This document shows, piece after piece, positions 1-64,000 of a DNA stretch of 64,000 nt (the first letter of the stretch is position 1; each line of letters opens with the position of its first letter). Position numbers and translations under genes: made by a program. The DNA comes from Luteitalea sp. Lineage in GTDB: Bacteria; Acidobacteriota; Vicinamibacteria; Vicinamibacterales; Vicinamibacteraceae. The notes under the pieces were generated by a model. The model saw nothing but the letters and a program-made list of their open reading frames with translations. It was not told where the DNA came from and did not search any database. Location of the stretch: NCBI GenBank assembly GCA_009377605.1, contig WHTT01000032.1:1-64000 (forward strand), given 5' to 3'.

Positions 1-247
1 CAGACGGGCGCCTCGACACCCAGAAACGGCACACTTATTCCCTGACAGGCCCTAACGTGTGGGGGGCGTCGGCGAGCATGCGATGGTGCAGGTGCGTGAA
101 TCGCCGGCGGCACTATGCTTGACATCCAAGTGCAATCGCTTCACAGTTGATGCGCGGCGACGTGGATCTCCAATGAGTGTGGACCCATCGCCGTCCTGTA
201 GCGAGCGCTGGAGCTGACGGTCTGCGGACGCTCGACAAGGAGCCTGG

Positions 248-2896
248 ATGCGCCGATTCTTTGCGAGAACTGCAAATCTGTTCCGTGCTCGGGCGGCGGA
301 ACGCGAGCTCACCCGCGAGATCGAGTCCCATCTCCAATTGCTGCAAGACGAGTTCGAGCGCCGAGGATTGCCTCCGGAAGATGCGAAACTGGCTGCCCGT
401 CGAGCCTACGGGGGCGTCGAACAGGCCAAAGAACAGCATCGCGCGGCGCGCTCGTTCACGTGGATCGAGCAGTGGCTCAAGGATGTGCGTTACGGCGGGC
501 GCAACCTGGTTCGCTCCTCGGGCTTTACCGTCGTGGCCGTCATAACGCTGGCGTTGGGGATCGGTGCCAACACCGCTATCTTCAGTGTCGTGAACGCCGT
601 GTTGCTTCGCCCGCTCGCATACAAGGAGTCGGACCGTCTGGTCACGCTGCTGCACCACGGCGCGGGTCCAGTCGCCGTCGCCAACTACATTGATTGGCGC
701 AATCAGAGCGATTCGTTCGAAGGGATGGGCGCGGCGGAATACTGGGCTGCCAACCTCACTGGCCGGCATCCACCGGAGCACATTCGGGGCCATCGCGTGA
801 CCGAGGACCTGTTCCCGATGCTCGGAATCCAGCCGTCGTTGGGCCGGCTGTTTGTCGCGGGCCGAGGCCGGAGCCGCTCGGAGCACGAGGTCATCCTGAG
901 CGATGGGCTCTGGCGGCGGCGTTTCGGCAGCGACCGCAGCGTGCTGGGGAAATCGATCGCCCTCAACGGCGAGGCATACACCGTTGTTGGTGTCATGCCG
1001 CCCGACTTCAAGTTCGCGCCCTTCTGGGCAACGCACGGCGAGCTGTGGGTGCCGGCCGCCTTTGGCGATCGTGTCCTCGACCGCGGAGGCAACAGCCTTC
1101 GCGTGTTCGCGCGACTGAGGCCGCGCGTCACACTCGAACGTGCCCAGGCGGAGATTGCCACGATCACGGCGCGGCTGGAGCGGCAGCACCCGGGCACGAA
1201 CCGCGACGTGGTAGTCACCCGCTTGAAAGAGAACGTGGTTGGCAAGGTTGAAACGCCGCTGCGGATCTTACTGGGCGCGGTTGGATTCGTGCTCCTGATC
1301 GCCTGCGCCAATGTTTCCCACATGCTGCTGGCGCGCACATCCGATCGTCACCGGGAGATCGCCGTGCGGAGCGCTCTCGGCGCCGGTCGGGCGCGCCTGA
1401 TCGCCCAGTTCCTGACCGAGAACCTCCTCCTGGCGGCCCTCGGCGCCTTTCTCGGGCTTCTGCTTGCCTTTTGGGGCACGAGAGCCCTGGTCGCGCTCAG
1501 CCCCTCCAGCCTTCCACAGGTGGACATGGTGGGCATCGATACCGAGGTCGTGCTGTTTCTGTTGGTTGTCACCGGGCTCACGACGGTCATATTCGGGCTA
1601 GCGCCGGCGATGCAGGCCACCGTTGGCAATCTGAGCGGCGCGCTGAAAGAGGGAGGTCGCGGAGGCAGCGACGGCATTCGCCGCAACCGGCTGCGAAGCT
1701 TCCTCGTGGCGTCCGAGTTCGCGCTGGCATTCATACTGCTGATTGGCGCCGGCCTGATGGTTCGCAGCTTCGTCGCGCTGCAGTCGATTGACCCGGGCTT
1801 CGATTCGCGCAACGTGCTCTCGATGGTGGTGTCGGTCGCCGGAACGAGCAAGGCGGCTCCCGACCAGCGCGAGCCGTTCTACCGCGAGCTCCTCGAGAAC
1901 GTCGGAACGCTGCCCGGTGTGAGATCCGTCGGCGGGATCAACCATCTCCCGCTGGCCGGCGACCTGTGGAGCTGGCCATTCACCATCGAGGGCCGACCGA
2001 AGCCACGCCCTGGCGAATCGCCGCTAGCCGTGTATCGCATCGTGACGCCCGGATACTTCGCGACGATGCGCATTCCTCTGCTCCGCGGCCGTGCCATCAC
2101 TGATGAAGACGATGCCCGTGCGCCCGGAGTGGCAATCATCAACGAGCGAGCAGCCAGTCAGTACTGGCCGGGTGAAGACCCGATCGGGAAGCGGATTACG
2201 TACGAGTCTGGGACGGAGAACCCGCCCACCTGGCTGACGATCGTTGGAGTGGCCAGGAATGCGAAGCAGTTGGACTGGGCCAACGAGCCCTCCCCGGAGG
2301 TATACCTCGCCGCGCTCCAGAACCGCCGGTACCTCGAGACCCCCGAAGGGCACACGGCGTACATCACACTGGTGATGCGTACGGTAGGGGACCCTGCGGA
2401 CATGGCCCCCGCGGTGCGGCGCACTGTCTGGTCTCTTGACCGAAACCTGCCGATTTCGCAGGTCCTCACCCTGGATGCGGCCGTGGCCGAGGCGAACGCG
2501 CAGCCGCGCTTTGAAATGTTCCTCTTCGTGGTCTTCGGCGCGGTTGCCCTCCTGCTCGCGGCTGTCGGGATCTATGGCGTCATGAGCTACTCGGTCTCGC
2601 GGCACACGCACGAGATCGGGATACGGATGTCGCTCGGCGCGAGCTGGGCCGACATATTGTGGATGGTGGTGCGGCAGGGTATGGCACAGGCACTGGCGGG
2701 CACCGCCGCGGGTATGGTGGGTGCGCTACTGCTGTCGACGCTCATCGCGAGGATGCTCTACGGTGTCCAACCAACCGACCCGTTGACCTTTGGTGGTGTT
2801 GCAATCGTTCTCGGTCTCGTCGCCCTACTCGCGGCCTGCGTGCCGGCGCGCAAGGCCATGCGGGTCGAGCCCATCGTCGCCCTGCGCAACGAATAG
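248..2896 (+). CDS. ADOP-family ABC permease with N-terminal prefix domain (MacB/FtsX-like)
   Basis: An 882-residue inner-membrane protein of the acidobacterial duplicated orphan permease type. Residues 1-80 form the soluble prefix domain typical of one ADOP subgroup. A first membrane segment (about 93-118, containing [20 protein letters not shown]) is followed by a MacB-type periplasmic domain, a central membrane cluster ([15 protein letters not shown]), a second periplasmic domain, and a C-terminal cluster with the [10 protein letters not shown] and [11 protein letters not shown] motifs. The ATG is preceded by AAGGAG at 237-242, which supports this start. No ABC ATPase lies next to it, as is usual for ADOPs. 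The substrate is unknown. The family is certain from these repeats; export of peptides or lipids is only an analogy to MacB. Confidence 0.93.
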
Positions 2897-3192
2897 TCCC
2901 TCCGACGAGATCGCTGAGGGTCGCTTCTGATGGCGACGCGACAATGGCTGCTCGTCAAATCTGGGAAGTGATTGGCCCGACGCATTTGCGGGAGCATTTC
3001 TGGCCCGCTCGGCGAGGCATGAAGTGCCACTCATCGGTAGATTCAGTCTGTTCGTTGTCTCCATGGAGCCGTCCGTAGGAGAGCTCTCTTCATCGAGCAC
3101 ATCTCCACCGACAATGGATTGCTCATGAGCTCTCGACCTGGCTAGACCGCCGTGTACTGGTGATAATGTCCACGGAGCTGGAACGTTTTCCC

Positions 3193-3981
3193 ATGGAGAC
3201 CATCCGGAGCCCGCTATCTGTTGTCATCGCGGATGACGAGCGGCCTGCACGACTCTCGCTCGCCAACTTGCTGACCGAGTGCGGCGACGTCCGAATCGTC
3301 GGCGAGGCCCCGAACGGCGCCGAAGCCGTGCAGCTCATCGAACGGACGCGACCGGATCTGGCGCTGCTCGATCTGCAGATGCCGGAGGTCGACGGCTTGG
3401 CGGTCGTACGCCTGATTCGGCGGGATCGACTCCCGCTCGTCGCGTTCGTGACCGCCTACGATGAGTATGCGATTCGGGCGTTCGAGATGAACGCGGTCGA
3501 CTATCTCTTGAAGCCGGTCGACCGGAGCCGCTTGCAGCAAACGCTGGAGCGGGCACGGGAACGCCTCGAGGCTCGTGCCACGCGCGTGGAGGCCCAACAC
3601 GTACGCGACGCCGTCTCGCAGTACACCGCGCGCGCGCCGTCCGCGCCGTTGGTCCGCATCCCGGTGCGCCGGCGCGAGGACATCATCCTCGTGCCGGTCA
3701 CCCAGGTCGCGTCCGTTGTCGCCGAGGGCGAGCTCCTGCACATCTTCACCAAGACCAAGGAACGGCACACGATCAGCTACCGCCTGAAGGACCTCGAGGC
3801 GAAGCTGGATGCGAGCCGGTTCATCCGTGTCGAACGGGGCGCGCTGGTCAACATCGACGCGATTGCGCGCGTGAGCCCGCTCCCAGGCGGCTCCTATCTT
3901 CTCTCCCTGACGAACGGGCAGGAGCTGCGCGCCAGCCGTCTCCAGTCGCGCATTCTGCGTGAACAGTTGCTGCGGCTCTGA
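3193..3981 (+). CDS. LytTR-family response regulator
   Basis: A receiver domain followed by a LytTR DNA-binding domain. Visible receiver features are the acidic pair in VIADDERPAR, the phosphoacceptor aspartate in LALLDLQMPEVDGL and the lysine in DYLLKPVD. The C-terminal third (IPVRRREDIILVPVTQVASV ... FIRVERGALVNIDAI) is LytTR. The frame is open to an earlier ATG at 3160, but the receiver fold needs nothing before the ATG at 3193, so the shorter start is preferred; no ribosome site settles it. Its natural partner would be a LytS/HisKA_7 kinase. None is adjacent, but one occurs at 26608-28509. It probably binds direct repeats upstream of membrane or stress genes; targets are unknown. Confidence 0.88.
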   Translation: METIRSPLSVVIADDERPARLSLANLLTECGDVRIVGEAPNGAEAVQLIERTRPDLALLDLQMPEVDGLAVVRLIRRDRLPLVAFVTAYDEYAIRAFEMNAVDYLLKPVDRSRLQQTLERARERLEARATRVEAQHVRDAVSQYTARAPSAPLVRIPVRRREDIILVPVTQVASVVAEGELLHIFTKTKERHTISYRLKDLEAKLDASRFIRVERGALVNIDAIARVSPLPGGSYLLSLTNGQELRASRLQSRILREQLLRL

Positions 3982-4027
3982 CTCTCCGTGGTTATCCCCG
4001 GCGCTCACTAGGGCAATATAAGCCGGG

Positions 4028-4056
4028 TTGACAGGTGTCAGCGCTCCGCCTATAGT
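4028..4056 (+). promoter_or_regulatory. sigma70-type promoter for the sulfite dehydrogenase genes, with overlapping palindrome
   Basis: TTGACA at 4028-4033, a 17-bp spacer, then TATAGT at 4051-4056, about 100 bp before the ATG at 4158. The palindrome TGACA-GG-TGTCA (4029-4040) overlaps the -35 element, where a bound repressor would block polymerase. The promoter call rests on the match to the consensus. Confidence 0.6.
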
Positions 4057-4157
4057 TGGCACTAGCAACGATGATCGTCAGCACACTGCGCAGGCGGCTG
4101 AACGACGCATGACGGCTGCCACAAAATGCGCGCCATCCGGCGCATGCCGCTGACACC
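4034..4157. repeat. 10-bp inverted repeat bracketing the soxC-like leader
   Basis: GGTGTCAGCG at 4034-4043, in the promoter spacer, is exactly the reverse complement of CGCTGACACC at 4148-4157, which ends one base before the start codon. The two lie 114 bp apart, close to eleven helical turns. They could be paired operator half-sites. The transcript would contain only the second copy, so an RNA hairpin between them is unlikely if the proposed promoter is right. Confidence 0.5.
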
Positions 4158-5468
4158 ATGAGGCTCGCGCCGCGCTCGATCAATCGCGCAGGCTTACTAG
4201 TTGGTAGTAACAACATCACGCTCGCACGTTCCAGAAGGCTAGACCATCGGCAGAGTGACTACGCCATAAGGACACGACACCTTCGAACCTCACACGATCG
4301 ACGAACGTTCCTGGTGGCGGCAACGACAGGCTTGGGCGCGCTGGCGTCAGTCGACGCCGACCAACCCCGTGCGCCTGGCGGCGAGCGTCGATCCTATGGC
4401 CAACGCTCCCGCTCCGAAAGGCCCCAGCGCGAGCTTCATGAATCGAAGACACCCGGGAACGGATGGTCGTACACGCCGCTGCAAGATCTCTATGGAACCA
4501 TCACACCATCGGCACTGCACTTCGAGCGGCATCATGCAGGCGTCCCGCACATCGAGTCCGGCGCGCACACTCTGCTCCTACACGGCGCCGTCGACCGTCC
4601 ACTGGTCTTCACCGTCGCCGACCTCCAGCGTCTGCCGTCAGTCTCGACTGTCCATTTCATCGAGTGCGCCGGCAACTCGTGGAACGAGCACCGAGGCAAC
4701 CCTGGGCCGAATCCGCAGCGCACGCACGGACTGATCAGCTGCAGCGAGTGGACCGGTGTTTCACTGAAGCTGCTGCTCCAGGAGGCCGGTCTCGAGCCGG
4801 AGGCAAAGTGGGTCATTGCCGAGGGCGCGGACGCCTGCCGTCTCGCGCGAAGCATTCCGCTCGACAAGGCCGTCGACGATGTGCTGGTCGCGTACGGGCA
4901 GAATGGCGAGGCGCTGCGGCCGGAGCAGGGGCATCCCGTACGGCTCGTGGTGCCCGGATGGGAAGGCAACACCTGGGTCAAGTGGTTGCATCGTCTGCAG
5001 GTGAGTGATCATCCCAGCATGCATCGGGAGGAGTCCGCGTATTACACGGATCTGATGCCCGGTGGGAAAGCCCGCATCTTCACGTTCGTGATGGAGGCGA
5101 AGTCCGTCATTACCCGACCAGCGGGCGAGCAGCGGCTGGAAGGCCCTGGGTTCCACGAAATCACTGGTATCGCGTGGTCAGGACGCGGACGCATCACACG
5201 CGTGGAGGTGTCCACCGATGGCGGCCGCACCTGGCAGGACGCCGCGCTTCAGGATCCGATCCTGCCGAAGGCCCTTACGCGCTTTCGTTTCCCGTGGACG
5301 TGGGATGGACAGGTCGCCATCCTGCAGTCTCGCTGCACCGACGAGACGGGCTATGTCCAGCCGACCCGTGACCGGATCCTCGCCGTTCGGGACATTCGCG
5401 GCACCGACCACTACAACGGCATCAAATCGTGGCAGGTACAAGCAGACGGGAGCGTGATCAGTGTTTGA
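4158..5468 (+). CDS. SoxC-like sulfite dehydrogenase, molybdenum-cofactor subunit (Tat-exported)
   Basis: A periplasmic molybdoenzyme of the sulfite oxidase family, predicted to oxidise sulfite (or sulfane sulfur in SoxCD). A twin-arginine signal, DRRTFLVAATTGLGA, has its RR at residues 48-49. The cofactor-binding cysteine is Cys170 in FIECAGNSWNEHRGN. The C-terminal dimerisation domain is recognised by ITRVEVSTDGGRTWQDA. The 47 residues before the Tat motif are unusually long, but ATG 4158 is the only standard start in frame upstream of it and it lacks a clear Shine-Dalgarno site. The stop overlaps the start of the next gene, a c-type cytochrome, by 8 bases, so the two are almost certainly one operon and one enzyme. 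Confidence 0.9.
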   Translation: MRLAPRSINRAGLLVGSNNITLARSRRLDHRQSDYAIRTRHLRTSHDRRTFLVAATTGLGALASVDADQPRAPGGERRSYGQRSRSERPQRELHESKTPGNGWSYTPLQDLYGTITPSALHFERHHAGVPHIESGAHTLLLHGAVDRPLVFTVADLQRLPSVSTVHFIECAGNSWNEHRGNPGPNPQRTHGLISCSEWTGVSLKLLLQEAGLEPEAKWVIAEGADACRLARSIPLDKAVDDVLVAYGQNGEALRPEQGHPVRLVVPGWEGNTWVKWLHRLQVSDHPSMHREESAYYTDLMPGGKARIFTFVMEAKSVITRPAGEQRLEGPGFHEITGIAWSGRGRITRVEVSTDGGRTWQDAALQDPILPKALTRFRFPWTWDGQVAILQSRCTDETGYVQPTRDRILAVRDIRGTDHYNGIKSWQVQADGSVISV

Positions 5469-6069
5469 GAAGCTGTGGCTGATCCCCGTTGGATTGCTTC
5501 TGATGCTTGCGCTCGCCGTGATCCTGCGCCAGCGTGCCGATGTCGGTGAGCCTCACGTTTCCAGTCGCACACGTCTCGCCGCGCCGTCTCCCGAGCGATA
5601 CGGCGTCGGTCGCGTGGCAACGCCGTCCGAGATCACGCAGCGCGACATCACGGTGTTTCCGTCGGGAGCCGGCCTGCCCGTCGGCCGCGGCAACGCCGTT
5701 CGGGGTGAGCAGGTCTACGCGACCGAGTGCGCGGGGTGCCACGGTGTACGCGGAGAAGGCGGCCAGCTCGGTCCTGCACTCGTTGGCGGTATCGGATCTC
5801 TCGACACCGAGAGGCCGAAGCAGACCGTCGGCAGCTACTGGCCGTACGCAACGTCTGTCTTCGACTACACGCGGCGCGCCATGCCATACCAAGCTCCGGG
5901 GTCGCTGAGCGCCGACGACGTGTATGCTGTGACCGCATACACGCTGTATCTGAGCGGCATTGTCGGAAAGCATCACATGCTCGACGAGAAGACCCTGCCA
6001 GCCGTGAAGATGCCCAATCGGGACGGCTTCATCACCGATCCGCGGCCAGATGTGCATGCGCAACGGTGA
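5461..6069 (+). CDS. SoxD-like monoheme cytochrome c, electron acceptor of the sulfite dehydrogenase
   Basis: A 202-residue protein with an N-terminal membrane segment or uncleaved signal (LWLIPVGLLLMLALAVIL) and one heme c motif, CAGCH, at residues 90-94. A later MPYQAPGSLSADDVYAVTAY stretch supplies the likely axial methionine and is typical of SoxD/SorB-type cytochromes. It starts with GTG at 5461, preceded by GGGAG, inside the 3' end of the SoxC-like gene, which implies translational coupling. It should accept electrons from the molybdenum subunit and pass them towards the respiratory chain. No other sox genes (soxXYZAB) are present in the window. Confidence 0.88.
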   Translation: MFEKLWLIPVGLLLMLALAVILRQRADVGEPHVSSRTRLAAPSPERYGVGRVATPSEITQRDITVFPSGAGLPVGRGNAVRGEQVYATECAGCHGVRGEGGQLGPALVGGIGSLDTERPKQTVGSYWPYATSVFDYTRRAMPYQAPGSLSADDVYAVTAYTLYLSGIVGKHHMLDEKTLPAVKMPNRDGFITDPRPDVHAQR

Positions 6070-6117
6070 ACGACGGACGCGCCTCGCGCTCCTCACCGTC
6101 TAGCAGCGGACAGGACA

Positions 6118-7533
6118 CTAGCCGACGACGTATCGCCGATACGTCATGAACGCTGCGGCGAGGACGCCAACCGCAACTGCCCAGAGCGCGGCGAGCGGCA
6201 GCCACGTTCGGCGGACGACCGCCTGCAGCGGCTCTTCCGCGTAGGTGAAAGTGGGCAATCTGTCGAAGTCCACGGGACGCATCCTCGCTCCCCTGAAGCC
6301 ACGCGCCTCGAAGAACTGCTTCCACCGCTGGTGGAAGCCGTCCACCTGCGCGAAGAAGTGCTGATAGCGCGCCAAGCTCGTGCCGGCGGCATCGTAGAGC
6401 ACGCTCTGTGCCACCGCTGCCGGTGACAGGAACTGAAGCAGGGAGACCGCGGCGTGCTGCTTGCCGAGCTGCGTGTTGTATCGACCAATCACCGGCTCGA
6501 GCTGCCGCGCCACGTCTTCGTCGCGAGCGGCCTGCAGAATGTCGAAGTTCTCCATCGTTTCATCGGTGGCCTCGATCGACGGATGGTCCTCGAGGAATCG
6601 GCTGAGGAGCTGGCTGCCTTCGACGCGGGCCTTGTCAGTGGCCACGCGCGTGGCGTTGACGAACTCCACGCGGGACGGCACAGGATAGGCTGATGCGACG
6701 GCAATGTTGATGAGCCCGGGCACCAGCACCACCACGAGGAGCCAGATGGCCGCGAGCGCGAAGGCATTGAAGGCCGGCGGCCGCCCCATCGCATTGATCG
6801 CCACCGCCAGGGCGAACCAGCATGCCCCGTACGCGAGAACCGCCATCGTCCAGATCGCCAGGCGGCCGAACGTCGCGGTGTCGAGACTGGCCTCGCCGAG
6901 CGAGATGCCGACCACCGGGATGAGGAGCGCTGGAAGCACGACGACCGCCGCGCGGGTGAGCAGGCGTCCCAGCACGAACGTGCGCAGCTGGAGCGGCTGC
7001 GCCAGCAGCATTCGCAATGTGCCGTTGTCGCGGTCCCCAGACGTGAGGTCGTACATGACCGCGAGAATCAAGAGGGGATAGAAGTAGAGGATGACGAACG
7101 CCAGATCGAAGTGGCCGATCATCAGCCTGAGCGGATTTTCGATCTGCTCGCCGTGGACGAACGATTCTCGGGTCCGCGAGGTGACCTTGTAGTAGTTGAC
7201 GTACAGGTCGCTCTGGCCGATCGCCACACTGGCGAGTGGCGAGACCGGCAGCAGCGCATGCTGTCCCTGTCGCGCGCCGATGTATGACGGGCTGGCGGGA
7301 GTAAAGTGTGCCTCTTCACTTGGCGGTGTCGTCGACACGTACTCGCGCCACTCCGCGACGCGACGCGCGCTCGACTCACTGAGCGTCTCGAGGCTGTTGG
7401 CTTGCGCCCTCGCCCACCCGGCGCCGGTCACTGCCCCATACACGAGGACCGCGGAGAAGAGGCCTGCAACGAGCGCGACCGTTCGGTCGGCAACGAGGGA
7501 TCGCCATTCGAAGCGAAGGATATGTCGCAACAC
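6118..7533 (-). CDS. ABC-2 type permease, DUF3526 family (second of a tandem pair)
   Basis: A 471-residue membrane protein. It has one N-terminal helix (VALVAGLFSAVLVYGAVTGA), a long extracytoplasmic loop with the family motif VAIGQSDLYVNYYKV, then five or so helices (for example FDLAFVILYFYPLLILAVMY followed by SGDRDNGTLRMLLAQP), a second loop and a final C-terminal helix. DUF3526 permeases act with a cytoplasmic ABC ATPase and usually occur as two consecutive paralogues. The start is GTG at 7533, six bases after the stop of the paralogue at 7540, with no strong ribosome site, so coupling is likely. No ATPase is adjacent; the only intact single-domain ATPase in the window is at 23140-23844. 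The substrate is unknown. Confidence 0.85.
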   Translation of the reverse strand: MLRHILRFEWRSLVADRTVALVAGLFSAVLVYGAVTGAGWARAQANSLETLSESSARRVAEWREYVSTTPPSEEAHFTPASPSYIGARQGQHALLPVSPLASVAIGQSDLYVNYYKVTSRTRESFVHGEQIENPLRLMIGHFDLAFVILYFYPLLILAVMYDLTSGDRDNGTLRMLLAQPLQLRTFVLGRLLTRAAVVVLPALLIPVVGISLGEASLDTATFGRLAIWTMAVLAYGACWFALAVAINAMGRPPAFNAFALAAIWLLVVVLVPGLINIAVASAYPVPSRVEFVNATRVATDKARVEGSQLLSRFLEDHPSIEATDETMENFDILQAARDEDVARQLEPVIGRYNTQLGKQHAAVSLLQFLSPAAVAQSVLYDAAGTSLARYQHFFAQVDGFHQRWKQFFEARGFRGARMRPVDFDRLPTFTYAEEPLQAVVRRTWLPLAALWAVAVGVLAAAFMTYRRYVVG

Positions 7534-7539
7534 GGTTCG

Positions 7540-8949
7540 CTATTCCACCCGATCCCAGCGCAGAGCCATCGGCACCATCACCGCCACCGCGACAACCCAC
7601 GCGCCAAGGAGCGCCAAGCTCAGGCCCTGATGCTGCAGTGCCCAGGCCGTGCCTGGAAGCTGATACTCGAAGGGCGGGACCTTTTCCCAGAGCTCGCGGC
7701 CCCGCGTGTACTCCCATGTACCGGCCGGCTGATGGCTGAGCACATCCTGGTTGAGGACGTCAACGTACTTCGTTCGGTAGCGCTCGGCGGCGTCGAGGAA
7801 GTCCCGGTAATGCGGATAGTCCGTTCCGGCGAGCGCCATCGACAGTGACTGGACCGCCGCGAGCGGACCAAGCAGCGCGCCGGCCTGATACAGGCTCGCC
7901 TGGCGTTGGTGGACGTTGGCCAAACGCTGGAAGTGCCGGTTGTTGACCGCGGTGTCCGCTTCCTCCCCCTTGATGAGCGCGGCCCCCTCTGGATTCATGG
8001 GCAGCTTGGTCACATCATCGACACCGTGCTCTCGCATCAACTCGTGGGTTGCCTGCTCGACGAGCGCATCAAACGGCGGGAGCGCCGCCTTGTCTCGCTC
8101 GATCGCCTCCGCGAAGTCAACGGCCGTAGGGGTTGGCACGAGACGCCCTGTCGCGGACGCCACGAGCCTTGGCACGATGAAACTGCTCGCGAACCACACC
8201 GTCACGAGCACCACGAGCGCGGATCGGCTCGAGCGCGCTCGGGCGGAAACGATGAGCCCAACGCCAACCCACATCGCAAAGTACGCGAGATAGACCAGCG
8301 CCATGACAGCAGTGCGCGACAGGCTGAGCGCCATCCCGTCGCGACCTGCGTACAGCGCCATGGCAATCGCGCCTATCGCCGCAGCGGGAACGAGGATCGC
8401 GGCGAGCGGTGCGATGACGGCGAGGGCCTTGCCGCGCGCCAGCACCTGTGCCGGCACGCCCAGGCTTATGAGCTGCCGCAGCGTGCCCTGTTCCCGCTCG
8501 CCGGCAAACGCGGTAAACGTGAGGCCGATGATGACGAGCGGCACGAGAAGCTGGAGGGTCGTGCTCGCCGTCAGAGCGCCGAGCCGCGCGAGCGGCGTCG
8601 CATCTTCGATCGGCCGATAGCGTGCCAGATTCTGCTTGTGGGCCTCTAGGAACACCGACACCCCAACGTAAGGGTCGAGCCCGGGATCGACCGACGCGAG
8701 CTCCGCGACCGGTTTGAAGGCGAACAGCCCGTAGTGCGCGGCCCCATGTGGATTCATCTCGCCCTTGTTGAGCCAGAGCTCACGCTGGAGCCTGCGCGCT
8801 TGCTCGTGCTCGGCAGCGACATCGCTGAGATGCCGCCACCCTGCGGCGAGCGCGCCACCGAGAAGCACGACGAGCACTAGCGCCGACCAGGCGAAGCGCT
8901 GGTCGCGCACCATCTCGAGCATCTCCTTCACGGCGATCCGCCGAACCAT
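7540..8949 (-). CDS. ABC-2 type permease, DUF3526 family (first of a tandem pair)
   Basis: A 469-residue membrane protein paralogous to the downstream gene. Features are an N-terminal helix (AWSALVLVVLLGGALAAGW), a loop ending in DPYVGVSVFLEAHKQNL, a helix block with FAGEREQGTLRQLISLGVP (the family's cytoplasmic loop), a second large loop, and a C-terminal helix before RWDRVE. The ATG is preceded by AAAGGAGG, a near-perfect ribosome site, so this is the first gene of the pair. TonB receptor, ATPase and two DUF3526 permeases form a known co-occurrence pattern, but here receptor and ATPase genes lie elsewhere in the window. Transport direction and substrate cannot be read from the sequence. Confidence 0.85.
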   Translation of the reverse strand: MVRRIAVKEMLEMVRDQRFAWSALVLVVLLGGALAAGWRHLSDVAAEHEQARRLQRELWLNKGEMNPHGAAHYGLFAFKPVAELASVDPGLDPYVGVSVFLEAHKQNLARYRPIEDATPLARLGALTASTTLQLLVPLVIIGLTFTAFAGEREQGTLRQLISLGVPAQVLARGKALAVIAPLAAILVPAAAIGAIAMALYAGRDGMALSLSRTAVMALVYLAYFAMWVGVGLIVSARARSSRSALVVLVTVWFASSFIVPRLVASATGRLVPTPTAVDFAEAIERDKAALPPFDALVEQATHELMREHGVDDVTKLPMNPEGAALIKGEEADTAVNNRHFQRLANVHQRQASLYQAGALLGPLAAVQSLSMALAGTDYPHYRDFLDAAERYRTKYVDVLNQDVLSHQPAGTWEYTRGRELWEKVPPFEYQLPGTAWALQHQGLSLALLGAWVVAVAVMVPMALRWDRVE

Positions 8950-9236
8950 CGGTCCTCCTTTACTTGGCCGCAGTTATGTGAGCACCGAGACGCCGGCGAG
9001 GCACACGAAACGCAACAGCCGGCTCCAAATACCGGGTGAGTGGTCATTGAACGGCCACAACCGTCGCCCGCAGCGCAGGTCTTTCAGGCGAGACACGACA
9101 GGTGTACCGCACGCTGCTAGTGAGCCCGGAGCTGCCGTTCGTCCTCCTCACACAACCGTTCGTGATGAATGGGGCGACCTCGGCGGACGAGCGCGGATGT
9201 ACTACGCGATGACTCGCCTCTCGGTTGGAAACGCCG

Positions 9237-11684
9237 ATGTCCTCATTGCCTGCAGACCTTCGTGACGCGATTCGATCGCTCGCCGGCCGGCCGAGCTTCA
9301 CGGTCATGTTGTTGCTGACGCTCGCACTCGGGATCGGCGCGACGACCACCATCTTCAGCTTCGTCTACGCGATGCTGTTGCGACCGTACCCCTACCGCGA
9401 GCCGGATCGCCTCGTGCAGATGCAAACCGTGAACCTGAAGGAAGGGGATACGAAGCGGGGCTGTTCACTGCGCGACATCGAAGATTATCGCGACCGCAGC
9501 ACGCGCTTGGCGGACCTTGGCGCCTACACGGTGTTCGATACGCGGCTGCTCACCGACGGGCCTCCCGTCGTGATCAGTATGGCGCAGACCAACCCACAGG
9601 CGCTGAGCCTGCTCGGCGTGGCGCCAGTCCTAGGACGACTGCTGCTGCCTCGAGAGGATCGGCCGGGCGGCGACGTGTACAAGGTGGTCATCGCGCACGA
9701 CGTGTGGAGGTCCCAATTCGCAGGCGATCCGGACATCGTGGGCAAGCCGCTGAGAACCGATCGCCAGACATACACGATCGTCGGCGTGATGCCGCCCGGG
9801 TTCGCCTTCCCCGAGCGCACCGACGCCTGGACACCGATGGAATCGTGGTACGCGAACCTTCCACCAGAGAATCCACAGCTTGGCAAGCGACGCGACTCGC
9901 GCTGGTACGCGACGGTGGCGCGCCTGAAGCCGGGCGTCAGTCTTGCCGAAGCGAAAGCCGATCTCAACAGCGTCGCGGCGGCGCTCGGGCGTGAGTTCGC
10001 GGACACCAACGCGGGTGTGGGAGTGGAGCTGACGCCGCTTCGAGAGTTCGAGATGGGCGCCGTGCGTCCGTACCTCCTCGTCTGCCTCCTCGGCGTCGGG
10101 ATGGTGTTGCTCATCTGCTGCGCGAACGTGGCAAATCTGCTGCTCGTCCGCGCTGCCACGCGGCGGAACGAGCTCGCGGTGAAGATCGCGCTGGGCGCCA
10201 GCGGTAAGCGGATTGCGCGTACGCTGCTCACCGAGAGTCTCCTGCTCGGTCTGGTCGGAGCGGGACTCGGCATCCTGCTCGCGTTGGCCGGCGTGCGCGG
10301 GCTGCTGGCGTTGATCCCGGTGCCGCTGCCGATGTGGATGCGCGTGGAGATCGACCAACCGGTCCTCGCGTTCACCGTGGCGATTGGCCTGGCGACCGCA
10401 TTGCTCTTCGGGCTCGCCCCAGCACTGGCGGCGGCGCGTGTGAGCGTAACCAGCGGGCTCCGGGAAGGCGCGCGCGGCTCGGCGCGGTCTCGCCTACGCT
10501 CCGCGCTCGTCGTCGTGGAGGTGGCGCTCTCGGTGTTGCTCCTGATCGGGGCGGGTCTGATGATGAGGACGTTCCAGTATCTGCAGCAACGTGATCCCGG
10601 CTTCCGCGGAAGCGGTGTGCTCGCGGCGCGGACCGTGGCGTGGGCAGACGGAACCCGTACGGAAGCGGCCGCCGCGGTGAGCGCTCAGCATCAGCGCGTG
10701 CTCGACGAGCTCGAGTCATTACCCGGCGTTTCGTCTGTCGCGGTCACCAACTCGCTGCCCTACAGCCTGACGAGCCGGGGGAGGATCCGTGCAGACGTCT
10801 ACATTCGCGGGCGGGCGGAGCAAGACGGCAGGGTACAGGTCTCGATCACCGGTGCCGACGTCAGCCCGGGGTACTTCGAGACGCTGCGTATTCCGCTCGT
10901 GCGTGGCCGACTGATCGAGCGTTCCGATACGACCACCTCCGAGCCCGTGGTGGTGATTAGCGAGCGCGCGGCACAACTCTTTTGGCCCAACCAGGACCCC
11001 ATAGGCCGATACCTCTCGTGGATGGAGGCAAACCCCGAGAATCCCTGGACGCGGGTCGTCGGTGTCGTCGGCGATGTGAAACAGGAGGCGGCGGAAGGGC
11101 AGGAGGGGGTCGAGATCTACTACCCGATGACGCAGTGGCGGGTCACGAACGGCTACTATCTCGTGCGCACCAATGGCGATCCGGACGCCATGGCCCCGAC
11201 CGTGCGACGGACGATCCTGACGGCGGAGCCAACGCTTGCCGTGCGGTGGACGAAGACCGTGGAGCGGACCATGCTGGAGTCGCTGTGGCAGCGGCGCCTC
11301 TGGGGCTTGCTCTTCTCGGGCTTCTCGGTGTTGGCGCTGGCACTCGCGGCCCTCGGCTTGTATGGGGTCATCAGCTACGCCGTGGCACAGCGTCGGCGGG
11401 AGATGGGCATCCGCATGGCACTCGGCGCGTCGCCTGGCGGCGTCCGGGGGCTGGTGCTTCGCGAAGGTCTTGGACTTTGCGGCCTGGGCGCGGTGTTGGG
11501 CTTGGGTGCCGCGTTCGTGGGAGGTCGCTTCGTGGCCGGCTTGCTGTTCGGTGTCACGCCATACGATGCCGCCACATACGGGCTCGTCCTGCTCACCATC
11601 GCGGCGGTGGGCACCCTGGCGTGCTGGCTTCCTGCGCGCCACGCGTCACGCGTGGACCCCAGTGTGATTCTCCGGGACGCCTAG
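9237..11684 (+). CDS. ADOP-family ABC permease (no prefix domain)
   Basis: About 815 residues with the two-half MacB/FtsX-like layout. The first helix contains LALGIGATTTIFSFVYAMLL. A periplasmic domain (GVMPPGFAFPERTDAW) is followed by a central helix cluster (LLICCANVANLLLVRAATRR), a second periplasmic domain and a C-terminal cluster (LGLYGVISYAVAQRRREMGI). It lacks the soluble prefix seen in the permease at 248. The frame is also open from a TTG at 9225, but the ATG at 9237 is more probable. Its last 39 bases overlap the end of the convergent HicB-like gene. No ATPase partner is adjacent; function unknown. Confidence 0.9.
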   Translation: MSSLPADLRDAIRSLAGRPSFTVMLLLTLALGIGATTTIFSFVYAMLLRPYPYREPDRLVQMQTVNLKEGDTKRGCSLRDIEDYRDRSTRLADLGAYTVFDTRLLTDGPPVVISMAQTNPQALSLLGVAPVLGRLLLPREDRPGGDVYKVVIAHDVWRSQFAGDPDIVGKPLRTDRQTYTIVGVMPPGFAFPERTDAWTPMESWYANLPPENPQLGKRRDSRWYATVARLKPGVSLAEAKADLNSVAAALGREFADTNAGVGVELTPLREFEMGAVRPYLLVCLLGVGMVLLICCANVANLLLVRAATRRNELAVKIALGASGKRIARTLLTESLLLGLVGAGLGILLALAGVRGLLALIPVPLPMWMRVEIDQPVLAFTVAIGLATALLFGLAPALAAARVSVTSGLREGARGSARSRLRSALVVVEVALSVLLLIGAGLMMRTFQYLQQRDPGFRGSGVLAARTVAWADGTRTEAAAAVSAQHQRVLDELESLPGVSSVAVTNSLPYSLTSRGRIRADVYIRGRAEQDGRVQVSITGADVSPGYFETLRIPLVRGRLIERSDTTTSEPVVVISERAAQLFWPNQDPIGRYLSWMEANPENPWTRVVGVVGDVKQEAAEGQEGVEIYYPMTQWRVTNGYYLVRTNGDPDAMAPTVRRTILTAEPTLAVRWTKTVERTMLESLWQRRLWGLLFSGFSVLALALAALGLYGVISYAVAQRRREMGIRMALGASPGGVRGLVLREGLGLCGLGAVLGLGAAFVGGRFVAGLLFGVTPYDAATYGLVLLTIAAVGTLACWLPARHASRVDPSVILRDA

Positions 11685-11891
11685 TGCGATGCGTTCCTCA
11701 ACGAAGTCCGCACCGGCGGCGGAGCGTGCTTCCTGACGGTTGAATGCCAACGCCTCGCCGAGCGCCTCGCGTAGGCTTGTCAGCAGGTCCTCTTTCGACC
11801 GTTCCTGACAGTTCACGCCAGGAACCTCCTCGATCCAGCCGAGCCACCAGTCGCCATCCTGCTTGATCACAGCGGTGTAGAGCTCGTCCAT
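11646..11891 (-). CDS. HicB-like antitoxin-type protein
   Basis: An 81-residue protein whose N-terminal part (MDELYTAVIKQDGDWWLGWI, then EEVPGVNCQERSKEDLLTSL) is a partial RNase H-like HicB fold: strands, a glycine-rich turn, and an amphipathic helix ending in EALGEALAFNR. HicB proteins neutralise HicA mRNA interferases, but no hicA is adjacent: downstream is the convergent ADOP gene and upstream, on the other strand, is a RelE remnant. It is therefore an orphan antitoxin or a member of the HicB-like group without a toxin. The convergent 39-base overlap with the permease gene suggests recent insertion or loss of a flanking gene. Confidence 0.72.
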   Translation of the reverse strand: MDELYTAVIKQDGDWWLGWIEEVPGVNCQERSKEDLLTSLREALGEALAFNRQEARSAAGADFVEERIALGVPENHTGVHA

Positions 11892-11989
11892 GGGTCACAG
11901 TTTAGCGTATCGAAGCTCTGTTTCTCAAAAGGCTCTTCTACAGCCGCAGACGAAGCGTGGCGATGACGCGCCGAGGCTCGCCGAAGTAC

Positions 11990-12167
11990 ACGTTCGTGAC
12001 GCCGAACGCCCGCGTGGCCCATTCGACGTAACGGGAAGAAATTGGAAGGCTCCGACAGCACTTATCGTGTCCGCGTAGGAACCTACCGCATCGTGTACGA
12101 CGTGGACGATAAGAAGAAGACCGTTCGTGTGATGGGCGTGGCGCATCGCAAGCACGCCTACCGGTGA
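11990..12167 (+). pseudogene. RelE/ParE-family toxin remnant, frameshifted
   Basis: The 3' end, from about 12036 to the stop at 12165-12167, encodes KKLEGSDSTYRVRVGTYRIV and then YDVDD ... VAHRKHAYR, the conserved C-terminal half of RelE/ParE toxins. The preceding piece, with RPRGPFDV, lies in a different frame, so a short indel near 12030 separates the two. No start codon or N-terminal half survives. It is not likely to make an active toxin. It sits divergently beside the HicB-like gene and may mark an old toxin-antitoxin insertion. Confidence 0.7.
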
Positions 12168-12258
12168 TTAGGTGGAACCCTCGTGCTGGACTTTCGCCTG
12201 CCCGTGCCTGCGGAGCCGCGTGCGGTGGACGCAACGGCGTTCGCTGACCTGCGCCCGA

Positions 12259-13244
12259 TTATCGCGCGTGGCCGTGCGCCGGATCGTTCTTGTGCTGCTC
12301 GTAATGCTGGCGCAGCAGATCCTTCCCGTAGTCGTTCCCGTTCGGCGTTCTGACGATGGAATGGACGTGGATCCGGCCGGGGACCTTGGGACCGGGCAGA
12401 GCCACGGGCGTCTGGTGATCGAACTCGATCAGCATCACCGGACTGTGGATCCGGTAGTAGAACACGGCGTCCGCCGACGAGGCGCCGATCCACGCGAAAT
12501 GCGTGTTATCGAGGTGCTTCAGCACTTCCTCCATGCGGACTTTCGCGTGGCCTTCGGCGATGTTGCCCACATACTCGCCAATCAGATCGACGAACAGCTT
12601 TCGCTGTACGTCGTTGAGCTCGGAGGCGCGCACGCCCGCGTAATCGAGCACCAGGTTGTCCTGAAACGCCTGCGCCTGCGCGTTGTTCTCCGTCTTCTCC
12701 GGCTCCAGCGTCGCCTTCTTCTGCTGCTCGGGGGTGAGCGCCTGCATGAACGCGAGTCCCTTGTTCTGCTCGTCCTGCAACACGACGGTGCCCGCGTACT
12801 TCCCGGCATCGGCGCGAACGGGCTCCGAGCCCATGAAGGTGGGCGTCATCACGACCTGATCCCGCAGGACGAAGTAGTTGATGATCAGATGATGGCCGTC
12901 GAGCTGCCAGCCCCACGGCGCAGTGGCGGACGGCTCGCCCATGACCGTCAGGTTGTAGAGCCCTTCGCCATACTCGTCGAAACGCTTCGTCATCTCGGCG
13001 ATGGTCTCGTTCAGCCGCATGATGTTGCGCGACTTCTCGAGCCCTTTCGCGCTGAGACCGGCCTCGAGCAGACCGAATGCTCTCGCACGCTGCTCGTCCG
13101 ACATTTCGTTGAAGCTCACGCCCTGCCGCGCGTAGCGGTGCGTGTTGCTCCACTTCCTTGTGGCGACCCCAGCGCCGAGACGGCGGCCATGATCGGCAGC
13201 GCGGACAACCACATTGCCAGCCGGATTCGTTGATGTCGGTCCAT
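12259..13244 (-). pseudogene. DUF3500 secreted protein, signal peptide out of frame
   Basis: The body (about 300 residues: [20 protein letters not shown], then [13 protein letters not shown], ending [20 protein letters not shown]) is a clear DUF3500 protein, a family of secreted proteins of unknown function. The expected signal peptide is encoded from an ATG at 13244 ([20 protein letters not shown]) behind a GAGG ribosome site, but in another frame that stops at 13116-13118. The roughly 40 residues normally between signal and VSFNEM also look missing. A deletion with frame change near 13160 explains both. As written, the only in-frame start is a GTG at 13212 that gives no export signal. It is probably non-functional, or an assembly error. 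Confidence 0.75.
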
Positions 13245-13580
13245 GACGACCTCGCTGTAGTGTCCGTATTTAGGCGGACGGTGGCCAGGCGGAAGCCCGA
13301 CACCAGGAAACTCCGCAGAGCGTAGCGTACGTGTCAGAACGAGCCAAGCATGGAGGACAGCGGCGTGTCGCGCGATCGATTTCCGGCGTGTGGCCTCCCG
13401 CCGGCCGCAAACGGCAGGGGCGCCGAGCGGTTAGTGGTTCACGTCGCGGTCACTGGCGCACGTGCGATGCGTACGAGAGCAACCGCCAGTAGGAGAGCCC
13501 CGAAGCCGCCAGTCACCATGGCAAGGATTCCGGCGCGCCTTTCAGCTGTGCCGTGCGGCTCTTCGTCGAACCGCTAGAGG
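13245..13580. other. Intergenic region between two minus-strand genes; possible tiny membrane peptide
   Basis: No recognised gene. On the minus strand, 13439-13573 is open and would encode a peptide with one hydrophobic segment (ILAMVTGGFGALLLAVALVR); its only standard start is an internal ATG giving about 26 residues. It directly follows the stop of the TonB receptor gene and could be a leftover of a longer gene. Support is weak. Confidence 0.25.
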
Positions 13581-15956
13581 TCAGAACCGCGCGCGCATGC
13601 CGGCATAGAGCGCTCTCGGCTGTTCTGGATTGTAGAAGCGGTCGATGTCGCCGAACCCGTCGAAGACCTGTGTGGCATAGAGGCGGTCGGTGATATTAAT
13701 CAGGCGACCGAACAGCTCGATGCGACGGGTGACCGGAGCGCTGACGCGAAGATGGAACACGTCGTAACCTTCCTGCCACTTGGTGTTGGCCCGGTCCACC
13801 CAATACCCACTCATGCCGAGCCACTCCAAAGCGAGCGTACCGCCCCTGAGCACGGCGGGCGCGTAGCTCAGCTCGGCGTTCCACGTATGCCGGGGCGCGA
13901 CATCCATCTCGTTTCCGCTGAGGTCGAGATTGTCGGCGGCGAGCCAGTGCTGGAGCTCGTGTCTGGCGAGCGAGTACGCCAGACGCACTTGCAGCTCTCG
14001 CACCGGTGCCGCGCTGGCGCTCACTTCCATTCCCTGGTGCAAGGTCTGTCCATTGTTTGTCGCGACGGCCTGGCCGTCCGGGTCGCGAAAGCTGAGGATG
14101 TCGTTGGTCAAGCGCATCCGATACGCCGTTGCCTCGACCTGCAATCGCTGCATCACGCGTGCCCGAACGCCGAGCTCGGAAGAGACCACATCAATCGGCT
14201 CGAGGTCGAGTGTGTTCTCCGACGCGCCCTGCTTGAAGAGCTGATCCTCGAGAGGGACCCGGAAGCCATGCCGGTGTGCACCGAATAGCGTGACCTGTTC
14301 GGAGAGGCGGTAGGTGAGGCCGAGCTTCGGCGTGAGGCGCGAGTAGCGACGGTCGCTGTCCGGTGGGCGCCGAAATGACCCGGTCGTCACGACCGGCAGG
14401 CGGTTCGTGTAACTATACCGTGCGCGATCGAACCGGACACCTGCGTTCAGCCGGAGCCGCTCCGTCGGCAGGATGTCGAGCTGCGTGTAGAGCGCGGAGC
14501 CGGCGTACGTCCATCGATAATCGTATCGCGGCTCCTCGACATCGACGGCGAAGTCGCTCCAGATCTCCCTGCCCTGACCATCGCTCTCGACGACGGGCGT
14601 AATGCGAGGCTCACGTCGCCGCCCGGCCGTGTAATCGATGTCGATTCCGGTGGTCCACACAGTACGCAGCTTTGGGAGCGCGTGTCGAACCTGCGCCAGC
14701 ACGCCGCCCGAGGAGAGCTCAGTCTCGCGGACCACGGGGTTCGTCGCCAGCGTGAAGGCTGGGATCAGAGGCGTGTCCATCCAGCGTGCGAACGGCGCAA
14801 TGCTCCACGACGTGCTCCCCGCCGCCTGTCGATACGTGGTCGACGCCCGTGCGACGGTGGCGTCGTTCTTCGCGATTGGGTACGGGTTGAATGTGCTCCG
14901 GCTGAAGAACTCCTCCGGCGTCTGATCATCGTTTCCGATACCGTTCACGTTGCCAAAGGCCAGTGACGTCCGGAAGTGCGCGCGGTCTTGGAGCGCCGTC
15001 GTCCAACGGAGGCTGATATCCTGCCGCTCCATTGGGTTTTCCCTTCGGCCGTCTGAGCGGGCGAAGGCCGCATCCACCCGGAGTCCGTGCCCGCCGAACG
15101 TGCCACCGGCCCCGACCGTCGCTCGCCGGTATCCGTAGGGCCCCAGCTCGCCGGATGCGTCGCCCGAGGGGCTCACGGGCGGGTCCACCGTGATGACGTT
15201 GATCACGCCACTCACGGCGTCGCTCCCGTAGATGGCGGTTCCCGGTCCTTTCAGCACTTCCACACGCTCGGCGTGCACGAGATCGACCCAGTTGATCACG
15301 CTATGTCTGTAGAAGGATGGTGACGACAATGGGACGCCATCCTCCGAGACCAGGAGCGTGGCGCGGCAGCACAGCGGCTGCCGCACGGCATTGTGCGTCG
15401 CCATGTCTTCGAAGGGCACGATGTGCGCACCTGCCACGCGGTTCAGCACCTGTGCCGGGTCCGTGGCGCGGATCCGCTGCGTCTCTTCACGGGAGACGAT
15501 GCCGATCGACATGGGCAAGTCCCGGATCTCCTCCGTTTCTCGAGTGGCCGTGACCGTCACCTCCTCGATCAAGCTAGGTTCCTCCTCCAGCTCGAAGGAG
15601 CGGTTCACGGTGCCGCCCGCAGGAGTCTCGAGCGTCTCCCGCACCGGCAGGTAGCCGGTGCGCCGGACCGTCACCGTGACCGCGCCCGGCGGGAGGCCCG
15701 TGATGCGATAGCGACCTCCTTGGTCCGTGAGCACCTGATGACGCCCACCCACGATAAGGAGCCTCACGCCCTCGAGCGGCTCACCGCTCGTGGCCGCGAC
15801 GACCGTCCCTTCGAGCACGGCACCACTGGTCCGGGTCTGGGCATGGGCCGGAAGCATGTACACCGCCACGAGCAGGACGAGCACTATCAGCCCGATGATC
15901 CGCTGTGGTCTCACGCGACTGACCCGCGGAACGATGCTCGAGAGCCTGCACGTCAT
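13581..15956 (-). CDS. TonB-dependent outer-membrane receptor
   Basis: About 791 residues. A signal peptide (IIGLIVLVLLVAVYMLPAHA) precedes a carboxypeptidase-regulatory-like domain (GAVLEGTVVAATSGEPLEGV ... YRITGLPPGAVTVTVRRTGY). Next come a TonB-box-like EEVTVTA, the plug (ERVEVLKGPGTAIYGSDAVS), and the barrel ending in a terminal phenylalanine (ALYAGMRARF). The ATG at 15956 is chosen because AAGGAA lies just upstream and the signal peptide follows; the frame stays open further upstream but that sequence is not protein-like. The plug contains an unusual Cys-Cys pair (RQPLCCRATLLV). The ligand cannot be assigned. By analogy it could serve the DUF3526 permeases at 6.1-8.9 kb on the same strand. 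Confidence 0.9.
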   Translation of the reverse strand: MTCRLSSIVPRVSRVRPQRIIGLIVLVLLVAVYMLPAHAQTRTSGAVLEGTVVAATSGEPLEGVRLLIVGGRHQVLTDQGGRYRITGLPPGAVTVTVRRTGYLPVRETLETPAGGTVNRSFELEEEPSLIEEVTVTATRETEEIRDLPMSIGIVSREETQRIRATDPAQVLNRVAGAHIVPFEDMATHNAVRQPLCCRATLLVSEDGVPLSSPSFYRHSVINWVDLVHAERVEVLKGPGTAIYGSDAVSGVINVITVDPPVSPSGDASGELGPYGYRRATVGAGGTFGGHGLRVDAAFARSDGRRENPMERQDISLRWTTALQDRAHFRTSLAFGNVNGIGNDDQTPEEFFSRSTFNPYPIAKNDATVARASTTYRQAAGSTSWSIAPFARWMDTPLIPAFTLATNPVVRETELSSGGVLAQVRHALPKLRTVWTTGIDIDYTAGRRREPRITPVVESDGQGREIWSDFAVDVEEPRYDYRWTYAGSALYTQLDILPTERLRLNAGVRFDRARYSYTNRLPVVTTGSFRRPPDSDRRYSRLTPKLGLTYRLSEQVTLFGAHRHGFRVPLEDQLFKQGASENTLDLEPIDVVSSELGVRARVMQRLQVEATAYRMRLTNDILSFRDPDGQAVATNNGQTLHQGMEVSASAAPVRELQVRLAYSLARHELQHWLAADNLDLSGNEMDVAPRHTWNAELSYAPAVLRGGTLALEWLGMSGYWVDRANTKWQEGYDVFHLRVSAPVTRRIELFGRLINITDRLYATQVFDGFGDIDRFYNPEQPRALYAGMRARF

Positions 15957-16112
15957 TTCTTCATGTTCCTTCCCTTGTGGAGCGCCCGACGCGCGCCGGC
16001 GACAGTAGCCGACGGAAGCTGCGCAGAGTGTGGTGTCCACCCGCGTGAGTACAAAACAGGAACTCCATGAGAGGGCGTCGCCAACCCATGAACGGGACAC
16101 GTGCGCGCATAG

Positions 16113-16643
16113 ACCGCCAGCACGACCGCCGACAACTTCGGTGCGTCGGTCGCCTTCACTGCCTCTCGCGATCGACCTTCGCTCAGCGACGATGCTGGCC
16201 CTTCCCAACGGCAAGAAAGTGGAACGACATTGATCGTGGGCGCGCCTGGGGGCGCCTCATACGCCGGAATCGTTCAGGGTGGGGTATACACATTCAGCCG
16301 GGTCGAAGACACCTGGACGGAGACCAACAAACTCATCGCCTGGGACGTTGTTTCTCCAGTGCGAGATGATTTCGGCCGCTCCGTCGCGCTGGATGGGAAC
16401 ACACTCGTTGTCGGCGCGCCGCGTGCCGATGGCGCCGAGGGTTCAGAGGGCGAAGGCGCGGCGTACGTCTTCATACGCACCGGAGACACATGGACGGAGG
16501 CGACGAAGCTGATCGCCTCGGACGGGGCAGGCGGCGACGCGTTCGGTACGTCGGTCGTTCTCGACCGCTGGAGGCTGGTCATTGGCGCGCCTGGCGCGAA
16601 TGAAGGTCAGGGCGCGGCCTATCTCTTCTGGTGGCCTTGGTAG
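16113..16643 (+). pseudogene. FG-GAP repeat protein fragment
   Basis: The open frame from 16113 encodes beta-propeller-type FG-GAP repeats: DNFGASVAF, TTLIVGAPGGASYAG, FGRSVALDGNTLVVGAPRAD, FGTSVVLDRWRLVIGAPGAN. Such proteins are extracellular or surface-bound and normally carry a signal peptide and many more repeats. Here a stop at 16110 cuts the frame upstream and the first possible start is a TTG at 16230, after one repeat, with no signal peptide. The C-terminus ends abruptly in YLFWWPW. It is best read as a truncated remnant. Confidence 0.7.
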
Positions 16644-16788
16644 GGGGCATGCCCGGGTGCTTAATTAATTGATTAAGCCTGGCGTGCGTCGCGCGTGGAT
16701 CCTATCGTCGCTTTGCGTGACGACGTGTGATGACCGACGACAGGTTTGTCGCCCTGTCCGCGACTCTCCCGCAGCAATCGGCGTTCGG

Positions 16789-18117
16789 TTACGCTGCCTC
16801 CGGTGCCGAGGCCAGGTCCTGCCGCGCAGCGGCCTCCGCCGCGTCCGAGAACCGGACGAACACCGTGAGACCCGCCGACGCCAGCACCAGGCCGCCAAGG
16901 ATGAACAACGCGTGGGGCCATGACAGCGCCTCTGTGCGGAACAGGAACCCCGCCAGAACCGCGCCACAGTTTCCGCCGGCGCCCACGATCCCCGCGACGG
17001 AGCCGAGCGCGCCGGGGTTGACGAAGGGGACGACCGCGTAGGTCGCCCCTTCGGACATCTGGACGAAGAGGCTGAAGAGGATGAGCGTGGCGATGGCCGC
17101 GGCGAGACCGGTCATCTGCGAGAACAACATCAACGTCACACCTTCGCCGGCGAGCGCGACCGCCAACCACGTCACGCGTCCTCGCAGGCCCCACGTGAGG
17201 CCCGCACGATCACCGAGGACGCCACCCAGGGTGCGCGCGAAGAGGTTCATCAGACCGAACAAGCCGGCCACGACGCCAGCCGTCCGCAGGCCGAGGTCGA
17301 AGTAATCCATGAAGTACAGCGCGGCAATGTTGTTGATCGTCAGCTCGACGCCGAAGCACGCGCCGTAGATCACGAAGAGCGCCCACACGCGTGGATCGCT
17401 GGACGCCTCTCTGAACCCGCCCCCCCTCGCGCCGGACGGGGCGCCGGCGCCGGCGAGGTCCCGGTAGTTCCCTTCGGGACAATCCTGGGTGAGGACGTGG
17501 TAGGCGACGCCGGTCGCCATGCAGACCAGGCCGGCCACCACCATCGAGAGCCGCCAACTCCAGAAGTCGCCCAGTCCCATGGCAACGAGCGTCGTGAAGA
17601 GCAGCGGCATCACGATCTGCGTCACGCCGCCTCCCAAGTTGCCCCATCCGGCGGTCGTTGCGTTGGCCGTGCCGACGACGTTCGGCGCGAACATCACCGA
17701 GCTGTGGTATTGCGTGATGACGAACGAGGCGCCAATGACGCCGATCGCCAGGCGAAACAGCAGGAAGGTCTCGTACGTCTGCGCCAGGCCGATACCCATC
17801 ACCGGGAGCGAGCCCAGGATGAGCAGCCACGTGTACGTCACACGCGGGCCGAGTCGGTCACACAACCAGCCGATGAACAGGCGCGCGACGATGGTCACGG
17901 CCACGGAAGCGATGACGGTGTTGCCCACCTGTGCTCGGGTCAGGCCCAGCTCGTCACGGACCACGGCCATCAACGGCGCGATACCAAACCATGCGAAGAA
18001 ACAGAGGAAGAATGCGAACCACGTCATGTGGAACGCGCGCATGTGCGGGGGACGAAAGCTCAGAAGCTGGATGCGCGTCGCTTTGGCCACGACCGGCGGA
18101 CGACTGGACGTTGACAT
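16789..18117 (-). CDS. NarK/NasA-type nitrate-nitrite transporter (MFS)
   Basis: About 442 residues with twelve predicted membrane helices. Family signatures are FFLCFFAWFGIAPLM in helix 1, the MFS loop GWLCDRLGPR, and GNLGGGVTQ in helix 5, a nitrate-signature motif of the NarK/Nrt branch. The ATG at 18117 is preceded by AAGGAAGG, which decides the start although the frame is open to 18258. It probably imports nitrate or exchanges nitrate for nitrite. The next gene upstream on the same strand is a porin of the alginate-export type, often found beside nitrate transport genes. No nitrate or nitrite reductase is in the window. Confidence 0.88.
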   Translation of the reverse strand: MSTSSRPPVVAKATRIQLLSFRPPHMRAFHMTWFAFFLCFFAWFGIAPLMAVVRDELGLTRAQVGNTVIASVAVTIVARLFIGWLCDRLGPRVTYTWLLILGSLPVMGIGLAQTYETFLLFRLAIGVIGASFVITQYHSSVMFAPNVVGTANATTAGWGNLGGGVTQIVMPLLFTTLVAMGLGDFWSWRLSMVVAGLVCMATGVAYHVLTQDCPEGNYRDLAGAGAPSGARGGGFREASSDPRVWALFVIYGACFGVELTINNIAALYFMDYFDLGLRTAGVVAGLFGLMNLFARTLGGVLGDRAGLTWGLRGRVTWLAVALAGEGVTLMLFSQMTGLAAAIATLILFSLFVQMSEGATYAVVPFVNPGALGSVAGIVGAGGNCGAVLAGFLFRTEALSWPHALFILGGLVLASAGLTVFVRFSDAAEAAARQDLASAPEAA

Positions 18118-18394
18118 CGTGCGGCACCTTCCTTGACTTGGTGAGTCGCACCAGGCAATCGGTGAACCGCACCATGAAAGACACCAGGAACGAGCAAGAC
18201 GGGTGCCACCGAGGTCGGGGGAATCGGGACTGGCGAGGTCGCGCGTTTTGGCCCGCACGCATTGCGGATCACGCGACTGCCAAGGTGACGTGGCCGGCGG
18301 AGCCCGGCGACATCATTGTGAGGATCGAGGCGTTTGCCACAGCAATGTCGGATGCAGACACGACAACCTCAGCGATCGCACGACGAGCGCGAGG

Positions 18395-19606
18395 TCAGAA
18401 GCGATAGTCGGCCTGCAGCCAGAGCCGTCGTGTGTCGACGGCGAACTCCTTGGCGCGGTACTCGGCGTACTTGACCAGCACCGAGAAACGGTCGTTGAGC
18501 GGGCGCGCCACGACGAGGTCGATCTCGTCGCCGTACTGGCCGCGACCCTCCTCGGCCGAGAAGTCGTGGTAGGTCGCCGTCAACTGAAACCGGGCAAGAT
18601 TGCCGGCGAGGGTCACATATGCATCGCGGACGCCCGCCGGGGGCGTGCTCAGGAAGACGTCCGCGAAGCCCTGGAACTTGTGATTGGTGGCCAGCGGCGT
18701 GCTGAAGCCGTATCGCCCGTTGCCGCCCAGGACCTCGTAGCCCACCGTGCCCGTCACCGGCCCCAGCATGGCCCAGGCCTCGGCCAACCAGTACTCGGCG
18801 TCCACCGTCGCCGGGGCATCGGCATGGCCCGACTGGTCGGCGTACTCCAGATTCAACCCGGCGCGTTCAAGGCGCAGCTCGGACCGCAGGCCCAGATTGC
18901 GATGGTCCGGCGTGCCTGGGGCCCGCGGGTCCGTGTCGTTGTCGAAGTCGATGAGATGCACATACCCGATCAGGGTGAGGTGGGGAATGCCCTCATGCCG
19001 GGCGTGCAGCACATGGGCGTTCAGCCCGTTGTCGTTGAAGAAGATGAAGCGCTGGCCACGGAGATAGGCGTAGGTGAGCGTCGTTGCGGGAAGCAATGTA
19101 TTGACGACGGTCGCGGCATCGAAGGTCTGGTCGTCCTGGCGCCAGCCGACGTCGCCGATGAAGCGGTGGTTGTCCAGGGTGATGCGCTGGCGTCCCAGCG
19201 TGATGGCCGTGCCGGCCAGACCTTGGTAGCGCAGCCAAACCTGGTCGAGCGCGTTGCCGGTGGGATCAGCGATAGTGGTGCGGGTGGTCCTGCCGTTGGT
19301 GCTGTCCAGGAACGCCGGCCCACTGTTGTACGTGTGGTCACCACCGAGCGCGACGACGACCTCGTAGTGGGCCAGGGCGTCGAAACCGCGCCAGCGTCCC
19401 GTGGCGTAGCCAAGGCGTAGGCGCAGCGTCGTGGCGTAGGCATCCTCCAGGTCGTTGTCCTCCTCCGCCCGCTCGTAGCGCAACCGCGTGTCGAACAGGA
19501 GGTCACCTTGGGTCACCGCCGACGCCAGGTCCTGCGCATGACTCGGCGCCGCGAGGAACAAGAGGAGAGCCAGACATACAGGGACGATGTGATGCACTGA
19601 TGGCAT
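18395..19606 (-). CDS. Alginate-export-family outer-membrane porin
   Basis: About 403 residues. A signal peptide (MPSVHHIVPVCLALLLFLAA, cleavage after SHA) is followed by an all-beta barrel with alternating aromatic strands (LRYERAEEDNDLEDAYATTL, WLRYQGLAGTAITLGRQRI). The barrel ends in LWLQADYRF with the terminal aromatic residue needed for outer-membrane assembly. The LGRQRITLDNHRFIGDVGWR segment is characteristic of the alginate_exp family. Many members are general anion porins rather than alginate exporters. Position upstream of the NarK-type transporter, 277 bp apart on the same strand, suggests outer-membrane passage for nitrate; this is inference. Confidence 0.8.
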   Translation of the reverse strand: MPSVHHIVPVCLALLLFLAAPSHAQDLASAVTQGDLLFDTRLRYERAEEDNDLEDAYATTLRLRLGYATGRWRGFDALAHYEVVVALGGDHTYNSGPAFLDSTNGRTTRTTIADPTGNALDQVWLRYQGLAGTAITLGRQRITLDNHRFIGDVGWRQDDQTFDAATVVNTLLPATTLTYAYLRGQRFIFFNDNGLNAHVLHARHEGIPHLTLIGYVHLIDFDNDTDPRAPGTPDHRNLGLRSELRLERAGLNLEYADQSGHADAPATVDAEYWLAEAWAMLGPVTGTVGYEVLGGNGRYGFSTPLATNHKFQGFADVFLSTPPAGVRDAYVTLAGNLARFQLTATYHDFSAEEGRGQYGDEIDLVVARPLNDRFSVLVKYAEYRAKEFAVDTRRLWLQADYRF

Positions 19607-19984
19607 GGTGGGCGTGAGAGCCAGCAAGCCAGATGCCATGCAGGCGGCGGGGCGGCTTAGTGGACCACTTAGGAGGGTCCGCCAAGACGCGTGCACACAG
19701 CGCGACGAGTGGCTGAGGCCACGAGGGACCGAGATGACGACATCCTTGCTCACTGTGACTACTGCGGCAACAATCGTGTCGGAGATGAGCACTACGCAGA
19801 AGCCCCACGCGCCGTTTACCACCCAGACCTGGCCGCTCGCTGATAAGTGACGTCACAGGCAATCGCCGCCGGGATGGCCGGCTGACGAACACAACTGATT
19901 CCGCTCCTACAACCACTCATCGGCGTTGAACTTCCGCTCAGCGGATCTGGCTCCGCCTAGCCACCGCCATGGCACTACCGTCGA
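19607..19984. other. Intergenic region between divergent porin and truncated receptor genes
   Basis: No gene is recognised. The minus frame of the porin stays open to 19822, but the extra residues lack a coherent signal. A perfect 10-bp palindrome, GTGACGTCAC, lies at 19847-19856 and could be a regulator site for either flank. Confidence 0.3.
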
Positions 19985-20565
19985 TTGCCTCGTTGTGCAG
20001 GATGGTGTGACCCGTTGCCCACATATCGCTCTTGGCGTGTCCCTCACGTTTCGCTTGCCACTACCCTCGTTCTCGTCTTCCTCTTCCTCGTCGCGAGTGA
20101 CAGACGAGCGTTCGCGCAGGCCTCAACCGCCACGGTCCGCGGCGTGGTCGTCGACCCGGGCGGCCGCCTCGTCGCGAACGCGATCGTGTTCCTCACGAAC
20201 CGGGGTACCAGTCAACGGCGAACGGCGATTACCGATGCGGCTGGGCTGTTCACCTTCGCGCAGGTGCCACCCTCGACCTACACCATCGAGGCCACGACCG
20301 AAGCGTTCTCGTCGTCGCTATTGTCCGCGCTGACGCTGAACGTCGGCGATGAGCTTGCCGTCACACTCGAATTACGGTTGCCGGGTGTCGAGGCCGTGGT
20401 CGAGGTGCGCGCGGAAGGCAGCCGCATCCAGGAGTCTCCGGCGGTCGGCACGGTGATCGATCGGAGTCTCGTCGAGAACATGCCTCTCAGCGGACGGACG
20501 TTTCAGTCTCTCTTCGACCTGACACCTGGCGCGAGGCAGGGTCTCACGGTGTCATACGTGGGCGC
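19985..20565 (+). pseudogene. TonB-dependent receptor, N-terminal fragment only
   Basis: Encodes a signal peptide (SLATTLVLVFLFLVASDRRA, then FAQA), a carboxypeptidase-regulatory domain (STATVRGVVVDPGGRLVANA, with TDAAGLFTFAQVPPSTYTIE) and the beginning of a plug (VVEVRAEGSRIQES, NMPLSGRTFQSLFDLTPGAR). The receptor sequence stops near 20560 and the frame runs into arginine-rich nonsense. From about 20565 another frame encodes an ABC permease. About 80 percent of a normal receptor is missing. The exact start is unclear: ATG 19985 gives about 25 residues before the signal. It would make at most a non-functional secreted stub. Confidence 0.82.
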
Positions 20566-21695
20566 CGCCCCCGCTTGGGGCGCTCGCCGTCGGCGATACC
20601 GACATCGAGCGATCGCAGGTCCTCGTGTCCGTCGACTCGAACCAGTACACAGGCCTGTCCGACCTGCACCAGCCGCTCTGGCTGCGCGCCGGTCGCTTCG
20701 ACCCCGCCTTCATCGTCATGATGATCTTGCCGTTGCTGCTCATCGCGGCAACGTCGCCGCTCCTGGCCGCCGATCGTGAGGGTGTGCTGCCGCTGCTCGT
20801 CTCCCAGGGGACCCCGCTTGGTCGGCTTGCCGCTGTGCGGATGTGCGTCAGGGGCGGGCCGGTGCTGGGTTTCGCGCTCGCGAGCGTCATCGGCATCGGC
20901 ATCCTCGGCACGTCCGCGGATGCCGCGGCGGAGGGGGAGCCTGGCCTCCGGCTGAGCCTCGTCGCGGCGGCGATCCTGGCCTACGGTCTGTTCTGGCTCG
21001 GCCTCGCCGCGTGGCTCGACGCGCGCGTGCGGCGGTCGGGCACGACAACGCTGGCCCTCGTCGGCACGTGGCTTGGCACCGCCGTGATCGTGCCCGCCCT
21101 CCTGCATGCGACCGCTGTGACGTGGTACCCCGTACCCTCCCGGGCCGATCTCGAGGAAGCCGTGCGAGAGGTGCAGCAGGAGGTGTGGTCAGGCTCGGAC
21201 GAGCGCATTCTGGCGGCCTTCTTCGACGAGTATCGCGACATCGATCCCGACACCGTTGGATCCCTCGAGCGCTTCATGATCTATCAGATGCGCGCGCTCC
21301 TCGAATCGGAGGCGCGCGTCCAGCGCATCGAAGAGCGTTATGCGCGCGATCGAGCGGCGCAGGCCGGGTTCCTGCGCGTCGCCCGCTTTCTCTCGCCTGC
21401 GTTGATGATGCAACACGCGTTCGAAGAAGCAGCGGGGGCCGGCTCCGAGCGTCGCCGCCGCTTCAATGCGCAGCTGGCCGAGTATGTGGCTGCATGGCGC
21501 GCCTACTTCATCCCGAAGATTTACTACCGCGTGCCGATTCGCGAGCTTACCAAGACGCCGCGCTTCCAGTTCGTCGAGGAGGATGCCGCCGACATCGCAC
21601 GTGCGGCCATGCTCGATATCGTGATGATGCTCCTCGCTGGTGCAGGCGGTCTCGCTATGGCGTGGCGCGCCTACCGACAGACGAGCGTCACGTGA
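20565..21695 (+). pseudogene. DUF3526 ABC permease, C-terminal fragment
   Basis: From about 20565 the frame reads PPLGALAVGDTDIERS, equivalent to the middle motif of the intact permease at 6118 (PLASVAIGQSDLY), and continues to the normal C-terminus (GGLAMAWRAYRQTSVT). It retains five or six helices, including FDPAFIVMMILPLLLIAATS and the loop ADREGVLPLLVSQGTPLGRL. The N-terminal helix and first half-loop are gone, replaced by the receptor fragment. The first possible start is a GTG at 20625. A partial protein might still be made, but it lacks the first helix. It appears to be the relic of a second receptor plus DUF3526 locus after an internal deletion. Confidence 0.82.
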
Positions 21696-21773
21696 GTCCT
21701 ACTCGCCCCTAAATCAAGCGTACTGTCCCAACGCCCACTCGAGCGCCTCGGGTCGATCTGACGCGCGGCTGTA

Positions 21774-22184
21774 TCACGCTTTCCGAAAAACCGGCACATC
21801 TCGCAGGTCGTAATAGACCGGGAGACCCCGCTCCTGCGCCAGCCGAACATCCTCGTCGGCCCCCTTGGATGCCCCGGGAACGCGGAGCACCGCGTCGCAG
21901 CGCTCCAAGAGACGGCTCGCCACCGGATACAGGAACTCCTCCGACAGCTCGTCGTCAGGCTGCCGCGAGCCGGCGACACGAGCAATTGGCAGGGCGACCC
22001 ATTCGCCAATCATCGGGATGTGCCCAGCACGATAGAGTGGCAGCGCGTACGATTCCAGGGCGCGGAGGTTCGCGTCGATGCGGGATGGGTCGCCATCGGT
22101 GCCCGAGCGGTAGGGGCCGGCGATCAAGATGATCAGGGTGCTGTCGCTGTTGTGGAGCTCGGCGGTGCGGTCATCGTGCGCCAT
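21774..22184 (-). CDS. DUF4406-like (nucleoside deoxyribosyltransferase-like) protein
   Basis: A 136-residue protein with the Rossmann-like signatures of this group: an N-terminal strand and loop, IILIAGPYRSGTDGDPSRI, a central LYRAGHIPMIGEWVALPI, and a C-terminal CDAVLRVPGASKGADEDVRL with AQERGLPVYYDL. These resemble nucleoside 2-deoxyribosyltransferases and DUF4406 proteins, which bind nucleotide-like ligands; catalysis is not established here. The ATG at 22184 has an excellent ribosome site (GAGGAGAAG). It is divergent from a DeoR regulator, and the 142-bp gap holds two repeat arrays, so joint control by DeoR is likely. Confidence 0.7.
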   Translation of the reverse strand: MAHDDRTAELHNSDSTLIILIAGPYRSGTDGDPSRIDANLRALESYALPLYRAGHIPMIGEWVALPIARVAGSRQPDDELSEEFLYPVASRLLERCDAVLRVPGASKGADEDVRLAQERGLPVYYDLRDVPVFRKA

Positions 22185-22201
22185 GGCTTCTCCTCTTGTT
22201 T

Positions 22202-22240
22202 CGGGTTCGTTCGCCGGGTTCGTTGGCCGGGTTCATCGCG
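22202..22240. repeat. Three tandem 13-bp repeats
   Basis: Units CGGGTTCGTTCGC (22202-22214), CGGGTTCGTTGGC (22215-22227) and CGGGTTCATCGCG (22228-22240) are contiguous and differ by one to a few bases. They lie 17 bp upstream of the DUF4406-like start, in its 5' leader or promoter. Confidence 0.75.
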
Positions 22241-22264
22241 GACCGGCGACCAGCGATCTACGAT

Positions 22265-22334
22265 ACGTGCGGTATCATGACAATTCAAGCCGTTTCGTGA
22301 CATATCGTGTAATATCGTGACAATTCGTGGACCG
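22265..22334. promoter_or_regulatory. 10-bp phased direct-repeat array, likely DeoR operator
   Basis: Successive 10-base units from 22265: ACGTGCGGTA, TCATGACAAT, TCAAGCCGTT, TCGTGACATA, TCGTGTAATA, TCGTGACAAT, TCGTGGACCG. The consensus is TCGTGACAAT, best matched at 22275, 22295 and 22315, exactly 20 bp apart, so those copies face one side of the helix. The array ends 4 bp before the ATG of the DeoR gene, an ideal position for autorepression. Confidence 0.75.
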
Positions 22335-22338
22335 CACC

Positions 22339-23094
22339 ATGCTCACGCGCCAGCGCAAGCAACTCATCCTTGAAAGGCTCCGCCGCGATGGCCAGATCGT
22401 TGCCAAGGCCATCAGCCAGGAGCTGCACCTCTCCGAGGACACCATTCGCAAAGACCTCCGCGAGCTCGCCCAGGAAGGCCGTCTCCAGCGCGTCCACGGC
22501 GGCGCATTGCCGGCCTCACCAGCCGTCGCCGATTATGCCGGCCGCGAACGTCTCGCCACCGCCGGCAAGGCCGCCATCGGCCGCGCGGCCGCTCGCGTAA
22601 TCCAGCCCGGTCAGGTTGTCATCCTCGACGGCGGTACCACGGCGCTGCAGGTCGCGCGTCATCTGCCGCCGGACCTGCGCGCGACGGTGGTGACGCACAG
22701 TCCGACGATTGCCGTGGCGCTGGTCGAGCATGCGGCGGTGGAAGTCGTGCTGATCGGCGGGAAGCTCTTCAAGCACTCGATTGTCGCGGTGGGCGCCGCC
22801 GCCATCGAGGCGATCGCGCGGATCAGAGCCGACGTCTACTTCATGGGGGTGACCGGCATCCATCCCGAGGCGGGCCTCAGCACGGGGGATTTGGAAGAGG
22901 CGCACGTGAAGCGCGCCCTGCTGCGCAGCGCCGCGGAAACGATGGTTCTCGCGTCCACCGAGAAGCTCAATGCCGCCTCATCGTATGTGATCGTGCCCAT
23001 TGGCGAGGCGAGCGGCCTGATCGTCGAGCCGGACACGCCGGCGACCGTCACGGAGCCGTATGAACAACTTGGGCTGACCATTACGCGCGCCTGA
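22339..23094 (+). CDS. DeoR-family transcriptional regulator
   Basis: About 251 residues with a classic DeoR helix-turn-helix (ISQELHLSEDTIRKDLRELA, then QEGRLQRVHGGAL). The DeoR-C sugar-phosphate sensor domain follows, with the ligand-loop signature VILDGGTTALQVARHL, the segment VVTHSPTIAVALV and the ADVYFMGVTGIHPEAGLSTG region. Such proteins repress sugar or nucleoside genes and release DNA on binding a phosphorylated sugar. The frame is open from a GTG at 22327, but ATG 22339 places MLTRQRKQLIL at the N-terminus as in relatives. No sugar kinase or transporter is adjacent; the divergent DUF4406-like gene and the regulator itself are the obvious targets. Confidence 0.92.
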   Translation: MLTRQRKQLILERLRRDGQIVAKAISQELHLSEDTIRKDLRELAQEGRLQRVHGGALPASPAVADYAGRERLATAGKAAIGRAAARVIQPGQVVILDGGTTALQVARHLPPDLRATVVTHSPTIAVALVEHAAVEVVLIGGKLFKHSIVAVGAAAIEAIARIRADVYFMGVTGIHPEAGLSTGDLEEAHVKRALLRSAAETMVLASTEKLNAASSYVIVPIGEASGLIVEPDTPATVTEPYEQLGLTITRA

Positions 23095-23139
23095 CCTGCG
23101 TGCGAGGACGTGCGCGAAGGCTTCGATGCACGTAACCAG

Positions 23140-23844
23140 TTAGTCGTGCATGTGCTCGAGATAGATCCGCTCCAGATCCGTGTGTCCGATCTCACTCGTT
23201 GGCATCTCCGCCACGAGCCGCCCATGCTTCATGATGCCGACGCGCGTGCCGGACTCCTTGGCGCGGAAGAGGTCGTGTGTGGCCATGAGGACGGCGACAC
23301 CCTGCCCGCTTAGCTTCCCGAGCAGGCTCGAGAACTCGTTGGCCGCCTTTGGGTCCAGACCCGATGTCGGCTCGTCGAGCAGCAGCGCCTTCGCCCGCTT
23401 GGCCAGCGCGATCGCAATGCCCACCTTCTGCCGCATCCCCTTGGAGTAGGTGCCGACACGCCGCGCGGCAGCGTCGCGCGCCAATCCAACCTCGTCGAAG
23501 AACCGGAGCAAATCGTCGCGCGAGTAGTGATCATGGCCCGCGAGGGCGCTGAAGTATTCGAGGTTCTCCAGTCCCGTGAGGTTGCGATAGAGCATGACCG
23601 TCTCGGGAATGTACGCCACGTACTTCTTGGTCTCGAGCGGATGCGTGGTGACGTCGAGGCTGTTGATGCACGCGCGGCCCGAGGTTGGTGGGATGAAGTT
23701 CAGAAACAGATTGATCGTCGTCGTCTTGCCTGCGCCGTTTGCGCCCAGCAGGCAAAACACCTCGCTCGGGCTCACGGTGAGTGTCAGGCGATCCAGCGCG
23801 GTGACGCCGTTGTACTGCTTCGTGAGGTCGACCGCTTCCAGCAT
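23140..23844 (-). CDS. ABC transporter ATP-binding protein (CcmA/NosF type)
   Basis: A 234-residue cytoplasmic ATPase. Walker A is GANGAGKT at residues 34-41, the signature is YSKGMRQ at 133-139, and Walker B is LLLDEPTSGLDP with the aspartate at 157. An H-loop occurs in LMATHDLFRA. The SKGMRQ signature and short length are typical of ATPases paired with ABC-2 or DUF3526 permeases. No permease lies next to it, but the two intact DUF3526 permeases at 6.1-8.9 kb and the truncated one at 20.6 kb lack an ATPase, so it is a candidate motor for them. The gene stands alone, with the DeoR gene convergent to it. Confidence 0.9.
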   Translation of the reverse strand: MLEAVDLTKQYNGVTALDRLTLTVSPSEVFCLLGANGAGKTTTINLFLNFIPPTSGRACINSLDVTTHPLETKKYVAYIPETVMLYRNLTGLENLEYFSALAGHDHYSRDDLLRFFDEVGLARDAAARRVGTYSKGMRQKVGIAIALAKRAKALLLDEPTSGLDPKAANEFSSLLGKLSGQGVAVLMATHDLFRAKESGTRVGIMKHGRLVAEMPTSEIGHTDLERIYLEHMHD

Positions 23845-24097
23845 AGGTCTATCAGGCTAGCGAAACTCGTGCGGCGTCGCCTCTTGAAACCCAACGAACG
23901 GCATCCTCGTCCTGCTGAATGGCGCGTTCGGTCGGCTCACTGGCAGGGGAGCAGAGCAGACACCACTAATCGAGTCGAGACCATGAATGGCTCGAAGCCC
24001 AATGGGCGGCGGCTTCACGCCGCTCGATGGCGTGTGCCGTCCGCTCGTTGATTGGCGGTGGCACGTCGGCCACGTGGGAGGGAAGCTGGATGTCGTC

Positions 24098-26508
24098 ATG
24101 CTGCGAGACGTCCGGCTTGCGTTTCGACTCATCATTCGTCATCCGGCGCTTTCGGTGGCGATCGCCCTGACGCTGGCGATCGCCATTGGCGCTGCGACCG
24201 CGATCTTCAGCCTCGTGCAGGCCTTGATTCTCCGGCCGCTGCCCTTCGCGAACGTGGATCGTCTCGTCACGATCGAGGCGGTCCTCGACGCCGAGGAGGG
24301 GCGCGTGGCGCTCCGCGAGTATCGCGACCTGGAGCGCGACAGCCGGATGTTCGACGGATGGGCGGCGTATTACCGATCGCAATACAACCTGACGGGCGCC
24401 GGAGCGCCGCAGGCGCTGACCTGCACGATTGGCACGTCGACGCTCTTCGATGTGCTCGGCGTACGGCCCATCCACGGCGGCATCTGGCCCTCAAGGGAAG
24501 ACTTCACGCGCCAGTATCGGGTCGTGTTGAGCCATCGCTTGTGGCGGGAGCGCTTCGGTGCCCGCCCGGACGTCGTGGGCTCCACCATGGTGATGGATGG
24601 TGGCCGATACCAGGTGAGCGGGGTGCTGCCGGCGGGCTTCGACTATCCACTCCAGACGGACGTATTCCGCGCCATCACCGACTATGACGCGCCGCATGTG
24701 CGCCGCTACTCGGTGCTCGCGCGGATGAGAGCGGGGGTCGCGCTCGACCAGGCACAGGCCGAGCTCGATAGCTTCGCGGCACGGTTTGCGCGGATGTATC
24801 CCGACACCAACGTGGGTGTCACGCTGCGCGCCACACCCCTCAGAGAGGCGTACGTCGGGCGCGCGCGACCGTATCTGTGGCTGCTCGTCGCCGCGGTTGG
24901 GCTGCTCACGGCCATCGCGTGCGTCAACGTGACCAATCTGCTGCTCTCACGCGCGATCGCGTCGAGCGGAGACACCGCCGTCCGGCTGGCCATGGGCGCC
25001 GAACGGCATCATCTCGTCCGACACGCTCTTGCCGAGGTCTTGCTCCTGGCGATTGCTGGTGCCGTGCTCGGTGGGGTTGGCGGATGGTGGGCGCTTCGCG
25101 GTCTCACCGCGATGATTGGAACCGACCTGCCGCCGTGGCTCGGTGTAGAGCTGGACGTCACTGTCTGGTTGTTCGCTGCCACCACAACGCTGCTCACTGC
25201 CATCGCTGTCGTGGCGCTCCCGGTCTCCTATGCCGTGCGCACCGACGTCGATCGCGTCTTGAGGCAGGAATCGCACCGCTCTGCCGGCAACCGAGCTCAA
25301 CAGACAACCCGCCGCCTCCTGCTCGGCGGCCAGGCGGCGTTTGCCACGATTCTCCTGGTGATGGCTGCGCTGTTCGGTGGTGCGCTTCGTGAGCTGCTGC
25401 GCGTCGATACGGGCTTCAACAGCCGGGGCGTGCTGACGTTTCGCGTGGATCCGCCGTGGGGCCGGTATCCCGATATCGCGACGACGTCGGAGTTCTACCG
25501 CCGGGCGACCGAACGTCTCGTGATGATTCCCGGCGTCGAGGCAGCCGGCACGAATAACCTTCTCCCGTTCTCGGGACTCGAGCTGTCCTCACCACGTGTC
25601 CTCGTCGAGGGGCGTGCCAGCGGTCGCGCAGACGAGGAGCCGTTCATCAATTTTCAACTGATCGACGCCGCCTACTTTCGTGCCATGGGCATTCCAGTGC
25701 TGCAGGGCCGGACGTTCGCGTGGACGGATGACGCCAGCTCACCTCCCGTGGCCGTCGTCAGCACGCGGACGGCACAGCGCTTCTGGCCCGGCGAGGATGC
25801 GCTCGGTCGTCGCATCCGAGTCGTGTGGAATCAACAGGGCACTGGAGGTGGGGAGGCTCTGACGTATGGCTGACTGTCGTGGGCGTCGTTGGGAACGTGC
25901 GATTCAGCAGCCTCGATGACGGACGCGGGCTCGAGGTGTATGCGCCGAATACCCAGCTCTTCGCCGGCGACTCCTACATCGTCGTGCGAACACGGACCGA
26001 TGCAGAGGCGGTGCGACATCAACTGCGGACCGCCATCGACGCGGTCGATCGCGAGCAGTCCTTCTTCGACGTCCACACCATGGACGCACGCATACAGCGG
26101 GCCATCTGGCAGCACCGCATCGCCACCGCCGTGCTCGCGCTCTTTGCGGTGATTGCGCTGTGCCTCGCCGTGATCGGCACGCACGCCGTGACGGCTCAGG
26201 CCGTGGCGTCAGCACGGCGTGAGATCGGCATCCGCCTCGCCCTTGGATCGCCGGCGTCGCAGGTCGTGCGGCTCGTCATGCAGCGCTGGCTCGTCGCGGT
26301 CGTCGCAGGCGTCGCGGTCGGGATGCTCGGCGGCGGGCTGGTGGCCGGTGTGCTCGCACGCGCGCTCGGAATGCCGGCCGTTCCTGACCTGCTCCTGCCT
26401 GCGATCTCGCCGATCCTACTGGCGGGTGCGGCGGCGGTGGCCTGCTACGTGCCCGTGAGGCGCGCCCTTCGACGACACGATCTCATCGATGCGTTGCGGC
26501 CGGAATGA
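24098..26508 (+). pseudogene. ADOP-family ABC permease, split by a frameshift
   Basis: The first part (24098 to about 25850) carries the first helix (LAIAIGAATAIFSLVQALIL), first periplasmic domain, central helices (AIACVNVTNLLLSRAIA) and most of the second periplasmic domain. It then runs out of frame to a stop at 25871-25873. The second part continues from about 25850 in another frame (GGSDVWLTVVGVVGNVRFSS) to the normal C-terminal helices (RREIGIRLALG) and end. Joined, they make a standard ADOP of roughly 800 residues. The shift lies in the G-rich stretch near 25850. ATG 24098 is preferred because relatives start about ten residues before this helix. Either a pseudogene or an indel error. 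Confidence 0.85.
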
Positions 26509-26607
26509 GGTCCGTGCCTCACGCCGGGCACCGTCAGCGGCCGCCACTACTCGGACGAGGCGACTGCTTGTCGGAGCGGATCAGGCTCCCGTGGTCACGT
26601 ACAATGG

Positions 26608-28509
26608 GTGTGCATGCCGACGCCAGGCACACCGGTGGTCGTACACATGGTCGGCTATCTGACCGGCGCCGCGCTGTACGCCATGCTCCTCGCGATGGTG
26701 TGGCGCGCGCGGGGCGGCACGGACCGCCTGGTGCTCGCGACGGCCTTGCTCGGCCTTGTCTGGAACATCGGCGAGCTCCTGATACATGCGACCGGTGCGA
26801 TTGGCTACGATGCGGCGGCGCCGTGGCTGGCGGCAACGGCCTATACGGCGCTCGGCCTGCTCGCGGCGGTCGTGGTGCACTCCGTGTCGCGATTGCAACA
26901 CGAGCCGCAGGGCTCGAGGCTGTGGTTGGTCCAGGCCGCGGTATGGCTCGCGTACGGGTCTGCGGCGGTGGCGGGGTTGCTGCACCTCGATGCCGCAGCC
27001 ACCGCTGGACCGCTGCCTTCTCCGACGGGTCTCGACGTGATGACCGGCGGGCTCGTCGTGCTCAGCGTGCCGCTCGTGATTACCACGCGAGGGCAGGACC
27101 ACGCGCGGCGTGCGCTCTGGATGAGCGCCCTTGCCGTCTTCGCCGTGTCCGCCCTCCACCTCGCTCGGTTCCACGGCGCGAACGAGTCTTGGGCGGTCGA
27201 GCTCATTGGCCACCACGCGTCCATCCCGCTTGCGTTCGCGATGCTGTATCGCGACTATCGATTCGCACTGGCCGATCTCTTCCTGAAGCAGGCCTTGACG
27301 CTGCTGGCGCTCGTGGCCCTGGTGCTGACGGGCTATTCAGCGCTGGAGGCTGGGTTGGCGCCGAGCACATCCGGCGTTGTGGCGCTCCTGATCGGCATGT
27401 GGATCGCGACGGTGCTCCTCTTTCCGTGGCTGCGTCGCGCAACGAGCTGGTTCGTCGACCGCGTCGAGCTCTCGCGATCGAACTACGCCGAGCTGCTGGA
27501 CGAGATGACCACGGCGGTCCAGGCGTGCGACGACACGGATGGCGTCCTCGCCAGTGCCTGCGCAAGACTCGCGCCAGCCCTTAGTGCCGCGTCCGTCACG
27601 TTCAAGGCTCATACACTCGAAACGTCGAGCTCGCCGTCGCCCAACGAAGTCGTCATCCCCACGGCCGAGCCACCGCAGTACATCCTGTGCATCGGAGCGC
27701 TCGCGGGCGGGCGGAGACTGCTCTCCGATGATCTCGACATGTTGGAGCGGGTCGCCGCTCTTGTCGCGCGCCGCATCGACGCGATCAGGCTGACCAAGGA
27801 GCGCTACCAGCGCATGCTGCAAGAGCGCGAGATTCGGTCGCTGGCGACGGAGGCCGAGCTGCGGGCGCTCCGGGCTCAAATCAACCCGCACTTTTTGTTC
27901 AATGCCTTGACGACGATCGGCTATCTGATTCAGAGCGCTCCACCGCGTGCGTTTGAAACGTTGATGCGGCTGACGACACTCCTGCGGGCAGTGCTTCGAT
28001 CAGAAGGGGAGTTCACGTCGCTCGGCCGAGAGCGTGAGCTGATCGAGTGCTATTTGCAAATCGAACATGAGCGATTCGAGGAGCGGCTCACGACGACCAT
28101 CGACATCCCACGGGAGCTGGAAGAGGTGCGGATCCCTTCGCTCATCGTTCAGCCTCTCGTCGAGAACGCGATCAAACATGGCATCGCACCGGTGTCCAAC
28201 GGGGGCAGCGTGGCCGTGACCGCCAGATTCGCCGACCGTGGCGCGATGCCGGCACTCTGCGTAACGGTCCGTAACACCGGAGCGCCGTTCGTTGGGCGCT
28301 CGCCAGGCGACGACAGTGGTCTCGGACTACGCAGTGTAGAACGGCGACTGGCTTGCTATTACGGTGAAGCCGCGTCGTTCGCTCTGAGGCGGAGCTCAGA
28401 TGGCGCCACGACGGCGGAGCTCTGGTTGCCCGTCAGTGGATCAGAGGGGGGCCGTCCATCGAGTGCCCCCAGCATGACCAAAATGGACTACAGTCCATTT
28501 TACTCGTGA
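26608..28509 (+). CDS. LytS-type membrane sensor histidine kinase (HisKA_7)
   Basis: About 630 residues. The N-terminal 270 residues hold eight or so hydrophobic helices. A GAF-like linker is followed by the dimerisation/phosphoacceptor motif AQINPHFLFNALTTIGYLI, with the phospho-histidine at residue 428 counted from the GTG start. The ATPase N-box is IVQPLVENAIKHGI and the G-box is SGLGLRSVERRL. A GTG (26608) or an ATG (26614) could start it. It should phosphorylate a LytTR regulator; the only one here is at 3193-3981, 23 kb away. The last residues (SAPSMTKMDYSPFYS) are encoded inside a palindromic repeat, so the native C-terminus was probably altered by insertion. Confidence 0.88.
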   Translation: MCMPTPGTPVVVHMVGYLTGAALYAMLLAMVWRARGGTDRLVLATALLGLVWNIGELLIHATGAIGYDAAAPWLAATAYTALGLLAAVVVHSVSRLQHEPQGSRLWLVQAAVWLAYGSAAVAGLLHLDAAATAGPLPSPTGLDVMTGGLVVLSVPLVITTRGQDHARRALWMSALAVFAVSALHLARFHGANESWAVELIGHHASIPLAFAMLYRDYRFALADLFLKQALTLLALVALVLTGYSALEAGLAPSTSGVVALLIGMWIATVLLFPWLRRATSWFVDRVELSRSNYAELLDEMTTAVQACDDTDGVLASACARLAPALSAASVTFKAHTLETSSSPSPNEVVIPTAEPPQYILCIGALAGGRRLLSDDLDMLERVAALVARRIDAIRLTKERYQRMLQEREIRSLATEAELRALRAQINPHFLFNALTTIGYLIQSAPPRAFETLMRLTTLLRAVLRSEGEFTSLGRERELIECYLQIEHERFEERLTTTIDIPRELEEVRIPSLIVQPLVENAIKHGIAPVSNGGSVAVTARFADRGAMPALCVTVRNTGAPFVGRSPGDDSGLGLRSVERRLACYYGEAASFALRRSSDGATTAELWLPVSGSEGGRPSSAPSMTKMDYSPFYS

Positions 28510-28533
28510 GCAAAGTGGACTAGTGTCCATTTT
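28480..28533. repeat. Two copies of a 22-bp palindrome before an ATPase remnant
   Basis: Copy 1 (28480-28501) has perfect arms AAAATGGACT and AGTCCATTTT around AC. Copy 2 (28512-28533) has arms AAAGTGGAC and GTCCATTTT around TAGT. Centres are 32 bp apart, about three helical turns, and the second copy ends 7 bp before the AAA_14-like reading frame. They look like paired operator or recombination sites, possibly the 5' boundary of an inserted module. Confidence 0.75.
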
Positions 28534-28539
28534 GTAAGT

Positions 28540-28720
28540 GTCCCACGCTATCTCCGCCCTGCCGTCGAGAAGCCACTTGCACGCGGAACAATGGTGTTCA
28601 TTGGCGGTCCTCGCCAGGTCGGGAAGACAACCTGGCCCTGGGTCTGCTCGCTGGGGACCAATGAGCGCCATCCGCGCTACCTCAAACTGGGATGACCCGG
28701 TGACGGGTCCTTCCGTCGCT
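28540..28720 (+). pseudogene. AAA_14/DUF4143-type ATPase, 5' remnant
   Basis: The frame from 28540 reads RYLRPAVEKPLARGTMVFIG, then GPRQVGKTT (a Walker A motif) and NERHPRYL. This is the N-terminus of the AAA_14 plus DUF4143 ATPase family. After RYL the frame hits a stop at 28693-28695, while the next frame continues as NWDDPVTG, the family's normal sequence at that point, so one extra base lies near 28685. The rest of the gene (normally about 400 residues) is absent; the opposite-strand nucleotidyltransferase module begins almost at once. Confidence 0.72.
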
Positions 28721-29000
28721 CTCCACTGCGCGACGATCCTCCGTCAGGTTCGCCCCGAAGCGGTCCACCGGCAGCCCATACCCACCGGTGATAGGTTCGT
28801 CGGACGTAGGCGAGGCGCTCGATGGGCGTCGGGTAGCGGCGACGGAACCAACGCACGAGTGACAGAATCGATGCGCGTTCCGATTGGCTGACCGGTACTT
28901 CGAGCGCGGCGCGGACCTCCGCCAACGTCAAGCGCCGTTCGGCGAGGTCGCGGACACGCACAAGCGCGGTTGATGGTGGACGGTAGGTCGTGGGAGTCAT
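28677..29000 (-). CDS. Small helical protein partnered with the nucleotidyltransferase-like gene
   Basis: A 107-residue protein I do not recognise as a named family. It looks helical, with VRVRDLAERRLTLAEVRAAL and SERASILSLVRWFRRRYPTP. The start ATG overlaps the stop of the upstream gene (ATGA at 28997-29000), so the two are co-translated. The C-terminal tail (PDGGSSRSGERRKDPSPGHP) is low-complexity and may read into degraded flanking sequence. Position and coupling suggest it is the cognate partner (for example the antitoxin) of the nucleotidyltransferase-like protein; this is inference. Confidence 0.55.
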   Translation of the reverse strand: MTPTTYRPPSTALVRVRDLAERRLTLAEVRAALEVPVSQSERASILSLVRWFRRRYPTPIERLAYVRRTYHRWVWAAGGPLRGEPDGGSSRSGERRKDPSPGHPSLR

Positions 29001-29497
29001 GGCGGGTCCTCTCCACGCAGCACTTCGAGCATCCGGATGTCTTCGAGATCCTTAGGACGCGCCGCGAAGCGCTTCGTCGCAATCAGATCGTCGATCGTCG
29101 GGATCGGCAGGCCGCACCCATCGGCGATCTGGATGGTCTGGCGACGCGCCCACACGTCTTCGAGTGTGACCACGAGTCCGTCGATCGTCGTTACGGCTCG
29201 CGCAACGAGGAGATCGACGTGCTCGTCGTTCTCTACCGCATAGCGTCCCCGCCGGCGCGCATCGTCTGGGGCATGTGTAGGAACGAGCTCGAAAGGTGCC
29301 ACCGCCCCGTTGAAGCGCTCAATATCCTCCGGATGGAGCCAGAAATCGTAGTCAGCCGTCAGGACCGGCAGGCCAAGCACCACGAGGGCACGCCTGCCGA
29401 TCAGAAGCGCCCTCGCCCCGCAGGCGGCGATGGCGCGAAAAAAGCTCGTCTCGTCGAACTCCCTGGCGCGCACGCAACCATCGTACCCCAGGATCAT
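28997..29497 (-). CDS. Nucleotidyltransferase-like protein (AbiEii/MNT-type candidate)
   Basis: A 166-residue protein with a minimal nucleotidyltransferase core: RALLIGRRALVVLGLPVLTA followed by DYDFWLHPEDIERFN, giving the acidic D-x-D pair. A later acidic strand is ENDEHVDLLVARAV, and the C-terminal helix signature is IPTIDDLIATKRFAARPKDL. These are features of AbiEii-like and related proteins found in toxin-antitoxin modules and defence islands. The usual GS dipeptide before D-x-D is replaced by IGRRA, so activity is uncertain. It overlaps the small downstream gene by four bases and sits in a patch of remnants. Alternative: a housekeeping nucleotidyltransferase-fold protein of unknown role. 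Confidence 0.65.
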   Translation of the reverse strand: MILGYDGCVRAREFDETSFFRAIAACGARALLIGRRALVVLGLPVLTADYDFWLHPEDIERFNGAVAPFELVPTHAPDDARRRGRYAVENDEHVDLLVARAVTTIDGLVVTLEDVWARRQTIQIADGCGLPIPTIDDLIATKRFAARPKDLEDIRMLEVLRGEDPP

Positions 29498-29646
29498 CGA
29501 CGCGGAGCACGGACTCCCGCTGAAACGTCATCACGCTCCAGCTCCGCGGCGAGCGCCAACAGCCCGCTGTCCCGATCTGGCCGTCGAGGCGGACCACGAA
29601 TAGATCGAGCAAATGCCCCGACCTTTGGGTCCAGCGCAAGCGCTTC

Positions 29647-30290
29647 TCACAGGGGCGCAAGCGGCAGCACAAACACCAAGGAGAACGACCAGGGGCTGGC
29701 GTCGTCGATGAATCGGACACCATCGATGCGATCACCAGCCTTCGGTAATCCCGTGGCGACGTAATCGAGCGAGCCTTCGAGCTCGACATCGCGAAGCCAT
29801 CGTCCCTCAGCCAGCCAATTGAACAGCGCGACGCTCGTATCCAGCTCGAGATTCAGCTTGTGTGTGTACGCCCGCCGATCAGTGGGCCGCTCAGCCTTGC
29901 TGAACTTGTCGACGACATCGACGTGCGAGCTGACCCAGCCGCGGGTCCACGCCGATGGCAGCCAGGTGAAGTTGGCCTCGAATTCGAGCTCGGGCGAGCT
30001 GTCGCGTTCGAACGGCAGCACGATCGCCTCAATCGTGAACCCAGCCAGGGGAGTCGTGTCGGGAGATCAACAGCGAGGATCAGCTCGAATGCGGTCTCGC
30101 GGCGTTCGCGCATTGGCACGCCGTCTTCACCTTCGATGCGGGGCGAGCCGAACAGATTGCTCGTCGTGATGGTGGGCTCGACATTGAAGGCTGGCGCGCA
30201 CAGAAACCGGCAGCGCGGCTGCTCCGGTTGCGCAATGGCGTGACCTGTCGCGGCCAGGAGGCAGACAAGCGTCAAGAGCGACAGCTTCAC
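29647..30290 (-). pseudogene. Secreted outer-membrane-type protein of unknown function, frameshifted
   Basis: A GTG at 30290 begins a signal peptide (MKLSLLTLVCLLAATGHAIA) and a mature start (CAPAFNVEPTITTSNLFGSP). Around 30045 the frame shifts: the continuation AGFTIEAIVLPFERDSSPEL is one frame away and runs on through FEANFTWLPSAWTRGWVSSH to FSLVFVLPLAPL at 29647. The alternating polar/hydrophobic pattern and N-terminal signal suggest a small beta-rich envelope protein. I do not recognise the family. The start overlaps the stop of the ABC ATPase remnant by four bases, so the two were an operon. Confidence 0.65.
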
Positions 30291-30640
30291 GAGCGGCCCT
30301 CCCCGGTCACCCTTGCCGCGATGACGCGTCCACGCCGCATCTCGATGACACGGTCCGCGAGCGCGGTCGCGTCCTCGCGATCGTGCGTCACGTAGATCAT
30401 GGTCAGGTCGAGACGACGCTGCAGGTCGCGTAGCTCACAGCGGAGCGCCGCCCGCAGCTCGGGGTCGAGACTGGAAAGAGGCTCGTCGAGCAGGAGCAAG
30501 CGGGGGCTCCCTACCAGTGCACGAGCAAGCGCGACTCGTTGCTGTTCACCGCCAGAGAGCTCGTGGGGATAGCGATCGGAGAGCTGATCGATTTGTACCA
30601 ACCGTAAGGTGTCTCGAGCCCGCCCGCTGCCCACCGATGG
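30287..30640 (-). pseudogene. ABC ATPase, C-terminal half (CUT/molybdate-type)
   Basis: The fragment contains [20 protein letters not shown] (signature), [20 protein letters not shown] (Walker B and D-loop) and the H-loop [19 protein letters not shown]. The whole N-terminal part with Walker A and the Q-loop is missing, so it cannot bind ATP normally. It begins where a truncated histidine kinase gene ends, near 30630-30640. Before the loss it resembled PotA/ModC/FbpC-type importers' ATPases. No permease or binding protein is nearby. Confidence 0.82.
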
Positions 30641-31169
30641 CGGCACCGATGACGGCGATTGGCAGTCCGAGCGCGAGTCCGATCAACAACTCGTTGAGCT
30701 CGTGGTGGAGGCGCTCTTCGGACCGCGTCACCCGCACGAGGAGCCGCGAGCCATCGACGGTATACGTAGACGTCAGCGTGCGGATCGGCCTTCCAACTGC
30801 GGTGGCGGCCGACGCGTACTCGGAGGCATCTGGAACCGCCGCAGGCGCGGGAATCGGCTCCATGCCGGATGACCGAAAACGGAGATCACCGCCGGGGTCC
30901 CACACCTCCAGCCACCTCATTAGCTGGGAACCATCGGCATGATGGCCCGATCCGGCGGGCGATGCAGCCGTCTCCGGTGTCTCGTTGTCCAGCCACTCCT
31001 CGGCGAGCTCGAAGTCGTCGTGCAATGTGCGATCGAGCTCTTCGTGCAGGCTGTTGCGGACGAACATGTAGACACCAGCGGCATAGAACAGGACGGCCAG
31101 CGCGACTGCCGCACCGTACCAAAGGGCGAGACGCAGGCGAACGCTCCGTGGGCGCCAACCTTCACTCAC
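30630..31169 (-). pseudogene. Sensor histidine kinase, N-terminal sensor part only
   Basis: A GTG at 31169 overlaps the regulator's stop and starts a protein with one membrane helix (LALWYGAAVALAVLFYAAGV), a periplasmic domain (MRWLEVWDPGGDLRFRSSGM) and a second helix ([20 protein letters not shown]). Immediately after this helix the sequence changes to ABC ATPase sequence in another frame. HAMP, dimerisation and ATPase domains are all absent, so no kinase activity is possible. The frame stops at 30546 after unrelated residues. Confidence 0.82.
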
Positions 31170-31635
31170 GGCTCTCCCGCCTTTACCAAGAAGCCGACAC
31201 CTCGGATCGTGTGAATGAGCTTCGCACGTCCTTCGGTATCGACCTTCTTTCTCACCCGTGCGATGTGCACGTCGATGACGTTGTCGAGCGGCGTGCCTCG
31301 GGACGGTTCCTTCCAGGCCTCGCGCGTGAGCATCTCGCGCGATACGACCTCACCTTCGTGCCGCAGGAGATACTCGAGGAGATCGAACTCTCGGACAGTC
31401 AGCTCGAGGGCGTCGCCGCTCCGGGCCGCTTTACGGGTGAGCAGGTCCATCTCCAAATCAGCGACCCTGAGTCGGAGCGTTTCGACCGGCCGGCCGCGTC
31501 GGATCAACGTCCGGACGCGCGCGACGAGCTCCGCGAACGCAAACGGCTTGACGAGATAATCATCCGCGCCGCTATCGAGACCGATGACGCGGTCCTCAAT
31601 CGCATCTTTCGCCGTGAGCACGATCCAAGTCGAGC
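31166..31635 (-). pseudogene. OmpR-family response regulator lacking the receiver N-terminus
   Basis: The frame begins inside the receiver (LTAKDAIEDRVIGLDSGADD, then YLVKPFAFAELVARVRTLI). It retains the conserved lysine but has lost the phosphoacceptor aspartate and the first 75-80 residues. The winged-helix output domain is complete (LELTVREFDLLEYLLRHEGE, DVHIARVRKKVD, TIRGVGFLV). Upstream of about 31635 the DNA belongs to the CobN-like gene. The first possible start is a GTG at 31621. It could at most give a phosphorylation-independent DNA-binding fragment. Its stop overlaps the kinase remnant's start (GTGA), the usual two-component operon layout. Confidence 0.85.
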
Positions 31636-34610
31636 CGGAGCTGGTCGTCCACGTAGACAGCCTTGACCTCCGCCCAGTCGCGACTACTGGCCATGTCCGT
31701 TGCCGTGCTGTCCCACAGATCGAGGTGATCCGTCATGAACATCAGCTGGCGAGCGCCGTCGTAGCCGTGTGCTTTCATTTCGGCGAGCCAACGCGGATTG
31801 AGATAGCGCGTGCGCAGCTCCGTCTGCAGCGCGCGAGCCGCGGGGTCGATGGACGTGGCGTCCGGGTCGCGCAGGTCGCTCACGTAGAGGTCGACGTCGT
31901 GCCCGGTCACGGCACGCGCGGCCAGGTTGAGGCCGCCCAGAAAGCCGGCGGACATCGGATGATCGAGCAGGCCATTGACATGGCTGCTACGCGGGAGCGT
32001 CGCGGCATCGACGCGCGCGAGGCCCTGCTCGAACGCCGGGCGCGCCGCCTCTCCCTGGAGACCGCCTCCGTACGCATGGCTCATACGGCTCGTATACAGG
32101 TCGGCCATGCGGCCATCGTCTCCACGCGCATCACCAGACTTGGCGAGGAACTGGATGCTCGGCGAATAGGCGCCAGGCGCTGGCGCGAACACCCGCGCTG
32201 AGGCGAGCGCCGCCGCGCGAGCAGGCGCTTCGCCAGAGGCTCGGAGTCGGTCTTCGGTCACGCGGGCGGCTGCCGCGACGGGATTGTCCGGCTCTGGGCT
32301 TCCCGCCGCCAGGCGTGTTGCTTCCGCCATGAGGTCGATCTTGTCCCGATAGTGATCTCGATACGTGCCACTGGTGGTCACGAGCACGTCGACTCGCGGT
32401 CGGCCCAGCTCGTCACGAGGAATGAGCTCCACACCAGTGATCTCGCCGCGCGCGTTGCGCACGGCGCGCGTGCCGAGCAAGTGGAGCACCTGTGCCTCGG
32501 TGACGCCGTGAGTGCGTGCGATCTCGCTCGACCAGATCACGAATGCCAGTCTCGTAGGGTAGGCGTCCCCGTGCTTCGCGCGATGGGCGGCGATGAGGGC
32601 CTCGGCTTGACGCACACCGGCGGCCTCGGCCTCGGGCGTGGGCATTGCCGCCTGATCGAAGCCGTAGAGCGAACGGCCAGGAGGCAGGGCATCCGGCCGG
32701 CGGAACGGCTCGTCCATCGGCCCAGGCTCGATGCGTCGTCCTTCCAGCGCCTCGAGGATGCCAGCCACCTCGCGTGGCGCTGCGCGCAGCCGCTCCGCAT
32801 ACTCCGTCGCACGCGACAACTCGGCTTCCGCATCCGCGCTCGTGCGGCCCACCTCACGCCGGAGCGCGTCGGCCGGACCGAGGCCGTCCAGGAGAACCGC
32901 CGCCGCGAGGCGGCGCGCCACCGCCGCGGGCTCCGACGTGAGTGCGGTCAACGCCTCGCGGAGCTCTCGCCCAAGCATTCCGGCGACCATGTCGGCCAGC
33001 GACTTGCCGGTGGGGGCATCACCCAGCACCTTGGTCCCCAGCGGCATCTGCGCTCGCTCTAGATCGTGCATGTGCGCCTCTACCGCGCGGACGAGGTCGT
33101 CGATAGGAGCCTGCGCCGCGTCCAGTTGCAAGGCGCGATCGACACCGGTCTCGGTCACCTGTTTCCTGATGAGCGACTCGGTGTCGGCCCGTTGTGTCGC
33201 GGCGCTCGGCTGCGCGGAATAGCGCGCGAGCAGCGCCCGCAGCGTGCCGAGGCGCTCTGGATGAATGTGTGGCAGCGCGCCGAGCAGCTGCGCGACATGA
33301 TCGTCTGCGGCTGGCCCTTCGGCCTTGCCCGGCTGGAGCACGATGTTCGAGAAGAGACTGACCCACGCATCAACCCGCCATTCACGCTGCAACCACAGGA
33401 AGAACGCGACATACTGATGATGAGGCGGCAGCGCACCCGTGGACATCAACGCCTTCTCGTCTTGCAGGTAGCCCCAGTCGGGGTGCGGCGCAACCAACAC
33501 GTTGCCGAGCTCCAACCGGGGAATGACGATGAAACGTTGGCCGGCGGCATCCGTGTGCACCATGACGTTGCCGGGCGGCGGGCCCCACATCTCGACGATC
33601 TCGCGGCGGCGCGATTCCGGCAGCGCGTCAAACCAGCCGCGATAGACCTCTGCGGGAGCCAGCGCCACCTCGCGCCTGGCGACACGCGACGCCAGCTCAC
33701 CTGGCGCCCAGCTGCCCACGTTCGAGGCTTCCAGCGCCATGCGGCGCGCAAGCGTGTCTCGATCAGGCAACGGCTCGCTACCGACGTCGTACCCGCGTTT
33801 CCTCATCTCCGCCAGCAGGCGCACCAGGCTCGCCTGCACGTCGAGGAAGTCATCGGGGTCGCCGCCGACGTTGGCTTTTCCTGCACCTTCGCTCCAATAG
33901 GTGAAGACCACGCGCTTCTGCCGATTGGGCGCGCGGTGGAGCCGTGCCCAGGCCAACGCGCGATCCACGCGCCATTCCACCTGTGCGGGAAATGGCTCGA
34001 TGAATGTTCGACCTTCTCGTCGAGCGCCCTTGCCGGAAATGACCATCGGCTCGATCAGGCCATCGCGCTCCGCATTCACCACAAAGGGCGTCAGCTCTGG
34101 GTGGAGCGCATTGGTGAGCTCGGCGAACTTGGCGGCGTCGGCGCCATGATGACTCATCGCGCCGAGAATCGGCACGCCGAGGCGCCGCGCCTCGGCCAGG
34201 CCCGCCTCTCGATCCCGTTGATCGAGCCGTTCACCCCGGAAGAGGAGAACGTCAATCGCCGGCTGGCCGTCATCGAGAAAGGCGGTGCCCACCTTCGGGC
34301 TGCCGCGACTCGTCAGCACGATCACATTCTGGCCGCGCCGCTCGACCGCACGAACCAAGGCGTCGATGTGTGCGTGGTTCTTCTGCTGATACGGAACGAT
34401 GTGGAAGTACACTCCGACCGTCAGCTTCGCAGGATCGTAGGCATGACTGCCCGATGTGCCTGGTCGCGAGCGGTACCACGCCAGATAGTCGTCGAGCGAA
34501 TCGAAGAGGCCCGTCGCATCGGGATGATAGAACCCCTGCGCCGGCGTGTTACCGGATGCTCCAGTGAGCCCTCCGATCAGCAACACGAACAACAAGAAAC
34601 GTATCAACAT
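31596..34610 (-). CDS. CobN-like (HmuS-type) chelatase, C-terminally trimmed
   Basis: About 1004 residues with a signal peptide (MLIRFLLFVLLIGGLTGASG), so it acts outside the cytoplasm. Cytoplasmic CobN cobaltochelatases have no such signal. CobN features include GVYFHIVPYQQKNHAHIDAL, MSHHGADAAKFAEL, MWGPPPGNVMVHTDAAGQRF, HPDWGYLQDEKALMSTGALP and RYLNPRWLAEMKAHGYDGAR. After AEVKAVYVDDQLRLDLD the sequence becomes that of an OmpR regulator, so the last 70 or so residues of the family are missing and length is below the usual 1200-1400. With DUF2149 and ExbB-like neighbours it matches hmu-type loci, where the CobN-like protein handles metal-tetrapyrroles. Activity after the trimming is doubtful. 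Confidence 0.85.
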   Translation of the reverse strand: MLIRFLLFVLLIGGLTGASGNTPAQGFYHPDATGLFDSLDDYLAWYRSRPGTSGSHAYDPAKLTVGVYFHIVPYQQKNHAHIDALVRAVERRGQNVIVLTSRGSPKVGTAFLDDGQPAIDVLLFRGERLDQRDREAGLAEARRLGVPILGAMSHHGADAAKFAELTNALHPELTPFVVNAERDGLIEPMVISGKGARREGRTFIEPFPAQVEWRVDRALAWARLHRAPNRQKRVVFTYWSEGAGKANVGGDPDDFLDVQASLVRLLAEMRKRGYDVGSEPLPDRDTLARRMALEASNVGSWAPGELASRVARREVALAPAEVYRGWFDALPESRRREIVEMWGPPPGNVMVHTDAAGQRFIVIPRLELGNVLVAPHPDWGYLQDEKALMSTGALPPHHQYVAFFLWLQREWRVDAWVSLFSNIVLQPGKAEGPAADDHVAQLLGALPHIHPERLGTLRALLARYSAQPSAATQRADTESLIRKQVTETGVDRALQLDAAQAPIDDLVRAVEAHMHDLERAQMPLGTKVLGDAPTGKSLADMVAGMLGRELREALTALTSEPAAVARRLAAAVLLDGLGPADALRREVGRTSADAEAELSRATEYAERLRAAPREVAGILEALEGRRIEPGPMDEPFRRPDALPPGRSLYGFDQAAMPTPEAEAAGVRQAEALIAAHRAKHGDAYPTRLAFVIWSSEIARTHGVTEAQVLHLLGTRAVRNARGEITGVELIPRDELGRPRVDVLVTTSGTYRDHYRDKIDLMAEATRLAAGSPEPDNPVAAAARVTEDRLRASGEAPARAAALASARVFAPAPGAYSPSIQFLAKSGDARGDDGRMADLYTSRMSHAYGGGLQGEAARPAFEQGLARVDAATLPRSSHVNGLLDHPMSAGFLGGLNLAARAVTGHDVDLYVSDLRDPDATSIDPAARALQTELRTRYLNPRWLAEMKAHGYDGARQLMFMTDHLDLWDSTATDMASSRDWAEVKAVYVDDQLRLDLDRAHGERCD

Positions 34611-34632
34611 GGTTTGAAGATCGAACCGGCGT

Positions 34633-35001
34633 TCACCGAGGCGCAGACGAGGTCTCGTTCTCCGGGACATAGACCACCTCGCCATTGGCCAGACGATATG
34701 CGGTTCCCAGGCGAACGCCTCGTCCGCTGAGCGATCGGTCCGTCACCCTCTGCGCCGTGACCCGTGCGCCTTGCTTTGTGATGATCTCCATGTCGCCGTT
34801 CTCGGTCTGCTTGACCAGCGTGACCTTCGAGGTAGGGTCGAGCAACGACCCGGCGGAGAAGAGAGCAAAGAGCGCGATGAGCAACGCCACGATGAACGCG
34901 ACGCTCACGTCGAAGAGGTTCGCAATACCGGCGAGGGGATCTTCATCGTGGCTCAGAGCGTTGTCGTGACCAGCAAGTCGGTGGCGGCGGACGAATCGCA
35001 T
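34633..35001 (-). CDS. DUF2149 membrane protein (HmuV-like accessory)
   Basis: A 122-residue protein with one membrane segment (VSVAFIVALLIALFALFSAG) after a short N-terminal region containing DEDPLAGIANLFD, the DUF2149 signature, and an extracytoplasmic C-terminal domain (MEIITKQGARVTAQRVTDRS ... YRLANGEVVYVPE). Topology resembles ExbD. DUF2149 proteins are found almost only beside CobN-like and ExbB/TolQ-like genes. The ATG at 35001 lies inside the 3' end of the ExbB-like gene (49-base overlap), and its stop is 22 bp before the CobN-like start, so the three are one transcription unit. Confidence 0.85.
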   Translation of the reverse strand: MRFVRRHRLAGHDNALSHDEDPLAGIANLFDVSVAFIVALLIALFALFSAGSLLDPTSKVTLVKQTENGDMEIITKQGARVTAQRVTDRSLSGRGVRLGTAYRLANGEVVYVPENETSSAPR

Positions 35002-35567
35002 GGGGTGAGCTCCTTGGCGGCGCGCGGAGACGGCACGCGCGAGAGATGCTCTGCGTGGAAGGTGAGAGCGTCGATGTCGGCACGGACCCAGTTCTCGCGG
35101 CCGGCCGAGATGAGGTAGGAGACGACGCTGACGCTCAGGCCGATGACGGTCGCGGCAAACGCGGTCACCATGTTGCTGGCGAGCGCCGGGAGATTGCCCT
35201 CCGCCAGGCCTTGCAGTGCGTTCGCCATTGGAATCAGTGTGCCCATCAGGCCGAGCGATGGCCCGACGCGCACGGCCAGGCGCACGCGATTCACGGTGAG
35301 CCAGCGACGACGCTCGACCGCGTGGAGCACCGCTTCCAAGCGAAGGTCGACCGGCTCGATGCCGCCGGCGGCGGCGTTGTCGAGCGCGGTCCGATCGCGA
35401 TCGAGCGCGCCCCGCCTGCCACGCGTCCGGTCCCAGGACTCCCGGGCGAACGTGCCCAGCGCGACCAGCGTGGCAGCGGTGACGGCGAGTAGGCCGATGA
35501 AGACGGGCCACATCAGCACGCTGGCGACGTGGTGCAAAATCTCTCGAACGTGATCGACAGCCGACAT
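34953..35567 (-). CDS. MotA/TolQ/ExbB-type proton channel protein
   Basis: A 204-residue membrane protein. The first helix is VLMWPVFIGLLAVTAATLVA. A cytoplasmic domain is followed by two helices with the family signature: VRVGPSLGLMGTLIPMANAL and SNMVTAFAATVIGLSVSVVS. ExbB-like proteins with ExbD-like partners convert proton flow into mechanical work for TonB or related envelope machines; here the DUF2149 protein probably takes the ExbD place. The ATG at 35567 is 16 bp downstream of the receptor gene's stop. No dedicated tonB gene is present, so the complex may energise the CobN-like protein rather than the receptor. Confidence 0.87.
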   Translation of the reverse strand: MSAVDHVREILHHVASVLMWPVFIGLLAVTAATLVALGTFARESWDRTRGRRGALDRDRTALDNAAAGGIEPVDLRLEAVLHAVERRRWLTVNRVRLAVRVGPSLGLMGTLIPMANALQGLAEGNLPALASNMVTAFAATVIGLSVSVVSYLISAGRENWVRADIDALTFHAEHLSRVPSPRAAKELTPCDSSAATDLLVTTTL

Positions 35568-35583
35568 AGAAATCGATTCCGCG

Positions 35584-37868
35584 CTAATACCCGATCCGCA
35601 ACCCGGCCTGCAGCAGGCGGCCAGGATTGCGGTAATACAGGAAATACCGCTGGTCGAAGAGGTTCTCACATGTGAGGCGCAGCGACACGTGCCGGCTGAC
35701 CTCGAAGCTCGCCGCGACGTCAGCTTCGAAGAATGCCTCGTAGCTGCCGGGCACGCCAGACACGACGTCGGTGTTCGTGTCGGTGGCGAAGACGTCGGAT
35801 TGGTATCTCGCCGTGGCCGAGACGCTCCATGCAGAGACGAGGGCAGTGAGGTTCGCGCTCGCAGTATGCTGGGGGACATACGGCAGCCGCTTACCCACGC
35901 TCGCGGGCGCGAGATCGTTTCGAGTGATGATCGAGTCGGTGAACGTGTACGTGGGCCGCGCCGTTAGCCAGCTCGCTGGCCGGAGCGTCGCGCCCAGCTC
36001 TACGCCGCGTGCGCGACCGCGGCCGGCGTTCAGCAGGCGCCGCGTCTGGCCAGAGGGATCGAAGTCCAGGTCGGTCGAGCGATAGATCAAGTCGCGCACG
36101 CGATTCTCGTAGTACGACGCGTCGAGCGACATCCGGCGCACGAGCGTCTGCCGAATCCCTACGTCCCAGCTCGTCAGATGCTCCGGATCGACGTCTGGGT
36201 TGCCGAGCAGCACCAGCCCGGAGGTTTCTCGCACGTCGCGGTACAGCTCATAGACCGACGGTTGCCGGAACGCGGTCCCGGCACTGCCACGCAGGATGGT
36301 GCCGTCCTGCACGCGATAGACGGCCGAGACCTTGGCGGTGACGGCGGACGAGGTGCGATCGGGAAATGCGGTGGCGACGGTGCCGGCCTCGTTCTCGCCG
36401 TTGTAGGTGCGCCAGTAGTCGTAACGGGCGCCGAGCGTGAGCTGGACCGCATCGGAGATTCGGACGAGATCCTGAGCGTAGAGCGCCTGAGTGAAGGCCC
36501 TGCCGGTCGTGAAGCTCCCGCGCTCCTCGAGTAACTCGTCGTTGAGATAGTTCGACGTCGCGAACCCCGCCACTGTCGCGCTGTCGTAGCGTGTGTCCGT
36601 GCCCAACGTGAGCGCCTGCCGCGCCTTCCCACTCGATGACCACTGAAAGTTCGCGTACGCGCCGCGATTCTGCTGTCGTGTCTGTGTGCCGGGTCCGCTT
36701 GCGCTCGTCGCGGCCGCCCCTGGAAGCGCGTACCAATCGAGCGGGGTATCGAAGACCCCGGCCTGCATCCGCAACAGCCCGCGCGAGGAGGTGCTGTGGA
36801 GAAGCTGCCCCTGAAACAGGTTGGCCGTCCGGCCGCCACGCGCGCCCAGGAAGTTGCTCGGCGACAGCGTGAGCTGCTTCCACGCGCCGTCATCCTCGAA
36901 GACGACGTTTCCCGTGTCCAGCACGTGGCCGTCTGCTGTCTGCACCCAACTGTCGTAGGGCCCCCACGCGTAACGATTCGATTGGCGGACGTACTGGAAC
37001 GAGCTGATGTTCGCGCGCCGACCGTGTACTCGGCACGGCCCCGAACGGTGTACTGGTCGTACTCGTTGTCACCGCGCTCGCCGACGCCGTAGGTCACGCC
37101 GCCGGTGGACGTCGCGTACTGCACCATCCCGCTGGCCGATACGCCGTCGGTGGGGGTGCTGTCGGTGGCGCTCCTCAACACCGTCTGGGCGCGGTAGCCA
37201 TCTGTATGAAGCGCGCTGTAGGCGATCGTCACGCCCAGACGCTGGAAGAATCGGTCGCTGAATCGTCCCGAGGCCTGGCCGGAGCCCTGTGATCCATACT
37301 GCGCGGACGCTTCGATGGAGCGCCGATCCACGGGCCGCGTCAAGATGTTGACCAATCCGCCCATTGCATTCCCGCCGTACAGTGCAGAGAACGCGCCCCG
37401 GACCACCTCGACCCGCTCCACCTCGTCAACCGGGATCGTGGACCAGTCGACCGCGCCCGTATACGAGTTGTTCATGGGTTGACCGTCGAAGAGGATCAGC
37501 ACCCGCGACTGTCCGGTGCCGCGACCACTGAAGCCGCGCATGCCGATGCCGACCTCGCGGTCTTGAATGCCTTGCGTCCGATATGCCGCCACACCCTCGA
37601 GTCCGGACAACGCTTGATCGAGCGCGCGGACGCCGCGACGTTCGAGGTCCTGACGCGCGACCACGCTCGAGGAGGCGGGCGAGCGCTCGCTGTCAATCGC
37701 GCTCCTGGCGGCGGTCACCTCGACGTTGTCTTGCAGGCGCAGAGGGTTTTCGGGCGGCGGCGCAGTCTCCGGGCTTTCTTGTGGTTCCTCTGGAACCTGA
37801 GCGAGAAGACTGCCAGGAGTCGCAGCAACCACGACCAAAAGGATGATCTGGAGGAGATTCCAACGCAT
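35584..37868 (-). pseudogene. TonB-dependent receptor of the CobN/DUF2149 cluster, frameshifted
   Basis: ATG 37868 begins a signal peptide (MRWNLLQIILLVVVAATPGS), then QDNVEVTAARSAI and a complete plug (DEVERVEVVRGAFSALYGGN). At about 37013, in a GC-repeat (GCGCGCG), the frame is lost: after AEYTVGAR the correct continuation, NISSFQYVRQSNRYAWGPYD, lies in another frame. It runs through the whole barrel to LFDQRYFLYYRNPGRLLQAG and LRIGY at 35584. Restoring one base gives a normal receptor of about 760 residues. Position at the head of the cluster argues it imports a metal-tetrapyrrole (heme or cobalamin) for the chelatase. Pseudogene or sequencing indel. Confidence 0.85.
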
Positions 37869-38353
37869 GCGTCGATGACCGTCGCCAATCAGAAGGAGCA
37901 GGGTAGCTACTCGCGAGTCGAGCGACGGCTCTCTTTTCAATGAATGGTCGGGAGCGGGCAACGAGCAGGCGTTATTGTCCTGGCCGGTCTCATCCTGCTC
38001 CAGCGCCAGACCCATAAATCGACCGTTGCCTGAAGGTCCGCCGGTTCAAGTGTTCACACGGAAGGGATCTCAGCTTATAAATAAGCACGTCATGCGGGGA
38101 ATTCTCATCGCTGCGGCCATGTCTGCGTGCTTGCTCGCCTGTCAACGGCTCGATTGAGACGATTGACGCCCTGGTCGACCGAGCGGAGTCGCGTTGACGG
38201 CAGGCTCCTCCCCCCACTCCCAGCGGATCTTCTTCAGTCATTCTTCAGGCAGCAGATGGTAAACTACAATTCTGGTAATTCGTGCGGGCCTGCCCAATGG
38301 TGGGGACCCTTGGGCAAGGCAGGCTCTACTCCGCCGATACCACGTCTCACTTC
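37869..38353. other. Divergent intergenic region with a possible micro-lipoprotein
   Basis: Holds the promoters of two divergent TonB-receptor genes. On the plus strand, 38092-38157 encodes MRGILIAAAMSACLLACQRL plus D and a stop: a complete lipoprotein signal peptide with an LLAC lipobox but almost nothing after it. This may be the 5' stub of a lost lipoprotein or chance. No clear promoter or operator was identified. Confidence 0.35.
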
Positions 38354-40948
38354 ATGCCGATCGCCAACCGCTGGTCGAGGGTGCTTTTGTGCCTCGCGAC
38401 CTTGGTCCTTGTGTCTGGTGTGCCCGCCCGCGCTCGTGCCGCTGGCTCGCCTGCGACGCACTCTGCCCGCACCGGGAGTGTCCTGGTACAGGTGCGGGAC
38501 GTCCTGGACGGTGTGCTGCCGGGCGCCATCGTCACGGTAATCGGCCCCCGTGCCACGACTGGGATCTCGACCGTCACGAACGATGAAGGCAAGGCGCTCA
38601 TCGCGGATCTGACGCCTGGGCGCTATCGTCTGCGTATCGAGCTGCCAGACTTCGAGCCGATCGAGGTGAAAGGCGTGGCCGTTCGCCTTGGGCGTCGACC
38701 GCGCGTGTCGGTCACGCTTCCGCTCAGCGGCGTTGTCGAAGAAATCGTGGTAGAGCAAGATGAGGGCCCGCCGCGGCTGACTGACAGGTTCTCGCAGACG
38801 ATCTCGGAGGAGGAGATCGCGCAGCTTCCAGACGACCCGGACGAGATGGAAGCGCTCTTGCGCGAGCTGGCGGGCTTCGACGCCGAGCTGCGCGTCAACG
38901 GCTTCCGACGTAATGAGCTGCCGCCGAAGTCGCAGATTCACGTCATCCGCCTTCGATCCGACCCGTTTGGGCCGGACGTGCACCGCGCCGGCCGACCGCG
39001 GATCGAGGTCAGCACGACGCCGGGGGCCAGCACCTGGGAACATGATGTGGACGTGGGGTTCCGCGACCAGTCGCTCGATGCCCGTGATCCCTTCGCACGA
39101 GAGCGCGGCGTGGGCCAGACACGACGGCTGCTGTGGAGCGCGAACGGTCCGCTGGTGGAGAACCAAACGTCCATGGCGCTCAGTGCCGGGCGAACGAGTG
39201 CGTTCGACGCGCAGGACATCGTCGCGATCTCGCCAAGCGGCAAGCCGAGCGACAAGATCACGCAGGACATGCGGCGGACAGACGTCGAGATGCGTGTCGA
39301 GCACGCGCTGACGGCGTCGCACACGCTGCGTGCGGAGTATCAATGGCGCAACGCGCGGCAGAGCAACCTGGGCGTCGGCCAGCTCAACCTGCCGGAGCGC
39401 GCGTACACGAGCGAGATCCTCCAAAACGCGCTGCGGTTGTCCGACACAGGAACATTCGGCGAGCAACTGTTCAACCAATTCCGATTGGCGTACTCGTGGA
39501 ACCACGTGAACCTCCGGTCGCTGAGCGACGAGGTCACCATCAATGTGAGCAACACGTTCGTCTCGGGTGGCGCGCAGCGGGGAGGCGGATCGCACCAGGG
39601 CCTGCTGGAGATTGCCGACGACCTGGAGATCGCGCTGAACCGTCGACACAGCCTGCGTTTGGGGTTCGAAGGGGCGATGGGTGGATCTCGGATCGATCAG
39701 CGGGAGAACACCTTCGGGACGTTCACGTTCGCGAACCTGGCGATGTACGAGGCGGGCCAACCGCGCCAGTTCAGACAGCGTATCGGAGACCCGCCGATCG
39801 AGTACTCGCGGTACGAGCTCGGTTGGTACATCTACGATGAGATGACGTTCCCCAAGAACCTGAGGCTCGGTGTGGGGCTGCGCCATGAGCTCCAATCGCA
39901 GGTGGACGACTGGACGAACTTCGGTCCGCGAGCGAGCGTGGCTTGGACACCGGGCGGGAAGCAGGGTAAGACCACGCTCCACAGTGGGTTCGGTGTCTCT
40001 TACGATTGGTACGGGGCGAACATCTACGAGCAGACGCTCCGAGTCGATGGCACGCGCCAACGCGATCTCATCGTGTCGGATCCCGCCTGGCCGGATCCCT
40101 TTGCCAGCGGCGCCGAGCCCGCGGTCTCCGTGACCGGTCGGATTCAGGCGGCCGAAGCCCTGGTGATGCCGGCCACACGGCGGATCTCGGTCGGCGTCGA
40201 GCATGCGCTCACGACGGCCCTGCAGGTGCAGGTCAACGCGTTCGGCGAGGCCACCTCCAGTCGATTCCGTAGCCTGAACGTCAACCTGCCGGTCGATGGC
40301 CAGCGACCCTATCCCGAGCTTGGACAGATTACCGAGGTGCAGTCGATTGGGCGGGAAACCGATCGCGGCGTCGAGCTCAGCCTTCGGCTACACCCGCGGG
40401 AACGCCGGATGTCTGGGCTCGTCCGGTATCGATACGCCCAGACGATGAACGATGCCGACGGGCCTCTCAGCCTGCCGGCCGACCACGACGACCCCGCAGC
40501 CGACTGGGGGCCGGCGGCCGACGACGTCCGGCACCGGATCTTCGGTGACGTGACGTTGCGGCTCCCGTATCGGCTCGGCGCTGCGGTCACGGAAACGGTC
40601 AATTCCTCGGCGCCCTACACGATCACGACGGGCTTCGACGAGAACCGCGACACCGTGGTGAACGACCGGCCATCAGGCGTGGGCCGAAACAGCGAGCGGG
40701 GATCGTGGCAACGGAACACTGACCTTCGACTGCACTGGCGCAGCGATGACATCCCTGCGTCGCGACGCGGCGGCACCGGCACGCATGGGGCGCGCCGCGG
40801 CGTCGAGCTGTATATCGACGTCCAGAATCTCTTCAACACGACCAACTTCACTGGCTACAGCGGCGTGATGACATCGCCGTCCTTCGGTCACCCCACAGCT
40901 GCTGCGAGCGGCCGTCGCCTGGAGCTCGGCACGCGCGTATTCTTCTGA
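38354..40948 (+). CDS. TonB-dependent receptor-like protein with carboxypeptidase-regulatory domain
   Basis: About 864 residues. The ATG at 38354 starts the signal peptide (RVLLCLATLVLVSGVPARAR); the frame extends to 38282 without a better signal. A CarboxypepD_reg domain follows (SVLVQVRDVLDGVLPGAIVT, then YRLRIELPDFEPIEVKGVAV). The plug-like section is atypical: after ISEEEIAQLPDDPDEMEALL it reads LRVNGFRRNELPPKSQIHVI and lacks the usual RGA-x-YG motif. A large barrel ends in GTRVFF. This pattern matches Oar/OmpA-related receptors of Acidobacteriota. It is divergent from the hmu-like receptor and may share regulation with it; ligand unknown. Confidence 0.82.
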   Translation: MPIANRWSRVLLCLATLVLVSGVPARARAAGSPATHSARTGSVLVQVRDVLDGVLPGAIVTVIGPRATTGISTVTNDEGKALIADLTPGRYRLRIELPDFEPIEVKGVAVRLGRRPRVSVTLPLSGVVEEIVVEQDEGPPRLTDRFSQTISEEEIAQLPDDPDEMEALLRELAGFDAELRVNGFRRNELPPKSQIHVIRLRSDPFGPDVHRAGRPRIEVSTTPGASTWEHDVDVGFRDQSLDARDPFARERGVGQTRRLLWSANGPLVENQTSMALSAGRTSAFDAQDIVAISPSGKPSDKITQDMRRTDVEMRVEHALTASHTLRAEYQWRNARQSNLGVGQLNLPERAYTSEILQNALRLSDTGTFGEQLFNQFRLAYSWNHVNLRSLSDEVTINVSNTFVSGGAQRGGGSHQGLLEIADDLEIALNRRHSLRLGFEGAMGGSRIDQRENTFGTFTFANLAMYEAGQPRQFRQRIGDPPIEYSRYELGWYIYDEMTFPKNLRLGVGLRHELQSQVDDWTNFGPRASVAWTPGGKQGKTTLHSGFGVSYDWYGANIYEQTLRVDGTRQRDLIVSDPAWPDPFASGAEPAVSVTGRIQAAEALVMPATRRISVGVEHALTTALQVQVNAFGEATSSRFRSLNVNLPVDGQRPYPELGQITEVQSIGRETDRGVELSLRLHPRERRMSGLVRYRYAQTMNDADGPLSLPADHDDPAADWGPAADDVRHRIFGDVTLRLPYRLGAAVTETVNSSAPYTITTGFDENRDTVVNDRPSGVGRNSERGSWQRNTDLRLHWRSDDIPASRRGGTGTHGARRGVELYIDVQNLFNTTNFTGYSGVMTSPSFGHPTAAASGRRLELGTRVFF

Positions 40949-41235
40949 TGCTGATGCCCTATCCGGCTATGCGATTCTGCAGCTCCTGCGCACGTGCCTG
41001 CAGCCGCGTCGCGTGAAAATCCGTTCGGTTCTGCAGGGCAGCCCGAACCTAGCACAGCCCTCCGCGGACGCGCCGGTGCCGGGACTGCGCAGAACCACGC
41101 GATGTGTGCGGTACGCTCTCGTGATTACTTGGACAATCCTACAGCACAGCACTTGGGCCAGAATGAGGAGACGCGCCTTGACCGCGGCGAGCACAGGCGT
41201 ATCATCTCGCTGCCGCCGACTGACCGAACCGCTAG

Positions 41236-42651
41236 GTGAATACGATGAGACTACTCAACCGTATAACTCTCAACATCCTATTACTAATAGGAGCGTTTCA
41301 CATCGCGGCGGCTGAAGGCCGGTTCGTCCAAGAGCATCAGACATCACCTAACATCATTCTTCTGGTAACCGACGATCAACGGTGGGATACGCTCGGAGCT
41401 TATGGAAATGCTGTTATTCGGACTCCGAATATCGATCGACTCGCCGTGGAGGGCGTTCTCTTCGAGAACATGTTCGTGACTACCTCCATCTGCGCACCGA
41501 GCCGGGCAACGATCATGACCGGTCAATACCCGAGCCGCCATCGTGTGCATGATTTCAAGACAAGCCTGACCCGCGAACAACTGCAGCAAACGTATATGGG
41601 TCAGCTGAAAGACGCCGGATACGAAATTGGATTCATCGGCAAGTGGGGGGTTGGCACCCCGCCGGAAGATTTCCTGGATTATGACAAGACGTTTCCGGGA
41701 CAGGGTCAATATTTTCATCAGATCAATGAGATCAATGGAGAAGAGCGTCATCTGACCGGTCTGATAGGCGATCAGGCGCTTGAATTCTTGGATCAAAGCT
41801 CCTCTGAAATGCCGTTCATGCTGTCCATTAGCTTCAAAGCGGCTCATGTTCAGGACTCCTATGACGTCAGCGGCGATCTTTATCAATACGATCCGGCCCT
41901 GAGCGATCTCTATCGAGATGTCGAGATCCCGATGCCGGAGAAGTCCGATCCGAAATACTTTGAGCAACTGCCGGAGTTCTTGAAGAACTCGGAGAACAGG
42001 GCGCGTTGGGCGGTTCGTTTCTGGGGGCCGGAACGAGCGCAGGAAAGTCTGAAAGGCTATTACCGCTTGATCAGCGGTGTGGACCAGCAGGTCGGCCGCA
42101 TTCGAGAAAAGCTAGAAGCCAAGGGTCTGGCTGAGGATACCATCATCATCTTCACTTCGGAGAACGGGATGTTCATGGGGGAATATGGATTCACGGGCAA
42201 ATGGTACCCTCACGAAGAATCCCTTCGGATCCCGTTGATCGTGCATGATCCGCGGCTCGAAAGATCTCAGCGAGGTCGAAGGCTCGACGAAATGGTCCTG
42301 ACGCTGGATATGGCGCCAACGATTCTGGACTTGGCAGGTGTCGACAACCGGGCAGCCATGCAAGGGCGCAGTCTGGTCCCGTTGCTCGATGATGAGAAGG
42401 CAGAGTGGCGCACGGAATTCTTCTACGAGCATCTGTTCGAGCATCCCAAGATTCCTGCCACTGAAGCGATCAGAACCGAGCGCTGGAAATATATCCGGTA
42501 TGTCGATCAGGATCCGATATATGAGCAGCTATTTGATTTGCAGACCGATCCGAATGAAGTAGAAGACCTGATGCTCACGGACGGGCACGACGAGACAAAA
42601 GAAGAAATGCGCCGCAAATGGAAAGAGTGGCACGCGAAGGTGCGGGAATAA
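41236..42651 (+). CDS. Type I sulfatase, secreted, low-G+C gene
   Basis: A 471-residue arylsulfatase-family enzyme with a signal peptide (LLNRITLNILLLIGAFHIAA). Metal ligands are in IILLVTDDQRWDTLGAYGN, and the formylglycine motif is CAPSR with Cys86 (counted from GTG 41236; an ATG at 41245 is an alternative start). FIGKWGVGTPPEDF and IIIFTSENGMFMGEYGFTGK supply further active-site residues. It would cleave sulfate esters from extracellular glycans after maturation by a formylglycine-generating enzyme, which is not in this window. Codon use is visibly more AT-rich than in all neighbours, with many AAT, GAA and ATT codons. This suggests acquisition from another lineage. The ADOP gene starts 18 bp downstream. 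Confidence 0.92.
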   Translation: MNTMRLLNRITLNILLLIGAFHIAAAEGRFVQEHQTSPNIILLVTDDQRWDTLGAYGNAVIRTPNIDRLAVEGVLFENMFVTTSICAPSRATIMTGQYPSRHRVHDFKTSLTREQLQQTYMGQLKDAGYEIGFIGKWGVGTPPEDFLDYDKTFPGQGQYFHQINEINGEERHLTGLIGDQALEFLDQSSSEMPFMLSISFKAAHVQDSYDVSGDLYQYDPALSDLYRDVEIPMPEKSDPKYFEQLPEFLKNSENRARWAVRFWGPERAQESLKGYYRLISGVDQQVGRIREKLEAKGLAEDTIIIFTSENGMFMGEYGFTGKWYPHEESLRIPLIVHDPRLERSQRGRRLDEMVLTLDMAPTILDLAGVDNRAAMQGRSLVPLLDDEKAEWRTEFFYEHLFEHPKIPATEAIRTERWKYIRYVDQDPIYEQLFDLQTDPNEVEDLMLTDGHDETKEEMRRKWKEWHAKVRE

Positions 42652-42669
42652 CGGATCGGAGGAGACGTC

Positions 42670-45171
42670 ATGGATGCGCTCGTGCGCGATGTGAGGCAAG
42701 CCCTCCGGCTGTTGGCCGGCAATCGCGGTTTCGCAGCGGCCGCGCTAGTCACGATTGCTCTTGGCGTGGGCGGCACAGCGGCCGTGTTCTCGGTGGTTTA
42801 TGGCGTGCTGCTACGCCCCCTACCGTATCCGGCGCCGGAGCGGCTCGTGCGGCTGTGGGAAGTGCATCCGGGAGCCCGCGCCCCGATTCCAGGCGAGCGT
42901 CTCAGTCATCTGACGTATCACGCATGGTCGCGGTCGTCAGAGAGCCTGCAGGACATCGCGGCCTTCCACGGCGCTGATTACACTGTAACGGGACTCGGAG
43001 ACACACAGCGATTTCGCGGCACGCGGGTGACGCCCTCGTTGTTCCGTGTGCTTCGCGTGTCGCCCGCTCTGGGCCGCTTCTTCAGCGAGGACGACGCGAG
43101 AGAGGGGGCAGCGCCGGTCGTGGTGCTCGGACACGCCATGTGGCGTGAACGCTTCGGTCGCGATCCCGCGGTTCTTGGGAGGACGCTCACGATCGACGAT
43201 GAGGATCATCGGATCATCGGGATCGCACCGCCTGGTTTCGCGTTCCCGCAACGGGAAGTTGGCCTGCGCGACGACCGGCGCGAGATCACGTTCTACACGC
43301 CGCTCGCCGTCCCAAAGGTGGAACCAGAGGCAAACACGATTCACGTCGTCGGCGCCATCGGGCGGCTGAAAGCCGGCGTGACCATGGCGCAAGCCGAGGC
43401 CGAGGGCACGGCGTACGCCCGAAGCGTCGAGCGCCCTTGGGTTGCCGACATGCAGTTCAGCAAGGGAGGGCCGGTCGAGGCACGGGTCCGCTCGATCGTG
43501 GACCAAATGACGATGAGCGTGCGGCCCGCGCTGCTCGTGCTGGCGGCGGCAATTGGGCTGGTACTGTTGATCGCCTGTGCCAACGTGGCAAACCTGTTCC
43601 TGTCGCGAAACTCTGACCGCGCACGCGAGCTGGCTGTTCGCGCCGCGCTTGGGGCGGAACGCGCGCGACTAATACGGCAGCTCCTGACCGAGAGCCTCGT
43701 GATCTCGCTCATCGGCGGTGTCGTGGGCATGTTCCTCGGATGGGCGCTTACCGCCACCGTGCCGCTGCTGGCGCCAGCGGACTTCCCGCGCCTCGAGGAG
43801 GTCCATGTGGACCTGTGGTTCCTCACCGTCGCCGCCCTGGCAGCCGTCTTCGTTGGCGTGGTCTCCGGCGCCACGCCTGCGTTCCGGAGCTCGCGTGTCG
43901 ATCTGTCCGCGTCGATGCAAGCCGGCGGTGCACGCAGCGTCGGCACCCCGGGCGCACGTATGCGCCGGGCGCTTCTCGTGATCGAGGCCGCGCTGGCGGT
44001 TGTGCTGCTCGTCGGAGCGGCGCTCCTCGCACGCAGCTTCGTCGAGCTCGTCCAGACGGATGCGGGCTACGACTCGGCGAACGTGCTCACGGCCGATCTC
44101 CACTTGAGTGAAGCCGCCAACACTCGAGAGGACGCAGAAGAGGAACAGGATGCGCGGATGTCCCAGCTCACGATTTCCACCTTGGAGCGCTTACGCGCGA
44201 TACCGAGCGTGCGCGCGGCTGGTGCCGGCACCATGGCGCCGTTTGGCGGCGCGATCTCTAGCTCCGGCTTCGACCTGCCGGGAATGACGACGGCTGATGG
44301 CAAGGGCGTGAGAGCGCAAGCCCACCATGCCGTGATCACACCCGGTTACGCGGAGGCCCTGGGCATGCGGCTAACCGAGGGTCGGTTCATCCGGGACCAG
44401 GACATGACATCGCCCATCTGCGCGATGCTGGTGAACGAGACGTTCGCGAAGACCTACTTCACCGATGGCAAGCCGGTGACCGGCCGGAGGTTCGTAGGCA
44501 TGTTCCCAAAGTGGTTCGGAAGGGATGACGCCGTCGTCGAGGTCGTCGGTGTCGTGGAAGACGTGTCGCCTGCGGCGGTGGATGCACCGCCGTACCCGCA
44601 CATCTATACCGCGTACGGCGACGGTATGAATATCGGGGGCACGATCATCGTGAAAGCAGAGCGCGATCCAGCGTCGATCGCGCCGCTCCTGCGGGGAGTC
44701 GTGCGGCAACTGGAGCCCAACGCGACGCTCAATCGGCTGGGGCCCTTGGCCGCCAAGATGTCCGCGTCGGTCGGTGAGCCACGCTTTGCCATGTTCGTCC
44801 TCGTTGCGTTCGCGGTACTGGCATTAGCGCTGGCCAGCGTCGGCCTGTACGGCGTTCTCTCCTACAACGTCGCGCAGCGCCGCCGCGAGATCGGGGTGCG
44901 CGCCGCCCTCGGCGCGACGCGTGGTGATCTCATCAGGATGGTGCTCCGTGAGGGGCTCACCGTCACAGTGCTTGGCCTGCTGGTGGGCATCGCCGTCGCG
45001 GCCTTCGCCACTCGAGCGATGGCCAGCATCTTGTTCGGCGTAGCGCCACTGGATCAGGTGGCGTTCAGTCTCGGTGCGCTCCTGCTCTTGGGCGTGGCGT
45101 GCGCCGCCTGCCTGATTCCTGCACGCCGCGCGGCGGGCATCGATCCCGCCGAGGCGCTTCGCGCGGAATGA
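42670..45171 (+). CDS. ADOP-family ABC permease (no prefix domain)
   Basis: An 833-residue member of the ADOP family. The first helix region is IALGVGGTAAVFSVVYGVLL. The first periplasmic domain has GIAPPGFAFPQREVGL, the central helices IACANVANLFLSRNSDRARE, and the C-terminal cluster LYGVLSYNVAQRRREIGVRA. The ATG is preceded by GGAGGAG, giving an unambiguous start. The upstream sulfatase ends 18 bp before it on the same strand, so they may be co-transcribed although their base composition differs. No ATPase is adjacent; the transported substrate is unknown. Confidence 0.92.
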   Translation: MDALVRDVRQALRLLAGNRGFAAAALVTIALGVGGTAAVFSVVYGVLLRPLPYPAPERLVRLWEVHPGARAPIPGERLSHLTYHAWSRSSESLQDIAAFHGADYTVTGLGDTQRFRGTRVTPSLFRVLRVSPALGRFFSEDDAREGAAPVVVLGHAMWRERFGRDPAVLGRTLTIDDEDHRIIGIAPPGFAFPQREVGLRDDRREITFYTPLAVPKVEPEANTIHVVGAIGRLKAGVTMAQAEAEGTAYARSVERPWVADMQFSKGGPVEARVRSIVDQMTMSVRPALLVLAAAIGLVLLIACANVANLFLSRNSDRARELAVRAALGAERARLIRQLLTESLVISLIGGVVGMFLGWALTATVPLLAPADFPRLEEVHVDLWFLTVAALAAVFVGVVSGATPAFRSSRVDLSASMQAGGARSVGTPGARMRRALLVIEAALAVVLLVGAALLARSFVELVQTDAGYDSANVLTADLHLSEAANTREDAEEEQDARMSQLTISTLERLRAIPSVRAAGAGTMAPFGGAISSSGFDLPGMTTADGKGVRAQAHHAVITPGYAEALGMRLTEGRFIRDQDMTSPICAMLVNETFAKTYFTDGKPVTGRRFVGMFPKWFGRDDAVVEVVGVVEDVSPAAVDAPPYPHIYTAYGDGMNIGGTIIVKAERDPASIAPLLRGVVRQLEPNATLNRLGPLAAKMSASVGEPRFAMFVLVAFAVLALALASVGLYGVLSYNVAQRRREIGVRAALGATRGDLIRMVLREGLTVTVLGLLVGIAVAAFATRAMASILFGVAPLDQVAFSLGALLLLGVACAACLIPARRAAGIDPAEALRAE

Positions 45172-45179
45172 AGGAGTTG

Positions 45180-45475
45180 TCAGGGTAGGGCGCGTTCGGC
45201 GAACGCGCCGCCGCGCGGCAGGGGCGCTGCGGCTCGCGTGTCCTCCCAATCCTCGCCGAAGTCCTCGAGATAGCCCTTGACGCGAAAATACCACCACCGC
45301 ATGCCGACCTCGCGTGCTTCGTCGTAGGCCTCGTCACCATCCCAGCCCTGCCGGGCGATGCGGTAGAGGCCGACGAAAGTGCCGGTGCGGTCGGCGCCGC
45401 GACGACAATGGACGAAGACAGGGTGATGGGCGGGATCGTCGACGATCTCGAAGAATGTCGCGACCGCTCTGCACG
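45180..45475 (-). pseudogene. Tyrosine/dual-specificity phosphatase, C-terminal half
   Basis: The fragment contains the complete catalytic loop of Cys-based phosphatases, VFVHCRRGADRTG, preceded by [11 protein letters not shown] and followed by LYRIARQGWDGDEAYDEARE and WWYFRVKGYLEDFGEDW. The N-terminal half, including the usual general-acid loop region and any signal peptide, is missing: upstream of about 45475 the sequence no longer resembles the family and belongs to the leader of the divergent prepilin gene. Without a start codon near the junction it is probably not expressed as an enzyme. Confidence 0.75.
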
Positions 45476-45582
45476 ACGAGCCGACCGACCGAGCTGGAGC
45501 TGAGCTGTTCGGCTTCTGTCTTTTCGTCGTTGTGGATAGCAGAGCTGACACCGCTGAGCTTTCTCTCGTGATTGGAGGAATC

Positions 45583-46647
45583 ATGACGACCGACAGTGCA
45601 TCGCAGCCATTCGCCGTAGCCGAGCGGGCTTCTCTGCGCGTTCGCCGCTGCCAGCACGGCTTCACCTTGATAGAGCTGCTGGTGGTGATAGCGATCATTG
45701 CGATCCTCATCGGGTTGCTCCTGCCGGCGGTGCAGAAGGTCCGAGAGGCCGCCAACCGCGCTCAGTGCCACGACAATCTGACCCAGCTCGGTGTCGCCCT
45801 GCACACGTATGCCGAACGCAATGGCGGCTTTCCCGAAAGCTTGGAGGCAATCCTCGCCGCTGGGGGGATCCCTGAGCCGGCGAAGGATGGCTTCAAACTC
45901 GTGGCCTCGGTAATCGCTCCCGAGCGAATCACACTGCTCGCGGAGCCCTTGCCCGGGGTGACCGGATCGGAGACCGGTGTGCTCGACGTGGCGCTGGGAG
46001 AGAGGGGACCGACGATGCGCGTCTTCTTCTACGCTACGCCAAACGCCAGCGAGGGGAGGATGCGCATGTTCAACGCGGCGCTGCGCCACGGATCGGAGGC
46101 GTTTAGTTGCCTGATGGGCCTCCTACCTTTCATCGAGCAAGACAACGCGCGCCACTCCATCCTCAGCTTCCTGGCGGCGCCAAGCCCTGACGTCGGGGCG
46201 GCCCTGCGCAACCTGGCTGCCGACGATGGGACGTTCACCTTGGCCAGCTTCCAGCGCGGGGCCCCTTCCTTGATCGCGGACGGTTCGGTTCGTCCCGCCT
46301 TCGATGCCTTCGCCCGGGATGTCGCCGCTGCGATGCACGTGGGCGCTTACAACGAAGACTGGTTGCGACTTCCGGGCGTGCCCCTGCCGGAGCCGGAGGC
46401 TATTGCGCCGGCGATGTTCAACTTGACGGACCTCGCCAGCCTGAGCCGGGAGTATGTCTCCGACCGCAAGCTGCGATTGGAGCTCCTCCGGCTCCTTCAG
46501 CAGGCCGAGCGCGCCGAACGATACGGGAGCGCGCGACAGAGACAGCAGGCGCTTGACACGTTCACCGCACTGCTGCAAAAGGTCAGGGGCCGCACCTTGC
46601 CTGCCGTTCACGCGGATGTGCTGCTGCAGACCGCCGGGAGTCTCTGA
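45583..46647 (+). CDS. Prepilin-like protein with type IV N-methylation signal
   Basis: About 354 residues. The leader ends in RCQHG and is followed by [20 protein letters not shown], the prepilin peptidase cleavage site plus the hydrophobic assembly helix with Glu at +5, then [20 protein letters not shown]. This is typical of type II secretion/type IV pseudopilins and DUF1559-like proteins. The rest is a large exported domain with no recognised fold ([39 protein letters not shown]). ATG 45583 has a perfect GGAGG site. No pilus assembly genes are adjacent, so it depends on a system elsewhere in the genome. Confidence 0.82.
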
Positions 46648-46672
46648 AGATCACCACGGACGCCGCTGGCCG

Positions 46673-46711
46673 AGCGATCAGCATGGGGAGAAGTTTCCCG
46701 TGCTGATCGCT
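46673..46711. terminator. Strong hairpin between convergent genes
   Basis: Arms at 46673-46687 and 46697-46711 pair over 15 bases with a single G-U wobble (core CGATCAGCATGGG against CCCGTGCTGATCG) around a 9-base loop. It lies 25 bp after the prepilin-like gene and faces the convergent methyltransferase gene, so it could terminate either transcript. It lacks a clear U-tract on the plus strand. Confidence 0.6.
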
Positions 46712-46828
46712 ATCGCCCCACAGCTTCGCGGTGCGGGCACAGCGGCTACGTGCGCGCAGGTGCGGATCCGGGGACGTTGTCGACCGATTGGGCGTTGCTC
46801 GCCTCTTGCAGCCCCTTCATTCGGAAGA

Positions 46829-47632
46829 TCATCCGCGTCGTCCCACGGCGTAGAGAACATCAGCGCGGCTGAGAGCTTCTGGATTGTCCGCTTCCTCGCG
46901 GGCCAGCGCGGCCAGATACATGCTCTCGAGTGAACGCTGTTCCTCGTCGCTCAGGCGCCGAACGTCGGCGTGCGCTGGCGATCCAAAGTTCGACTCCCAC
47001 GCCAGCGACAGGTCTTGTGCCGTGAGCTCGACGGCCTCACCCACTATATCGACGACCTCGAAGCCAACGGCTTCGAGGACACTTCGACAGGCCGACGCCG
47101 AGCCGATCGGCTCGCTCGGATCGTGCAGTGAGATCCCAAAAGACGCGGCACAATCGCGGAAGATGCGCCCTGCGACGGGCGATCCGGCCCGCATTGTTGA
47201 GAATGCCACGCGCCCGCCCTTCTTCAGCAATCGGTGCCACTCTCGAAGTGCGTCGATAACCGGCATGTAGAGGAGGCCTGCTGCGCAGGTGATGACGTCG
47301 ACGGTCTCGGGCTGGTGCTGCGGTAAGCATGTGGCGTCGGCCTCGATCAACTCGATGTTCGCGAGGCCGGAGTCTCGCACTGCCGCCCTTGCTTCTCGAA
47401 GCATGCCAGGGGAGATGTCGACACCCCGCACATGACCTTCTCTACCCACGGCGTGGGCTGCCGCCAATGCCACAAATCCCGTCCCCGTGCCGGCGTCTAG
47501 CACGTGGTCGCCGGGGCGAAGCCGACACAATGCGACCAGACGCTCTGCGCAGCGTCGATGCCACTCATTTTGGGCATACGTACCAGCGCGTGCGTTGAAC
47601 GAATCCGCGACCTTCCGTATCTCCGGTTGCAT
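46829..47632 (-). CDS. SAM-dependent methyltransferase (class I, type 11)
   Basis: A 267-residue cytoplasmic enzyme. Motif I is VLDAGTGTGF at residues 44-53, followed by VDISPGMLREARAAV (motif II acidic residue), a motif with EADATCLPQ, and LKKGGRVAFSTM (post motif). The fold matches UbiE/Methyltransf_11 proteins; the C-terminal region (EAVGFEVVDIVGEAVELTAQ) fits small-molecule substrates. ATG 47632 is the natural start because the sequence upstream in frame is not conserved-looking. It is divergent from the copper-type ATPase gene. Substrate unknown; the N-terminal YAQNEWHRRCAERLV is typical of quinone or secondary-metabolite methyltransferases. Confidence 0.85.
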   Translation of the reverse strand: MQPEIRKVADSFNARAGTYAQNEWHRRCAERLVALCRLRPGDHVLDAGTGTGFVALAAAHAVGREGHVRGVDISPGMLREARAAVRDSGLANIELIEADATCLPQHQPETVDVITCAAGLLYMPVIDALREWHRLLKKGGRVAFSTMRAGSPVAGRIFRDCAASFGISLHDPSEPIGSASACRSVLEAVGFEVVDIVGEAVELTAQDLSLAWESNFGSPAHADVRRLSDEEQRSLESMYLAALAREEADNPEALSRADVLYAVGRRG

Positions 47633-47719
47633 TGGTCTCGCCGTTCCTGAAACGCAAGATAGCGCAAGCTCGCCGGTGAAGAAGTTCCTGCGGCGGTTTA
47701 TATCGTCACACGCTCGTTC

Positions 47720-49714
47720 ATGGGCCCGGTCTCGTTCCATGGCATGCGTTCCCAGCATGCCGGGCACACCGTGGAGATGTTTCGTGATCGGTTCTGGCTG
47801 ACGCTGGCGCTGACCATCCCCACGCTGATCTGGAGCCACGAGTTGCAAGCGTGGCTCGGGTACACGGCTCCGGTCTTTCCTGGCTCGGCGTACATTCCAC
47901 CATTGTTCGGCACCGCCGTGTATGTGTACGGCGGGCGCGTCTTCCTCCAGGGCGCCTTCGAAGAGCTGCGGCGCCGGCTGCCAGGCATGATGATCCTGAT
48001 CGGGCTGGCGATCACCGTGGCCTTTGTCTTCAGCGTCGCCGTCACGCTGGGCTATCGAGGAATGGCGCTGTGGTGGGAGTTGTCGACGCTCGTCACCATC
48101 ATGCTCCTGGGGCACTGGATTGAGATGCGGTCGATCTTCCAGGCGCAAGGGGCGCTCAAGGAGCTGGCACGGCTACTGCCGAACACCGCGGTACGCGTCA
48201 AAGGCGACACCACGGACGAAGTCGCGATTGCGGAGCTCCGAGACGATGACGTCGTATTGATCCGGCCTGGCGCCAGCGTGCCGGCGGACGGCATCGTACA
48301 GTCGGGCACGAGCGACGTGGACGAAGCGATGATCACCGGTGAGTCCAGGCCCCTGCGCAAGGAGCCTGGGGCCAAGGTCATTGCCGGTACCGTGAACGCC
48401 ACCGGCTCACTGCGCGTCGTCGTCACAGGCACCGGCGATCGCACCGCGCTTGCCGGCATCATGCGGCTCGTCGAGCAGGCACAGGCATCGCGCTCGCGCG
48501 CGCAGGCGCTCGCCGATCGTGCGGCGTACTTCCTGACGCTGGTCGCGATTGGCGCGGGCACCCTCACGCTGATCCCGTGGACCGTCCTGGGCGCAGAGAA
48601 GGCCTGGGTCATCGAACGGGTGGTGACGGTGCTGGTCATTGCCTGTCCGCACGCGCTGGGGTTGGCGGTCCCGCTCGTGATCGCGATTTCCACGACGCTC
48701 GGTGCGCGTAGCGGGCTACTCGTCCGCGACCGGCGCGGCCTGGAAGAGGCTCGCACGCTGACGACCGTGATCTTCGATAAGACCGGCACGTTGACGCGCG
48801 GCGCGTTCCGTGTGGTGGACGTGGCGACGCAGGATGGCCTCGCGCCAGAGGAAGCCTTGCGATTAGCAGCGGCGCTGGAGCGCGATTCCGAGCACACGAT
48901 CGCCCAAGGCATCGTCAAGAGCGCCGAGGAGCAGGGGATTGCGGTCCCGACTGCCGAAGACTTCCAGGCGATTCCCGGGCACGGCGTGAAGGCGCGCGTC
49001 GACGGCCGGGAGCTGCACGTCGGCGGCCCGGCGTTGCTCCGGCGTCTCGACGCAGCACCGGAGGCGCGGCTGCGCGAGGCAGCAGATCGCGCGGCCGCGC
49101 GCGGGCAATCAGCCATCTATCTGCTCGAGGGCGCCCGGCCGCTGGCGGTCTTTGCCGTTGCGGACGCAATCCGTGAGGAATCATTCGAAGCCGTGCAGAA
49201 GCTCCACGCGAACGGAATCGCTGTCGTAATGCTGACAGGCGATTCCAAGGCTGTGGCACAGGCCGTCGCCGACGAGCTCGGGATCGACAGAGTCTACGCA
49301 GAAGTGCTGCCTGATCAGAAGGCGGCGACGGTCGAGGAGCTGCAACGCCAAGGGAAGCGTGTCGCCATGGTCGGTGACGGGGTGAACGACGCACCTGCCC
49401 TGCTCACGGCAGATGTGGGCATCGCGATTGGTGCGGGTACGGACGTAGCAGTCGAAGCTGGCGACGTGGTACTCGTCCGGAACGATCCGCGTGATGTCGC
49501 GCGCATCATCGGGTTGAGCAAGGCGAGCTATCGCAAGATGGTGCAGAACCTCTGGTGGGCTGCCGGGTACAACGTGGTCGCGATCCCGCGGGCGGCTGGC
49601 GTGCTTGCGGGCCAAGGGTTCGTGCTACATCCGGCCGCTGGCGCCGTCCTGATGTCGGCGAGCACGGTGATCGTCGCGCTCAATGCGCAGTTGCTGCGGC
49701 GGGCGGTGCTGTGA
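47720..49714 (+). CDS. CopB-type heavy-metal P1B ATPase
   Basis: Up to 664 residues of an inner-membrane cation pump. The membrane metal site is ACPHALGLAVP, a CPH motif at 309-311 that marks the CopB class (P1B-3). Other motifs are MITGESRP (actuator), the phosphorylation site FDKTGTLTRG with Asp353, GHGVKARV in the nucleotide domain, and GDGVNDAPALL. The N-terminus is short and has SQHAGHT instead of a CxxC heavy-metal domain. ATG 47720 is used; ATG 47744 is possible and would begin just before the histidines. It probably exports copper or a related metal. No copper chaperone or CueR/CsoR-type regulator is adjacent. Confidence 0.9.
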   Translation: MGPVSFHGMRSQHAGHTVEMFRDRFWLTLALTIPTLIWSHELQAWLGYTAPVFPGSAYIPPLFGTAVYVYGGRVFLQGAFEELRRRLPGMMILIGLAITVAFVFSVAVTLGYRGMALWWELSTLVTIMLLGHWIEMRSIFQAQGALKELARLLPNTAVRVKGDTTDEVAIAELRDDDVVLIRPGASVPADGIVQSGTSDVDEAMITGESRPLRKEPGAKVIAGTVNATGSLRVVVTGTGDRTALAGIMRLVEQAQASRSRAQALADRAAYFLTLVAIGAGTLTLIPWTVLGAEKAWVIERVVTVLVIACPHALGLAVPLVIAISTTLGARSGLLVRDRRGLEEARTLTTVIFDKTGTLTRGAFRVVDVATQDGLAPEEALRLAAALERDSEHTIAQGIVKSAEEQGIAVPTAEDFQAIPGHGVKARVDGRELHVGGPALLRRLDAAPEARLREAADRAAARGQSAIYLLEGARPLAVFAVADAIREESFEAVQKLHANGIAVVMLTGDSKAVAQAVADELGIDRVYAEVLPDQKAATVEELQRQGKRVAMVGDGVNDAPALLTADVGIAIGAGTDVAVEAGDVVLVRNDPRDVARIIGLSKASYRKMVQNLWWAAGYNVVAIPRAAGVLAGQGFVLHPAAGAVLMSASTVIVALNAQLLRRAVL

Positions 49715-49744
49715 CCGGACCGCGCCATGAGGGCCGCATGGTGG

Positions 49745-50854
49745 CTATCGTGGTTCGTCGTCACTCAATGGTGTATGCCGTACTGCGCGTTCCACCATCC
49801 GCCGAACCTGGTTGTTCATCTGCAATGGCACCAGCGCTACGCCGGGGTGCAGCGTTCTGTAGACGCGGAAGATCTCATCAGCGAAAGCTGGTCCGATGGC
49901 ATCAATACCCGTGAAGTCGAATAGAACTTCCTTGAATTTAGATAGCCGACCAAGCACGCGCTTCGCCTGCGATCGAGATACGAGTGGTCCCGATGCCTGC
50001 TCGGCCAGTTTAATGACGACACGTGTCCGGCTAAACGCGTAATCGTCCTGTGGCACCGCGTAATAGTCGAAGACCTCCTGAAGTGTCTGTTTCGAGGTCG
50101 GTGCTATTTGCATGGATACGGACGTTCCCTTCATCGGATCGTGCCGATCCTCGATAAGCCAGTCCTCCTGGTCCCTCCGATGGGTCAAGAACAGCTCACC
50201 TGAGAGAATCGAGAACTTGTCAAAGACTCGTGACGTGAAGAATACGCCCTCGCCTGTGTGATGGAGCTCATCCGTCGTCAGCTTGCCCTTCGACAGCTCA
50301 AAAACCGCTTCACGCTGATGCTCGAGATTCAGTTCTTCTTGGATCTTCCGAAAGATCCCAATTCCGATGTCGCGGACCTGAATCTCGACGGAATCGGGGC
50401 TCTTCTTCAAAGTGAGGAGCATCCGCGGCGATTCAGAATGGTCAACAACATTGTTGACGATTTCTGTGAATCCGTAATGGCAGATATCGAGGACATTCTT
50501 GCGGAGACCCGACAGAAACGGTTCGGCAAACTCCTGCCAGATCTGATGTTCCTCGGTTTGCTTGGAGACAGGAAAGGCGGCGTGCTTCTCAAACGCCAAC
50601 AACTCATATCGTATGTTTCTAGTTCGACCTTCCCGCTTGAGAACACCCTTTCCAACAAGCTGCTTTAGGTGGTAATGCGCAGCCTGTCGGCTGATACCGA
50701 ACCGCTCCGACACCACCCGCCCAATATCGACTGGATGAGCCTGGACTTCTTGAATGATGAACGCGCGAATCGCATCTCGTTCGCCTCGTCTCGACACCTC
50801 CCTATTGTCAAATGGACGGCCAGTATTGTCAAATAATATTACATTGTTTGTCAA
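49745..50854 (-). CDS. Winged-helix, GHKL ATPase and STAS-like (DUF4325) regulator
   Basis: Up to 369 residues in three parts. An N-terminal winged helix (VVSERFGISRQAAHYHLKQL, VGKGVLKREGRTRNIRYELL) is followed by an HSP90-like ATPase with the N-box YGFTEIVNNVVDHS, the G1 box VRDIGIGIF and the G2 segment HHTGEGVFFTSRVFD. The C-terminal domain (SRSQAKRVLGRLSKFKEVLF, DFTGIDAIGPAFADEIFRVY) is STAS-like. This joins DNA binding, an anti-sigma-type kinase fold and its antagonist fold in one chain. There is no phospho-histidine domain. The start is unclear: TTG 50854 or GTG 50797; three direct repeats fall between them. Base composition is visibly AT-richer than neighbours, suggesting transfer. Targets are unknown. 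Confidence 0.82.
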   Translation of the reverse strand: MTNNVILFDNTGRPFDNREVSRRGERDAIRAFIIQEVQAHPVDIGRVVSERFGISRQAAHYHLKQLVGKGVLKREGRTRNIRYELLAFEKHAAFPVSKQTEEHQIWQEFAEPFLSGLRKNVLDICHYGFTEIVNNVVDHSESPRMLLTLKKSPDSVEIQVRDIGIGIFRKIQEELNLEHQREAVFELSKGKLTTDELHHTGEGVFFTSRVFDKFSILSGELFLTHRRDQEDWLIEDRHDPMKGTSVSMQIAPTSKQTLQEVFDYYAVPQDDYAFSRTRVVIKLAEQASGPLVSRSQAKRVLGRLSKFKEVLFDFTGIDAIGPAFADEIFRVYRTLHPGVALVPLQMNNQVRRMVERAVRHTPLSDDEPR

Positions 50855-50856
50855 AT
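50804..50856 (-). promoter_or_regulatory. Three phased direct repeats, putative operator of the HTH-ATPase-STAS gene
   Basis: ATTGTCAAAT at 50804-50813 and 50825-50834, and TTTGTCAAAT at 50847-50856 (plus-strand reading; ATTTGACAAT towards the gene). Steps are 21 and 22 bp, two helical turns. Each copy contains TTGACA on the minus strand, so they could also act as -35 elements. They overlap the extreme 5' end of the longest reading frame. Confidence 0.65.
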
Positions 50857-50901
50857 AACTGATGCGCTACCTGATCTGTAGGCTTCGGCCGCTCACAGCG
50901 C

Positions 50902-52941
50902 TCAACTACCGCTCTTCTCGACCCAGATCGGACTCGACCACGCCATCTCATTGCTTGGATATGCCCAGGCTCCTCTGGAGAACTCATCCACCTGAAAGAC
51001 TCTAACGTAGTAGAAGCTGTCTTCGGTGAAGTCGTCGTCGATGTGCTCGAACGAGCCCGTTTCGGAATCCGGTTCGTGCTGCCAAATAGTTCGATAGCCG
51101 CGACTGTCGTGCTTCACGATCTCCACGGTCTGGATCTTGTTGGTGCCCGCCACCCTGACAACGATTTGGGGGGGCTGATCGGTGGCGTATTCCTCGCCCA
51201 TATGGTGGCCGTCCGCGGTGACGCTGAGCAAGATGCGCACGCCGGAGGTGGCATAGGTGCGCCGGGCATCGAGGGCTTCCCAGATCGCCTCGCGTGTGTT
51301 GGACGATGTGAGCACGCCAACCAAGCCACCCGCCTGCTGAGTGGACGTCGTGTAGTTGTTGGCGCCGGGATGACCGATGTGATTATCGGAGGAGCCAATC
51401 ACCCCGATGCGGTGTCCTCGATGCCAGGCGTATTGGTACGACCAGGGATTGTCGACGCCTTCCTCGAAGCGCTGTGGCTCGTCTCCCGGCTGTAGGAGGA
51501 AGCGGTTGTTCCACAACGAATAGATCTCGCCCACGCGGCGATACTTGTTGCTGACCTGGCTCCAGATCCTGTGGTCTGGTTGTGCCCACATCACGTGGGG
51601 AATCATGATGACCGGTTTGCCTTGCTCGTCGAAGGCGGCCCAGATGTCGCGTTGCGTCGGATAGTCGCGCTGGTTGAACGCTTTACCACCCCGCTCGGGA
51701 TAGACGATCACGTGATGACCCTCCGAGGGCGCGGCGGTCCACTCGTAGGCGAAGAACGTCGTGAAGCGGCCGGGAACGTTGAATGAATCGGTGATCTGCT
51801 GGCTGCGCTCCCAGACCTGATCGGTGAACGCCGGGGCGTCGTGCTCGGCGGAGGACCCGAAATCGAGGCGAATGACATCGCGGAGGTAGGCGTAGGCGGC
51901 TTCCGCCGACGTGAAGTGACCACGATGATCTCCACCGGCCCCGGTGGTGGTGAATCCTTCGTGGTTGGTGCCGCTCCCGGTGTGGAAGTGGCTCTCGCCG
52001 AAGTAACGCCGCAGCCGCGGCAGCGCGTCGGAGACCTCCGAGTAGTTGCTGCGGCCATGCAGCTCGCCGGCGGTGACGTCGATGCGCTGAAATCCCAACG
52101 TCCCGTACTTGACGTTCTCGAAGACGTGCACGCCCGCGTCGGCTTCGGTAAAGGTATAAGGGCGGGGAAGCTCGATCCGAGGATCGGTGCTCGTGAGCGT
52201 GACGATGCCCCGGTAGCCGGTGGCGCGATTGCCAAACTGGTCCAGCAGGACGACGGCGAGATCGAACTCGGTATCGCGTTGCAGTTCCGCGGGCGCGACG
52301 GCGAAGAGCGTGCGAGCGGTCTGAGGAGCGATATCGACGGTCGGAAGCTCGGAGATCGATTGCCAGGGCTCCTGAGCGTTGCCTCTCCATTCCACTCGGA
52401 CGGCAAGATCCCACGTGAGACTTTGAACGATGCCGACGTAGTCGATCTCGATGCTCTCCCCACCATCGAGCGAGGCGTCCATGACAATGCACTCGATGAT
52501 GCCACCTGTCGCGCCACCAAGGGTGATGACGATCTTCGCGCCGTTCGACGCACGAGCCCGCACATACCCGCGTCCTTCTGGCGTGTTGGTTTGAGGCTGG
52601 TCCCAGTAAGACGGCGCGGTTTCGAGATACGCGACCGGCAGCTCGATCCGCACTCCACCACCCGCCACAATAGGCTGCTCCCCAACACTGAGCTCGAAGT
52701 GGACCTGCTGATGACTGCCCGCAAGCGCGCGCCGTGGATGAACGGTCATCCGTGGCTCCACGCCGGTGTCTCGCGCCTGGCCGCTGACCGAGGTGGTAGG
52801 CAAGATGCGCCACCCCCACAGCAACGGTGATAGGCCGAGCCACGCCATGAACGATCGCCGCGATGGTATCCAAGCTGTGTTCCGCTCGCTGGGTGAGCTC
52901 ACCGTCCCTACGATGCGAGAGAGGAAGCGCATGCTATTCAA
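50902..52941 (-). CDS. DUF3604 metallohydrolase-like protein, Tat-exported
   Basis: A 679-residue protein. The N-terminus has a twin-arginine signal (SRRSFMAWLGLSPLLWG). An immunoglobulin-like region is followed by the DUF3604 domain with PHP-like metal-ligand motifs: GESHFHTGSG, GSSAEHDAPAFTD, VIMIPHVMWAQPDH and GVIGSSDNHIGHPG. DUF3604 proteins are exported and often sit with sulfatases in glycan-use loci; their reaction is not established. The start overlaps the stop of the DUF6259 gene by 8 bases, so it is the last gene of the four-gene operon beginning with the receptor at 60296. Confidence 0.87.
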   Translation of the reverse strand: MNSMRFLSRIVGTVSSPSERNTAWIPSRRSFMAWLGLSPLLWGWRILPTTSVSGQARDTGVEPRMTVHPRRALAGSHQQVHFELSVGEQPIVAGGGVRIELPVAYLETAPSYWDQPQTNTPEGRGYVRARASNGAKIVITLGGATGGIIECIVMDASLDGGESIEIDYVGIVQSLTWDLAVRVEWRGNAQEPWQSISELPTVDIAPQTARTLFAVAPAELQRDTEFDLAVVLLDQFGNRATGYRGIVTLTSTDPRIELPRPYTFTEADAGVHVFENVKYGTLGFQRIDVTAGELHGRSNYSEVSDALPRLRRYFGESHFHTGSGTNHEGFTTTGAGGDHRGHFTSAEAAYAYLRDVIRLDFGSSAEHDAPAFTDQVWERSQQITDSFNVPGRFTTFFAYEWTAAPSEGHHVIVYPERGGKAFNQRDYPTQRDIWAAFDEQGKPVIMIPHVMWAQPDHRIWSQVSNKYRRVGEIYSLWNNRFLLQPGDEPQRFEEGVDNPWSYQYAWHRGHRIGVIGSSDNHIGHPGANNYTTSTQQAGGLVGVLTSSNTREAIWEALDARRTYATSGVRILLSVTADGHHMGEEYATDQPPQIVVRVAGTNKIQTVEIVKHDSRGYRTIWQHEPDSETGSFEHIDDDFTEDSFYYVRVFQVDEFSRGAWAYPSNEMAWSSPIWVEKSGS

Positions 52942-55276
52942 TTGTGGTCTTGGTGAAATCGAGGATGTACGCGCCCAGCGGTGGCAGCTCGATGTTCACC
53001 GAGGCGCGGCCATTCTGAAACTGCCCGATCTCCTCGCGGCCCTCCTCCCCGATCCGATTGATGCGCCCGCTCTCTGGCAGGCGCTGCTCGGTCGCCGTCA
53101 GCGTGAAGCGCATGGGTACCGGTTTGTCGGTGATGTTGGCGACGGCCACTCCAACGTCTCCGTCCTTTGCGAGCCAGGCGCCGCACTGTACTGCGGGGAA
53201 GGAATTGTGCCAGGCGTTCGCTGCGCTGTCCTGGCCCGCATAGATTGAAAGCCGGAGAAGATCCGTCTTCACCTCAGGGACGTCGGTTCGGGGTGGGCGG
53301 AGGAAGCTGCCGTACAAAAGATACTTGAGCCCTTGATTCCGAAGACGCGCCAGTCGGAGCAGGTACGCGATCTGTTCGCCGCGCTCCTCGAGCTGCGACG
53401 GGAGGAAGTTGGCGATCATGGGCTGCAGCCCCCAGACGAACGCGCGCGCCTGCTCGAGGAGAAACTGACCGTTGTACCGTGCATCGAGCAACTGCAGGGC
53501 GTCGTTCGGAGCGGTTTCGGCCGGCCACAGATCGTCGTAGGGCGGCGCCGTGAGCGAAGAGTAGTTTCCGAAGCTGACGCCGTAGTCGTGGTACACGGCT
53601 TGGAAGAACGGAATGACCTCCCAGTCGCCGCCCGGCTCCAGGTACCGCTCGCGGCTCACCTGCAGCGTGAGGAACAGATCCAAGTGAGGCAGCCACGCTT
53701 CTCCGCAACCCTCGCCAGCCAGAATCAGGTCACGCGCACCCTTTGCACGCGTGCGGATGTCGCTCGTCAGCTTGGCGAACCCCGGAAGCCAGTAGTTACC
53801 GCCACCCGGAGGATGCCCGTGGTCCTGGCTGTAGCAGAGCACGCTGGAACACGCCTGATCCATGTACACGCCGTCGACGTCGTATTCCTGAACGGCCGCC
53901 TCCGCGAGCCCTGCATACTTGTCTCGCCAAAAGCTGGTCGCCATGCACATGGTCTGGCACTGAGCCTTGGTGAAGGTGTTGTAGACCTCGGACAGGAGCT
54001 CGCCATCGCGGTCGCGCACGGCAAACCGTTCCGCGTTCTCCGCCTTCCAACTGGGCGCCGGTGAGCACCAGAGGCGCTGGTTCATGTACACGATTGCACG
54101 CAGGCCCACCTCGTGTGCCTTTGCGAGGGCACGCCGGAAAGGTCCCGCCCCCTCGCGCGGCGGCAGGTACTCTGGAAACCCGTGATCGTAGGCGCAACCG
54201 TGCCACCAGTGCCAGAAGACGCGGACGGGAAGCCCCAGCTTCGAGCGGAGGAGCGCCGCAGGACCGAGGACGCCAGCGGACCTGCCTCGGTTCCACTCCC
54301 ACAGCCCAGTCTCGAGCGCAGATGTCGGGACGAGCCCTCGAGCCAGTCGGCTCTCACGACACCACGCCTGCTCGATGCCCCAGGCGCGATAGCGTTCTGC
54401 CGCCGTGACCCAGTCGCCGGCGAAGGTGCCGATGAGCGCACCATAGGGCAGGGCGTAGCGACCGGAGCCGACCTCCGCTTGGCCCGGCGCGTTGCTCATC
54501 TCGTAGTTCATCATGCCGGCGTCATCGGCCCAGAACGCAAACGTCTTCCAGAACGCGGCGGTATCGTCACACGCGGTGTAGAGCCCGGGCCCGTCGTGCC
54601 CATAGAGCGCCAGGCACTGTAGCGAGAGCGCGCCGGGGTAGGCCCACTCCCACCTCTGCCGGCCCCCGCCCTCTCGGATACCGAGTCGTCGCGGATTCTT
54701 CGCCAACTGTCCCATCCACTGCGGCACCGCGAGTCGTTCGTTGCCGAGGTCCGGGATGCCGACCACGCGAGGGAAGCGGACCCTGTCAAGCGCCAGATCG
54801 CCGACGTTCTCCAGGCTGATGTTCCACCGGCTCATCGGCGTATCTGGTTCCAAGCTGACCGATACCTCCACACGGAGATCGGGTGCCGCCTTCAAGTCGA
54901 AGTCTTCCCAGATCAACGTGACACTGTGTTCCTCCGACTGCTCCGAGCGGAACGCGCTAGCCCGCGCGGGCGCGATAGTCTCCTGCTCGTCAGCGGCGGC
55001 GATGTTCAGCGCCCAGACATCACCGCCCTGGGTCGCCCCAGCGACGAAGTCCTGCTTCGTGGCCTCGTCAAACAGGCGCAGCAGTCGCCCGTTTCTGCCA
55101 TCGAATGCCAGCTCCAGGTGGCCGTTGGATAGGCGTATCGTGGGCGGGTCCGGCTGCTGCACGGACCACAGCCGACTGAGCGCCCCCAGCGCAACGCCCG
55201 CGCCGGGAACGCTGGCGAAGAAGGTTCTGCGCGGAACGCCGGGGCCCTCGTCCTTGAACATCTTGTGTCTCTTCAT
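52934..55276 (-). CDS. DUF6259 glycoside-hydrolase-like protein, Tat-exported
   Basis: A 780-residue protein with a twin-arginine signal ([20 protein letters not shown]) and an N-terminal beta-sandwich ([20 protein letters not shown]). A TIM-barrel-like section follows, with [36 protein letters not shown] and [13 protein letters not shown]. The aspartate in GVYMDQ and the glutamate in LAGEGCGE are in the places used by retaining glycosidases with such barrels. The domain corresponds to DUF6259, thought to be glycoside-hydrolase related but without a proven substrate. Its ATG overlaps the sulfatase stop by four bases (ATGA). It probably acts on a sulfated glycan or glycoside together with the sulfatase. 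Confidence 0.82.
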
Positions 55277-56832
55277 CGGCTAACTTCTGGATACGGGTCC
55301 TTCTCTGGAACCTTCAGCTCTTCTCGCAGGCTCTTCAGCGCTGCCAGCAGCTCGTCTTGCACGTCCTCGTACGCGGGGTCGGCGTAGCGGCTGTGCATCT
55401 CCATGGGATCGGCCGCGAGGTCGAACAGCTCCCATTCGTTGTCCTCGTAGTAGTGGATCAACTTGTGGCGCTCGGTCCGAACGCCGTAGTGCCGCACAAC
55501 GCCACCAGCGCCCGTGGGCTCGTTCTCGTAGTAGTGGTAGTAGAACGTCCGCCGCCAGTCGGACGGCGCGTCACCGGTCTCGAGAATCGGGACCAGGCTG
55601 CGGCCCTGCATATCGTCCGGAACAGCAGCCCCGGCGATTTCCAGCAGCGTCTCCGGGATGTCGATGTTGGAGACCATGGCGTGGCTCTCCGAGCCGGCCT
55701 GGACGAAGCCGGGCCAGCGCACGAGCAATGGCGTCTTGAGCGATTCCTCGTACATCCAGCGCTTGTCGAACCAGCCGTGCTCGCCGATATAGAAGCCCTG
55801 ATCGGAGGTGTAGACGACAATGGTGTTGTCGGCGAGCCCCGTCGCGTCCAGCCAGCGCAGCACGCGCCCGACGTTGTCGTCAAGCGAATCGACCGTGCGC
55901 AGATAGTCCTTGATGTAGCGCTGATACTTCCAGCGAACGAGATCCCGGCCGATGAGGCTCGCCTCCTGGAACGCTGTGTTCTTGGGCTCGTAGATGGCAT
56001 CCCACACCCGCTTCTGCTCGGGTGTCAGTCTCCCGTAGCTGTCCATGTACGCCTGGTAGAGGCGGTCTCCCTTGTCGGGCATGATCTTCAGATCGAATCC
56101 GAAGGTCATGTGGCGATCTATCTCCATCTGTGAATTGCGCGCGGGACTGGCGCGGCCGCTGTAGTCGTCGAACAGGTTGTCTGGCTCTGGAATCGTCATG
56201 CCGTCATAGCGCGTCAGGTGCTTGGGACCGGGCATCCAGTTCCGATGCGGGGCTTTGTGTTGGTACATCAACAGGAATGGCTTGTTCGCGTCCCGCTTCT
56301 TCTGGAGCCAGTCGAGCGCGAGGTCGGTCGTGATGTCGGTGACGTAGCCTTCATGCTGCGTGCGGCCGTTTGAGGTCAGAAAATCGGGGTTGTAGTAATC
56401 GCCCTGCCCCGGCAGCACCTCCCAGTAATCAAAGCCTGTGGGATCGCTTTGGAGGTGCCACTTGCCGACGAGGGCCGTTTGGTAGCCGGCCTTCTGCAGC
56501 AGCTTTGGCATCGTCTGCTGCGAGCCATCGAACGGCGTGCGATTGTCGAGCACGCCGTTGAGATGGCTGTACTTGCCCGTCAGGATGACGGCGCGACTGG
56601 GCGCGCAGATCGAGTTGGTCACCAGTGCATTGCGAAACAGCATCCCTTCGCGCGCGAGGCGGTCGAGGTGAGGCGTGTGGTTGATCCGCGAGCCGTAGGC
56701 CGACATGGCTTGATACGCGTGATCGTCTGCGAGGATGAACAGAATGTTCGGCCGAGATACCTGTCGGTCCGGCGTCCTCGGCGCGCCAACCGCGAGGGAG
56801 ACGAGCACGAGGCAGACGCAGAGAGACTTCAT
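55273..56832 (-). CDS. Type I sulfatase, secreted
   Basis: About 519 residues. A signal peptide ([20 protein letters not shown]) is followed by metal-binding [18 protein letters not shown], the formylglycine motif CAPSR (Cys76) in [38 protein letters not shown], and [20 protein letters not shown]. The GFDYW and [19 protein letters not shown] segments resemble N-acetylglucosamine-6-sulfatase-like enzymes, but the substrate cannot be fixed. ATG 56832 is chosen because the signal peptide starts there; a GTG at 56844 is in frame. It lies second in the operon, 29 bp after the receptor's stop. Base composition matches its neighbours, unlike the other sulfatase at 41.2 kb. Confidence 0.92.
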
Positions 56833-56861
56833 GAGGAGTGACACAGGAGCCCACCGTGCGC

Positions 56862-59800
56862 TTACCAGATCAGCCGGGCGCCGAACTGGATCTGCCGTGT
56901 GAAGGTATTGAGCGCCGTGATGCGGCCGAAGTTCGGGTTGCCGAAGGAGCTGTTTGGCTCCAAGAATTCCGGGTGGTTGAAGGCATTGAAGGCTTCCACG
57001 CGGATCTGCAACTGCACACCAGCGGTAATTGACGTCGTCTTGAACAACGAGAGATCGACGTTGTTCTTGCCAGGCGCGCGGACGTCGGTCGTCCGAGCCA
57101 GCCCGACGAGCTCCAGCGTTTCACGCTGACGGAACGCGCCTGTATCGAAGTAGCGCTCGATCGTCCGGTCGCTGGCCGGCAGGCTCGGATCACCCACGAG
57201 CTCCGCGCCGGAGAAGTTCAGCGGGATCCCGGACCCCGCCGAGTAGATCACGTTGAGCTGATAGCCTTCCAAGATCTTGCCGGCGAGCCCGCTCGCGTCG
57301 CCGAGGAACCGGCGGCCTGGACCGAACGGCAGCTCCCACGTGGTGCTCACCGTCAAGAGGTGTGGGACGTCGAAGGCGCTGGCCTCCTCGATCGGCTCGA
57401 GATCGGTATCGTTGAGGAACCGTGTCCGCTCGGTGTGGCGCGATGCCGTGTAGGCGGCGAGCAGGCTGAAGGCCTCCGAGAATCGCCTCGAGACCTTCAA
57501 TTGAAAGGCGTCGTAGCGGCTGGTGCCGATGCTGTCATCGAACATCTCCACCGACGTGAATTGAGGATAGGGACGAAGGAGCTGTCCGCGTGTGGTGGTG
57601 GCACCGCTCAACGGTCCCGACGTGATGAGCCCATCGAAAGGGTTTGGCACCGAATCGTTCAGGATGTTGCGGCCGGTCCCCACGAAGACCTCCCGTGCGT
57701 GGGCGCGGACCGGTTCCGGAATGGCGTTGAGCTCCCGCGTGACCGGGAGCGATCGTCCGAGCGAGCCCGTGTAGGCCACGTCGACCAAGGTCTCCCAGGG
57801 CAGCTCGCGTTGGACGCTGACCTGATACTGATGCGTGTAAGGGTTCGTCCGGTCAGGATTGACGAAGCTGACGCTGTCGCCGACATTCGTCATCAAGCCG
57901 AGATCGGCGCCGCTCGATTGCTGGAGGCCGTTTGGAAACGGGTTGCTGAGCGTGGTTGACGGCGTCAGCATGCCGTCGAAGCTGGTGACCCATGGCGTGC
58001 TGACGCTAAACCCGTGCCTCGTCTCGCCAAGCAGCGTCGTGGGGCCGTAGAACAGTCCGTAGCCGCCCCTGATCACCGTACGAGGGGTCAGGCCGTAGGC
58101 GAAGCCGACGCGCGGGGAGATGTTATTGCGATCCAGGTTGGTGAGCCCACGCGGGTGACCATCGACACCTGCGAACGACAATCCACCCTGCACGCGGAAC
58201 TGATCCAACGGCAGCTCTGGTATCGGATTGGCGGCGTACGCGGCGCGTGCGTCAGCCTCGAGCGGGCTGGCGCTGTCGAAGGCGAAGCCACGATTGAGCG
58301 CGTTCGTTGCGGAGGTATATGCGCCTTCCCACTCGTACCGCAGGCCGAGGTTGACCGTGAGCTTCGAGGTTACCCGCCAGTCGTCCTGGGCGTAGAACGC
58401 ATAGTACGGCGCGCGCTCGTCGACCAGCACGTTGTTGGCGACCTCGCCGCCGGAGCCAAGCCCCAGCAGAAACGACGCGAGCGGATGCCCGCCCATTTGA
58501 GTGGCCGCCTGCGGATTGGGCCCGCGCGTGAAGACCTGATCGAAGCTGTACGAGCCGGCGCCTGCGCCGCCGCGATTATCGCTTTCCGACATCATGATCC
58601 GCGCCTCGCCACCGAGCCGCCAGGTGTGGTGGCCCCAGAGCTTCGTGAGGCTTCCACGCGCCGTATGAACCGCTTCGCGGTTCCAATTCCGCTTGTTGTT
58701 GTTGACGTCGCTCAAGCGGGTCAGCCCATCGATGTCGACTGTCGGCAGGGCCTGCACGGGAAGCGCATCGACCAACGACGCGGGGAAGCCGAGGCCGAGC
58801 AGGTCGGAGCCGACCGAGTCCGCCACCGAAACATCGGTGAACCGCGAGAACCCGTACCGCGCGTTCATGAACATCGTCTTGTTCACGGTGTAGGTGTGAT
58901 CCAGCGATATGCCGGGTGAGTAGAAATCGCGCAGCGTGCCGGTCACGTCGTTCTGGAAAGGGCCCTGAGCGTTCACCTGGAAGTGTCGCCGCGAATATCG
59001 CACGGAAGACTGATGTCGATCGTTGAGCCGGTGATCAATCCGGAACACGTACCCGTCGATCGGAACGGGATCCTTGAACGAGAGACGATAGTTGTTGGCC
59101 CCGGTGATTGGATCCCCGGGCGCGTTGGGCTGCGGATATAGGTTGATCAGCTCGCGTGCGACCGGATCCATCCTCTCGAGCGGGATGCGGTTGCCCGGGA
59201 ACGGATCACGTAGCCAGGTGTCGCCGGCCTGCCGTGTGGTAGCGGGGTCGTAGACGACGACCGGTGCAGCCTCGCCGTTGGGCAGCTCGACGAACGTTTC
59301 GGAGAAGTCGCCCTGGCGTTCCCGCTCCGTTGGCACGGTCGAGAGGAATGCCCTGGACACACCTTCACGCGATCCTTCATAGCTCGCGAAGAAAAAGGTC
59401 CGGCCGCGTCCCTCGTAGAGACCAGGCACGGTGACTGGACCGCCGAGCGAGCCGCCGAAGAGGTTGTAGGTGAACTGGGGCTTGTCATCGGCGAAGAAGT
59501 CCGTTGCATTCAGCGCGGAGTTGCGGTGGAACTCGTAGAGCGAGCCGCTGAGCTGATTGGTTCCAGACTTGGTCGTGGCGTTGATGACGCCGCCCGTGAA
59601 GCGGCCGAACTCGGCGTCGAAGCTGTTGGTCTGGACCTTGAACTCTTGAGTGGCGTCCACCGGAGGCACGAAATGGGTCAGGCCGTCGCTGCCGGTGTTC
59701 GGAACGCCGTCGAGCAGCACTTCGTTGAACCGCCCCTGTCCACCGGAAATGCTGATGCCGTCGAATCGGGCGCTCGTGCGCATGAACGTGCCCGCCTGGG

Positions 59801-60296
59801 TCCGTTGCGTGAACTGCACGCCGGGCACGAGTGCACCCAACGTGAGGACGTTGCGCCCGATGAGCGGCATATCGCTCACGGCGCGGCCGGTGATTACCTC
59901 GCCCCGCGAGGCGTTGCTGGTCTCGAGCAGCGGCGTGGCACGGACCGTCAGGTCTTCGGTCACCGTCCCCGGCGCGAGCTCGATGTCGATCGTCGGTCGT
60001 GCTTGGATCTCCAACCGAATGCCTTCCTGCACGTACGTCCGAAACCCGTCGAGCGCTGCCTCCACTCGGTAGAGGCCTGGCGTCAAGGCGGGGATGATGT
60101 AGTCACCCGACTCATTGCTGATGGCAACCGTCGCGACACTGGTCTCGACGTTCGTGGCGGTCACCGTGACGCCCGGCATGACGCCGCCAGACGAGTCCGT
60201 GACGCGTCCAACGATAGTGGCCCGGAATTCCTGCGCAGCGATGGGGACGGGAAGGAGGAGTAGTAGTGGTAGTCCGAGCACTCTAAGGATGGTCAT
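56862..60296 (-). CDS. Oar-like TonB-dependent receptor with carboxypeptidase-regulatory domain
   Basis: A 1144-residue outer-membrane protein. A signal peptide ([17 protein letters not shown]) precedes a CarboxypepD_reg domain ([20 protein letters not shown]) and the plug ([40 protein letters not shown]). A long barrel ends in [13 protein letters not shown]. The [20 protein letters not shown] motif is the acidobacterial Oar/SusC-like signature. The ATG has AGGAGA seven bases upstream. It heads an operon with a sulfatase, a DUF6259 protein and a DUF3604 protein, so it probably imports the oligosaccharides they release. No SusD homologue accompanies it, as is common in this phylum. Confidence 0.92.
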
Positions 60297-60514
60297 GACG
60301 TCTCCTAGCGCGTAGCTTCCGCCTTGCCATCAAACCTCAACCTTGGTGAAGGCGTCGGCGGCGTGGCTACGTTCGAAGCGCCATGATAGTGGATCGAAAG
60401 GCCGGCGCGCTCCGCAACCGGCACGCATTCTGGTAGCCAGAACCATCGAGAACCCGACACGGACGCCTCGGCGAGGCGACCCTACCACGACGGTAGGGCG
60501 CGTTCACGCTGGCG

Positions 60515-61354
60515 GTGGGCGCGACGACGGAGACCGTTACCGTGACGGCCGACGCTGGGATGGTGCTGTCCGGTCAGGGCGCCTCGGGCGAGGTCCTCAA
60601 CGAGAAGGCGGTGCAGACATTGCCGATCACGTCGCGGAACGTCTACAACTTCCACCTCATCGGCCCGGGCGTGAAGGGCGTTCCCAGCACTGGCTTTGGC
60701 ACCACGCAGTTCCTCGTCGGCGGCCACAACCGCATGTCCTGGTCGATGGATGGCCTGGACAATTCACAGCGGCGCACGGACCGCCAGATTCGGCTGGTCA
60801 TCACGACACCGGAGAACGTGCAGGAGATGCAGGTGCTCACCGGCACTTACTCGGCCGAATTCGGTCGCGCCGCCGGCGGCGTGATCAATGTCGTCTCGCG
60901 ATCGGGCTCGAACCAGCTGCACGGCTCGGCCATAGGGCTACTCCGGCCCAACGCCTGGGCCGCCCGCCCGCCCCTCGCAGAGACGAAGCCGGATCAGGAA
61001 TGGTGGATGGTGGATGGGAATTTGGGTGGCCCCATTCAGCGCGACCGCCTCTTCTTCTTTGCCAACTACGAATACAACCCGCTGAAGGCGCCACGACCGG
61101 TGGTGATCGATCCGGAAGCCGCGCGCCTGCTGGCGCTCCCGGAGGGCGATCTCGGCAATTCTCCGTTCGGTGAGACCTTCCACACACCGAGCGTCAAGGT
61201 CAACTTCAGGGCCTCCGATTATACGGCGTGGGTAAGGAGCGCAGAGACGCCGCGCCAGACCCCGGACACGAACCCTATCGATCCAGCGAATCCTCAGTAC
61301 AATCCAGCAACCGGCTCAGCGCCAGCACCTCGGAACGACGGCGGCATTGGCTGA
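60515..61354 (+). pseudogene. Oar-like receptor, internal plug fragment
   Basis: Encodes the middle of an Oar-like receptor: TETVTVTADAGMVLSGQGAS, the plug motifs LPITSRNVYNFHLIGPGVKG and VLTGTYSAEFGRAAGGVINV, and the first barrel strands (RDRLFFFANYEYNPLKAPRP). The signal peptide and carboxypeptidase-regulatory domain are absent: the frame begins with an internal GTG. After QYNPATG (about 61310) the similarity stops, leaving some 750 residues of barrel missing. It lies divergently 218 bp from the intact Oar-like receptor gene and may be a decayed relative of it. Confidence 0.8.
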
Positions 61355-61434
61355 GAGCCTCCGGAACGGTCCGCGTGCCTCGCTGGCGCGCGTGCGGAGC
61401 GTGCCGGATCATCGCCGCCATCAGAGCTTTCGAG

Positions 61435-61767
61435 CTACGATTCGAGCGCGCGCGCGATGGCGAAGGCGACTCGGTTCCACTGGGCTGTCTCTTCGCCCAA
61501 CTGCCGCCGCCCGGCACGGGTCAGCGTATAGTACTTCGCGCGCCGATTGTTCTCGGACGGCTGCCAGGTCGACGTGAGCCAACCGGCTTCTTCGAGGCGA
61601 TGCAGCGCCGGGAACAGCGATCCGGGCTGCACGACGAAGGTGCCGTCCGTGATCTGCGCGATGCGGCGCGAGACACCCAGACCGTGCAGCTCGCCGGCTG
61701 CGAGCGCCTTGAGGATCAAGAGGTCCAGCGTACCTTGGAGCAGTGTGGCTCGTTCGTGGGATGGCAT
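61435..61767 (-). CDS. PadR-family transcriptional regulator
   Basis: A 110-residue winged-helix protein: LLQGTLDLLILKALAAGELH opens the DNA-binding domain, GSLFPALHRLEEAGWLTSTW is the wing and recognition region, and RRAKYYTLTRAGRRQLGEET is the conserved PadR tail. This short PadR form in Acidobacteriota is usually encoded directly upstream of an ADOP permease. Here the flanks are a receptor fragment and a divergent cytochrome gene, so it is an orphan or now controls the cytochrome/quinoprotein pair. An inverted repeat lies in the divergent gap. Confidence 0.9.
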   Translation of the reverse strand: MPSHERATLLQGTLDLLILKALAAGELHGLGVSRRIAQITDGTFVVQPGSLFPALHRLEEAGWLTSTWQPSENNRRAKYYTLTRAGRRQLGEETAQWNRVAFAIARALES

Positions 61768-61818
61768 CGCCCACTTCCACTATCGACGATCTGTACGAGC
61801 GTGAGTCTGCCAAATAGC

Positions 61819-61837
61819 CCTATCGAATGTCAATAGG
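61819..61837. promoter_or_regulatory. Inverted repeat between padR and the cytochrome gene
   Basis: CCTAT (61819-61823) and ATAGG (61833-61837) are perfect arms around nine bases. Position in the 141-bp divergent gap fits an operator for the PadR protein, but the arms are short. Confidence 0.35.
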
Positions 61838-61908
61838 AGAAGCTGCCTTGCGCCCGTTGCCAGTTCGACCGATGATCGCGGCGGTTCGCAGATGAGAGGA
61901 CGAAACGT

Positions 61909-62928
61909 ATGCGGGTAGGGAACGGTGTGCTGGCCGCGGCAATCGCAGGCCTCGCAATCTCGGTGTCCATCAAGGTGCTGGCCCAGCCCCCGGCCACACA
62001 AGCGCCGGCCACACAGGCCCCGGCCACAGAGGCGCAGCCGACGCAGACGCCAGCCAAGCCGCCTCAGCCGGCCCAAGCCGTACAGACTCCGTCGCAGGGT
62101 GAGCACGGCGGACAGGCACCGGCGGCAACGACGCCACAGGGCGCCGCGGATCGCCGCCGTCGCCCCCGGTTCCCCGCGCACCAGCGCCCGCCTGCGGACC
62201 CGGCGATAGTGGCGCGTGGAAAGGCACTCTACGCCGGGGCGTGCGCCGCCTGTCATGGCGCGGACGCGCGAGGCGGGCAGCTTGGCGGCGTCAACCTGCT
62301 TCGGTCGCAGCTGGTTTTGAACGACAAGGATGGCGAGCTGATTCAACCGGTCGTTCAGAACGGCCGCCCAGGCACGCAGATGCCTCCGATCCCGATGAGC
62401 GCCGACGACATCAAAGCGGTCGCGACGTTCCTCCACGATTTGCAGGCGAAGGGCAGCAACCAGGGCGGGCCGCCCCCAGGCGAGACGGTCCCCCTGAACG
62501 TGCTCGTGGGCGACGCGAAGGCTGGCGCGGAGCTCTTCGCCGCGCGCTGCGCCAGTTGCCATTCGCCGACCGGCGACCTCCGAGGTATCGGGACGAGGAT
62601 TAGCGATGCCAAGACGCTGCAGAACCTGTGGGTCTCCGGCGGCGTCGCCGGCACGGGTGAGGCCGGTTCGGAGGACTCGGACCGGGCGGTCGTGACGGCC
62701 ACGATCACGATGCCGTCGGGCGAGCAGGTCGAAGGGGAGCTCGTGCGGATCGATGATTTCCTGATCACCATTGCGCGTGCCGATGGCCACCAGCGTACCT
62801 TCCGCCGGAGTGGCGATGTTCCAAAGATCGCGATCAGCGATCCGCTGGACGCCCACCGAGCGCTGCTGGCGGTCTACACGAACAAGAACATGCACGACGT
62901 GACGGCGTACCTCGCGAGCTTGAAATGA
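61909..62928 (+). CDS. Di-heme cytochrome c, partner of the downstream quinoprotein
   Basis: A 339-residue periplasmic protein. A signal peptide (VLAAAIAGLAISVSIKVLA) is followed by an Ala/Pro/Gln-rich linker with PATQA repeats, then two heme c motifs, CAACH at 112-116 and CASCH at 214-218. A methionine candidate for the first heme lies in PGTQMPPIPMSADDIKAV. Between the second heme and the C-terminus is a beta-rich insert (VVTATITMPSGEQVEGELVR) not usual in small cytochromes c. GAGAGG lies upstream of the ATG. The stop overlaps the next start (ATGA), so it is coupled to the quinoprotein and should take its electrons. Confidence 0.9.
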   Translation: MRVGNGVLAAAIAGLAISVSIKVLAQPPATQAPATQAPATEAQPTQTPAKPPQPAQAVQTPSQGEHGGQAPAATTPQGAADRRRRPRFPAHQRPPADPAIVARGKALYAGACAACHGADARGGQLGGVNLLRSQLVLNDKDGELIQPVVQNGRPGTQMPPIPMSADDIKAVATFLHDLQAKGSNQGGPPPGETVPLNVLVGDAKAGAELFAARCASCHSPTGDLRGIGTRISDAKTLQNLWVSGGVAGTGEAGSEDSDRAVVTATITMPSGEQVEGELVRIDDFLITIARADGHQRTFRRSGDVPKIAISDPLDAHRALLAVYTNKNMHDVTAYLASLK

Positions 62929-64000
62929 CACTGAAGAGACTGCTGCTTACGATCTCGTTGATGATCCTCCCCATCGCGCTCGCAGGCCAGGGACAGGGCG
63001 TTCGGCCGTCCGAGCTGCCGAAACCATTGGGTGAGTCGTGGCCGACTTACTCAGGAGACTATTCCGGCAAGCGCTACAGCTCGCTGACGGAGATCGATAG
63101 AACCACTGTCAAGAACCTGTCGCTCGCCTGGGTGGCACGGCTCTCGTCCGGCTCCGGCGAGGGCGGAGGCCGGTTCGGCCGCGGCGGTGGGGCACCGGTC
63201 ATCATCGGCGGCGAAGGGCCGCCGGACCTGCCGGCGGTGCCAGCCAATGTCAAGGGAACGCCGCTGATGGTGGACGGCACGCTCTATGTCACGTCACCCG
63301 ACAATGCCTGGGCGCTCGACGCGCGCGACGGGCGCGAGCGCTGGCATTACTTCTGGCGAACGAAGGGCAGCACCCCTATCGCCAACCGCGGCGTCGGCAT
63401 GTGGAACGACTACCTCTACATGGTCACGCCCGACAACTATCTGATCTCGCTCGACGCGAAGACGGGGAAGGAGCGCTGGAACAAGGTCGCCGCGGACTTC
63501 AACCAGCAGTACTTCTCCACGTCGGCGCCCATCATCGTCGACAACCATGTGATGGTCGGGACGGGCAATGACCTCGACTCGCCGGGTTACCTGCAGTCGT
63601 ACGATCCGGTCACGGGTGAAGTCCAGTGGCGACTGTACACAGTACCGATGAAGGAGGGCGATGTCGGGCTCGACACCTGGCCGAGCCTCGAGGCGGCGCA
63701 GCACGGCGGCGCCCACCCGTGGCTCCCGGGCGTCTACGATCCTGAGACGAGGCTCTATATCTTCGGAACGGGCAACCCGATTCCGGCCTACACCCTGGGG
63801 CGGGGCGAAGGCGACAATCTGTTCTCCTGCTCGCTGATTGCCGTACATGTCGACACGGGCAAGATGGCGTGGTACTTCCAAACCTCGCCGCACGACATGC
63901 ACGACTGGGATTCCGCGCAAACGCCAATCCTCATCGACGCCGTCGTTGACGGCAAGCCGCGCAAGCTCGTGTCAACCGCCGCACGAAACGGCTATTTCTT
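62925..64000 (+). CDS. PQQ-dependent quinoprotein dehydrogenase, 5' part (runs off the window)
   Basis: The first 358 residues of a periplasmic beta-propeller enzyme. A signal peptide (RLLLTISLMILPIALAGQGQ) is followed by the start of blade 1, WPTYSGDYSGKRYSSLTEID. Tryptophan-docking repeats follow: NAWALDARDGRERWHYFW, YLISLDAKTGKERWNKV, YLQSYDPVTGEVQWRLY and IAVHVDTGKMAWYFQTSPHD. A Gly/Arg-rich insert (GSGEGGGRFGRGGG) sits in the first third. HDMHDWDSAQTPIL matches the PQQ-site region of alcohol dehydrogenase-type quinoproteins. Overlap with the di-heme cytochrome gene indicates a two-component alcohol or sugar dehydrogenase; substrate undetermined. The 3' end is outside the window. Confidence 0.9.
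   Translation, partial: MTLKRLLLTISLMILPIALAGQGQGVRPSELPKPLGESWPTYSGDYSGKRYSSLTEIDRTTVKNLSLAWVARLSSGSGEGGGRFGRGGGAPVIIGGEGPPDLPAVPANVKGTPLMVDGTLYVTSPDNAWALDARDGRERWHYFWRTKGSTPIANRGVGMWNDYLYMVTPDNYLISLDAKTGKERWNKVAADFNQQYFSTSAPIIVDNHVMVGTGNDLDSPGYLQSYDPVTGEVQWRLYTVPMKEGDVGLDTWPSLEAAQHGGAHPWLPGVYDPETRLYIFGTGNPIPAYTLGRGEGDNLFSCSLIAVHVDTGKMAWYFQTSPHDMHDWDSAQTPILIDAVVDGKPRKLVSTAARNGYF

Follow-up and report, generated by a model that had tools for sequence, protein, structure and literature searches.

The window analyzed here, a 64,000-nt stretch of Luteitalea sp. DNA (contig WHTT01000032.1), carries a monocistronic gene that is probably a solitary, self-contained autoregulatory switch. Judged from sequence, its product would act through its own winged helix (wHTH) on tandem sites over the promoter of its gene, with autorepression as the simplest mode, and the ATPase and STAS-like domains that it also contains would serve as the gate. 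Comparison of homologues strongly supports the architecture, the conserved, non-coding repeat arrays, the tracking of the recognition helix by the repeat letters and the finding, with exact patterns, of no tandem sites elsewhere. The gene and its parts are as follows.

49745..50797 (-), gene for the 350-aa wHTH-GHKL-DUF4325 protein, monocistronic, GTG start
50798..50803 (-), putative ribosome-binding site GGGAGG, from the sequence
50597..50791 (-), winged-helix DNA-binding domain, residues 3-67 (AF2 secondary structure, Pfam)
50651-50689 (-), recognition helix, about residues 37-49, motif SRQAAHYHL (helix table)
50090..50599 (-), SpoIIAB-like GHKL ATPase domain, residues 67-236 (alignment, AF2, fold match)
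within 50090..50599 (-), ATPase boxes: N-box E112/N116; D143-G145-G147; G182/G184
49778..50029 (-), STAS-like DUF4325 domain, residues 257-340 (Pfam, alignment, AF2)
49970-49978 (-), invariant S274-R275-S276 (alignment)

A winged helix, a GHKL ATPase and a STAS-like domain are joined in one chain

The original prediction had placed these three folds in a single protein lacking a phospho-histidine domain. Pfam bears this out across about 50 homologues with the wHTH-GHKL-DUF4325 architecture, found in many bacterial groups and phyla; 42 loci came from one scan of genome contigs. Among 49 aligned members, DUF4325 was detected in all 49 (E <= 0.001), HATPase_c_2 in 48 and HATPase_c in 38, while the Pfam scan of the window copy and the members gave no HisKA/DHp domain. 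For the window copy itself, DUF4325 (PF14213) matched with an E value of 3e-11 (43 bits vs a gathering cut-off of 23), HATPase_c_2 and HATPase_c fell just under the Pfam cut-off and the wHTH matches (HTH_20, MarR_2) were weak; MarR_2 matches reach 3.5e-8 in other family members.

AlphaFold2 modeled the full protein with a mean pLDDT of 86.7 and a pTM of 0.72. The best fold match for the ATPase domain was the anti-sigma factor SpoIIAB (Z 15.4, rmsd 2.4, 133 residues aligned), and E112, N116, G145 and G147 are invariant in the family alignment, with D143 nearly so. The middle domain therefore has both the fold and the N/G boxes of GHKL ATPases of the SpoIIAB/RsbW type; E112 and N116 correspond to the residues that SpoIIAB uses for catalysis and to bind Mg. 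Folded alone, the C-terminal domain gave the RsbS-like 2vy9, a stressosome STAS protein, and SpoIIAA 1h4z as top rows (Z 6.6, 87-92 residues aligned), from a weak model (pLDDT 65) with unrelated folds within 1 Z. Pfam describes DUF4325 as STAS-like, and the predicted STAS character of this domain is thus supported by Pfam and, weakly, by fold.

The gene starts downstream of the repeats

An ORF of 369 aa opens at TTG 50854 and one of 350 aa at GTG 50797. The sequence indicates that the true start is almost certainly GTG 50797, which follows GGGAGG, because the start codons of homologues align at this position. All three operator-like repeats consequently lie upstream of the gene, and the earlier view that they overlap its 5´ end has to be corrected. 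We also rejected a reading of the repeats as coding sequence (FDN codons), an objection the original prediction had itself raised: the 22-bp spacing breaks the frame, the starts of homologues align with the GTG, and in most homologues stop codons fall between repeats and start, leaving the sites outside the open frame. The repeats are non-coding.

The AT-richer composition noted earlier was confirmed, with a GC content of 0.536 for the gene and 0.447 for the upstream stretch vs 0.646 for the whole window, and the gene ranks in the lowest 1.4% among 1,053-bp windows. The suggestion of an acquired module is consistent with, though not proven by, this low GC content and the patchy occurrence of the family (a homologue in 14 of 297 genomes in a survey of the phylum). 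A second GC dip lies at window positions 41001-43000 (0.54-0.59 vs 0.65 for the window). Upstream of the gene, 50902-56844 (-) holds long co-directional ORFs of 679, 780 and 523 aa that are unrelated to the present finding, the 523-aa ORF being sulfatase-like by eye.

Direct repeats with a 22-bp period are conserved upstream of homologues

The three near-identical repeats described earlier at spacings of 21 and 22 bp were located as three copies of TTTGACAA.

50848..50855 (-), operator-like repeat 1, TTTGACAA, contains TTGACA (-35-like)
50826..50833 (-), operator-like repeat 2, TTTGACAA(T), with GACAAT -10-like relative to repeat 1
50805..50812 (-), operator-like repeat 3, TTTGACAA(T), starting at its 5´ side some 15 nt upstream of the GTG

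The three copies fall within 51 bp, with start spacings of 22 (repeat 1 to 2) and 21 (repeat 2 to 3). Across the window TTTGACAA was observed four times vs 0.45 expected, and no shuffle reached four; the fourth copy, at 50217-50224 (-), is within the gene's coding sequence. Consecutive repeats read TTGACA-N18-GACAAT and TTGACA-N17-GACAAT, matching the -35/-10 consensus at 10 of 12 positions, and protein bound at the repeats would be expected to cover the promoter.

Upstream regions of homologues were scored for a 9-base direct repeat with at most one mismatch, 20-23 bp apart, in the 44 loci left once near-identical upstream DNA had been removed. Such a repeat is present in 37 of the 44 (shuffles: mean 4.7, maximum 9), a count that is not one of independent events since related loci are still included; seven loci lack one at the threshold used. 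The distance histogram has a sharp peak at 22 bp (30/44, 1.5 expected) and an echo at 44 bp (16/44, 1.2 expected). Homologues therefore do not generally lack the repeats, the outcome that would have counted against the original prediction. The conservation it had foreseen for TTTGACAA holds for the geometry but not for the letters, which are clade-specific (TTGACAAT, CTTTACAAT, CCTTTAAGAAA and also TTGACG). The TTAAG class combines the 22-bp direct spacing with a last inverted copy at a fixed 25 bp, and the same geometry is seen in L036, a locus of the TTTACAA class with the letters TTTACAAT. TTGAC repeats are carried even by relatives at 31-35% identity, which points to an old arrangement.

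The position of the sites bears on the sign of the proposed regulation. In some loci the site arrays stretch upstream for at least 100 bp, and upstream tandem sites would also suit cooperative activation, by which the protein could turn on its own promoter and form a bistable on/off switch. We regard such positive autoregulation as unlikely, however: in most loci the proximal site is 8-40 nt from the start codon and overlaps or follows the likely promoter, so that repression fits better than activation.

Repeat letters change with the recognition helix

The repeat letters appear to change in step with the recognition helix, an association that we consider suggestive. Helix [ST]RQA pairs with TTGACAA or TTGACG and helix [ST]RQT with TTTACAA, while TTAAGAA pairs mostly with [ST][PAL]QA. 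Exceptions include L036 (SRMA, TTTACAA), L005 (STQA, one TTGACAA) and L045, whose TRQA helix comes with a single TTTACAA plus a TTGTCAA. A tree built from the ATPase and STAS parts shows about two to three switches of operator class, too few independent events for a statistical test of the association.

These comparisons also bear on whether the repeats are mere core promoter elements (-35 TTGACA, -10 GACAAT/TACAAT), or sites of an unrelated host regulator, to which the protein does not bind. The 10/12 match with 17-18 nt spacers in the window is what such an explanation would predict. It leaves unexplained three to four copies with a 22-bp period in many phyla, repeat letters that do not resemble a promoter (e.g. 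CCTTTAAGAAA), the 25-bp inverted copies, the co-variation with the recognition helix and the restriction of the tandem pairs, which exact patterns did not find elsewhere in genomes. We thus think this explanation improbable.

Tandem sites were found only upstream of the gene itself

In the window's own 6.8-Mb genome, exact tandem pairs occur only before this gene. Exact tandem patterns were matched in 14 of 23 other genomes, always before the homologue; such scans miss degenerate or single-site targets, and in 9 of the 23 genomes they missed the homologue's own operator. Across the own genome and the 14 genomes with pattern matches, no tandem-site regulon was found with exact patterns. Single TTTGACAAT sites number eight in the own genome, including two at this gene, which is about chance level (the expectation being estimated); the six other sites have no shared target, and the own genome has no inverted TTGACAA pair. 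Because the tandem sites were found only before the gene itself, the locus looks like a self-contained genetic switch. Together with the conserved repeats and the letters tracking the helix, this supports, at the level of sequence, the autoregulation through its own winged helix that had been proposed.

The protein could be suspected of controlling neighbouring genes or a defence locus and of regulating itself only incidentally, since defence or mobile families are represented among a few of the neighbours (SoFic, PD-Lambda-1, PDC-S06, HEC-09, integrase and Mob_Pre, with few PADLOC matches) and relatives occur on viral contigs. Across 54 loci, however, there is no conserved neighbour gene beyond local synteny, the neighbours are mixed and mostly unrelated housekeeping genes, and exact patterns found no tandem sites before other genes, leaving this explanation with little probability. 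Downstream gaps at the 54 loci are mostly >50 bp. A plasmid- or phage-borne family was likewise rejected, as tblastn gave no match in plasmids or phages (a positive control worked for plasmids). Relatives of the three-domain protein are present on IMG/VR viral contigs (L081-L097), and two of them, L081 and L087, also have TTGACAA/TTTACAA repeats upstream.

The canonical phospho-acceptor serine is missing from nearly all members

At the position of the canonical SpoIIAA S58, assigned by eye from sequence, nearly all members read IGQAFADE or IGPAFADE, and the window copy has GPA where the phospho-serine would stand. Among the members displayed, only L004 and L032 have a Ser at a GQA/GPA position. 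Aligned DUF4325 copies from outside the family but in the same phylum (L106, L114, L118 and L119) have Ser around the acceptor site. With the acceptor serine absent from nearly all members, SpoIIAA/CapS-style phosphorylation at the S58-equivalent site is unlikely from the sequence. Nucleotide-driven conformational gating or phosphorylation at the invariant S274/S276 may take its place.

The latter would make the protein a one-chain, CapK/CapS-type phospho-switch, in which the ATPase phosphorylates a STAS-like domain (e.g. at S274/S276), either its own or that of an adjacent chain, and so takes apart the complex on DNA, with DNA damage or ssDNA as possible triggers. The GHKL and STAS-like folds resemble those of SpoIIAB/SpoIIAA and CapK/CapS, the kinase-type E112/N116 are invariant, as are S274 and S276, and CapK is reported to phosphorylate a STAS serine, freeing the CapS wHTH from DNA (PMC13373217). 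We nevertheless give this reading only a modest chance: the S58 position is GQA/GPA in nearly all members even though split DUF4325 proteins retain Ser, S274 and S276 sit at the first STAS helix rather than in the acceptor loop, and there is no link to immune operons.

A proposed nucleotide-gated autorepressor

Our preferred model remains a solitary autoregulatory switch. The N-terminal winged helix would bind the tandem sites, as 22-bp direct repeats and, in some clades, an additional 25-bp inverted pair. As these sites overlap the gene's own promoter, the protein would set the level of its own production, and the simplest way would be autorepression. Within the chain, the SpoIIAB-like ATPase and the STAS-like domain may form a nucleotide-driven gate. 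A signal would shift either the nucleotide state (ATP or ADP) or the way in which ATPase and STAS-like domain touch, and the resulting change in how dimers or tandem arrays assemble on DNA would free the promoter. We infer that the protein binds the repeats, that it represses and does not activate, that it is gated and that it answers to a signal.

If the protein were strictly an autorepressor and had no further target, its purpose would be unexplained, which raises the question of why a gene would be retained with itself as its only visible target. One possible, though doubtful, answer is a one-gene element that targets only its own DNA, a mobile switch standing alone and directed against stress or phage, for which derepression of the single wHTH-ATPase-STAS protein would be the whole response, with an ATPase-STAS gate that works without phosphorylation and a tandem helical-repeat assembly on DNA. 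The autoregulatory switch, if correct, would condense a partner switch into a single chain of DNA-binding, ATPase and STAS domains, present across many phyla and with a readable operator code. It would offer a minimal system in which to study direct control of DNA binding by a SpoIIAB-like ATPase, and the three natural operator/recognition-helix pairs would lend themselves to specificity tests.

Comparison with known systems

A literature search whose coverage excludes most subscription journals returned no study of the single-chain wHTH-GHKL-STAS architecture. MarR/ArsR one-component autorepressors share the winged helix and sites over their own promoter (binding being predicted here), but are small dimers that sense ligands, occupy palindromes and lack both ATPase and STAS domains. 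Histidine kinases differ by their DHp/HisKA domain, of which the Pfam scan found none in the present family. The SpoIIAB/SpoIIAA and RsbW/RsbV partner switches share the ATPase fold (SpoIIAB, Z 15.4) and a STAS-like domain, C-terminal here (1h4z, Z 6.6, weak model), but consist of separate proteins that target a sigma factor and have no DNA-binding domain, and SpoIIAA has the phospho-serine.

A two-gene form is seen in split pairs in which a stand-alone DUF4325 gene (120-132 aa) adjoins a GHKL-like ORF (288-360 aa), as in L111, L112, L114 and L115; these differ from the present family in being two genes. The Francisella phage KIRK genes Fhv_0046/Fhv_0047, encoding a 293-aa hypothetical protein and then a 112-aa DUF4325 protein (PMC7924643), are possibly such a split form. 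L118 is a distinct 491-aa open frame in which a GHKL-like motif is fused to a DUF4325 domain with retained serines (ISSSFADE).

The nearest published system is CapK/CapS, a pair of immune-operon regulators with HTH-STAS-GHKL and STAS-wHTH architectures (Chambers et al., EMBO J 2026, PMC13373217). CapS is an autoregulating wHTH-STAS repressor and CapK a GHKL kinase activated by ssDNA; the system has TTAA palindromes and a conserved STAS serine and adjoins immune operons (PMC13373217). The present family shares GHKL kinase-like, STAS-like and wHTH domains and, as predicted here from sequence, would also share a response through a GHKL-STAS pair and wHTH autorepression at its own promoter. It differs in having one chain, in the order wHTH-GHKL-STAS, rather than two proteins, 22-bp direct repeats rather than TTAA palindromes, no acceptor serine at the site where CapK/CapS conserve one, and a solitary position with no conserved neighbour rather than one next to immune operons. 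The family resembles a member of the same broad kind, yet is neither a CapK nor a CapS.
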